Shown here piece by piece: positions 1 through 36,682 of a stretch of DNA of 36,682 bases (positions are counted from its first letter, which is position 1; each line of letters opens with the position of its first letter). The stretch lies in the IMG/VR virus record IMGVR_UViG_3300021437_000056, positions 1-36,682 of that record. One strand, 5' to 3'. Below the pieces are notes generated by a model. That model was not told where the DNA came from and did no database searches. It was given only the letters and a program-made list of their open reading frames with translations. The stretch comes from a virus. A program made the translations under genes and the position numbers.

Positions 1-196
1 CCTGGCTGGCATCGCGACCTTCGTCGTACGGCAGCTGGAGGACAAGGGGAAGGTGACGTCGCTCGGTCGCAACCAGACCCTGCCGCCGCCGATCCCGCCC
101 CCTCCGAAGGACCAAGGAGCCATCGACGCCCTCACCGCCATCGTGGTCTGCTTCATCGCAGTGCTCATCGTGGTGGTGCTGGTCCGGTTCCTGTAG
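1..196 (+). CDS. C-terminal end of a membrane-anchored protein (partial)
   Basis: The reading frame is open from the left edge (codons begin at base 2) to TAG at 194-196, so only the last 64 residues are visible. They contain a proline-rich linker (PPPIPPPP) and then a strongly hydrophobic stretch (AIVVCFIAVLIVVVLVRF) ending at the stop. This reads as one C-terminal transmembrane helix with almost no tail beyond it. I do not recognise the family. It lies just upstream of the large terminase, where many phages carry the small terminase, but a C-terminal anchor does not fit a small terminase. It is too short in the ORF sense to be called from a start codon; the call rests on frame, composition and the terminator-like hairpin after it. 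Confidence 0.6.
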   Translation, partial: LAGIATFVVRQLEDKGKVTSLGRNQTLPPPIPPPPKDQGAIDALTAIVVCFIAVLIVVVLVRFL

Positions 197-223
197 CTCG
201 CCTCTTCCCCCTGGCGAAAGTGT

Positions 224-249
224 GAGGGCCGCCCTTCGGGGCGGCTCTC
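224..249 (+). terminator. UUCG-tetraloop hairpin after the partial membrane gene
   Basis: An 11-bp stem (224-234 with 239-249, one G-T pair) closes a TTCG tetraloop. It begins 28 nt after the upstream stop. No T-run follows, which is common for high-GC hosts. It separates the upstream unit from the terminase and probably ends transcription or stabilises the 3' end of the RNA. Confidence 0.65.
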
Positions 250-252
250 CGC

Positions 253-258
253 TATAGT
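253..258 (+). promoter_or_regulatory. Candidate -10 box (TATAGT) for leaderless terminase transcription
   Basis: TATAGT fits the actinobacterial TAnnnT -10 pattern and lies exactly 6 nt upstream of the terminase ATG, so the usual start point of transcription would be at or next to the A of ATG. No Shine-Dalgarno sequence precedes this ATG. No convincing -35 box is visible; that region overlaps the hairpin at 224-249. A similar box with the same spacing precedes the ATG at 21483. Confidence 0.4.
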
Positions 259-264
259 ACGGCC

Positions 265-1656
265 ATGGCCGTCACGATAGGAAGTGAGTACGATCAGGAC
301 GTGAGCGAACTGTTCCAGTTCGTGGCAGACCTGGTCGATCCTCCGAAGAGTTCGTTCTTCGAGCCCCTGCCGCACCAGGTACCACCAGGCCTGCCTTGGC
401 GTGGGTGGCTGCTGCTAGGCGGCCGAGGCACCGGGAAGACGGCGGCGTCGGCTAAGTATGTCCATGACCACGTACACGGCCCGCCCTGCATCGAAGGAGT
501 TCCAGGTGGACACTGGATCAGTATCGTCGCCCCTACTCTCGGAGATGCTGTCACTTCATGTGTCATGGGTCCCTCCGGACTTCGACTTCATGATCCCAAG
601 ATTCGAGTGGTCAATCGCCCCGGAGGTATCTCTGCCATCTGGCCCAACGGCGTGGAGGCTAAGCTCTTCGGCGCTCATAGTCCCGAAGACGTCGAGCGCT
701 TCCGTGCTGGTGGCAACCGTTGCCTAGTGTGGATGGAGGAGCTGGCTGCCTGGCGCTACCTGAAGGAAGCGTACGAGCAGATCCGCTACGGTCTGCGTGT
801 CGGCCCTCGCCCCCACTGGATCGGCAGTACGACGCCCAAGTCCATCAACGTGCTCAAGGCCATGATCGCCGATCCCAACATCGCGGTCACGCACGGCAAG
901 ACGTCGGACAACCCTCACCTGAACGACGACGTCAAGCGCGAGCTGTACGAGGACTACGCCGACACTCGCATGGGCCGCCAGGAGCTGAGCGGTGAGCTGC
1001 TGGAGGACGTGGACGGCGCTCTGTGGACGGGCGAGATCATCGAGCTGACCCGCATCAAGGACATCAGCGACCCCCGCTACCCGGAGTGGTTCGACCGCAT
1101 CGCCGTTGCCATCGACCCCGCCGTCAGCACCAACGAGGGCAGTGACGAGACGGGCCTGGTCGTCGTGGGCATGGTGAGCAAGCTGGACGTGCCAGGCGTA
1201 GCGCACCCGGACAAGAGCCACGGCTTCGTCCTGGCAGACGAGTCAGGCAAGTACACACCGACCGAATGGGCCAAGAAGGCTGCCAAGCAGTACAAGAACT
1301 GGGAGGCCGACCGTATCGTTGCAGAGATCAACAACGGCGGCGCGATGGTGAAGGCGACGCTCCACACCGTGGACAACACGCTGCCCGTGCGCGAGGTGAC
1401 GGCCACACGTGGCAAGACCCGTCGAGCAGAACCGATCAGCACGCTCTGGTACGAGGGCCGCATGCACATGGTGGGCATGTTCCCCAAGCTGGAAGACCAG
1501 ATGACACAGTGGAACCCGGACCCCGACGAGGCCGACCCCTCGTGGTCTCCGGATCGTATGGACGCCATGGTGTGGGGCGCTACCGATCTCATGATCGGGC
1601 ACCGCACCGTGACGTCAGGTAGGGTACTCGACCAACGCCTCCGGAACAGAAGGTAG
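265..1656 (+). CDS. terL: Terminase large subunit
   Basis: This 463-residue protein is the ATPase/nuclease that packages DNA into the prohead. The N-terminal ATPase has a Walker A motif GGRGTGKT (52-59), a Walker B-like strand CLVWMEE (153-159) and a coupling motif IGSTTP (186-191). The C-terminal RNase H-fold nuclease shows the acidic positions expected for metal binding: D284 in AIDPAV, E354 in VAEINNGG, and the acidic pair in SPDRMDA (D430, D433). Length is normal for the family. The ATG at 265 has no Shine-Dalgarno sequence but has a -10-like box 6 nt upstream, so translation may be leaderless. The portal gene starts 2 nt after its stop. No small terminase is recognisable in the window. 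Confidence 0.95.
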   Translation: MAVTIGSEYDQDVSELFQFVADLVDPPKSSFFEPLPHQVPPGLPWRGWLLLGGRGTGKTAASAKYVHDHVHGPPCIEGVPGGHWISIVAPTLGDAVTSCVMGPSGLRLHDPKIRVVNRPGGISAIWPNGVEAKLFGAHSPEDVERFRAGGNRCLVWMEELAAWRYLKEAYEQIRYGLRVGPRPHWIGSTTPKSINVLKAMIADPNIAVTHGKTSDNPHLNDDVKRELYEDYADTRMGRQELSGELLEDVDGALWTGEIIELTRIKDISDPRYPEWFDRIAVAIDPAVSTNEGSDETGLVVVGMVSKLDVPGVAHPDKSHGFVLADESGKYTPTEWAKKAAKQYKNWEADRIVAEINNGGAMVKATLHTVDNTLPVREVTATRGKTRRAEPISTLWYEGRMHMVGMFPKLEDQMTQWNPDPDEADPSWSPDRMDAMVWGATDLMIGHRTVTSGRVLDQRLRNRR

Positions 1657-1658
1657 AC

Positions 1659-3311
1659 ATGGCTCAGCCTCAAGCAGTCCCGAACCGCCGTGGATGGCAG
1701 CGCATCCTGGATCCCTGGACGTGGTTCAGCTTCAAGGGTCCGTGGCAGAGCCCGTCCACGGCCAAGCCTGTGCTGGTCCCGTCGTGGATCGGCCACGAGC
1801 ACCTCCGGCGCCTGTGGGCGTACTCGACGCTGGAGGCGTACTTCCGCAACGCTGCCCGGCTGTGGCTCAACGACGAGGCCAGCGAAGAAGACCGCAAAGC
1901 CCGGCGTGAGTACGGCGACCCCATGCTGCTGGTGGAGCAGACGCGAGCCTCGCTCTACGGCGACAAGATCAGTCTGATCGTCAAGGGCGCCGTCGAAGGC
2001 GACAGCACCACCGACTCCGCATCCGTCATCCAGGAGTTCCTGGAGACGTGGTGGGAGAAGGAGGTCATGGACCAGAAGCTCATCGAGACGGACAAGAACG
2101 CCATCAAGCTCGGCGACGGCGTCATGTCGCTGGAGTGGAACGAGAAGAAGCAGCGACCCTGTGTCTACTCGTACAACCCCGGCTTCTACTTCCCCGTCCT
2201 GGACGAGACGGGCGAGGATCGCGACTACCCCCGTCGCGTCCACATCGCCTGGGAGTACGAGAAGACGCTGCCCGACGGCAACCGAGAGGTCTGGGTGCGT
2301 CGGAAGACGTGGTGGTTGGCGGAGTACGACACGACCTCTGGCGTGCGTGTGCCGTACAGCGACGAGCCCGTGTTCGACACGTGCATGTTCCAGGACGGCT
2401 CATGGTCGCTGGAGGACATGGGCAAAGACGTCGACAACTTCGACGACGCCAAGGCCGTGTGGCACACGGAGCCCACCGACCTCGAGATCGACTTCATCCC
2501 GGTGCTCCATATCCCGAACACGGTGAGCCTGGAGGACCACTACGGCACGTCCATCCTCGCGAACGTGCTGCAGCTCCTGGACGACATCGTCGCCGTGGAC
2601 ACCGACCTGCAGGCCGCCAGCGCTACCACGGGCAGCCCGCCCATCGCCGTGAGCGGCGCCTCCGTCGACAACGACCACAAGGTCTACGGCCCCGGCACCG
2701 TGCTGAGCGTCGGCGACGGCAGCGCCACCGTCATCGACACGAGCGGCGGCCTGGGAGCGCTGCTGACGCTGCAGGACGCTCAGCTCAAGCGCCTCAGCGT
2801 GAACGTGCGCATCCCCGAGGCCCTGCTGGGACGTGTGAAGCCGAACGAGGTGCCGTCAGGCATCGCTCTGGCGCTCGGCTTCACGCCGCACATCAGCCTG
2901 ATCCAGGAGATGCGCCTGGTCCGCCGCCAGAAGCACGGGCTCCTGCTGAAGTGGGTGCAGCGCATGATGCTCATCCACGGGCAGATCCCGGAAGTGCTGG
3001 AGGCCAACATCGTCTTCGGCAGCTATCTGCCGGCAGACAAGCAGGAGACGATGACGCTCATCGTCGGCCTGTACACCATCAAGGCCATCAGCTTGGAGAC
3101 CTGCATCCAGATGATGGTGCAGGCTGGCTTCCCCATCGAGGACGTCCAGCTCGAGATCCAGCGCATCCAGCAGGAGGACATCAGTTCGGCCAGCGCCCTG
3201 GTGTCGCTCACGGGCGATGTCAATGCTGGTAGGGAGCGGTTGGGCCTCCCGCCGGACCCGACCATGGCCAACCAGAATCTCAACGACCCAGCCAACCCTT
3301 CTGGTCAGTGA
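1659..3311 (+). CDS. Portal protein
   Basis: This 550-residue protein directly follows the terminase (2-nt gap, AGAAGG ribosome site at 1648-1653). Position, length and composition fit a phage portal, the dodecameric ring at the capsid vertex through which DNA passes. Typical features are the N-terminal region with conserved tyrosines and tryptophans, a central stretch with repeated acidic, Asp-rich segments, and the helical region LLTLQDAQLKRLSVNVRIPE (370s) followed by SGIALALGF, which resembles the wing/crown region of SPP1-type portals. The C-terminal tail is rich in Asn, Pro and Gly. The assignment rests on context plus these family-like segments. Confidence 0.88.
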   Translation: MAQPQAVPNRRGWQRILDPWTWFSFKGPWQSPSTAKPVLVPSWIGHEHLRRLWAYSTLEAYFRNAARLWLNDEASEEDRKARREYGDPMLLVEQTRASLYGDKISLIVKGAVEGDSTTDSASVIQEFLETWWEKEVMDQKLIETDKNAIKLGDGVMSLEWNEKKQRPCVYSYNPGFYFPVLDETGEDRDYPRRVHIAWEYEKTLPDGNREVWVRRKTWWLAEYDTTSGVRVPYSDEPVFDTCMFQDGSWSLEDMGKDVDNFDDAKAVWHTEPTDLEIDFIPVLHIPNTVSLEDHYGTSILANVLQLLDDIVAVDTDLQAASATTGSPPIAVSGASVDNDHKVYGPGTVLSVGDGSATVIDTSGGLGALLTLQDAQLKRLSVNVRIPEALLGRVKPNEVPSGIALALGFTPHISLIQEMRLVRRQKHGLLLKWVQRMMLIHGQIPEVLEANIVFGSYLPADKQETMTLIVGLYTIKAISLETCIQMMVQAGFPIEDVQLEIQRIQQEDISSASALVSLTGDVNAGRERLGLPPDPTMANQNLNDPANPSGQ

Positions 3312-3405
3312 TAGCTTTCCATCTCGAAGCGAGCTATCGTTCGCCAGCAACCGTGTGATCACGGACCACCCCTGGAAAGGGGACGGATAACGATAAGGAG
3401 CAGAG
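3312..3405 (+). promoter_or_regulatory. Leader with three successive small hairpins before the scaffold gene
   Basis: The 94-nt gap between portal and scaffold holds three stems in a row: GATAGCT (3310-3316) with AGCTATC (3332-3338); CCGTG/CACGG around a TGAT loop (3351-3364); and CCCCT/AGGGG around a GGAA loop, a GNRA type (3369-3382). A strong ribosome site AAGGAG (3395-3400) follows. No promoter box was clear. The region may set scaffold and capsid expression through RNA processing or stability; the function is inferred only from structure. Confidence 0.45.
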
Positions 3406-4095
3406 ATGTCAGCAAACGACAACAGCCCGGATCCCGCCAACACCCCGCCGCCCCCGCCGCCTCCGCCGTCGGGCACCGACAACGCCAGGACCTTCACGCA
3501 GGAGGACCTGAACCGTGTCGCTGCCCGGGAGAAGGACGAGGGGAAGCGCAGTGCCGAGCGGGCCATCCTGGCCGCCCTGGGCGTGGACGACTTGGACAGT
3601 GCCAAGAAGATCCTCGCCGACAAGCAGGCCGCCGACGAGGCGAAGTTGTCGGAGGTGGACAAGCGAGAGAAGGCAGCGACGAAGGCGCAGACCGAGGCCG
3701 CCGAGGCCAAGGCCACCGCCACGAAGATGACGCTCGACGCCAAGGTCGAGCGGGCCATCCTCGAGAAGCTGCTGGGCGAAGAGCAGGTCAAGGCGCTCAG
3801 CGCTGCGGCCACGCTCCGACGCCTGATCGAGGTGACGCCGGACGCCGATGACAAGGCGATCAGCGATGCCGTGACCGAGCTCGCCACCACCATGCCGCAT
3901 CTCTTCCAGGTCGTACCTCCGAGCAACGATGGTGGCAATGGCCGACCGCCCGTCAAGCCGTCGACCCCGCCGCCGCCAGGACCTCCTCGCAGCAGCTCCT
4001 CCTCTTCCGGGAGCCGGGATGAAGTGACGACGCTTCTCCACGCGAGGCATCCCAATCTCGCCAAGAATCAGGGTGGCCGCCCAGGCCGCCCGTAA
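3406..4095 (+). CDS. Capsid scaffolding protein
   Basis: This 229-residue protein lies between portal and capsid genes, the usual place for a scaffold that guides procapsid assembly and then leaves. It opens with a Pro-rich segment (eight consecutive prolines near residue 15), then a scaffold-like motif FTQEDLNRVAAREKDEGKR, then a long Ala/Lys/Glu coiled-coil region (about 60-115). A second helical part and a Pro/Ser-rich basic C-terminus complete it. The ribosome site AAGGAG lies 5 nt upstream of the ATG. No protease motif was seen, so it is probably not a fused maturation protease. Confidence 0.85.
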   Translation: MSANDNSPDPANTPPPPPPPPSGTDNARTFTQEDLNRVAAREKDEGKRSAERAILAALGVDDLDSAKKILADKQAADEAKLSEVDKREKAATKAQTEAAEAKATATKMTLDAKVERAILEKLLGEEQVKALSAAATLRRLIEVTPDADDKAISDAVTELATTMPHLFQVVPPSNDGGNGRPPVKPSTPPPPGPPRSSSSSSGSRDEVTTLLHARHPNLAKNQGGRPGRP

Positions 4096-4110
4096 TCCGA
4101 AAGGGATCAC

Positions 4111-4542
4111 ATGGGTTTCTCCCTCGAGGTCCAGAGTGACAGCTGGCTGAACGACGACCAGTCCTGGTGCGCCGCACGCATGGGCCGGACCGTCTGCCGC
4201 TCGATCACGCTGGACATCTCGCTCTTCAACGCCCTGCACTACGTCAACGGGTTCATCCCGTCCGGCACGGTGCTGGCGAAGGTGACGGCCACGGGCCTCT
4301 ACGGCCCGTACAGCCCGCTGCTGGTCAACGGCCTGCAGACGCCGCTCGGCCACCTGTACACCCCGGTGCGCCAGAAGAACGACGTCGGCACGGCCTACAC
4401 CAAGCAGGTCGGCTCGCTGTTCTGGATGGGCATCGTCGACACCACCAAGCTGCCGGTCTTCACCGGTGGCGCCGCCCTCCTGGGCGCCCTCGACGCTGCG
4501 GCGAAGACGGCTCTCAGCAACTACATCCGCTACGAGCCGTAA
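4111..4542 (+). CDS. Head decoration protein (lambda gpD-like)
   Basis: This 143-residue protein has the signature of the lambda-D/SHP family of capsid cement proteins: IPSGTVLAKVTATGLYGPY (about 50-68), then VNGLQTPLGHLY, a pattern of a glycine-rich beta-tulip fold. Decoration trimers sit on the capsid surface and stabilise it against DNA pressure. It lies 15 nt after the scaffold stop, with AAAGGGA upstream of its ATG, and 14 nt before the major capsid gene, the same order as in lambda-like head clusters. Confidence 0.82.
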   Translation: MGFSLEVQSDSWLNDDQSWCAARMGRTVCRSITLDISLFNALHYVNGFIPSGTVLAKVTATGLYGPYSPLLVNGLQTPLGHLYTPVRQKNDVGTAYTKQVGSLFWMGIVDTTKLPVFTGGAALLGALDAAAKTALSNYIRYEP

Positions 4543-4556
4543 GGGGTCCTTGAACC

Positions 4557-5597
4557 ATGGCACAGCAGCTGGTCTACGACCTCATCGAGCCGTCCCTCCT
4601 CATCAACTACGTGCGTGCGTACGACAACGAGGTCCTCTACAACAACTTCACGCTGGAGCGGTACCTCCCGAACACGCTCACGGAGGACCTGGAGTACCGG
4701 ATCCGCTCCGGCACCTGGCAGGACGTGGACACCGCCCTGTACCGGGCGTGGGACACCCCGGCTCCCTTCACCAAGCGGCAGGGCATGTCCCGGTTCCGTG
4801 GCGAGCTGGCTCCGGTCAGCCGGCAGATCGCCCTCAGCGAGGAGGAGTTCCTCCGCCTGCGGGCCCTGCAGTCGAACGGCCGCCAGGCCGATCTCGTCAA
4901 CGCCATCTACTCGGACGCCGAGCGCATGGTCCGTTCCGTCCAGGCCCGAATCGAGCTGGCCCGTGGTCAGCTCCTCGTGACGGGCACCTTCGCCCTGAAC
5001 GAGAACGGCCTGAACGTCACGGCCGACTTCGGCATGCCGGGCACCCACAAGCCCACGGCGGCGACGCTGTGGACCAACCCGGCTGCCGACATCCTCGGCG
5101 ACCTCCTGACGTGGACGCAGCTCTACGTGGATGACACCGGCACCGTGCCCGGCGTCATGCTCATGAGCCGCACCGTGCTGGGGTACATGTACCTCAACAC
5201 GGCCATGCGCCAGGCGGCCGCCTTCGCCGGCACCACGCCCTCCCGCATCAACAACGAGACGATCGACGCCATCTTCGCCGCGAACGGTCTTCCCCCGATC
5301 GAGATCTACGACACGAAGGTCCGTGTGAACGGCACCAACACGTCGGTGATCGGCACCAACAAGGTGCTGCTCCTCCCCTCGCCGGGTGCGGAGCCGATGG
5401 GCAACACGTTCTACGGCGTCACGGCCGAGGCGCTCAAGTTCCAGTCGAAGGGCTACATCACCCAGGAGGAGATGCCCGGTATCGTGGCCTGCATCCACGA
5501 GACCGAGTCGCCGATCCAGACCTTCACCCTCGCGACGGCGGTGGCGGTCCCGGCCCTCCCGAACCCCAAGCTCGTCGTGGCTGCGACGGTCGCCTGA
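4557..5597 (+). CDS. Major capsid protein (gpE-like, HK97 fold)
   Basis: This 346-residue protein matches the lambda gpE type of major capsid protein in length, position and features. It has an N-terminal arm (LERYLPNTL), segments with the rhythm of the HK97 fold (RELARGQLLVTGTFALNENG), and a C-terminal part with GNTFYGVTAEALKF and IQTFTLATAVAVPALPNPKLVV typical of the P-domain end and A-domain loop. The ribosome site is AAGGGG (4541 onward) before the ATG. No N-terminal delta domain or protease is fused, so the separate scaffold presumably serves assembly. Confidence 0.93.
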   Translation: MAQQLVYDLIEPSLLINYVRAYDNEVLYNNFTLERYLPNTLTEDLEYRIRSGTWQDVDTALYRAWDTPAPFTKRQGMSRFRGELAPVSRQIALSEEEFLRLRALQSNGRQADLVNAIYSDAERMVRSVQARIELARGQLLVTGTFALNENGLNVTADFGMPGTHKPTAATLWTNPAADILGDLLTWTQLYVDDTGTVPGVMLMSRTVLGYMYLNTAMRQAAAFAGTTPSRINNETIDAIFAANGLPPIEIYDTKVRVNGTNTSVIGTNKVLLLPSPGAEPMGNTFYGVTAEALKFQSKGYITQEEMPGIVACIHETESPIQTFTLATAVAVPALPNPKLVVAATVA

Positions 5598-5598
5598 C

Positions 5599-5931
5599 AT
5601 GGCCAACATCGCCGCAGCGGCGATCTCGCAGAGCCCCGGTACGTCGGTCGTCCCCGTGACGGCTGCCAGCGCCGGTGGGGATGCGTTCGACAACGACGGA
5701 CGCACGTTCTTCGTCGTCAAGAACGCAGGCGGTGCCGGCATCACCGTCACCTTCGACTCCCTGGTCCTGTCGAACTTCGGAACCGACGTCAACCCCGCTC
5801 CCACCGTGGCAGCGGGCGAGACCCGGATCTTCGGTACGTTCGACACGACCCGGTTCAACGATGCCAACGGGCGAGTGGGCGTGACCTACTCGTCGGTCAC
5901 CAGCGTCACCGTGATGGCCGTCAAGGGCTGA
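5599..5931 (+). CDS. Small beta-rich head-associated protein
   Basis: This 110-residue protein starts at ATG 5599, one base after the capsid stop, within a longer open frame whose earlier part overlaps the capsid gene and is not credible. It is rich in Val, Thr, Gly and Ala. The pattern FFVVKNAGGAGITVTF, then VAAGETRIFGTF and NGRVGVTYSSVTSVTVMAVKG, suggests an all-beta sandwich. Proteins of this style commonly follow capsid genes in actinobacterial phages and prophages and usually lack a defined function. A role as a second decoration or head accessory protein is inferred from position only. It is followed by a strong hairpin. Confidence 0.75.
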   Translation: MANIAAAAISQSPGTSVVPVTAASAGGDAFDNDGRTFFVVKNAGGAGITVTFDSLVLSNFGTDVNPAPTVAAGETRIFGTFDTTRFNDANGRVGVTYSSVTSVTVMAVKG

Positions 5932-5954
5932 ACGGGAAGCGTGCAGGGGTAGTA

Positions 5955-5990
5955 CACTGGGGGTCGGCTCTTGCGGGTCGGCCCCCAGTG
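5955..5990 (+). terminator. Strong hairpin after the capsid block
   Basis: A 14-bp stem (5955-5968 with 5977-5990, two G-T pairs) encloses an 8-nt loop. It lies 23 nt after the stop of the small head protein and 30 nt before the next start. No U-tract follows. It may partly end transcription, so that capsid genes are made in excess over the neck genes, or act as a 3' stabiliser. A TACACT hexamer at 5953-5958 overlaps its 5' side and could be a -10 box. Confidence 0.7.
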
Positions 5991-6019
5991 CCATCTTCAA
6001 GCCAAGAGGAGTTCCAACC

Positions 6020-6343
6020 ATGACCATGCGATTCAAGACCGCCTGCAGCTGGTACGAGATCGACGACGAGGGCCAGCCCGGCGCTCGTACCGAGTTCGTG
6101 CCCGGCGACGAGGTGCCCCAGGAGGTGTTCGATCACGCCAGCGAGCGTGAGATGGACCTCGACCACCTCATCTACGACGACACGGAGGACGGCGAGGACG
6201 TCGGTGTCGACGCCGACTCGGTGTACGCCGGGCTCACCGTCGCCGAGCTCAAGGAGCAGCTGGCCGAGCGCGAGCTGCCGCTCAGCGGCACGAAGGCGGA
6301 GCTGATCGCCCGCCTGGAGGAGTCCGATGCCGCTCACGGATGA
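6020..6343 (+). CDS. Small acidic protein with C-terminal SAP-like motif
   Basis: This 107-residue protein has an acidic centre (DDTEDGEDVGVDAD, about 54-67) and a C-terminal motif LTVAELKEQLAERELPLSGTK followed by AELIARLEES. This two-helix pattern fits the SAP domain, a small nucleic-acid-binding fold often seen in phage head or connector proteins. The ribosome site AAGAGGAG (6004-6011) precedes the ATG. Its stop overlaps the start of the next gene by 17 nt. It may contact DNA in the head or neck; this role is inferred. Confidence 0.75.
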   Translation: MTMRFKTACSWYEIDDEGQPGARTEFVPGDEVPQEVFDHASEREMDLDHLIYDDTEDGEDVGVDADSVYAGLTVAELKEQLAERELPLSGTKAELIARLEESDAAHG

Positions 6344-6647
6344 CCAGTTCGCGGTCCTTCGCGTCTGGGTAGGTGCCGACGTGGACGACAGCGTCCTCGA
6401 AGATCGGTACACACGCCTCGGCTCGTTCGACAGCGTGGTCATCGAGGAGCTGAATGCTCAGCTGGCGGAGCTGCAGGGGACGCCGTCCTCCATCAGCGTC
6501 GGCGGTCTGAGCATCAGCTTCGGCGAGCAGATCCGGGCGTTGCAGGACGCCATCAAGAGGTTCCGGGCCAGTGGTGGCACTGGTCTGGACGTAGACGGCA
6601 CACTCGGCTTCGCGACGGCCCGCCTCAAGCGGGCGGACCTGCGCTGA
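6327..6647 (+). CDS. Head-tail connector (adaptor) candidate
   Basis: This 106-residue, largely helical protein begins MPLTDDQFAVLRVWVG and continues with ELNAQLAELQGTPSSISVGGLSISFGEQIRALQDAIKRF. Small helical proteins with a Ser/Gly-rich insertion like this one commonly form the adaptor ring under the portal in long-tailed phages. Its ATG lies inside the end of the preceding gene (17-nt overlap), which suggests translational coupling. The next gene starts 3 nt after its stop. The family is inferred from size, position and the SISFGEQI segment. Confidence 0.65.
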   Translation: MPLTDDQFAVLRVWVGADVDDSVLEDRYTRLGSFDSVVIEELNAQLAELQGTPSSISVGGLSISFGEQIRALQDAIKRFRASGGTGLDVDGTLGFATARLKRADLR

Positions 6648-6650
6648 GCC

Positions 6651-9600
6651 ATGCCGTATCTGGGCTCGTCTTCGGACGAGATCGCCGGTGCGCTCCGGAA
6701 GCTCGGGGGAGACCTGGAGCGCATCGGCTTCCAGATGAAGAAGGCGAACACTCCTGCCGAGGTGGAGGCGCTGCGAGCGCAGATGCACCTCCGCATCAAG
6801 GGCACGATGGACGACGCCCGCAACTGGGCGAAAGACGATCTCAGGGCAGAGTACAACAAGGCGTACGACCGAGGTGCAGGTGCCAAGATCACCAAGCCCA
6901 AGGCAGACCAGCAAGCCGGGTACGTACTGCGCCAGAAGGCGCTCGCCTCTGTCAATCGGATGGACAAGGAAGCCAAGTCCTGGGCAGATGACAAGGCGAA
7001 GGCCACGCTCGGCGCCAAGGGCGCTCAGATCGCCAAGGATCGGGCGGAGACACTGCGCAAGCAGATCCCCGGCCTGACCGGCGCTGACAAGGCGAAGGCC
7101 ATCAGCCAGCTCGAGAAGCTCAACAGTCAGGCGGAGCATCTCACCAAGGCAATCCCGTCCACGGGCGACAAGCCCACGATCGGATACTTCAAGAAGGGCC
7201 GTGGGAACAGAGATGTTTACTCACGAGAGCCGTGGGACCACTACGTCAACATGGCCACGGGGACTATCCACCAACGAGTCACCAATGTGGGACTTCTCCG
7301 TGGCGCCCGCAAGAACAGACCGTCGGCGTACTTCATCGTCTCTGACGGCGATGATTGCGGATGGACTCAACACAGCGACCCGGAGAAGGCGAACGGGAAG
7401 GTGGTCACCGCCGAGGAAGCGCTCAAGTACCCAATCGCTCACCCCAACTGCACTCGCAGCTTTGACGAGACAGACAAGAAGGGCGCCCGTGCTGCCAAGG
7501 CAGCGAAGGCAGCTCGCGACAAGAAGATCGCCCAGGCGGTAGCGGCCAAGCTGGCCGAGGACAAGAAGGCCAAGGCCAAGAAAGCGGCCAAGGCTGCCGT
7601 CACCGTGGCGAAGGTGGGCACGGCTCTGTACAACTCGCAGGCGCTCCGTATCATCGCCGGAGGCCTGTACGACAACCGTGCGGACCTGCCAGCAGTGCTG
7701 CAGCCAGTCGTGGCGAAGTGGGCGAAGTTCTCCACCAAGGAGGAGTTCGCTATATCCCAAGTTGGATCTAAAATTTCGAAGGAAATTGCGGTCGACAACC
7801 TCCGCAATCGAGTCATGGCGGAGACGAACGCCTCTCTCAAGGCTCGAGCCCTCGAGAACGCTGCAGATGACGCCATCGTCAACATCGGTGACACCAGCGC
7901 CCGCATCCTCGGCCTCACCAAGGAGACGGAGTACGGCAAGGTCATCTCTGCGCTGGATGACTACACAGACTACGTAGCGCACGCTCGCGCCTCTGCTCTG
8001 CCGTGGTACGAGAACCTCAAGGACGCTGGCATCCGCACAGAAGCTCGAGCTGCCCTGGACGGGGTGCGTGCCGTCGGGGCCAGCGACTACCTGGGGTCGT
8101 TGAAGCCGACCGGCCCCTTCGACGCTGTGGGGCAGTCCATCGGTGTGCTGCGCAAGATCATCGAGGAAGATCCGCATCGCCTTGCCAAGGCAGCTGTTGG
8201 TGACATCGCGCAGAGCGTCGATCCGTTGTCATGGGCTCGCGTCAACATGGGCAAGTTCAGGTTCATGGTTGGGACGCACAGCGCTGAGCGGCGCCGCTTC
8301 GCCGAGACGCTGTTCGAGCAAGTGAGTGACAGTCGTCGCTACGCACCGGAGGATGTCGCCTACTTCCGTGACGTGCTCGGCAAGACGATCGATGGTTCGG
8401 AGCGCCTCACCAAGCAAGACCTCGTCGACCTGCTCACGCCTCGTGTGACGTACAACCCCACTGGCGGTCTGTTCAGCGCTACCGTCGGGCTGGAGCGTGG
8501 CAACCTGGTGCCGGTGTTCCGCATGTACCCGCCCGGCGCCATCGGGAAGATCTTCAGCCTGGACAGCCGCCTGCGGGCTGGAGCCTTCACTCGCATCATG
8601 CAAGACATCCAGCGTGGTGAGCTGGGGGCGGGTCTGCTGAAGGAGAACGGCGCTCGTGGTCTGGACGATCTCACGGAGTACCTGAAGACCATCCGTGACG
8701 AGGAGACCATCACCAACATCAACATCTGGCGCAACGGGCCGGTGGTCGGCAACGTGCGACTCTGGGGCAACACCGTCGACAGCGTCGGCCTGAAGATCAA
8801 GCCAGACCAGGAGTGGTTCCGAGCCACTGCCCGCTGGTACCGGTTCGAAGAGCGGTTCATGGGCTACGACGCCGATGGCAACCCCATGTTCAGCGACAGC
8901 AAGCTCGGCTCTCTGTTCAGCAACGTCGCCTTCCTGCCGAACCGGGCCGGGTCGCTGGTCGTCAACGCTCGCGACAAGGTCGTTCAGGACATCATCGTCG
9001 CCTTCCACCGCTGGAGCGGCAACGCTCTCGAGGTCGCACGGCAGCTGGGAATCCCGTACCGCACCGTGCACGAGGCGCTCGACGCCTGGCGGGCAGGAGC
9101 GTCGGAGCAGGTGAGCCGTGCGTTCGACAGCGCTGCGGAGCGGGCCAAGTACCTGGCTCGCGTCATGGACCGTGTTGCTGGTGACGACCGCTCTCGCATC
9201 CACGGGTTCCGCGATCTCCTGGACTATACGAAGAACGTGTGGAACGACCCGGAGACGTTCAGCTATCAGGAGAGCGTCTACAAGTCGGCCGCAACCAAGA
9301 ACCTAACCGGCTTCTCGGGCGCCGAGAGCATCGCCAAGGGCGACCTCAACTTCTTCACGACGGTGTTCGAGCATGAGTTCCCTGGCGTGCGAGTGCCGGG
9401 CATCGCTATCACCGATGACGCTGCTATGGGCGATGGTGCGCTCATGCAGTACCGGTACAGCACAGGCAACATCGAGAGCTACTCCAACGCCTTCACGGAT
9501 GCAGGATGGAAGACGCTCGAGTCCATGCACCGCAAGATGCGTAGCATCGGGCACCTGAACCCCAACGCAACAGGTCGCATGGCGAAGCTGTGGCACGAGT

Positions 9601-9977
9601 CCACGCACCACCTCCTGAACCAGCTCAGCCCGACAGAGTACCGCAGCCTGTGGAAGCGCATCACTGCCCTGGAGGAACTGCCCATCAAGGGCCTGGACCA
9701 GAGCGTCGGCATCGAGGGCACGGCTCGCCTCACCCGCCTCAACCTCGCCAAGGACCACGAGGGCATCAACCGCATCGTCAACGAGTGGATCAAGATCAAC
9801 CCTCGTCGCAAGCAGCAGTCCACCATGGAGCAGTTCATCACGCAGAAGTTCGGGCGGTACGCAGCCACCGACCCGGAGGAATGGCTGAGTGAGATGGTGG
9901 CTGAGCGCATGACGGCGCTGCACCCTGACCCCTTGACCATCAAGGTCTTCGAGTTCATCAAGGATGCCCTGCGATGA
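6651..9977 (+). CDS. MuF-like minor head protein with C-terminal HExxH metallopeptidase-like region
   Basis: This 1108-residue protein is far longer than a plain minor head protein. Residues 1-190 are helical, Lys/Ala-rich. Residues about 190-275 resemble the conserved part of phage minor head (MuF-type) proteins: WDHYVNMATGT, then DGDDCGWTQHSDPEKANGK, then YPIAHPNCTRSF. A long region of unknown fold follows, with a helix-turn-helix-like patch NALEVARQLGIPYRTVHEAL (about 790-810). Near the end is HESTH (982-986), a perfect HExxH zinc motif, and about 90 residues later EEWLSEMVAE (1076-1085), like the distal Glu motif EEFFAE of lethal-factor-type peptidases. It may be carried in the capsid and injected. 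A run of AT-rich codons sits at 7744-7793. The start follows the previous stop by 3 nt. Confidence 0.75.
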   Translation: MPYLGSSSDEIAGALRKLGGDLERIGFQMKKANTPAEVEALRAQMHLRIKGTMDDARNWAKDDLRAEYNKAYDRGAGAKITKPKADQQAGYVLRQKALASVNRMDKEAKSWADDKAKATLGAKGAQIAKDRAETLRKQIPGLTGADKAKAISQLEKLNSQAEHLTKAIPSTGDKPTIGYFKKGRGNRDVYSREPWDHYVNMATGTIHQRVTNVGLLRGARKNRPSAYFIVSDGDDCGWTQHSDPEKANGKVVTAEEALKYPIAHPNCTRSFDETDKKGARAAKAAKAARDKKIAQAVAAKLAEDKKAKAKKAAKAAVTVAKVGTALYNSQALRIIAGGLYDNRADLPAVLQPVVAKWAKFSTKEEFAISQVGSKISKEIAVDNLRNRVMAETNASLKARALENAADDAIVNIGDTSARILGLTKETEYGKVISALDDYTDYVAHARASALPWYENLKDAGIRTEARAALDGVRAVGASDYLGSLKPTGPFDAVGQSIGVLRKIIEEDPHRLAKAAVGDIAQSVDPLSWARVNMGKFRFMVGTHSAERRRFAETLFEQVSDSRRYAPEDVAYFRDVLGKTIDGSERLTKQDLVDLLTPRVTYNPTGGLFSATVGLERGNLVPVFRMYPPGAIGKIFSLDSRLRAGAFTRIMQDIQRGELGAGLLKENGARGLDDLTEYLKTIRDEETITNINIWRNGPVVGNVRLWGNTVDSVGLKIKPDQEWFRATARWYRFEERFMGYDADGNPMFSDSKLGSLFSNVAFLPNRAGSLVVNARDKVVQDIIVAFHRWSGNALEVARQLGIPYRTVHEALDAWRAGASEQVSRAFDSAAERAKYLARVMDRVAGDDRSRIHGFRDLLDYTKNVWNDPETFSYQESVYKSAATKNLTGFSGAESIAKGDLNFFTTVFEHEFPGVRVPGIAITDDAAMGDGALMQYRYSTGNIESYSNAFTDAGWKTLESMHRKMRSIGHLNPNATGRMAKLWHESTHHLLNQLSPTEYRSLWKRITALEELPIKGLDQSVGIEGTARLTRLNLAKDHEGINRIVNEWIKINPRRKQQSTMEQFITQKFGRYAATDPEEWLSEMVAERMTALHPDPLTIKVFEFIKDALR

Positions 9978-10195
9978 CCATGCGACCGCCCTGGCTGTGC
10001 GACAGCTGCCAGCGCTACACTGGCTCGAACACCTGCGACGCCTTCCCGCAGGGTATCCCGGCAGCTGTTCTTGCTGGTGCGCCACACTTCGACCCCTTGC
10101 CGGGCGACAATGAGCTACAGTACCTGTCAGTGGACGGCGACCCTGGGCTCGCCATCTGGCTGGCCTACTGGATGCAAGTGGACAAGGAAGAGTGA
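9974..10195 (+). CDS. Small conserved phage protein with Cys motif
   Basis: This 73-residue protein starts at ATG 9974, overlapping the previous stop by 4 nt (ATGA). Its N-terminus reads WLCDSCQRYTG then TCDAFPQGIPAAVL, with a CxxC pair and a third Cys, and FPxGIP is a motif I recognise from short uncharacterised proteins beside phage head genes. It ends with an acidic tail. The cysteines may bind a metal. Its function is unknown; position suggests a link to head or neck assembly. Confidence 0.7.
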   Translation: MTMRPPWLCDSCQRYTGSNTCDAFPQGIPAAVLAGAPHFDPLPGDNELQYLSVDGDPGLAIWLAYWMQVDKEE

Positions 10196-10593
10196 TGACC
10201 CTCAACCTGGGCGGTGCTCAGCGAGCTGTCGAGAAGCTCATGGAGTCGGAAGTGATCATCCAGCACCCCGGCCGCGAGGTGCTGAACCCTGTCGACGGTA
10301 CGGTCAGCCAGACGATGACCACGGTCTACGACGGCAAGGCCATCGTCGCCACAGACACCACACCTGAGTTCTACCGGCCGGACAGCGGCGAGCGAGGGCG
10401 GGTCTACTACACGGTCTTCCTGCCGAAGGACGAGGCCGTCACGGTCACGGCCTACGACATCATCACGATCACAGTCAACGACCGCCAGCCCAACATGGTC
10501 GGCAAGCGCCTCACCGCCATCGGGCCGGTGGCCGGTACGTTCGAGGTCGCCTACCGCATCCGTGCCTGGCTCGACGAGGAGAGCGGCGAGTGA
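10195..10593 (+). CDS. Head-tail stopper candidate (DUF6093-like)
   Basis: This 132-residue protein has an N-terminal helix AQRAVEKLMESEVIIQHPG, followed by beta strands (GKAIVATDTTPEF, VYYTVFLPKDEAVT, YDIITITVNDRQPNMVGKRLTAIGP). This layout fits small beta-barrel neck or stopper proteins; the opening looks like the DUF6093 family of actinophage proteins, a memory-based match. I choose ATG 10195 (TGATG overlap with the previous stop) over GTG 10192, because AAGGAAG at 10184-10190 is better spaced to 10195. It is followed by the completion and terminator genes, as in a typical neck module. Confidence 0.72.
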   Translation: MTLNLGGAQRAVEKLMESEVIIQHPGREVLNPVDGTVSQTMTTVYDGKAIVATDTTPEFYRPDSGERGRVYYTVFLPKDEAVTVTAYDIITITVNDRQPNMVGKRLTAIGPVAGTFEVAYRIRAWLDEESGE

Positions 10594-11006
10594 GCGATGG
10601 CGTCGGCATCGAGCTGAAGGTCAAGGGCATGGACCGCCTCGTCGACAGGATGAAGCGGTTCGTCCCGGCCTATCGGAAGGCGCAGGAGGAGACCATGCGT
10701 CGCTCCGGACAACTGATGCTGACCCGTGTCGTCTACTACGCCAGCGGTGGTGGGCAGGGTCCTCAGGTGCGCACCGGAGCATACGTGCGCTCCATCAACC
10801 TGGAGGTCTCGCCCAGCGGCTGGCGAGTCTATACCAACGCTCCCCAGGCTCGTAGGCTAGAGTACGGCTTTGTGGGAACTGACTCTCTGGGACGACACTA
10901 CTCGCAGGCTCCCCTGCCGCACTGGCGTCCGGCCGCCGCAGAGATGCGCAAGGCGTCTGTCCAGGAGCTGAAGTCCCTGCCCAAGAGCGTGTGGAGGTCA
11001 CTGTGA
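10590..11006 (+). CDS. Tail-completion / neck protein (HK97 gp10-like)
   Basis: This 138-residue protein begins at GTG 10590, overlapping the previous stop by 4 nt (GTGA). It contains GIELKVKGMDRLVDRMKRF, then RTGAYVRSINLEV and VYTNAPQARRLEYGF, the arrangement of HK97 gp10/minor tail Z-like proteins, in which a long helix precedes a beta domain and the RTGxxxxSI segment is usual. Such proteins complete the joint between head and tail. The C-terminal half is helical (HWRPAAAEMRKASVQELKSL). Confidence 0.8.
   Translation: MSDGVGIELKVKGMDRLVDRMKRFVPAYRKAQEETMRRSGQLMLTRVVYYASGGGQGPQVRTGAYVRSINLEVSPSGWRVYTNAPQARRLEYGFVGTDSLGRHYSQAPLPHWRPAAAEMRKASVQELKSLPKSVWRSL
10993..10997 (+). promoter_or_regulatory. 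Shine-Dalgarno GGAGG that fixes the tail-terminator start
   Basis: GGAGG lies 5 nt before GTG 11003 and sits inside the coding end of the completion gene. It overlaps the earlier in-frame GTG at 10991, so that codon cannot be served by it. This supports GTG 11003, which also gives the common 4-nt GTGA overlap. Confidence 0.7.
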
Positions 11007-11380
11007 CGATCCAGGCGATCAACCAAGCGATCATCGACACTCTCAAGGCAGAGACCGACAAGCAGGTGGGCGACGGTACCGTCCCGGTCAACCCAGTCTT
11101 CCCGTACATGATCGTCTACACGCTCATCAGCGGCGAGCCCGAGGGCTCGCTGGCTGACGAGTCCGAGATGCGTGACCTGATCTTCCAGTTCACGTACGTG
11201 GGCGTCAACAACGCCCAGTGCCTCTGGATGGGCGACAAGGCAGAGGCAGCCCGCCCGTGGCTCAACAAGATCCCCAACGTCATGCGAGTGATCTTCGACC
11301 AGATCGGCAGCGTCACTCGCGAAGACGGCAACACGTACATCCGGCATGATACCGTTCGAGTGAAATGGAGTTCGAAATGA
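11003..11380 (+). CDS. Tail terminator protein
   Basis: This 125-residue protein opens with MTIQAINQAIIDTLKAETDK, a helix followed by a strand FPYMIVYTLISGEPEG, and a second half with FQFTYVGVNNAQCLWMGDKAE and a basic C-terminal strand VRVKWSSK. This alpha/beta pattern fits tail terminators (lambda gpU-like), rings that cap the tail tube and meet the head neck. The position between the completion protein and the tube genes supports the call. Start choice is explained at the GGAGG site; starting at GTG 10991 would add four residues. Confidence 0.8.
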   Translation: MTIQAINQAIIDTLKAETDKQVGDGTVPVNPVFPYMIVYTLISGEPEGSLADESEMRDLIFQFTYVGVNNAQCLWMGDKAEAARPWLNKIPNVMRVIFDQIGSVTREDGNTYIRHDTVRVKWSSK

Positions 11381-11637
11381 AGATGCGCCATCCCCTGACA
11401 GGCGGAACCGCCGACACGGACAAGGCAGCTTTCGACGAGGTCTGGAAGGACCTCGGTTGGGAACTGGTGGAGGAAGAGAGCGAGCACGGGTACGCACCGG
11501 GCTCCTCCCCTGCCGAACTCGCTGCGGAGCGAGAGGCGGAGGAGGCTGCCCTGCGAGCCCGTCTCGAGACCGGCACCACCCCGGACGGAGAAGACGTCCC
11601 CGAGGAGCCGACCCCGGCTCCCGACGACCCGAAGTAA
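11377..11637 (+). CDS. Small acidic tail-region protein (MKxRxPLTGG type)
   Basis: This 86-residue protein starts at ATG 11377 (ATGA overlap with the previous stop; GGAG at 11367-11370). It opens KMRHPLTGGTADTD and then DLGWELVEE, a short motif seen in small actinophage proteins near the tube gene (similar to DUF7302 from memory). The second half is Glu/Ala-rich and ends Pro-rich and disordered. An in-frame ATG at 11365 is earlier but is poorly placed relative to the ribosome site. The function is unknown. Confidence 0.65.
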   Translation: MKMRHPLTGGTADTDKAAFDEVWKDLGWELVEEESEHGYAPGSSPAELAAEREAEEAALRARLETGTTPDGEDVPEEPTPAPDDPK

Positions 11638-11646
11638 GGAGACCTC

Positions 11647-12117
11647 ATGGCGAGGTACATGCGGAAGGGCACGACCAAGGTCTACTGGGTCCCTTCCATC
11701 TCGAACACCGCCGCTCCTCTCGCGACCGAAGTGAACGCCGGGACCCGGCTCGACACCCAGCTCGCGGAAGTGAACGGCTTCACCTTCCAGAACAACCCCA
11801 TCGACACCCCCGTGATGTCGAGCGCCTTCATCGGCAAGATCAACGGTGAGGACACGACGCAGGACTCCTCGTTCACCTTCTACGAGGACAGCGTCAGCAA
11901 CCCGATCAAGACCGCCCAGGCCAAGGGCAACAACGGGTTCGTCGTCATCCTCTACGCCGGCACCGCCGGTGCCACCCCCGCTGCCGGTGACAAGGTCGAG
12001 ATCTGGCCCGCGACGGTCAGCTCGAACGCTCGCCAGTACTCGGCGGGCAACGAGGCGGCGAAGTACCAGGTGATGTACAGCCTGACCTCCGCCCCCAACG
12101 AAGCCACCCTGGCCTGA
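11647..12117 (+). CDS. Major tail tube protein
   Basis: This 156-residue protein forms the stacked rings of the tail tube by position: after the terminator and before the chaperone and tape measure. It begins ARYMRKGTTKVYWVPSI and contains TRLDTQLAEVNGFTFQNNPIDTP, then EDTTQDSSFTFYEDSVSNPI and GFVVILYAGTAG, a strand pattern typical of actinophage tube proteins. The ribosome site AAGGAG (11636-11641) lies 5 nt before ATG. It should be one of the most abundant virion proteins. Confidence 0.88.
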   Translation: MARYMRKGTTKVYWVPSISNTAAPLATEVNAGTRLDTQLAEVNGFTFQNNPIDTPVMSSAFIGKINGEDTTQDSSFTFYEDSVSNPIKTAQAKGNNGFVVILYAGTAGATPAAGDKVEIWPATVSSNARQYSAGNEAAKYQVMYSLTSAPNEATLA

Positions 12118-12145
12118 TACAGGCCTGACCAAGGAGAAGATAACA

Positions 12146-12673
12146 ATGGCGAAGCCGCTCACCACGGACCACTTGCGCTCCACCAAGAAGCCCGTGATCC
12201 GGGTCGTGCGCATCGCTGGCGATACGGAACTGCTCGATCGCGTCGAAGAGATGCGTCAGAAGGTCAGCCTGGCCAAGCGCCAGGTCATCCCTCCGGACGG
12301 CCTCGACGACATGATCGCGGAGCTGGAGCAGCTGGAAGGCGAGCTGGACGAATCCATGCTCGTCTTCCGGCTGCGCTCCATCGGAGCCAAGCGATACGAG
12401 AAGATGGTCCTCGCTCATCCGCCCACGGAGAAGCAGATCGCCGAGGCGAAGGAGAAGGGCGACACGGCCAACTTCAACGCTGAGACGTTGGCCCCCGCCC
12501 TTCTGGCAGCCTGCCTGATCGAGCCGGAGCTGACGCCGGAGGAGGCAGACGAGCTCATCGTCAACAGCGAGAAGTTCAGCGCTGCCGAGGTGGAGTACCT
12601 CGTCGGTGCGGCCGTCGGCGTCAACCTGCAGCGGAGGATCGCCGAGCTGGGAAACGGATCAAGGGGGACCTGA
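12146..12673 (+). CDS. Tail assembly chaperone, short product
   Basis: This 175-residue protein is the unshifted product of the chaperone gene (gpG-like). It is helical and acidic: VRIAGDTELLDRVEEM, then AELEQLEGELDESMLVFRLRSIG, then ELTPEEADELIVNSEKFS. Such chaperones hold the tape measure in a soluble state while the tail forms. It sits between tube and tape-measure genes, has ribosome site AAGGAG (12130-12135), and ends at TGA 12671-12673 just after the slippery site at 12649-12655. Confidence 0.85.
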   Translation: MAKPLTTDHLRSTKKPVIRVVRIAGDTELLDRVEEMRQKVSLAKRQVIPPDGLDDMIAELEQLEGELDESMLVFRLRSIGAKRYEKMVLAHPPTEKQIAEAKEKGDTANFNAETLAPALLAACLIEPELTPEEADELIVNSEKFSAAEVEYLVGAAVGVNLQRRIAELGNGSRGT

Positions 12674-12972
12674 CCCTCAGGCTCGAGCTTGGGTACTGCG
12701 TCCCCCTCGGCATCCCACACAGCAAGTTCCTCAGCTGGGATCCCGACGATCGCGACAAGGCGATCGCCTATCAGATCTGGAAGTCAAGTCTCTGCCCGAG
12801 CTGCGGCTCGAACCCGTCGGACTGGTTGGATGGGGAGGGCAAGCTGCTGGACGACCCGCCCCTGACAGTGAGCACCATCATGTGTCACGGGTGCGCTACC
12901 CTAGAAGCGGAGCGGGAGGAGATCCCGCAAGATAAGAGGAGTCAGATCCGGGCTTACCTAGTTCCCAAGTGA
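12146..12972 (+). CDS. Tail assembly chaperone, long -1 frameshift product with zinc-ribbon-like extension
   Basis: A -1 slip at GGGAAAC (12649-12655) joins the first 170 residues to a second frame that runs from 12655 to TGA 12970-12972, giving about 275 residues. The extension reads RIKGDLTLRLELGYCVPLG, then IPHSKFLSWDPDDRDKAIA, then two cysteine pairs, CPSC (12793-12804) and CHGC (12883-12894), likely a zinc ribbon. This matches the gpG/gpGT arrangement in which the long form binds both tape measure and tube protein. The overlap in the second frame has no credible start codon of its own, supporting frameshift expression. Confidence 0.88.
12649..12706 (+). promoter_or_regulatory. Programmed -1 frameshift element (slippery heptamer plus stem-loop)
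   Basis: The slippery heptamer G GGA AAC (12649-12655) is in the correct register: zero-frame codons are CTG GGA AAC. After a 7-nt spacer, GGGGGAC (12663-12669) pairs with GTCCCCC (12700-12706), a 7-bp stem. ACCC/GGGT (12673-12676, 12691-12694) may extend it inside the loop. The zero-frame stop at 12671 lies within this structure. Confidence 0.85.
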
Positions 12973-12978
12973 GGGCAG

Positions 12979-15900
12979 ATGTCAGACGAAGTCATCCAGG
13001 TAGAAGTCAAGGGCGATTCATCTGGATTGGTCGCTGCCTTCAACAAGGCCTCGGAAGCCACAGGCCACCTGCACTCGGCCTTCAGCACGACGATCGGGTT
13101 CATCAAGAACCAGGGTCGCTCGGAGCTGATGAGCGTCGCCAAGCATGCCGCTGGCATCGGCGCCGCTCTGGCCGGGGCGGGTGTGCGGGCCAAGCAGGGT
13201 CTGAGCGCCTTCGGTGACCTGCAGACCGCCATGGCCAACGTTGGCACGGTGGCTGACGAGTCGAAGATGTCCGTTGGCCAGCTGACCGATGGTGTGCGCA
13301 AGCTCGCAACGAGCGGGCGAGTGACGCAGACCGTCGATCAGCTGGCCGAGGGCCTGTACAACATCGTGTCGTCTGGCTACCAAGGCGGCCAGGCGCTCAA
13401 GGTCCTGCAGGTGGCTGCCCAGGGTGCTACGGCAGGTCTCACCGACGCCGTCACCTCCGGCACGGCCATCACGCAGATCCTGAACGCCTACGGCATGAGC
13501 GCTGCCCAGGCGGCTGACGTCAGCGACATCCTGTTCCAGTCCGTGAACGTTGGTGTGTTCAGCTTCGGACAGCTGGCCGACACCGTGGGCAACTGGGCCT
13601 CGGTCGCGGCGAGCCTGAAGGTCCCGGTGGGCGAGGCTACGGCTGCCCTCTCGGCGATGACCGCTGTCGGTAGCTCCGCCGACGAGGCCGCCACTCAGCT
13701 GCGGCAGATCATGCTGGCGTTCGTGAGCCCGTCCGACGCCATGGCCGCCAGCGTCAAGCAGCTCGGCTTCGAGAGCGGTGAAGCTCTCGTCCAGCAGAAG
13801 GGTCTCGGCGGCGCCATCAAGGCTGTCGTCGGCACGACCGACGGTAGCGCTACCAGCGTTCAGAACCTCTTCAACGAGGTCCGTGCCCTCAACGGTGTGA
13901 TGCAGTTGACCGGCACCGGTGGTGCGGCCAAGTTCGCCGACTTCACCAAGCTGCTCACCGACCGCACTCAGTACGCAGGGTCCACCATGAAGGCCCTCGA
14001 CAAGCAGATGAACACCAGCGGAGCGGCCGGTGCCAAGCTGCGCAACGAGTGGCGCGAGATGTCCATCGAGCTCGGGCAGCTCGTGGCTCCGGCTGCCAAG
14101 TTCAGCGTCGGCGGTCTCGGCACCATCCTGCACGCCCTCAACTCCATGCCGGAGCCGATCCGCAAGGTGGTCAGCGGGCTGCAGCTGCTCGCTCCGGCTG
14201 CCGCCATCGTGGGCGGCGTGCTCGCGGCCAACGCTCTGAAGGCCTGGGCCTTCGGCAAAGCGGCCTCGCAGATCGCCAACGTCATCAAGGGCTCGTCCAT
14301 CCTCGCGAAGATGCCGGGTGCCATGGCAGGTGCGGACTTCCTCGAGAACTGGAATGGCAAGTTCCCCAACTTCATCAAGATGATCCGCCAGGCCATCACG
14401 TCCACGGACGGCTTCAAGGCTGCGCTGGCACGTGTCGGGTCGCAGGGCTTCATCATGGCCGCAGGTATGACGGCGATGGTCGTCGGCATCACTCAGGGCA
14501 TCAGAGCGTTCATGGATGCCAAGAGCAAGGCCAAGGAGTTCGTCGACACGATCATGAACGTCGACGCCGGCAATCCGACGTACGGCGGTCTCGACACCAA
14601 GATCAAGAACCTCACGGCAGCTGCCACTGAGTTCGACAGCCGCTTCGGCCACCGCAACATCGCCTCCAAGTTGCTCCAGGGCCTGGGAGCCGCAGCTCAG
14701 TTCGCCAACCCATTCGACCGCAACACCATCGCCCAGGACTACGAGAAGGGCAAGGCTGCTCAGGACGCCATCCTCGCCCTCAAGCAGCAGAAGTCAGCGA
14801 TCGCTGACGTCGGCAAGGCTGGCGAGGATCTGAACACCACGTTCGGCTATGTCAACAAGGCCATCGCTGCGGGCACGCTGGACATGGACGACCTGTCCAA
14901 GGCTTCTGTCAAGTACCTCGATGCCGTAGCCGAAGCTGGCAAGCAGGCGGTCATCGATCCCTCCGGCAAGAGCGCTGACTCGGTCAAGGCGTACAAGAAC
15001 CTCATCGATGCCCAGGCGGAGATGGACAAGTACCGGAACGCCGTGGACGAGGTGCGTCAGGCAGAGAACGCTCTCGTCACTGCCAACCAGGCGCTCATCG
15101 ACAAGACGCACGCCATGAACATCACGCAGCTCACGCTGGCGCAGGCGTTCGAGACCGTGGCGGACAAGGCCAACACTGCCAAGGACCGCATGGACGCCTA
15201 CGGCTCCATCCTCAGCGTGACCATCGGCAAGAACGACAACTTCCGCAACGCCCAGGCCAAGCTGGGCGACACCCTGCGCAACGTAGGCGACACGCTGTTC
15301 ACGTACGGTGCGGCGTTCGATCCGCTGACGGAGAAGGGCTCCATCGTCCAGAGCGCTCTCAGTGGAGCGACGGAGGCGGCGAAGAACCTGGCGTCCGCCA
15401 CGCTGGCTCAGACCGACAGCTACGACGCCGCCAACAACGCTGTGGCGCAGTACATCGTCGGGCTCATCAGCATGGCGCAGAGCGCCGGGCTCGGCACGGA
15501 TGAGATCGCCCAGATGATCACCATCATGGGCCTGACGCCGGACCAGATCGCTACGCTGGTGAGCCTGCCTGGTGTCGACCAGTCGCTCGCCTCGCTGCTG
15601 GCAGTGAACTACGGCCTCGACCAGATCAACGGCAAGGTTGTCACTGCCGGTGTCGCCATACAGGTGTCCATCGAAGATAGCGGAGGCAGCGCCGATGTCA
15701 TGGCACGCCGAGCCGAGAACCAGCAGAACGCTGCGGCTCAGGTGGCTAGCATCAAGGATCAGATCAACGGCCTGCTGGACGGGTTCAAGCCGAAGAACAT
15801 CGCGCCCAAGGCTGGCGGCGGAGGTGGTGGAGGCGGAGCTTCCAAGTGGCACCCCACGGCCGCCCAGATGGCGCAGGCCGCCAAGACCATCGCACTGCCC

Positions 15901-16929
15901 ATCGTGAACCAGCTCACGGGAGCCCTGTACGACGCCAGCATCAACGTCTGGCGTGACAGCATCGAGCACGGTGCCATGATGGACCTGCTGACTCGCGGCG
16001 TCATGCGGGTCGGAGCCGGTGAGATCCTGGCCGCTGCCAAGAGCGGAGAGGACCCCACGTCCAAGCTCGAGAGCGCTGCCGAGAACTGGTCGCGCCTCAC
16101 CAAGCTCGTGGGCAGCGCCACGGCCGACATGGTGGTCGACATGTACGACAGCGCTGACGCCTTCGCCGCTGCAGTGGACGAGATCGCCAAGCAGATCGAC
16201 CGGCAGCGTGCCAAGGAGGATTACCTCCACGACAAGGGCACCATCGACAACGCTGCGTACCGTCAGCTCCTGGTGGACCGCCTCAAGTACCTGGAGGAGT
16301 ACAGCCAGGAGTGGATCTCCATCATGCGGCAGATCGACGACCTCGACAAGCAGCAGGCCGACGACGCCAAGCAGAAGGCGCAGGCGCACGAGGATGCGGC
16401 CAAGACGATCAAGGATGCGTACAAGGACCTGTACGACTCCATCGCCAACCCCATCAAGGATGCCACCAGCCTGATCAACGCTTTCGGAGGCCAGCTGGAG
16501 GTGAGCACCGACAGCATCCGAGGCTTCTTCGAGCACATGAAGGAGGGCACTGCCAAGTGGACCGACGCCATCAAGCAGCTGGGCAACTCTGGCCTGGACA
16601 AGAGCTTCCTCATGGACCTCATCAAGCAAGGTCCCAAGAGCCTGGGCCTGGCGCAGGCGCTGCTGTCGATGGGACCTGGCGGTATCGACTTCGTGAACGG
16701 TGCCCTGGGCGACATCAACAAGATGACGGGCAGCTTCGCTACCGGCATCGCTGGCGGGCAGGTCGGAGCGCCGGTCAGCAACGTCAACTCCAACAACATC
16801 ACGGTGCAGTTCGGTGACACGACGATCACCATCGATGGCACTGGCGTCACCGTGAGCGACGTACAGGGTATGCTAGCCCAGGCGTTCGAACAGCTCAGCA
16901 ACGCCGTCGTGACCAAGGTGAGGAAGTGA
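12979..16929 (+). CDS. Tail tape measure protein
   Basis: This 1316-residue protein sets tail length and helps DNA exit. At roughly 0.15 nm per residue it predicts a tail near 200 nm. The N-terminal part (about 75-290) resembles the PhageMin_Tail/TP901 tape-measure core (FGDLQTAMANVGTVADES, LAEGLYNIVSSGYQGGQAL). Two hydrophobic segments follow: LLAPAAAIVGGVLAANALKA (about 402-421) and FIMAAGMTAMVVGITQGI (about 491-508). Long helical, Ala/Lys-rich regions make up the rest, with a glycine linker (GGGGGGG near 950) and a beta-like end (NNITVQFGDTTITIDGTG). The ATG follows the chaperone stop by 6 nt, with GAGGG upstream. Confidence 0.95.
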   Translation: MSDEVIQVEVKGDSSGLVAAFNKASEATGHLHSAFSTTIGFIKNQGRSELMSVAKHAAGIGAALAGAGVRAKQGLSAFGDLQTAMANVGTVADESKMSVGQLTDGVRKLATSGRVTQTVDQLAEGLYNIVSSGYQGGQALKVLQVAAQGATAGLTDAVTSGTAITQILNAYGMSAAQAADVSDILFQSVNVGVFSFGQLADTVGNWASVAASLKVPVGEATAALSAMTAVGSSADEAATQLRQIMLAFVSPSDAMAASVKQLGFESGEALVQQKGLGGAIKAVVGTTDGSATSVQNLFNEVRALNGVMQLTGTGGAAKFADFTKLLTDRTQYAGSTMKALDKQMNTSGAAGAKLRNEWREMSIELGQLVAPAAKFSVGGLGTILHALNSMPEPIRKVVSGLQLLAPAAAIVGGVLAANALKAWAFGKAASQIANVIKGSSILAKMPGAMAGADFLENWNGKFPNFIKMIRQAITSTDGFKAALARVGSQGFIMAAGMTAMVVGITQGIRAFMDAKSKAKEFVDTIMNVDAGNPTYGGLDTKIKNLTAAATEFDSRFGHRNIASKLLQGLGAAAQFANPFDRNTIAQDYEKGKAAQDAILALKQQKSAIADVGKAGEDLNTTFGYVNKAIAAGTLDMDDLSKASVKYLDAVAEAGKQAVIDPSGKSADSVKAYKNLIDAQAEMDKYRNAVDEVRQAENALVTANQALIDKTHAMNITQLTLAQAFETVADKANTAKDRMDAYGSILSVTIGKNDNFRNAQAKLGDTLRNVGDTLFTYGAAFDPLTEKGSIVQSALSGATEAAKNLASATLAQTDSYDAANNAVAQYIVGLISMAQSAGLGTDEIAQMITIMGLTPDQIATLVSLPGVDQSLASLLAVNYGLDQINGKVVTAGVAIQVSIEDSGGSADVMARRAENQQNAAAQVASIKDQINGLLDGFKPKNIAPKAGGGGGGGGASKWHPTAAQMAQAAKTIALPIVNQLTGALYDASINVWRDSIEHGAMMDLLTRGVMRVGAGEILAAAKSGEDPTSKLESAAENWSRLTKLVGSATADMVVDMYDSADAFAAAVDEIAKQIDRQRAKEDYLHDKGTIDNAAYRQLLVDRLKYLEEYSQEWISIMRQIDDLDKQQADDAKQKAQAHEDAAKTIKDAYKDLYDSIANPIKDATSLINAFGGQLEVSTDSIRGFFEHMKEGTAKWTDAIKQLGNSGLDKSFLMDLIKQGPKSLGLAQALLSMGPGGIDFVNGALGDINKMTGSFATGIAGGQVGAPVSNVNSNNITVQFGDTTITIDGTGVTVSDVQGMLAQAFEQLSNAVVTKVRK

Positions 16930-16930
16930 C

Positions 16931-19021
16931 ATGACCGCCCCGTTCGCTCCGGTCTTCTTGAACCCCCTGCCCAACACCAAGTACCACGTCAACAGCTCGC
17001 TGTACACTTCGTATGTACCGAGCCAGTGGCGCAACGCCTGGCGGGTGTTCACTCCAGACCAGAGCGCCAACATCGATCGCTACGCCCTGAGGCGCAAGCT
17101 CCTGCCATCCGGCGCCTTCGAGTACTGGAACGCAGCGACTCCCGCCTGGCAGAGCACAGAGGTGTTCAACGTCGTCACGGCGATTGGCGACAACCAGATC
17201 ATGGCTCCGTTCGGTAGCTTCGGAGTGGGTAGTATGGGCACTCCGACGGCGGGCACCTACAACACCTATCAGTACGCTGTGCGGGTCGGAGCGGGAGCCG
17301 GACAGCTGGGGCCGTACTGCACGGATCAGATCCTCTACTGGAGTTCTGATCCGACAATGAACGTCCTGTCACCTCTCAGCACGGTCACGACGTCCCGCCC
17401 GCTGATCACATGGCAGTACATCGGCACCGGCGGCTCTCGTCAGAAGCGCTACCGTGCGATGGCGTTCGCGAGCGCCGCTCCTCCGCTGTCCGGTGACATG
17501 TTCCTCAGCGCGAGCCTGGCGGTGTGGGACAGCGGATGGGTCACGGACTCGTCTGCATACTCGGTCCCTGTCGGCAACGATCTTCCGGGCAGCGGCACGT
17601 ACAGCTTCTGCGTCGCCGTCGAAGATGACCTGGGCATGGTCATGGCCACGAGTGCCGGCTCTGTCACCGTTACCCTGAATCTCCCACCGGCGCCGACCCT
17701 CACGGCAGTGGCGAAGCCTGACCTCGGAGCCGTGGACGTCACGTTGTCGTCCGCCTTCAACCTTCTGGAGGCGGACACGTCATCGTTCGTCAACTCGACC
17801 GGCACATGGCAGGACCTGCAGCTGGCTGCGTTCGCTCGCGTGGCTCTCGATCCCGTCACGTTCACTGGTCCTGCCCTGAAGGTGGATGCTGCCGGCATCA
17901 CGTTCAACGCCATGAACGCTCTGTTCGCGAGCTTCACGGCAGACAACGCCGGGTACGCCAGCTTCAACGCCCAGAAGGCCGACCAGCAGGGCGGCAACCC
18001 GATCATCAGCACTCCCACCGGCCTGCTGGGTTATGCCGTCCTGCCGAGCACGGTGTACTCGTTCACCTGCGCCATTCGCAACAGCAGCGGCACGGGCTCT
18101 CATCGTGCCATCATCAAGTGGTACAAGAGCGACGGCACTCCGACAGCTCTGACACCGACGGTCAACGGCACCACGACCGCTTGCAACGCCTCCACCTACA
18201 CAGAGGTGCCGAACAAGAACGTGACCAGCCCGGTCGACGCAGCCTTCGTCGCCATCCAGATCGAGTCGATCACGATGCCGGTCGGCAACAGCTACTACCT
18301 CCAGGGCGCCGCTCTCGCCAAGGCTGCTGATGTGTTCTGGTCTCCGGGAGGCAGCTCTGCCGGCATCCGCTTCATCCTTGAGCGCAAGGTCGGCAGCGGA
18401 GCGTACAAGTACGTGTGGGGCTCCAGCCGCACCAACCCTGCCTCGCCCCTGAGCGGGGTGCTGTCTGCGATCACCATCCGAGACCTGGCCTATCCGATCG
18501 GCCGGAGCGACGTCAGCTATCGAGCGTACGCAGTCAGCACGGCGTCAGGCTCGGCCGTCTACTCCAGCCCGGTTCTCGCCAGCGGACCTTCGCTCGTGAG
18601 CGAGGCCTGGCTCCGTGACCCGACACTGCCAACACGCAACATGAATGTGATGCTCTCATCGTGGAACCGAGACGTCGCAGTGCAGTCACAGGAGTTCATC
18701 CCGGAAGGCGCATCTGGAGCCGTCGTCACTCACGGCAGCCAGCCCAACGTGAGCAGGGTCCAGCTGGAGCATTGGTCCTTCACCCAGGCGGACTACGATG
18801 CTCTGCTCACCCTGCTGACGTCCAAGCGTACCCTGCATCTTCAGCGAGCCATCGGCGGCGAGTGCTACTTCGTGCGAGTCGTCGGCAGCGTCAAGACCTC
18901 GCAGGTTCTGGCTTCGCCTACGTCTTCCGAGGTCACACGCTCTGGCATGGTGCACAAGATCACGGCGGACCTCACCGTCGTAGCTGACGTGGAGGTGGCC
19001 AGTGCAACCGTCGTCGGATGA
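16931..19021 (+). CDS. Minor tail protein with a carbohydrate-binding-like domain (tail tip)
   Basis: This 696-residue protein comes right after the tape measure, where distal tail proteins normally lie. Residues about 1-250 hold beta-rich Fn3-like segments (PLITWQYIGTGGSRQKRYRAMAF). Residues about 275-470 look like a jelly-roll carbohydrate-binding module of the CBM4/9 kind: a Trp in TGTWQDLQL, then ALKVDAAGITF, STVYSFTCAIRN, and HRAIIKWYKSDGT. The C-terminal 150 residues return to beta structure typical of Dit-like proteins. It may help attachment to cell-wall glycans. Start ATG 16931; its last 20 nt overlap the next gene. Confidence 0.8.
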   Translation: MTAPFAPVFLNPLPNTKYHVNSSLYTSYVPSQWRNAWRVFTPDQSANIDRYALRRKLLPSGAFEYWNAATPAWQSTEVFNVVTAIGDNQIMAPFGSFGVGSMGTPTAGTYNTYQYAVRVGAGAGQLGPYCTDQILYWSSDPTMNVLSPLSTVTTSRPLITWQYIGTGGSRQKRYRAMAFASAAPPLSGDMFLSASLAVWDSGWVTDSSAYSVPVGNDLPGSGTYSFCVAVEDDLGMVMATSAGSVTVTLNLPPAPTLTAVAKPDLGAVDVTLSSAFNLLEADTSSFVNSTGTWQDLQLAAFARVALDPVTFTGPALKVDAAGITFNAMNALFASFTADNAGYASFNAQKADQQGGNPIISTPTGLLGYAVLPSTVYSFTCAIRNSSGTGSHRAIIKWYKSDGTPTALTPTVNGTTTACNASTYTEVPNKNVTSPVDAAFVAIQIESITMPVGNSYYLQGAALAKAADVFWSPGGSSAGIRFILERKVGSGAYKYVWGSSRTNPASPLSGVLSAITIRDLAYPIGRSDVSYRAYAVSTASGSAVYSSPVLASGPSLVSEAWLRDPTLPTRNMNVMLSSWNRDVAVQSQEFIPEGASGAVVTHGSQPNVSRVQLEHWSFTQADYDALLTLLTSKRTLHLQRAIGGECYFVRVVGSVKTSQVLASPTSSEVTRSGMVHKITADLTVVADVEVASATVVG

Positions 19022-20114
19022 GTTCGGCACACTGGTCAAGTCCAGCCACCAGTACGCACTCCGGGTCGTGGTGACGTCGCAGGGCATCTCGCTGGAGGAC
19101 ACGTACTCTGCCGGGACGCACCTGCGAGTTCTCGACGGCAGCGTCACCATCGACCGCACCAGCGACACCCGTCGCACTTGCGATCTGACGCTGCTGGACA
19201 TGGATGGCACCGGCAAGGTACTGGTGGACCCCATCGCTGGCGCCGAGCTGGAGGTGTACAGGGGGATCATTCTCGATAGCACCGGCCAGCCGGAGTGGAT
19301 CCAGCTCGGCAAGTTCACGTCGCAGGACATGAGCGTTGGCAGAGACGGAGCGGCCGTTACGCTCAGGCTTTCGATGACGGACCGCAGTGACCGCATCCGC
19401 CAGAACCCTCTGCGGACGATCTATCAGGTCGCATCCGGCACCAACCAGATGGCGGCGCTGTCTGCTTTCTACACGAACAGGGCCTCTGGCTTCACGCCTG
19501 TGAGCAGCCTGATGGTCACGACCAAGACGAGCCCTGACACTTTCTACAGCGAGTCAGACGACCCGTGGCAGATCATCCAGGACATGGCGACTGCCGCTAG
19601 CGGTGAGGTGTACCACGATCCGCAGGGCGTCTTGCAGTGCTGGCCCATCGCCGAGCCGGACACTGTGCCTCCGGCGTACAACTTCTCTCGCGACGCCGTC
19701 CTCATAACTCCGATCACTCGCAACGTGTCTCGTCGTGACGTGTACAACGGCGTCATCGTGCGTGGCGAGGCGCCCTGGCTCATCTTTCCGATCAGCGGTG
19801 AGGTGTGGGACGACAACCCTGCTAGCCCTACGTGGCGAGGTGGACCCTTCGGGGAGAAGCCCAAGATCATCGGCAGCGCAGTCGCCAGCACCAACGCTGA
19901 GTGCGCCACGATCGCGGCCAGTGAGTTCGCCAAGATCAAGGGTGTCAGCGAGAAGATCGACTTCGGCATGATGACCGACCCCCGCCTCGACGTCATCGAC
20001 GTCATCCAGATCATCGACACAGACCTCGGCGTCAGCGGACGCTACAGTATCGAAACACTGACCCTGCCCCTGCTCGACGGTTCCATGAGCGGAACCATCA
20101 AGCGTCGTCGCTAA
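19002..20114 (+). CDS. Minor tail protein (DUF5047-like, baseplate hub candidate)
   Basis: This 370-residue protein begins at GTG 19002 with GGAGG (18991-18995) 6 nt upstream, and overlaps the previous gene by 20 nt. Segments such as GSVTIDRTSDTRRTCDLTLLD, then DPWQIIQDMATAASGEVYHD and GVSGRYSIETLTLPL, match the style of actinophage minor tail proteins (DUF5047) that act as upper baseplate or hub proteins. FTSQDMSVGRDGAAVTLRLS is typical of the first domain of these hubs. It ends Arg-rich (IKRRR). Confidence 0.8.
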   Translation: MQPSSDEFGTLVKSSHQYALRVVVTSQGISLEDTYSAGTHLRVLDGSVTIDRTSDTRRTCDLTLLDMDGTGKVLVDPIAGAELEVYRGIILDSTGQPEWIQLGKFTSQDMSVGRDGAAVTLRLSMTDRSDRIRQNPLRTIYQVASGTNQMAALSAFYTNRASGFTPVSSLMVTTKTSPDTFYSESDDPWQIIQDMATAASGEVYHDPQGVLQCWPIAEPDTVPPAYNFSRDAVLITPITRNVSRRDVYNGVIVRGEAPWLIFPISGEVWDDNPASPTWRGGPFGEKPKIIGSAVASTNAECATIAASEFAKIKGVSEKIDFGMMTDPRLDVIDVIQIIDTDLGVSGRYSIETLTLPLLDGSMSGTIKRRR

Positions 20115-20123
20115 GGAGACACA

Positions 20124-20771
20124 ATGCCCAGCACCACCGCCAAGGGAATCACCGTTCCTCTCGGCACAGACGACAACGATGCCGTGACGTACATCACCAA
20201 CGTCGCCAACGCTCTGGACGCTTGGCCCGGCACCGCCATCATGGACACCACGACCCGCAACGCTCTCAGCGGTGCCACTCGTTGGACCGGTCGAGTGATC
20301 TGGAACACGACCACGACGCAGCTCGAGGTCTGGAACGGCAGCGCATGGCTTCCCGTTCCGGCTGGAGCCAACCTCACGTACACGCCTCAGATCGACCAGG
20401 GCGTCACCAACATCAGCAAGACCGTGAACCAGGCTGCCTACACCGTCCACGGCAACACGGTCAGCTACTGGCTCAACCTGACGATGACGGCGGGCGGCAC
20501 GGCCAGCAACCTCCTCACCATCACGCTGCCGATCACTTCCGGCGTCATGGGGACCAATGCCGTCATCGGCCAGGGATACATCTTCCCCAGCGGCGGCAAC
20601 GGTCACTACTTCACGGCTGAGTACAACGGCTCTGGCAAACTCGACCTGCACACGATCCTCGCGGCGAACTCTGGCTTCGTGACGAACGCTGGCGTCGGAT
20701 TCGGCCTGGCCCCGATCACTGCCATCGCCAGCGGCGACCGCATCGTCGTGAGCGGGCAGTACCTGATCTGA
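20124..20771 (+). CDS. Tail fibre/tip protein with beta-sandwich C-terminal domain
   Basis: This 215-residue protein has ribosome site AAGGAG (20113-20118) 5 nt before ATG. The N-terminal part is a short helix-beta region (DNDAVTYITNVANALDAWP) followed by the motif LEVWNGSAWLPVP, which recurs in the last fibre gene of the window. The C-terminal domain (about 95-215) reads YTPQIDQGVTNISKTVNQ, then YTVHGNTVSYWLNLTMTAGG, then LLTITLPITSG. This is the pattern of a fibre-head jelly roll that often decides receptor binding. Confidence 0.75.
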   Translation: MPSTTAKGITVPLGTDDNDAVTYITNVANALDAWPGTAIMDTTTRNALSGATRWTGRVIWNTTTTQLEVWNGSAWLPVPAGANLTYTPQIDQGVTNISKTVNQAAYTVHGNTVSYWLNLTMTAGGTASNLLTITLPITSGVMGTNAVIGQGYIFPSGGNGHYFTAEYNGSGKLDLHTILAANSGFVTNAGVGFGLAPITAIASGDRIVVSGQYLI

Positions 20772-21463
20772 TGAGCGACATGGACCCTCTCGCGGGGCTG
20801 GCAGGAAGTCTGCGGGATCTTGCAGGCATCGTGGTGGACGGCAGCGAGTCGTTCATCGGCCCCAACATCCGAATGGGCAAGGTGACGGCGGTCGGCTTCA
20901 GCTCCCCCAGCATCATATGCTCTGTGCTGCTGGCGAGCGGTGACACGATCACTGGCGTGCGCTGCCTGGAGTCGTACTATCCTCGCGTCAACGATCCGGT
21001 GTGGATGATCGCCCTGCCCGGCGGACGACTGCTGGCCATCGGAACGCACAGCACCGCCAACGCTCCGGTGGTATACAGCACTGCCATGAATGGCATCACT
21101 CTCGGCAACGGAACCCTGGACCAGAGCTACCAACGTCGAGGCCGCAAGGTGTCGTTCAAGGGCCGCCTCATCTTCGGCACGACGACGACTGTCTCCGGCA
21201 ACATCCAGGCGAACCTCCCCTTCCCCATCCAGTTCGAGGCTGACATCATCGGCAGCTGCTGGGGCTTCAACCCCGGCGGAGCGAACAGCGGTCGCGTGAT
21301 GGGTCACTGCTACGGACCCACCGGCACCACGCTCGGCTTCATCATCCGCAACCCAACCGTCGCCACCTACGACCAGGTAGCAACAGCAACGACGCCGTTC
21401 ACGTGGGGCGCGAACTTCCAGCTGCAGTGGACTGTCGAGTACGAGACCACCAACGCCGTCTGA
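20771..21463 (+). CDS. Tail tip protein with OB-like N-terminus and fibre-head domain
   Basis: This 230-residue protein begins at ATG 20771 (TGATG, 1-nt overlap). Its N-terminal half holds GKVTAVGFSSPSIICSVLLAS then VRCLESYYPRVNDPVWMIALPG and GGRLLAIGTHS, a barrel pattern found in phage tail-hub or spike-base proteins. The C-terminal half repeats the fibre-head style of the previous gene (YQRRGRKVSFKGRLIFGTTT, then IQANLPFPIQF). The similarity of C-terminal domains suggests duplication and divergence of the receptor-binding module. Confidence 0.72.
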   Translation: MSDMDPLAGLAGSLRDLAGIVVDGSESFIGPNIRMGKVTAVGFSSPSIICSVLLASGDTITGVRCLESYYPRVNDPVWMIALPGGRLLAIGTHSTANAPVVYSTAMNGITLGNGTLDQSYQRRGRKVSFKGRLIFGTTTTVSGNIQANLPFPIQFEADIIGSCWGFNPGGANSGRVMGHCYGPTGTTLGFIIRNPTVATYDQVATATTPFTWGANFQLQWTVEYETTNAV

Positions 21464-21470
21464 CCTGAGC

Positions 21471-21476
21471 TAGGGT
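21471..21476 (+). promoter_or_regulatory. Candidate -10 box (TAGGGT) before the lysis cassette
   Basis: TAGGGT fits TAnnnT and lies exactly 6 nt before ATG 21483, the same geometry as at 253-258. Flanking bases match too: both read GCTAnnGTAC. No ribosome site lies upstream of this ATG. This suggests a leaderless transcript serving the lysis genes. No -35 box was seen. Confidence 0.4.
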
Positions 21477-21482
21477 ACCGGC

Positions 21483-21668
21483 ATGCAGATAGAGACCAAG
21501 CCGGTCCCAGGTGGCATGCTGATCACCGCCTCGGACGGTCCGATAAAGACCAGCTTCGCGATCGCACTCGAAGACGAGTCGGCCGTGATGGAGATGTTGA
21601 TCGAGGGTTTCGCGGAAGCGCGAGCTGCCCAGGAGGAGAACGAGGATGCCAACCGGAACGATCGCTGA
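21483..21668 (+). CDS. Small protein upstream of the endolysin
   Basis: This 61-residue, acidic protein (beta-hairpin-like start MQIETKPVPGGMLITASDG, then an Ala/Glu-rich helix) is of unknown function. Its 3' end carries the strong ribosome site AGGAGG (21631-21636) of the endolysin and overlaps it by 23 nt. It may couple endolysin translation or be a small structural or lysis accessory. Its own ATG lacks a ribosome site and follows a -10-like box by 6 nt. Confidence 0.6.
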   Translation: MQIETKPVPGGMLITASDGPIKTSFAIALEDESAVMEMLIEGFAEARAAQEENEDANRNDR

Positions 21669-22521
21669 CGCCCTGCAGGTCGCCCACAAGTACCGGGGTC
21701 TGACCGAGGTCCCGCCCAACAGCAACATCTGCACCATCACGCAGCGCCTGGACGATCTGTACGGTCCGGTGCCGCTGTACGGCGGTGGCCGCAGCTACCG
21801 TTCTCGGCAGTCGTGGTGCGCCGGGCACGTCGTCAACTTGCTGGACGAAGCCGGTGTGCCGTGCGTCGTTCGCGAGAACGGCGGCGGACTGATGATCAAC
21901 GGCGTGTTCATCAACATGTTCTACACGCCGTCGGACGTGCAGGCGTTCCAGCGGGCGGGCGCCTGGCTCGGCCCGAAGGAGCCCGCTCCTGTCGGGGCTG
22001 CCGTGTTCTACCGGTGGCCCGGCTCCAAGTTCATCAGCGATCACGTCGGCTGGGTGTACGCCACCGCACCCGACGGACGGCCCGTCACATCCGAGGGCAA
22101 CACGTCCCCCGCAGGCCTCGTCGCCAACGGCGGCGGTGTGTACGAGTTCGGCCCCGGTCTGGACGGTCCTCTGCGGCCCGCCTCGACCATCGTGGGCTAC
22201 GGCATCATCCCATACAACAACGTGGCGACCCCAGTGCCGCCCGCTCCCGGAAGGAAGACTCGCATGCAGGAACTCATCCAGCTTCGGAACCACCCGGAGA
22301 TCTATCTCACGGATGGCATCAACTTCACCTACCGGCACATCCAGAACGAGCAGGCCCTGAAGGACCTGGTGTGGAACCGTGCGCAGAACGGCAACCCGAT
22401 CGAGCTCAGCGGGGCTGCCCAGACCGCACCCGACTCCACCCTCGTCTGGGATATGGGCGGCGGGATCGTCGCGAACGTTCGCGTCGTCGACAGTCTCGAC
22501 CTCTTCGGCACGCCCATCTGA
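21646..22521 (+). CDS. Endolysin, CHAP-type cysteine amidase/peptidase
   Basis: This 291-residue protein degrades peptidoglycan at the end of infection. The N-terminal domain (about 1-190) shows a CHAP/NlpC-like catalytic set: Cys58 in QSWCAGHVV, His133 in SDHVGWVY and Glu150 in TSEGNTS. A Pro-rich linker (PVPPAPGRKT, about 195-204) leads to a C-terminal segment (about 206-291) that probably binds the cell wall. AGGAGG at 21631-21636 supports ATG 21646. There is no signal peptide, so release needs the holin-like proteins next to it. It lies among tail genes, so a virion-borne lysin is a less likely alternative. An internal start is noted separately. Confidence 0.82.
   Translation: MPTGTIADALQVAHKYRGLTEVPPNSNICTITQRLDDLYGPVPLYGGGRSYRSRQSWCAGHVVNLLDEAGVPCVVRENGGGLMINGVFINMFYTPSDVQAFQRAGAWLGPKEPAPVGAAVFYRWPGSKFISDHVGWVYATAPDGRPVTSEGNTSPAGLVANGGGVYEFGPGLDGPLRPASTIVGYGIIPYNNVATPVPPAPGRKTRMQELIQLRNHPEIYLTDGINFTYRHIQNEQALKDLVWNRAQNGNPIELSGAAQTAPDSTLVWDMGGGIVANVRVVDSLDLFGTPI
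22249..22266 (+). promoter_or_regulatory. Internal ribosome site and in-frame ATG inside the endolysin gene
   Basis: GGAAGGA (22249-22255) sits 8 nt before an in-frame ATG (22264-22266), at the start of the C-terminal domain right after the Pro-rich linker. Translation from here would give an 85-residue wall-binding fragment (22264-22521). Several known endolysins make such a subunit from an internal start. Whether it is used here is inference. Confidence 0.45.
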
Positions 22522-22554
22522 CGGGTGCCATCATGGCCCTGAACCTGTACAACC

Positions 22555-22758
22555 ATGGCGCGAAGAGGCGGAACACCCAAGCTCGTATCGAAGTCAACGG
22601 TGACGTTTGCCGTTGGCCTCGGTCTGGCGATCAACGAAGCGCTGTTTCGTACAGGAGACCGACCGTACTTGATCGTGTTGATCGGGCTGATGCTGGGATT
22701 GCCAGTAGCCGATCTGGCGGACAAGTTCCGTGGGCGAGGAAAGGACTCCGACGAATGA
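22555..22758 (+). CDS. Holin-like membrane protein
   Basis: This 67-residue protein has two likely membrane segments, TVTFAVGLGLAINEALF (about 15-31) and YLIVLIGLMLGLPVADL (about 38-54), a basic N-terminus (MARRGGTPKLVSK) and a charged C-terminal tail. This two-helix hairpin layout right after the endolysin fits a class II holin. The ATG has no clear ribosome site, which is common for holins whose level must stay low. Its stop overlaps the next start (ATGA). Confidence 0.72.
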   Translation: MARRGGTPKLVSKSTVTFAVGLGLAINEALFRTGDRPYLIVLIGLMLGLPVADLADKFRGRGKDSDE

Positions 22759-22856
22759 GAAGGATCGCGAGGATGCACCCGTACAAGCTCTCCGTCACCG
22801 TTCTGTTCGGTGCTATGGAGTTCGCCGCCCTCTGGTACCAGATCCGGGTGCGGTGA
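22755..22856 (+). CDS. 33-residue membrane peptide in the lysis cassette
   Basis: ATG 22755 overlaps the holin-like stop (ATGA) and the frame ends at TGA 22854-22856, which in turn overlaps the next ATG at 22856 by one base. The peptide starts MRRIARMHPYK and continues as one hydrophobic helix (LSVTVLFGAMEFAALWYQI). The tight junctions on both sides and the positive-inside start support a real gene, despite its size. It may be a holin partner or antiholin; this is inference. Confidence 0.55.
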   Translation: MRRIARMHPYKLSVTVLFGAMEFAALWYQIRVR

Positions 22857-23179
22857 TGGAACGTGTAGGAGCCTGGGTCCGGCGGCATGCCGTGAAGGTG
22901 ACCGTCACCATCTTGGCAGTTGCCGTGACCCTGGCCCTATACTGGCAGCACGAAGACAACACTCGGCTCGACGGGGTTGTGCAGCGTCAGCAGCAAGAGC
23001 AGGCGCTCAAGGACTACACAGACTGCATCGGGCGCAAGGACGCTCGCGACGCCATCCGCGAGTTGGTGCTGCTCCTGGAGCAGAGCCCGCTGGTGAGTGA
23101 CGGGTCGAAGGAAATCATCAAGGGTCTGCTGCAGCAGCTGCCCCCGATCGAATGCAAGGTGGATGAAGATGGCAGCTAA
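22856..23179 (+). CDS. Single-pass membrane protein of the lysis cassette
   Basis: This 107-residue protein has a basic N-terminus (MERVGAWVRRHAVK), one membrane helix (VTVTILAVAVTLALYW, about 15-30) and a mostly helical, probably external part (LDGVVQRQQQEQALKDYTD, DAIRELVLLLEQSPLV) with two cysteines (C57, C101). This matches the last membrane protein of many actinophage lysis cassettes, thought to act on the envelope in the manner of a spanin or LysZ-like protein. I start at ATG 22856 rather than at earlier codons inside the upstream gene. Confidence 0.65.
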   Translation: MERVGAWVRRHAVKVTVTILAVAVTLALYWQHEDNTRLDGVVQRQQQEQALKDYTDCIGRKDARDAIRELVLLLEQSPLVSDGSKEIIKGLLQQLPPIECKVDEDGS

Positions 23180-23525
23180 GATCTCGATGACGCCGGTCGT
23201 GTGTGACCTGTACCTGTATGCGGGTGACAACGAGACCGTCCAGGTGCGGCTGTGGGCGGACGCTGCCAAGACGGTGCCGCTCAGCACGACCGGCCTCACG
23301 TTCAGCGCCATGTTCCGCAAGAGCCGCACCGGCAGCGACACATGGGCCATCGGCGTCGTGCTCACTGCCGGCACCCCGCCGTACCTCACGCTCACCTTCG
23401 ACGACGCCGTAACGGCAGTGCTGCCCGCGAAGTGCGTGTGGGATCTGCAGGTGGTCGACAGCCTCGGCAACCCCACGACGTGGATCACTGGTGACGTCTT
23501 CGTCCAGAAGGACGTGACCCGGTGA
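23169..23525 (+). CDS. Small baseplate/fibre anchor protein (BppU N-terminus-like)
   Basis: This 118-residue protein starts at ATG 23169 (AAGGTGG at 23156-23162 upstream) and overlaps the previous gene by 11 nt. It reads YLYAGDNETVQVRLWADAAKT, then GLTFSAMFRKS, then VWDLQVVDSLGNPTTWITGDV. This is the pattern of the N-terminal attachment domain of phage baseplate upper proteins, here as a free protein. It begins the second tail-fibre block after the lysis genes. ATG 23163 is an alternative. Confidence 0.68.
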   Translation: MAAKISMTPVVCDLYLYAGDNETVQVRLWADAAKTVPLSTTGLTFSAMFRKSRTGSDTWAIGVVLTAGTPPYLTLTFDDAVTAVLPAKCVWDLQVVDSLGNPTTWITGDVFVQKDVTR

Positions 23526-23866
23526 GCGGCGTCACCATCGATCTCGCTCGCACGACGCAGACCGTCGACCTGGTGGTGAGCGGCGGGCCGACTCTCGAGC
23601 TCGTTCGTACCACCAGCGTCGTCGATCTCATCGTCCCGACGGCTACGGTCGTCATCAACCCGAACGCCGGCAGCTTCTACGAGCATCAGCAGGCTACGCC
23701 TGCGACGGTGTGGACCATCAACCACAACCTCGGGAAGCACCCGTCCATCACGGTTCTCGACTCGATCAGCCGGATGGTGATAGGATTCGACGTGGTGTAC
23801 TCCACGCTGAACAGTCTCACGATCACCTTCAGCGCCGCCTTCAGCGGCACCGCCTACCTGAACTGA
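23522..23866 (+). CDS. Tail fibre domain protein (HNLG type)
   Basis: This 114-residue protein starts at GTG 23522 (GTGA overlap). The C-terminal 60 residues read VWTINHNLGKHPSITVLDSIS, then GFDVVYSTLNSLTITFSAAFSGTAYLN, a domain frequently found at the ends of phage tail fibre and spike proteins. Its first half is a short, strand-rich repeat-like segment (QTVDLVVSGGPTLELVRTT, then SVVDLIVPTATVV). It is probably part of the fibre or its foldon. Confidence 0.75.
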   Translation: MSGVTIDLARTTQTVDLVVSGGPTLELVRTTSVVDLIVPTATVVINPNAGSFYEHQQATPATVWTINHNLGKHPSITVLDSISRMVIGFDVVYSTLNSLTITFSAAFSGTAYLN

Positions 23867-23876
23867 AAGGGCTCCG

Positions 23877-24926
23877 ATGGCCACGCTCGTACTCAACAAC
23901 CTGGACCTCAGCAAGAACCAGCTGCAGAACGCCAAGGTCCACAACCTGTCGTCGGACCCCACCGTCACGGGCACGGACGAAGGTCTCATCTGGCAGAACA
24001 CGACGACCCACTTGCTCAAGTGGTACAACGGCAGCACGATCATCGATCCGCTCGCACGTGCCAACCACTCCGGCACGCAGCTGGCCGCGACCATCAGCGA
24101 CTTCACGGCGACGGCCACGGCTCTGCGCCTGGACCAGTTCGCCGTTCCGACGACGACCGTCAACATGAACAGCCAGCGCATCATCAACCTGGCCGACCCC
24201 ACGGGCACGCAGGACGCTGCGACGAAGAACTACGTCGACAACGCCATCACGGGCCTGGCCTGGAAGGACTCCGTCCGAGTCGCCACCACGGCCAACGGCG
24301 CCCTCGCCACGGCCTACGCCAACGGTCAGACGGTTGACGGCGTCGCGCTCGTCACGGGCGACCGCATCCTCATCAAGAACCAGACGGCTCCTGCCGAGAA
24401 CGGCATCTACACCGTCAACGCCTCGGGCGCTCCCACCCGCTCGACGGACGCCGACACGCAGAACGAGATCCGTGGCGCTGCCATGTTCGTGGAGGCGGGC
24501 ACGACCAACGCCTCGACGACGTGGATCCTCACCACGACCGGCACCATCACGCTGGGCACGACGTCGCTGACCTTCGCCCAGTTCGGCAGCGGCTCCGGCT
24601 TCAGCACGGCGGGCGCTGGCATGACGTCCACCGGCGCGACCATCGACGTGATCGGTGGCCTGGGTATCACGGTGAACGCCGACAACATCCAGATGGACAC
24701 GAGCATCGCTGCCCGCTGGAAGACCGGCCTCATCGGCAACGGTGCGTCCACGGCGCTCACCTTCAACCACGCCCTCGGCAACCAGCACGTCGTGACGGAG
24801 GTCGTCAACGCCTCCACCAACGCCTCGATCATCGTGGACATCGTCAACACCGACGCCAACAACGTCACCATCACGTTCGCCACCGCTCCGGCGTCGAACG
24901 CCTACCGAGTCATCTGCGTGGGCTGA
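23877..24926 (+). CDS. Tail fibre protein
   Basis: This 349-residue protein has a fibre-like layout: LVLNNLDLSKNQLQNAKVHNL at the start, then repeats MNSQRIINLADPTGTQDAAT followed by KNYVDNAITGLAWKDSVRVA, a phrase common to phage tail fibres, and ATTANGALATAYANGQTVDG. Its end (TFNHALGNQHVVTEVVNAS, then ANNVTITFATAPASNAYRV) is the same HNLG-type domain as in the preceding gene. The ribosome site AAAGGG lies just before ATG. Confidence 0.82.
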   Translation: MATLVLNNLDLSKNQLQNAKVHNLSSDPTVTGTDEGLIWQNTTTHLLKWYNGSTIIDPLARANHSGTQLAATISDFTATATALRLDQFAVPTTTVNMNSQRIINLADPTGTQDAATKNYVDNAITGLAWKDSVRVATTANGALATAYANGQTVDGVALVTGDRILIKNQTAPAENGIYTVNASGAPTRSTDADTQNEIRGAAMFVEAGTTNASTTWILTTTGTITLGTTSLTFAQFGSGSGFSTAGAGMTSTGATIDVIGGLGITVNADNIQMDTSIAARWKTGLIGNGASTALTFNHALGNQHVVTEVVNASTNASIIVDIVNTDANNVTITFATAPASNAYRVICVG

Positions 24927-24927
24927 C

Positions 24928-25950
24928 ATGCCCAAGGTTCTCTCTCCAGACTTCGACGGCGCAACCATCAGCACAACGGGAGCGGCTGGGAAGAAGATCT
25001 TCGTTGGGTCGACAGATCCGAGCGTGTCCCTGCCGTCGGGGGCATCGGCTCTGCAGGCCGGAGATCTCTGGATCCCCAGCGGGTCCCTGCTGGCCACAGT
25101 CGACCTGCCCGACACCACGACGCCGGGCACACCGGCAGCCGACAACGTCCGCATGTTCAGCCAGGACATCGGCGGTCGCTCCATGCTGGCGATGGTCGGC
25201 TCTTCCGGCGCTGGCACGCCGCTGCAGCCGCATCTCGGTCGCAACGCCATCAGCGCCTGGCACGCTCTGGGCGGTAGCACCACGGCACCGACGGCTGTGG
25301 GCGCTGCTGCGCTGAGCGCTACGGGCACGGCCACCGCCCTCGTGGTAGCGAGCACCAGCCTCTACACGACCATGCGACAGATCGAGTGGCTCGTCACTGC
25401 GGCGAGCAACAGCGCTGTCGTCGGATGGCGTCTCGGTGCCAACAACTGGCTCCGAGGTTCTGCTGCTGGCCAGGGCGGGTTCCACTTCGTCTGCCGACTC
25501 GGGGTGGCCACCGGCTCCACGCTGAGCACGCGACGGTTCTTCTGCGGCCTGACGTCGCAGACGGCAGCTCCGACCGACGTGCAGCCCTCGACCGACACGA
25601 CGCTCGCCAACGTCATCGGCATCGGTGCAGACTCCACCGACACCAACTACCAGTTCATGACGAAGACCGGCACGGGCACAGCGACGAAGGTCAACACCGG
25701 CATCGCGAAGGCGGCTTCCGCCGACCGCACGGACGTGCTGGAGATCTCGATCTTCTGTGCGCCCAACGGCGGCACGATCTTCTACACCATCACGAAGCTG
25801 AACACCGGCGCCACGTTCAGCGGCAGCACGAGCACTACGCTGCCCGCCACCACGCAGGTGCTGGGGCCGCTGTGCTACGCATCCGTCGGCGGTACCAGCT
25901 CGGTCATGGGCCTTGGCTTCCGCTCCATGACGATCGAGTCCGACAACTGA
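24928..25950 (+). CDS. Receptor-binding tail protein candidate
   Basis: This 340-residue protein follows the fibre gene by one base. It begins with a Thr/Gly/Ser-rich segment, then has NVRMFSQDIGGRSMLAMVGS then GTPLQPHLGRNAISAWHALG, a phrase seen in actinophage fibre proteins just before the C-terminal lobe. The C-terminal 200 residues are a beta-rich domain (QIEWLVTAASNSAVVGWRLG, then FFCGLTSQT, then MGLGFRSMTIESDN) that likely faces the host surface. No enzyme motif was seen. Confidence 0.72.
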   Translation: MPKVLSPDFDGATISTTGAAGKKIFVGSTDPSVSLPSGASALQAGDLWIPSGSLLATVDLPDTTTPGTPAADNVRMFSQDIGGRSMLAMVGSSGAGTPLQPHLGRNAISAWHALGGSTTAPTAVGAAALSATGTATALVVASTSLYTTMRQIEWLVTAASNSAVVGWRLGANNWLRGSAAGQGGFHFVCRLGVATGSTLSTRRFFCGLTSQTAAPTDVQPSTDTTLANVIGIGADSTDTNYQFMTKTGTGTATKVNTGIAKAASADRTDVLEISIFCAPNGGTIFYTITKLNTGATFSGSTSTTLPATTQVLGPLCYASVGGTSSVMGLGFRSMTIESDN

Positions 25951-25951
25951 C

Positions 25952-26731
25952 ATGGTCATCTCGGTAGCGCAGGCCAACGCTCAGTTCCAGGCTGCTGCGG
26001 GCGGCACGATCACGCATACCATCAACACGCCTGCAACTTCGTGGGCCACGGGCGACCAGGCTCTGATCCTGATGGCCTTCCACGACAACCAGATCGCCGA
26101 CCGTACCATCCAGACGTTCACGGCGACGCCCGGTACGATGGGCTCTCCGACGCTGAGCCAGCCTGCGCAGTACACTGGCGCCTCGTACCGCATGGGCTGT
26201 GGCGCTGGCTTCGCGGTGTTCTCTGCCGGGAACGCTGCCGCAGTGCTGACGGGCACAGACAACGGCGACGGCTCGGACATGTGGCTCACTGCTGCCGTGC
26301 TGAAGCTCACGGGCGCAGACCCCGCCACACCCTTCCGACAGGCTCCGATCGTCGCGGGCCAGCCGTCGGGCGGCAGTGCGACGGTGACCGCTACCCTCGG
26401 CAGCGCTCCGGCCTCGGACAGCTTGCTGGTAGCCTCCTGCATCGCCAACGGCAACAGCGCCTGGACCGTGCCTTCGGGCTGGACCGGGACTGCCCTCGCC
26501 GAGACGGGCTGGGGCGGCTACCACGCCACCATGTGGAAGAACGGCAGCAACACTCAGGCCAACAGCTTCACGAACGCTGGCGCCATCGGTCTTGCCGTGA
26601 CCGTGTTCGAGATCAAGGCTGCGGCTACGGGCGCAACTCCCGGCATCAAGATCTGGGACGGCACGGCATGGCAGCCGGTGGCCGACCCCCGCTCATCCGT
26701 CCGGGTCTGGAACGGCTCGGCGTGGGCGTAA
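25952..26731 (+). CDS. Terminal tail fibre protein with repeated W-N/D-G-W motif
   Basis: This 259-residue protein, one base after the previous stop, is beta-rich and Gly/Thr/Ala-rich. Its last 35 residues hold two copies of a short motif, IKIWDGTAWQPV and VRVWNGSAWA; LEVWNGSAWLPV occurs in the gene at 20124. Such WNGxxW units are common at fibre tips and may form small beta-prism strands or sugar contacts. It is the last gene of the forward arm; the two-way terminator follows. Confidence 0.7.
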   Translation: MVISVAQANAQFQAAAGGTITHTINTPATSWATGDQALILMAFHDNQIADRTIQTFTATPGTMGSPTLSQPAQYTGASYRMGCGAGFAVFSAGNAAAVLTGTDNGDGSDMWLTAAVLKLTGADPATPFRQAPIVAGQPSGGSATVTATLGSAPASDSLLVASCIANGNSAWTVPSGWTGTALAETGWGGYHATMWKNGSNTQANSFTNAGAIGLAVTVFEIKAAATGATPGIKIWDGTAWQPVADPRSSVRVWNGSAWA

Positions 26732-26771
26732 CGCAACCGTAATACAGAGGACCTACGTTGGCCTACGGCAA

Positions 26772-26801
26772 GGGCCGGGCACCCTTGTACGGTCCCGGCC
26801 C
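26772..26801. terminator. GC-rich hairpin between converging arms (first)
   Basis: GGGCCGGG (26772-26779) pairs with CCCGGCCC (26794-26801), with a further ACC/GGT pairing inside. It lies 40 nt after the last forward stop. Being symmetric, it can act on both strands. The only run of T or A nearby is weak. Confidence 0.72.
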
Positions 26802-26834
26802 CTGCACAGCTTAGACAAATGTTTAGGCACATCT

Positions 26835-26858
26835 CCGGACCAATTACGGACGGTCCGG
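26835..26858. terminator. GC-rich hairpin between converging arms (second)
   Basis: CCGGACC (26835-26841) pairs with GGTCCGG (26852-26858) around a 10-nt loop. It lies 16 nt after the last reverse stop (26874), a suitable place for ending the replication operon. Together with the first hairpin it forms the boundary of the two arms. Confidence 0.68.
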
Positions 26859-26873
26859 CCCGGACAGGTAACG

Positions 26874-27116
26874 CTACAGCTCCTCCCAGACCAACTCGAC
26901 GTCCTCGTCGAGCGGCTGGAGCTGGTACCGGGGCTTCATCGGCACTCGCACCGTGCCGTCCATGTTGAGGTGGCGCTCCAGCTTGCGGCGCCGGGCTTCG
27001 TCACAGACGCAGTTGCGGAGCCAGTGCCCAGCGACTGCCGGGGTACGCAGCTCGCCCCGGATGACGGCTTCGGTCGTGTTGCACCAGCCGCACCCGGTCT
27101 TCTCATACTGAGCCAT
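26874..27116 (-). CDS. Small protein with CxxC and CxC motifs
   Basis: This 80-residue protein starts at ATG 27116 with GGAGG just upstream on the reverse strand; a longer frame to 27206 lacks such a site. The N-terminal part has CGWC (about 8-11) and later NCVCDEARRRKLERHL, consistent with one metal-binding knuckle, and the end is acidic (LDEDVELVWEEL). It is the last gene of the reverse operon. I do not recognise its function. Its start overlaps the end of the upstream gene by 14 nt. Confidence 0.68.
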   Translation of the reverse strand: MAQYEKTGCGWCNTTEAVIRGELRTPAVAGHWLRNCVCDEARRRKLERHLNMDGTVRVPMKPRYQLQPLDEDVELVWEEL

Positions 27117-27312
27117 CGCTGCCTCCGTAGCCCTGCGGTCCGAACTCTTCCCGGCAGTGACGGCAAGCCCACATGCCGTGATTGATGTCGTCACCGCATC
27201 CGCCACAGCGATGCTCGCCGTAGTTGCACGTGTCGCACACGTGGTACGTATGCGGCCCGAGCGGATGCATGTAGATGTCCGTCTTGCCGATGAGGGCGAG
27301 CCAATCAGTCAC
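27103..27312 (-). CDS. Small triple-CxxC zinc-finger protein
   Basis: This 69-residue protein contains three CxxC pairs in 30 residues: CDTC, CGGC and CRHC, plus His residues (HVCDTC, GEHRCGGC, NHGMW). This suggests a compact double zinc ribbon. It starts at GTG 27312, overlapping the upstream stop by 4 nt (GTGA). Possible roles are nucleic-acid or protein binding; none is proven. Confidence 0.68.
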   Translation of the reverse strand: MTDWLALIGKTDIYMHPLGPHTYHVCDTCNYGEHRCGGCGDDINHGMWACRHCREEFGPQGYGGSDGSV

Positions 27313-27482
27313 TTGGTCGCCGTCCAGTCCACCTCCTTGACGAGGCGGAACTTCTGCACGCCCTTGGCATGGATGATCTCGAGCGTCTGGGACCCTGCCT
27401 TCTCGCTGACCGCAGACGCCTCGGCAGTGGTCCAGTGCTTGACGCTGCCGTCGACGTCGAGGTGCTCCACGTCAACCTTCAT
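27309..27482 (-). CDS. 57-residue protein of unknown function
   Basis: This frame runs from ATG 27482 to TGA at 27309-27311. It begins MKVDVEHLDVDGSVKHWTTA and ends KFRLVKEVDWTATK, a short alternating strand-helix-strand pattern with an even mix of charged residues. GGAGA lies about 7 nt upstream of its ATG. It overlaps the upstream MazG-like gene by 11 nt and the downstream GTG by 4 nt, so it fits the operon's packing. The function is not recognised. Confidence 0.65.
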   Translation of the reverse strand: MKVDVEHLDVDGSVKHWTTAEASAVSEKAGSQTLEIIHAKGVQKFRLVKEVDWTATK

Positions 27483-28095
27483 CGGGGATCTCCAGTCGCT
27501 CGGGGAAGTTGTAGGTCGCGCTCACCACGTTGAACTTGTTGGCGATGATGCGCTGCGCCTCGTCGTACGTGAAGCCCAGGGCCGCGAAGTTCACGATGAC
27601 GTAGGCGATGATGTCCGCCAGCTCGGTGGCAGCTGCCACCTTGAGGCGGTACTCGCTGCGGGTGTCGGGCTCACCCGTGGCCGTGTCGATGGAGTCGGCG
27701 CCCGTCTGGATGCGGCGGAGCTTCTTGACGGCGTTCAGGTACTCGCCCGTCTCGCCGCCGAGGGCCAGGCCCCAGTCGCTCAGCGTCCAGTTGTTGATGT
27801 CGCCCTCATGCCAGCGCTCGGAGCGCCGGAGGTGCATCTCCCAGGCGTTGAACGTGATGACGTCGTAGGGCCGCTGCGCCTTGATGACGGTTGCCACTGG
27901 TGCCAGGCGCAGGTCCGTCTCGTAGGCGCCAGCCACACCTCCAGAGTTCGGCCCCTCGACAGCCTCCATGTAGTACCGGAACACATCGCCGCTGCGAGTG
28001 AAGGACTTGATGATCCAGGTCGTGGCGTACTCGACGGCGACGGACTTGTGCTGCACTCGGTCGCCGATCTTGAACTTGCCTCCGGTGTCAGTCAT
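27472..28095 (-). CDS. MazG-like nucleotide pyrophosphohydrolase with extra N-terminal domain
   Basis: This 207-residue protein carries the all-alpha NTP pyrophosphatase motifs: ExxE at 115-118 (GGETGEYLNAVKKL) and ExxD at 158-161 (ELADIIAYV), followed by FNVVSATYNFPERL. The family hydrolyses NTPs or dNTPs to monophosphates and pyrophosphate, cleaning or shifting the nucleotide pool. Residues 1-65 form a separate beta-rich domain (GKFKIGDRVQHKSVAVEYAT), like an SH3/KOW fold, which is unusual. ATG 28095 overlaps the thyX stop by 8 nt; GTG 28113 is an alternative with no better ribosome site. With ThyX and the nucleotidase it forms a nucleotide-supply group. Confidence 0.8.
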   Translation of the reverse strand: MTDTGGKFKIGDRVQHKSVAVEYATTWIIKSFTRSGDVFRYYMEAVEGPNSGGVAGAYETDLRLAPVATVIKAQRPYDVITFNAWEMHLRRSERWHEGDINNWTLSDWGLALGGETGEYLNAVKKLRRIQTGADSIDTATGEPDTRSEYRLKVAAATELADIIAYVIVNFAALGFTYDEAQRIIANKFNVVSATYNFPERLEIPDEG

Positions 28096-29050
28096 TGGAG
28101 GACCGGCCTTCACGGGCAGCCGTCGGGTCCATGAGCCACTCGGCCGGGAAGATGCCGGGCAAGCCGTCGCGAGACGAGTCGTCGACCCGAGCGTCCCAGG
28201 CCTCGCTCGGCACGCCCGCCTGGCCGAGATCGGTGACCTTCTGGCGGATGGAGCAGTGACGGTCGAAGTTGGCGAGGAACTCGCACTTGCCTGTCTTGTA
28301 GCAGATCGGGCGGAACAGGCGGCTGCTCGCCAGCAGCTCGAACTGCCAGCGGTCCTGCGGCATGACGGACGGGTGCTCGGCGCCGAAGCGGCGGATGGCG
28401 TTCAGGATCGCGACCCACACGGCCCGCCACTCGAACTGCGCCTGGGTGCAGAGCCGGTTGCCAGCGTGCTCCTGCAGGTTGCGCAGGTCCGTAGCGTAGT
28501 GCAGGCGGGTGGCGACGCCGTGCGGCGTCAGAGCGCGAGCGTCCTCCGCCGGGACACCGGCAGCGATCAGCTTGTTGTACGCCTCCTCGATGGCGCCGAT
28601 GGCGTCCCAGAAGTCGTCGCGGACCTGCTCGCTGCCGTTGGCGATGGACGGCGGCACGCTGACCCGGTCCATGAGGTCGCCAGTGACGGCGAAGCGCAGC
28701 GACTCCTGGGCGTACACGGCAGTGCGCTGACGGACCATCTGGTGCGTGAAGGAGCGGGTCACGCCCTCCAGCAGGAAGTGGAAGTTCACGAACTCCAGCG
28801 GCGCCTGGAGATGAGTGTGCTGCACCTGCTCGAAGAACTCACGCCGCTCGTCGTCCGTCACGTCCTGCAGGTTGTAGACGACCTCGCCCTTGTACATCTT
28901 GCAGGCCGCAGCGATGGCGCCCAACGGGTCGGGGTTCATCGCCAGCAGCGTGACCGACGGCACGATGTTCCCGTCGGCGTCTCGGCCCGCCCGCATCGGC
29001 TCTGCCGTGAACATGGCAGCGTCGGCGAAGCGTTGGATGTCCTTGGTCAT
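28088..29050 (-). CDS. thyX: Flavin-dependent thymidylate synthase
   Basis: This 320-residue protein makes dTMP from dUMP using FAD, NADPH and methylene-tetrahydrofolate. The ThyX signature RHRx7S appears as RQR at 107-109 with S117 (RQRTAVYAQES), the His replaced by Gln. Nearby are FVNFHFLLEGVTRSFTHQMV and, later, LHYATDLRNLQEHAGNRL, which fits the substrate region. ATG 29050 has GAGGAG upstream and overlaps the preceding stop by 4 nt. The C-terminal 80 residues hold extra Cys and His residues (CYKTGKCEF, NFDRHCS), a possible metal site not usual in the core family. The length exceeds the 210-260 residues of most ThyX proteins. Confidence 0.93.
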   Translation of the reverse strand: MTKDIQRFADAAMFTAEPMRAGRDADGNIVPSVTLLAMNPDPLGAIAAACKMYKGEVVYNLQDVTDDERREFFEQVQHTHLQAPLEFVNFHFLLEGVTRSFTHQMVRQRTAVYAQESLRFAVTGDLMDRVSVPPSIANGSEQVRDDFWDAIGAIEEAYNKLIAAGVPAEDARALTPHGVATRLHYATDLRNLQEHAGNRLCTQAQFEWRAVWVAILNAIRRFGAEHPSVMPQDRWQFELLASSRLFRPICYKTGKCEFLANFDRHCSIRQKVTDLGQAGVPSEAWDARVDDSSRDGLPGIFPAEWLMDPTAAREGRSSND

Positions 29051-29289
29051 GCTTCTATCTCCTCTGTGGGTATGTACTGGATAGGGTAGTTGGCTCTGTG
29101 GGCATCGTGCTTGGTACGCCAGCACCAGCAAGATGACCATAGCTGCCCGGGGAAGTTCTCGCAGTCCCTATGACGCCCGGCGATGCACTCGGCGCACCAC
29201 AGGCTTTCCCTCTGGCTGGGACTTAACCTTGTCTGGGTCGATGACCCACATGTCTGTGACCTTGATGGCCCGCCTGCTCTGGAACCCAT
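29047..29289 (-). CDS. Small Cys-rich protein (CxxC...CxC type), start uncertain
   Basis: The frame ends at TGA 29047-29049, overlapping the thyX ATG by 4 nt. The C-terminal half has WCAECIAGRHRDCENF then SSCWCWRTKHDAH, which I recognise as the CxxCxxGxHxxC...CxC pattern of small actinophage zinc proteins. The only ATG in the frame, at 29289, lies 122 nt inside dnaE; residues 1-30 read like out-of-frame sequence. A non-standard CTG start after GAGGGAAAG near 29198 is possible. The reported 80 residues are therefore an upper limit. Confidence 0.55.
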   Translation of the reverse strand: MGSRAGGPSRSQTCGSSTQTRLSPSQRESLWCAECIAGRHRDCENFPGQLWSSCWCWRTKHDAHRANYPIQYIPTEEIEA

Positions 29290-32200
29290 ACTTGACTCCC
29301 TCGAAGATCACGATGTCGTGGTCGAGCTGGATGTCCCACACAGCCTTCTTCATGCTGGGGTACTTCCAGCGATCGATGGTGCAGGTGAGCAGCTCGGTGT
29401 CGTCTGCCCCGACGAGGATGACCCACTCGTTCAGATGCGGGTCGCGCACGGTCTCCGGGTCCAGGGGCTTGCCGGTGCGGGAGAAGTTCAGCTCGAACAG
29501 CTCACGAAGGTTGATGTGCCGAATGACGCCTGCCCAGACAACCTGGGTGTTGTGGTCCTCGCGGCTGTAGGGGACTTCCTCGCTGGTGTGCGTGGGCACG
29601 GGGATGCGCCCTCGGAAGTTGCGACGGATGTAGTTGATGACCTTGTCCGTGTCGCGCTTGAGCTTGAGAACCTCGAATGGATCCTCCTGGGCGCAGAACT
29701 CCTTGATGGTGGAGATCTTCTTGTCTCCGATGCCCTTGATGCTGCGCAGGCTGTCCCAGTTCCAGGTCATGGCGTCCGCAGCGTCTCGAGCCTCCACGAT
29801 CTTCTTGGCCGTCTCCTCGCCGATGCCCTTGATCTGCGTGAGACCGGGCAGGACGGACTGCGGAGTGGACTTGTCGTAGGTCCAGGTGACGCCGCTACGG
29901 CTGGCGCTAGGCGGCTCGATGGTGATGCCGTGGCGCATGGCGTCTCGCAGTAGCTCGCGCTGCTTGTCGTACTTGCGCAGGGACGCGACATAGAAGGCAG
30001 TGGGGTGGTGCTGCTTCATGTACATGGTCCACCACGCCAGCATGCCGTAGCTAGTGCTGTGGGCTACGTTGAAGGCGTACGAGCCTGCCGTGATGCACTG
30101 GCCCCAGATGGCGCGAGCGGTCTCCTCGTCCATGCCGTGCCTCTGGGCACCGGCCCAGAACTTGTCCCACTGGCGGGCGAACTCCTGCTCTCCGATCTTG
30201 CGACTGATGATCTTGCGAATGTAAGATGCAGCCGTCCAGTCGAAGTCGCCGATCTCGCGGACAATACGAAGGATCTGCTCTTGGTACACGATCTGGTAGT
30301 GGGTATCTCCGCAGATTGCATCGAGCATTGGATGGAGACGACGGGGCTCCTTACGTCCACGCTTGACGTCGACGTACTCTGCGGTTGCGTTGTTGTGTAG
30401 AGGGCCAGGACGAGCCAGTGCGTTGACGTCCCGAACCTCAATGAAGTTGTCCGGCTTGAGTTCGCCGTTGACAGAGCGCATAGCTCTGCCGTCAAACTGG
30501 AAGACGCCCACGACATCGTTCGCCTGAAAGCCCTTGATCGTCGTGGGGTCATCGAGAGGAATCTCATACAGCCACTCCAGAGGCTTGTCGATGAAGTCCA
30601 GCATGATGCGCAACGCTGCCAGGGTGTTGAGGCCCAGAGCGTCGATCTTGAGGATGTTGAGGTACTCGCTGTCGTACTTGTCCGTGCTGATGACCTGCCG
30701 CAGCTGGCCTGCCACGACGCGTTCGTAGATAGCGACCACGTCGGTCAGCGGACCGTTGGCGATCACGAGCCCGGCAGCGTGCACGCCCATGCCACGCACC
30801 TGACCTTCCAGGCTGGTAGCCTTGAGAAGGTCGGGGTGATCCTTCACTGCCGCAGCGGCAGCCTCGAACTGGTCGATGGTGTCGAGGATGGTGGCGCTGG
30901 CCCGCAGGTCGCCAGACGAGCGCTCGATGAGTGCGTCCTTGAGCTGCTCCGCTGCCCACTTGGGCACACGGTACACGCGAGCTACGTCGTCGATCGAGTT
31001 CTTCGCCTTGTACTGAGTGAACGACCCGATGCTTCCCGTCCTCTCTCTTCCATACTTCGCTGCCGCATACTCAAAGACTTCTCCGCGTCGCTCATCATCG
31101 AAGTCAAGGTCGATATCGGGGAGGTCAGCACGGGAAAGGTCGATGAAGCGCTCGAACAGCATTGACGGGAACGCGAGAGGGTTGACCTCAGTGATGCGCA
31201 GCAGCCAACATACAAGGCTCGCAGCAGCAGAACCTCGACCGGGTCCAACAGGGATGCCACGGTCTTTGGCGAACTTGACGATGTCCGAGACGACGAGGAA
31301 GTAGTCAACGAAGTCTTTCTGCTCGATGATAGACATCTCGTAGGCGAGACGGTCCTTGTAACGCTTGACGTCCTTGAACTTGGCGACACCACGGTACTTC
31401 CAGCCGTCCTTCAGCCAGGAGCGCCAGACGTCGTCGGTGTCCTTGTACCCGTAGGGCACCGGGAAGCGCAGTCGCTCCAGCTTGGGCATGGTGACGGTGC
31501 ACATCTGGCCGATGGTCTCGGTGTTGAGGATGGCCCGTATGGCTGCCTGGCGACTGAGGCCGCAGTGCATGAGGCGCTGCAGCATGACCTTGTCGTTGAT
31601 GGGCGGGCTCAGCGGTACGTTGTAGCCCCACGACCGAGCCTGCTCCTCCAGGGTCTGCTTGTTGCCACCCCGGACGTTGTGCAGGATCTGCTGCATCTCG
31701 TTCTCGGAGGGCTTGGTGTAGTGGACGTCGCCCGTGGCCACCAGCTCGATGCCAAGCTCGTTGCTGAGGCGCTCGTACGCCTCGTTGATCTTGACTACCG
31801 TCGGGAGTTCAGGAAATGCCTGTACCTCAAGGAAGTAACGGTCTCCGAACTCGCGCTTGAAGGCGGCGGCGACCCTTCGGGCACGTTGATAGGAGGCGGC
31901 TCCATCCGGGACATTCTTACCTCCCACCAGAGAGGTTGCAAGGAGGCTGCCAGTGCAACCAGACAGAATGACCAGACCATCCTTGTGCCTCTTGATGTCG
32001 TCGGGGCTGACCGTGGGCTCGTAGTAGAACTGCTGCCAGCCCAACGTCACGAGCTTGAGCAGGTTGTTGTAGCCGACCTGGTTCTCTGCCAGGACGGTGA
32101 GGTGGTTCTTGCGCTGAGTGCGGGTCGCCTCGGTCACGCCGCCTGTGTACAGCTCGCATCCGAAGATGGGCTTGACGCCCTGCTCTAGGGCGGCCTGCTC

Positions 32201-32362
32201 CAACTTGACGTGGGAGCTGATGTTGCCGTGCTCAGTGAGCGCCAGCGTGCCCATGTTCAGCTCGGTGGCCCGCCGCACATGTGACTCCGGCAGCCCGTAC
32301 CCGTCCAGATAGCTGAACGTCGAGTGATGGTGCAGGCTCACGTAGCGCATAGGCTTGGTCAC
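29168..32362 (-). CDS. dnaE: DNA polymerase III alpha subunit-like replicative polymerase
   Basis: This 1064-residue protein copies phage DNA. The N-terminal PHP domain begins LHHHSTFSYLDGYG (10-23). The polymerase core has VGPGRGSAAASLVCWL, then PDIDLDFDDERR (near 415), which holds the catalytic aspartates, and TGSIGSFTQYKAKNSIDDVA. Downstream are helix-hairpin-helix segments (LTQIKGIGEETAKKI, LRSIKGIGDKKI) and an OB-like end (VVWAGVIRHINL). It is shorter than E. coli DnaE. GTG 32362 overlaps the upstream stop (GTGA) and follows GGGGTGAG; ATG 32350 is an alternative. An exonuclease partner is not visible in the window; the PHP domain may proofread. Confidence 0.93.
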   Translation of the reverse strand: MTKPMRYVSLHHHSTFSYLDGYGLPESHVRRATELNMGTLALTEHGNISSHVKLEQAALEQGVKPIFGCELYTGGVTEATRTQRKNHLTVLAENQVGYNNLLKLVTLGWQQFYYEPTVSPDDIKRHKDGLVILSGCTGSLLATSLVGGKNVPDGAASYQRARRVAAAFKREFGDRYFLEVQAFPELPTVVKINEAYERLSNELGIELVATGDVHYTKPSENEMQQILHNVRGGNKQTLEEQARSWGYNVPLSPPINDKVMLQRLMHCGLSRQAAIRAILNTETIGQMCTVTMPKLERLRFPVPYGYKDTDDVWRSWLKDGWKYRGVAKFKDVKRYKDRLAYEMSIIEQKDFVDYFLVVSDIVKFAKDRGIPVGPGRGSAAASLVCWLLRITEVNPLAFPSMLFERFIDLSRADLPDIDLDFDDERRGEVFEYAAAKYGRERTGSIGSFTQYKAKNSIDDVARVYRVPKWAAEQLKDALIERSSGDLRASATILDTIDQFEAAAAAVKDHPDLLKATSLEGQVRGMGVHAAGLVIANGPLTDVVAIYERVVAGQLRQVISTDKYDSEYLNILKIDALGLNTLAALRIMLDFIDKPLEWLYEIPLDDPTTIKGFQANDVVGVFQFDGRAMRSVNGELKPDNFIEVRDVNALARPGPLHNNATAEYVDVKRGRKEPRRLHPMLDAICGDTHYQIVYQEQILRIVREIGDFDWTAASYIRKIISRKIGEQEFARQWDKFWAGAQRHGMDEETARAIWGQCITAGSYAFNVAHSTSYGMLAWWTMYMKQHHPTAFYVASLRKYDKQRELLRDAMRHGITIEPPSASRSGVTWTYDKSTPQSVLPGLTQIKGIGEETAKKIVEARDAADAMTWNWDSLRSIKGIGDKKISTIKEFCAQEDPFEVLKLKRDTDKVINYIRRNFRGRIPVPTHTSEEVPYSREDHNTQVVWAGVIRHINLRELFELNFSRTGKPLDPETVRDPHLNEWVILVGADDTELLTCTIDRWKYPSMKKAVWDIQLDHDIVIFEGVKYGFQSRRAIKVTDMWVIDPDKVKSQPEGKPVVRRVHRRAS

Positions 32363-32369
32363 TGCTCAC
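32354..32369. repeat. Direct repeat copy 1 (16 nt) at the dnaE start
   Basis: CTTGGTCACTGCTCAC on the + strand is identical to the copy at 32479-32494, 125 nt away. On the coding strand each copy spans the last codons of one gene (Glu-Gln-stop) and the first of the next (Met-Thr-Lys). Between the two lies the whole 42-codon gene. Confidence 0.85.
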
Positions 32370-32487
32370 CCCATTGTTCGAAGCGAGCGCAGTAGCAGCC
32401 CGGGTGCTGACAGCACTCGCAAGATCTGTCGGTATCTGGGCAACCGTGGTCATCTTCGATATGCCCGCAGTTGTCGCACTTGGTCAC
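32359..32487 (-). CDS. 42-residue cysteine-rich protein
   Basis: This frame runs from GTG 32487 to TGA 32359-32361. It overlaps the upstream stop and the dnaE GTG by 4 nt each. Its sequence MTKCDNCGHIEDDHGC, then RSCECCQHPGCYCARF, holds eight cysteines and three histidines in 42 residues, a dense metal-binding pattern. GAGGG lies about 10 nt upstream of GTG. It is framed by a 16-nt direct repeat, suggesting gain by duplication or recombination. The function is unknown; it may assist the polymerase made right after it. Confidence 0.65.
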   Translation of the reverse strand: MTKCDNCGHIEDDHGCPDTDRSCECCQHPGCYCARFEQWGEQ

Positions 32488-32494
32488 TGCTCAC
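32479..32494. repeat. Direct repeat copy 2 (16 nt) at the start of the Cys-rich gene
   Basis: This is the second exact copy of CTTGGTCACTGCTCAC. Recombination between the copies would remove the 42-codon gene and leave an intact junction between the gene at 32484 and dnaE. Confidence 0.85.
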
Positions 32495-32711
32495 ATCCCT
32501 CGTGGTACGGGCGCTTGGTCGGCCGGTGCAGGACGATACTGTCGCCCAACCGGATCGGACGGCCACAGGGGCAGCCGCCAGGGTACCGAGCGTTGAACGG
32601 CTCGGACCAGACATCCTCCTTGACCCGCTGGGCGTCCTTGCCGTTGCACAGGGTGCAGGCCGTCGCCGGGAAGATCAGGTGGATGCACTCGTCGTCAGAA
32701 GCCAACGCCAT
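32484..32711 (-). CDS. Small protein with zinc-ribbon-like cysteines
   Basis: This 75-residue protein has ATG 32711 with GAGGGG upstream on the reverse strand. It contains ACTLCNGK (CxxC), then GGCPCGRPIRLGDSIVLHR and a last Cys in HEGCEQ. The pairing of CxxC with CPCGxxI resembles a short ribbon or knuckle that binds zinc. Its stop overlaps the GTG of the 42-residue gene. It overlaps the upstream gene by 17 nt. The function is not recognised. Confidence 0.68.
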   Translation of the reverse strand: MALASDDECIHLIFPATACTLCNGKDAQRVKEDVWSEPFNARYPGGCPCGRPIRLGDSIVLHRPTKRPYHEGCEQ

Positions 32712-33138
32712 CGCGACGCCCCTCGCGCTGCAGCGTGGCCGTGAACATGAGGTAGTTGATCAGGTCGTAGATGTCGTCCTGCTCCGTGTTCGTGACACGC
32801 TGCCCCTCGGCGAGATCTGACTTCCAGAACCGGCGCATGACCCGCAGGAACTTGTGACGGGCCAGGGCCAGGTTGCCCTCCCAGCCGTCCATCTTCCACA
32901 GGCCCCGGTACTTGGTCTCGCGCTGCGACAGGATGCTCAGCAGCTGGAGCATGTTGGCGGTGTGCTCCACCATCAGCTCCTTCACGCCGGGGTCCAGCGC
33001 CAAGCCGTTCGGGACGAAGTGCTCGACGATGAACTCTTCCTCCGACTTGTTGCGATAGTCCAGCCAGAGGCGGCGAGCCTCTTGGGCATCGGCAACAGTC
33101 ATGCCGTTGCCGGACGTGTTCTCCATATCAGTGCTCAC
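32695..33138 (-). CDS. Helical protein, possibly MazG/DUF1599-like
   Basis: This 147-residue protein is nearly all helical: TVADAQEARRLWLDYRNKSE, then VKELMVEHTANMLQLLSIL, then LALARHKFLRVMRRFW and DDIYDLINYLMF. The late acidic motif before a hydrophobic helix (QDDIYDLINYL) recalls small phage proteins of the MazG-like or DUF1599 kind, thought to act on nucleotides, but the ExxE motif is not clear. GTG 33138 is preferred because AGGAAG lies 7 nt upstream and it overlaps the previous stop by 11 nt; ATG 33126 would drop four residues. The real role is unproven. Confidence 0.65.
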   Translation of the reverse strand: MSTDMENTSGNGMTVADAQEARRLWLDYRNKSEEEFIVEHFVPNGLALDPGVKELMVEHTANMLQLLSILSQRETKYRGLWKMDGWEGNLALARHKFLRVMRRFWKSDLAEGQRVTNTEQDDIYDLINYLMFTATLQREGRRDGVGF

Positions 33139-33754
33139 TGTTCCACTTCCTGATTCTATCGGCGAAGATGTCGGTGGCTGCGTAGAGCGTGGTGGCCCTG
33201 CGCTCGCCTCGGGTGGTGATGTTGTGCGGGCGTGACACCAGCAGCGGCACGCCGGGCCACAACGCCTCTGCGGCGTCGTAGTTCTCGGGCAGGTCGTCGA
33301 TGACGCCGACGACACGGTCGCCCACTCGGTCGTTCAGATCCTCGAACTTGTTGGCTCCGTAGAGCAGGTGGTGGTAGTGGAACCCGTTGCGCTCCAGCCA
33401 GAAGCGGGTGTCGGGGTCCACGCTGTCGAAGTTGTTCCACGGGCGGGTCGTCGTGATCCACACCTCGGCCTGCTGCCACATGGAGTTGACGAGGTACACG
33501 GCGCTGTCGAACATCTTGGCGACCCGCTTGAAGCCGCCCTGCCGATACGCCGTCTTGGCCTCGCGGTACATCTCCTTGGACATGCCGAGGTAGTGCTCGA
33601 ACTCACCGCTGCCGTCCCAGGGGGTGGCTGGGTAGTCCAGGTTCCAGTAGCCGCACGCCATGCGCCCGAACTGGACGTGGTAGTCGGCGATGGTGCCGTC
33701 GATGTCGATGGCCACTACTGGCCGGATGAACTGAGCGCAGTCACTGCACAGCAT
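33128..33754 (-). CDS. HAD-family 5'(3')-deoxyribonucleotidase-like protein
   Basis: This 208-residue protein shows the HAD motifs in order: DxD at D17/D19 (VAIDIDGTIAD), motif II in WITTTRPW (T101-T103), a likely motif III Lys at K136 (GANKFEDL), and motif IV DD at 153-154 (GVIDDLPENYD). This fits a phage deoxynucleotidase, which removes phosphate from dNMPs. The N-terminus carries CSDC (3-6), an unusual addition. ATG 33754 has AGGAGG 6 nt upstream, the best ribosome site in the arm. An upstream in-frame start at 33820 is less likely. Next to ThyX and the MazG-like gene it suggests control of the dNTP pool. Confidence 0.82.
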   Translation of the reverse strand: MLCSDCAQFIRPVVAIDIDGTIADYHVQFGRMACGYWNLDYPATPWDGSGEFEHYLGMSKEMYREAKTAYRQGGFKRVAKMFDSAVYLVNSMWQQAEVWITTTRPWNNFDSVDPDTRFWLERNGFHYHHLLYGANKFEDLNDRVGDRVVGVIDDLPENYDAAEALWPGVPLLVSRPHNITTRGERRATTLYAATDIFADRIRKWNSEH

Positions 33755-33947
33755 CGTGTACCTCCTGAACTGACAACTGATCGTCTCGGGCCCACTCCGA
33801 AGGCTCCAAGGCCCGGACACCGTCGTCAGTGTACCGTGCCAGCTTGGTTCTGTCAGCTTGGCGATCCATCACCTTGAAGTGGATGTATGACGCTGCGCCC
33901 GGCACGTACGCACGGAACAGCGTGCCTACCTTCAGGTCGCTGAGCAT
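33741..33947 (-). CDS. Small protein of unknown function
   Basis: This 68-residue protein begins MLSDLKVGTLFRAYVPGAAS then YIHFKVMDRQADRTKLARYT and ends DDQLSVQEVHDAVQ. The pattern of short strands followed by an acidic helix resembles small beta-barrel accessory proteins seen in phage replication operons. Its ATG 33947 overlaps the oxidoreductase stop by one base (TGATG), and its stop overlaps the next ATG by 14 nt. A longer frame upstream in this phase is a shadow of the oxidoreductase gene. Confidence 0.65.
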   Translation of the reverse strand: MLSDLKVGTLFRAYVPGAASYIHFKVMDRQADRTKLARYTDDGVRALEPSEWARDDQLSVQEVHDAVQ

Positions 33948-34711
33948 CAGCCCTGGCCCTGCAGGATGGCCATTGCCTCCGTGAAGGCGTGGTCCACGAG
34001 GACGCCTTTCTGCCACTTGCCGTACCTCCCAACGAGATGGATGCCTTCCGGAGCCGGAGCGTCGGTGCTGACCGGCTTGGTCAGGACGGTGCGCAAGACG
34101 TTGTCCGTGAAGTCGCCGGGGTACTCGTACGACGCATGGCCCCACAGGCAGCTGTAGCGATACCACGGCACACCCCGCTCGCCGGAGTAGATGATGATGT
34201 GCACGCCAGCCTGAGGCTTGCCCGGAACGATGACGCACTCCTCGCTGCGCCACTCGTAGTCCTCGTGGTTGGGAGTGATGTGCTGCCGAGGGATGGTGCT
34301 GAACTTGAAGTCGAAGCCGCTCTGACGCTCCGTGTCGCCCGGCTTGACCCGCACCCGCACGAGGTGCTTGGCGTAGCGCTGCCACAGTTCGTAGTACACG
34401 CTCCGCAGCGGCCAGCCGTACACCACGTCCGGGAACTTGGACCAGCTGGTCTGCTTGGGGTCGAAGTCGGCGCCGTAGATCTTGCGAGAGTACTCCGCCT
34501 CGCTGCCGTAGCGAACGTAGAGGATCTTGTGAGAGTTCTTGGGCGTGACCAGCTCGGGGATCTCCTTGTGGAGGTACTGAGCGCCACCGATCTTGCTGGG
34601 TGTCGTCTCGCTCGTGACGATGCACGGCTCGTATCCCATGAGCGTGGCAGCATGAGCCACCAGCAGTCCGGCTGGGCCACTGCCCAGCACGAGCACCTTG
34701 CGCTTCTTCAT
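33947..34711 (-). CDS. Compact FAD-dependent oxidoreductase
   Basis: This 254-residue protein has an N-terminal dinucleotide-binding motif GSGPAG (10-15) in KKRKVLVLGSGPAGLLVAHA, and a C-terminal flavin segment GIHLVGRYGKWQKGVLVDHA, similar to the FAD-binding end of many flavoproteins. The middle (WSKFPDVVYGWPLRSVYYEL, then RGVPWYRYSCLWGHASYEYP) is aromatic-rich and may form the substrate pocket. It is short; no second NAD(P)H-binding motif is visible. GGAGG lies 7 nt before ATG 34711, which overlaps the helicase stop by 4 nt. Its substrate is unknown. Placement among nucleotide and replication genes allows a role in nucleotide or base chemistry; this is inference. Confidence 0.75.
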   Translation of the reverse strand: MKKRKVLVLGSGPAGLLVAHAATLMGYEPCIVTSETTPSKIGGAQYLHKEIPELVTPKNSHKILYVRYGSEAEYSRKIYGADFDPKQTSWSKFPDVVYGWPLRSVYYELWQRYAKHLVRVRVKPGDTERQSGFDFKFSTIPRQHITPNHEDYEWRSEECVIVPGKPQAGVHIIIYSGERGVPWYRYSCLWGHASYEYPGDFTDNVLRTVLTKPVSTDAPAPEGIHLVGRYGKWQKGVLVDHAFTEAMAILQGQG

Positions 34712-36682
34712 GTGTTATCCTCCATGGTATCGATATCGATGTCTCGCAGCGCCCGGATGATGCCGGGCTCCGGACGGTACAAGCCACCGTCACGGCGCAC
34801 GATACTGCGCGAGATCAGCTCGTGCAAGATGGCTTGCATGTTCTCTGCGGACAGGTTCATCCCGTCCATCATGTCGTTGCGCTTGAAGCTCTGGTTGTCC
34901 CGGAGGAACCGCACAAGGCCGGGCTTATTGAGGATCCACTCCAGGGAGTCGTCCAACGTTACCGTAGCACGCTCAATCTCACTGCGCCGGGCACGGCTCA
35001 GGGCAGCGTACCCGAAGGCCGTCATACCGTAGATCTGGTCGAGGAACCGCACTGCTGCCGTGACATGGCGGGGCTCCACCACGATGGCCTGGCACGTCTC
35101 GTCCGTGCTGAACGTACGGGCCGCCACCGCGATAGCCCAGCGGGCGATCTTGAAGCGCACGTTGGCAGCCTGCACGAGCGGCGGACTCTCCACGTAGCGA
35201 TCGCCCATGTCCACGGCAGCCTCGTAGATCTTGGCCTCTGCCTGCTCCGTGATGATGACGTCCTCCGGGCGCCGGGTCCACGCCCACCGCAGCAGCGTCT
35301 GGTACGCCGTACGGCTGTGCAGGGGCTCGCTGAGGTCACGTATGGCGGTGTTGATGGCGGCGCTGCTTACAGCACCTGACTCCACGGCCATGGCGCCGTC
35401 GAAGCGGGCGACGTCCTCTGCGTTGCCGACGAGAGGCTGAATGGCCAGCGCCCCGTACGCAAACTCAGCGAGGGTGCTGTTGCGAGGGTTGGCGAGCCAC
35501 AGCAGTCGTGTGCGAGCTGGAGCACGCTCTGTTCTGATCTTGTTGAGCTCTGCCACGCCAGAAGATCGGATAGCAGACATCTGGGCAAAGTGCGATGGTT
35601 CAAGGCCAGAAGCTTCATCAAGCACGACAAGGCGTCGGTCATTGATCGGGACGGCGCCCCACTTGATTGTCCACTTCTGATCATCGATGCGGTCGAGACC
35701 GCCCATGATGCCTGCGAAGGTTGCTGTCTCACAGCTGATGATCTCCCCGAGGTCGTACCAGTCGACCAGGCGACCGGCAGCTTCGCTCTTGCCTGTGCGG
35801 GTGTCACCGACGATCATTACGTCGAGCCACCCCTTGCTGTAGGTGCCGCCGAGGTAGAAGCCGATGGCCGAGTGGAACACCAGGTCCATCAGCATGTGCA
35901 TCTCTGGGCGCTGGTAGATGCGGGTGACGTGAGAGCTGAGGTCGTCCGCGATAATGCGCAGAGCCTTGAGCGGGTCGCCCTTGCACTTGAACACCGACAT
36001 CTCTGCGATGGTGTTGGGCGTGACGCTGAAGCTGTCCAGCGTGTTGACCGGCGTGACGGACGACCACACTTGGAACTCGTTGTTCTGAGTCTTAGGTGAC
36101 GGCCGAATGGTACCGGTCATGTCCACGGTGGTGTTGGGCTCCAGGTCGTGCCTGCCCACGACGACGATGCGCCGATGAGTGAAGTCGGCGCTCTTGCCCG
36201 TGTCTCGCAGCTCGATGGACGGGCGAGCGAACACTTCCTCGACCGTGCGCTCTACGATGCGGGTGGTTTCGAACTTCGGGCACTTGACGATGCCCATGTG
36301 CTGCCGCAGTAGCTCCTGCAGCTGCTGGTCCGTGCTGCCCATCATAGCGAGCAGGATGGGGTCGTGCGGCGGGATCTCGAGCGAGGCATGCCCGTTGTGC
36401 ACAACCTTCATGATGCAGTTCTCGCACTTGGACCCGTTGTCCAGGCCGCATGTGAAGTCCACACGCTCGGGCAGTACGTAGCCGGGGGACTTCTTACCCG
36501 TGATCGTGACCTGCATCGTCATGGGGCGCCCAGCGTTGCGAGCGTCGAACGAGTCGAGCACGCTCACACCCACTAGCTCTGGCCTGGCCTCGTCCGTCTC
36601 CGTGGTCGCAGCGGACGACAGCACCTTGGCCTGACGGACCAGGGCCTTGAACTCCTTCGACGTGTTGCCGTCCAGGAAGAAA
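34708..36682 (-). CDS. MCM-like AAA+ helicase (5' end beyond the window)
   Basis: The frame stays open to the right edge, so the N-terminus is missing; about 657 residues are visible. It has a zinc-like cluster CGLDNGSKCENC, an OB-like region (RRIVVVGRHDLEPNTTVDMT), Walker A VGDTRTGKSEAAGRL (about 35774-35818), Walker B LVVLDEASG (about 35607-35630) and a sensor-like LWLANPRNS, followed by the helical lid and a C-terminal winged-helix-like end. This is the MCM layout: an archaeal/eukaryotic-type hexameric DNA helicase also found in some phages. It probably unwinds DNA ahead of the DnaE-type polymerase. An in-frame GTG at 36624 exists, but coding sequence continues upstream of it (FFLDGNTSKEFKALVRQAK). 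Confidence 0.88.
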   Translation of the reverse strand, partial: FFLDGNTSKEFKALVRQAKVLSSAATTETDEARPELVGVSVLDSFDARNAGRPMTMQVTITGKKSPGYVLPERVDFTCGLDNGSKCENCIMKVVHNGHASLEIPPHDPILLAMMGSTDQQLQELLRQHMGIVKCPKFETTRIVERTVEEVFARPSIELRDTGKSADFTHRRIVVVGRHDLEPNTTVDMTGTIRPSPKTQNNEFQVWSSVTPVNTLDSFSVTPNTIAEMSVFKCKGDPLKALRIIADDLSSHVTRIYQRPEMHMLMDLVFHSAIGFYLGGTYSKGWLDVMIVGDTRTGKSEAAGRLVDWYDLGEIISCETATFAGIMGGLDRIDDQKWTIKWGAVPINDRRLVVLDEASGLEPSHFAQMSAIRSSGVAELNKIRTERAPARTRLLWLANPRNSTLAEFAYGALAIQPLVGNAEDVARFDGAMAVESGAVSSAAINTAIRDLSEPLHSRTAYQTLLRWAWTRRPEDVIITEQAEAKIYEAAVDMGDRYVESPPLVQAANVRFKIARWAIAVAARTFSTDETCQAIVVEPRHVTAAVRFLDQIYGMTAFGYAALSRARRSEIERATVTLDDSLEWILNKPGLVRFLRDNQSFKRNDMMDGMNLSAENMQAILHELISRSIVRRDGGLYRPEPGIIRALRDIDIDTMEDNT

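Follow-up and report, generated by a model that had tools for sequence, protein, structure and literature searches.

A predicted zinc metallopeptidase tail on a MuF-type minor head protein of a ZL12-like actinobacteriophage and the small gene that overlaps it

The window analysed here is a 36.7-kb IMG/VR virus record taken at its full length. It carries a head operon of the actinobacteriophage type in which the genes for the large terminase and an SPP1-type portal are followed by those for a scaffold and the major capsid protein, two small genes, the gene for an 1108-aa protein, connector genes and a tape measure (Table 1). The portal is closest to that of Streptomyces phage ZL12 (35 % identity), and ZL12-type relatives occur as plasmids. 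No integrase was seen among the window ORFs scanned, the record possibly being a fragment. Computational analysis of the 1108-aa protein recognised two domains, an N-terminal head domain and a C-terminal predicted peptidase. Between them lie a basic linker, which resembles the basic tails ending several short relatives, and a middle region (aa 331-886) which gave no significant match in family or database searches. This middle region includes an HTH-like stretch, ALEVARQLGIPYRTVHEALDAW (aa 779-816, 8985-9098, +), with weak matches to HTH-type Pfam families (E 0.007-0.09). A 73-aa ORF, absent from both the account and the ORF list of the earlier note on this DNA, overlaps the end of the gene.

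Table 1 Features of the head operon and of the 1108-aa protein in the window
Feature	Position	Strand	Basis
Portal protein (SPP1 gp6-like)	1659..3311	+	PF05133, E 8.1e-9
Major capsid protein	4557..5597	+	PF03864, E 1.1e-28
1108-aa MuF-type minor head protein with predicted zinc metallopeptidase tail	6651..9977	+	ORF; 3′ of scaffold and major capsid genes
MuF-like (Phage_min_cap2-type) core, aa 190-275	7218..7475	+	PHROG 37388, alignment with relatives
Ala/Lys-rich basic linker, aa 274-330	7470..7640	+	Composition 67 % A/K/R/Q
Middle region without recognised relatives, aa 331-886	7641..9308	+	Family and database searches
Predicted zinc metallopeptidase (gluzincin, lethal-factor-like), aa 887-1108	9309..9974	+	Profile of 69 phage C-termini
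HESTH, aa 982-986: putative zinc ligands H982 and H986, putative general base E983	9594..9608	+	Invariant in aligned members
Y1070 ... E1077 (putative third zinc ligand) ... E1081	9858..9893	+	Invariant in 26 sequences
73-aa small protein, CxxC...CxAFPxGIP family	9974..10195	+	ATGA, four-base overlap with the 1108-aa gene
Head-closure-region gene, next in operon after the small ORF	10192..10593	+	PHROG 13779, E 1.3e-10

A minor head protein region had been proposed in the earlier note for residues 190-275, and this is borne out by a match of aa 192-283 to PHROG 37388 (E 2.9e-15), a MuF-type region, and by homologues encoded at the equivalent place in the gene order. Alignment with these relatives gives a core motif of DGxxCGWxxHxDP...HPNC; relatives of the head domain match PF06152, a family to which the 1108-aa protein itself gave no match. 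Using tblastn we identified head-domain homologues on ZL12 and on many Streptomyces plasmids, where the gene again occupies the corresponding place behind that for the capsid. The ZL12 and plasmid proteins are only about 280 aa in length and end after the head domain. The extension beyond the head domain in the window is about 830 aa and carries a metallopeptidase profile match. Searches with the portal and with the head domain brought up related IMG/VR phages, in which the protein is either short or extended by a tail of between 230 and 1239 residues. Some homologous head proteins at the same locus have no tail, while others end in ADP-ribosyltransferases (L009, 3.1e-12; L092, 2.5e-20; L094, 1.4e-30; also L100) or in other zincins (L012, with a Pfam ATLF match at 1.6e-4; L102; L106; L098/L118). 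Since relatives of the head domain carry differing tails or none, the tail is exchangeable cargo on a shared head module, and interchangeable enzyme tails of this sort are typical of delivered effectors. A 1300-aa related head protein (L118, 5392-9291) pairs a zincin with a PI3/PI4-kinase-like domain behind it (4.9e-8), which is an uncommon combination of effectors. In a MuF-type protein of 1479 aa (L089, 205-4641) the tail is 1239 aa long and ends in HEHGH and a PREIW motif; it showed no significant similarity to the tail of the 1108-aa protein.

The C-terminal tail had been attributed to a lethal-factor-type metallopeptidase on the basis of an HESTH motif and a Glu motif downstream of it. 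The HESTH is exactly where it had been placed (aa 982-986) and is the sole HExxH in the protein, and EEWLSEMVAE is present at aa 1076-1085, with EEWLSE running from base 9876, 94 residues downstream. Y1070 sits seven residues before E1077. In residue shuffles of the 1108-aa protein HExxH alone arose in 1.9 %, and HExxH plus Y-x6-E-x3-E at this spacing, a pattern chosen after looking, in 0.025 %. Related loci supplied 3195 unselected frames of 200 aa or more; the combined motif occurred twice among these, both times in MuF proteins with zincin tails, and 0 times in reversed or shuffled frames. When Y-x3-[ND]PEE-x-[LF]-[AS]-E was searched without HExxH in all viral contigs, 16 contigs were returned. 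In 14 of them the same protein carries HExxH 31-116 residues before the pattern; the other two represent one unrelated family. A looser pattern without the Tyr, [ND]PEEW[LF]xE, gave two chance matches in 395 genomes.

With the protein searched alone the tail gave no convincing Pfam, NCBIfam or PDB match, and the 1108-aa protein has no match to Pfam PF07737 (ATLF), which relatives match, but below the cut-off. Pfam SAM_2 and START matches over the peptidase region (E 0.001-0.05) overlap the HExxH helix and were judged spurious. A first zincin HMM, whose members had been chosen with the third-ligand motif, gave E 2.1e-5 but was matched by 64 of 1000 motif-preserving shuffles, and because 6.4 % of such shuffles scored as well it was discounted as circular. 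We utilized a second HMM built from 69 phage C-termini chosen by HExxH and a neighbouring small ORF, the third-ligand motif playing no part in the choice. Its sole match among 457 window frames is the 1108-aa protein (aa 908-1107, E 7.8e-12, 40.4 bits), a score reached by 0 of 1000 motif-preserving shuffles, the best of which gave 17.7 bits. Among 26 aligned members no variation is seen at H982, E983, H986, Y1070, E1077 or E1081. The earlier note had left the third ligand between E1077 and E1081; alignment with relatives points to E1077, E1081 being likewise invariant. The expectation that homologues keep HExxH holds for 26 of 26 aligned similar tails, though these were picked with HExxH, and could not be carried over to a close homologue of this tail, as none turned up for the whole tail or the middle region in searches that covered phages and plasmids, contigs of viruses and genomes, and 395 class-level genomes, and in which only matches to the head domain were convincing. 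Weak genome matches from the tail and whole-protein searches, at E about 1e-3, look like chance. A profile of the tail family (A7) has lethal factor (2.7e-6) and Pro-Pro endopeptidases as its nearest solved proteins. The profile match, the invariant ligands and these solved relatives uphold the attribution, and to judge from its sequence the tail of the 1108-aa protein is almost certainly a zinc metallopeptidase domain, one that should be named lethal-factor-like rather than a PF07737 member.

Single-sequence AlphaFold prediction of aa 841-1108 gave a pLDDT of 38.6. With an 11-row alignment AlphaFold returned a helix, three strands, the HExxH helix and the Glu helix, which is zincin topology, at a mean pLDDT of 58.6 with the motif helices at about 78-88; as the alignment rows are all zincins this model is supportive, not independent. 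A Foldseek search of the tail model against PDB and viral models found nothing significant, the insignificant viral matches including a phage protein annotated as an M34 endopeptidase and head-region proteins of Cantare and GMA6. Gp11 of Brevibacterium phage Cantare (L164, 7662-10784) and Orf14 of Gordonia phage GMA6 (L165, 9974-13003), both annotated as hypothetical and the latter also with an HNH domain, are actinophage head-region proteins of ~1000 aa with a C-terminal zincin and the same HExxH ... Y-x6-E-x3-E pattern. The second HMM matches them at 47.6 and 59.3 bits, respectively, although they differ from the window protein in their N-terminal parts and come from larger phage genomes (83-91 kb). 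Like lethal-factor-type (ATLF, PF07737) and Pro-Pro endopeptidase gluzincins, the predicted peptidase combines HExxH with a helical Glu ligand further along the chain, while its delivery, context and presumably its target are unlike theirs.

The 73-aa protein encoded by the overlapping ORF shows the pattern CxxC...CxAFPxGIP...H..P.PGDN and gave no match to Pfam. We identified the CxAFPxGIP pattern in at least 119 viral contigs; two members of the family that were scanned gave no Pfam match, and a text search of the literature for the motif found no paper. An HMM of 69 members, with the window ORF left out, matches this ORF at E 7.4e-13 and 49 bits; the motif used to collect the family came from the window, but 49 bits is more than that motif by itself should yield. 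Spacing between the small ORF and the gene directly upstream is mostly a 4-base overlap or a gap of less than 10 bases. That upstream gene encodes a C-terminal HExxH in 45 of 62 cases from the first 80 loci; for other frames the figure is 14 of 1008 (Fisher p 1e-52). Among the matches listed, from about 100 IMG/VR contigs, 69 of 99 upstream genes encode an HExxH tail, 57 of these with the Y-x6-E-x3-[EDQ] geometry, while 12 upstream tails are JAB-like and 5 ART-like, these classes having been assigned by simple patterns. Domain scans of 45 upstream proteins identified Phage_Mu_F in 30, together with several ART families and one Zeta_toxin. At a locus found independently via the zincin motif (L156) the small ORF starts 4 bases after the peptidase gene. 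Phage and plasmid loci whose MuF proteins are short gave no match to the small-ORF family at E below 0.1, and the small ORF was also absent from those relatives in the window's group of phages that do have a tail (L012, L009, L102). On an Oscillatoria plasmid a member of the small CxxC family (L166, 2983-3168) starts 4 bp after the gene for a ~2470-aa DUF4114 protein, the C-terminus of which is ADP-ribosyltransferase-like by eye; the partner may thus extend beyond phages.

We regard the 73-aa protein as a candidate partner of the predicted peptidase, be it as immunity protein, chaperone or adaptor. Because the family follows zincin, ADP-ribosyltransferase, JAB-like and zeta-toxin tails, we doubt that it confers immunity on a one-to-one basis, and with one small family behind at least four unrelated enzyme types general escort or silencing would be at least as likely as cognate immunity. 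It is conceivable, and we suggest it tentatively, that the CxxC...CxAFPxGIP protein serves injected MuF-borne enzymes in common, by loading or silencing them, and does not act as cognate immunity.

The locus has much in common with the MuF polymorphic toxins, in which an N-terminal MuF-type head domain is followed by a long C-terminal extension (of at least 100 aa in theirs) ending in an enzymatic domain, and in which a small ORF (<150 aa; here 73 aa) lies directly downstream. Jamet et al. (2017) found a metallopeptidase in 20 % of 191 MuF toxins and small ORFs behind 89.4 % of MuF toxin genes compared with 25.5 % of short muf genes, and proposed immunity for them (PMC5576092). A typical muf gene lies directly behind the portal gene (PMC5576092), whereas the window gene is 3′ of the scaffold and major capsid genes; the same gene order is present in ZL12-type phages, which makes the non-portal-adjacent position a trait of this phage group. 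The MuF polymorphic toxins also differ from the window protein in the ~550-aa middle that separates its head and enzyme domains. Our claim is that the protein works like a MuF polymorphic toxin, formal membership not being insisted on. It likewise resembles the polyvalent proteins of Iyer et al. (2017), being a large multidomain phage protein with a zincin, encoded in the virion gene block; MuF and zincin are hub domains among those proteins, and zincins occur there in 12 clades (PMC5512222). ZL12 gp60 and its homologues on Streptomyces phage-plasmids share a homologous head domain and a syntenic head operon with the window but, unlike it, the tail and the small CxxC ORF were not found in them.

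We infer, with moderate confidence, that the 1108-aa protein is packaged at the portal and, once ejected along with the DNA, cleaves a host protein, while in the producing cell the small protein would protect or escort it. The first ~275 residues would act as a MuF-type head-assembly domain placing a few copies at the portal and, after the basic linker and a middle of ~550 residues, the last ~220 residues would form the zinc metallopeptidase, with zinc bound by H982, H986 and E1077, E983 serving as the base and Y1070 and E1081 completing the site. Packaged with the head and ejected with the DNA, the protein would cleave its host target early in infection, favouring the phage, and the overlapping 73-aa CxxC protein, made in fixed coupling, may keep the peptidase harmless or escort it in the producing cell.

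Alternatively the substrate could be the polypeptide itself or adjacent head proteins, cut in the procapsid, within the virion or directly upon ejection so as to free the head domain from the middle cargo; the peptidase would then not be host-directed. Self-processing of this kind was proposed by Iyer et al. (2017) for the zincins of polyvalent proteins, citing cleavage of P1 DdrB (PMC5512222), and the large middle region between the head domain and the peptidase would suit cargo release. However, relatives swap the tail for unrelated ADP-ribosyltransferases, from which it follows that the head domain needs no peptidase, and cargo-less relatives manage without any tail; we consider self-processing the chief rival, though an unlikely one. 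It is less probable still, and by some way, that the tail is an inactive remnant which has kept the zincin motifs and lost its activity, or that it is a structural plug only. The tail and middle are divergent and orphan, HESTH has Thr for the usual Gly (HExGH) and Ser replaces the usual Ala before E1081, yet all six invariant site residues are intact, although decay should have cost the domain some of them, and the helix that follows the Glu motif at the C-terminus has been retained. A chance motif in a non-enzymatic head-protein extension would fit the want of a convincing database match for the protein alone and the occurrence of HExxH alone in 1.9 % of shuffles, but the second HMM's score, out of reach of every motif-preserving shuffle, the specificity of the motif in unselected frames and the coupling to a small ORF whose family follows HExxH tails make it exceedingly improbable.

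MuF-metallopeptidase fusions have already been described in 20 % of MuF toxins, so the window protein belongs to a known kind. Notable are its divergent middle, the partner-gene rule and the fact that it occurs in a ZL12-like group of actinophages, the described relatives of which are without tails. The ZL12-group actinobacteriophages join the phages with exchangeable enzyme tails on a head protein. The rule itself, a C-terminal HExxH ... Y-x6-E-x2-[AS]-E often followed by an overlapping CxxC...CxAFPxGIP ORF, can pick out presumably injected peptidases where Pfam fails. Should the small protein control or escort injected phage enzymes, a two-gene construct would make it possible to test how harm from such an enzyme is prevented before delivery.

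Outside the head operon we identified, on the opposite strand, a DnaE-type DNA polymerase III alpha subunit (29168-32362, -; PF07733, 2.8e-69) adjoined by a thymidylate-synthase-like gene (28088-29140, -). A 638-aa protein (34708-36624, -) matches PHROG 18685 (2.9e-72), with a weak MCM P-loop match (8.9e-4), and is possibly a replicative helicase or primase.
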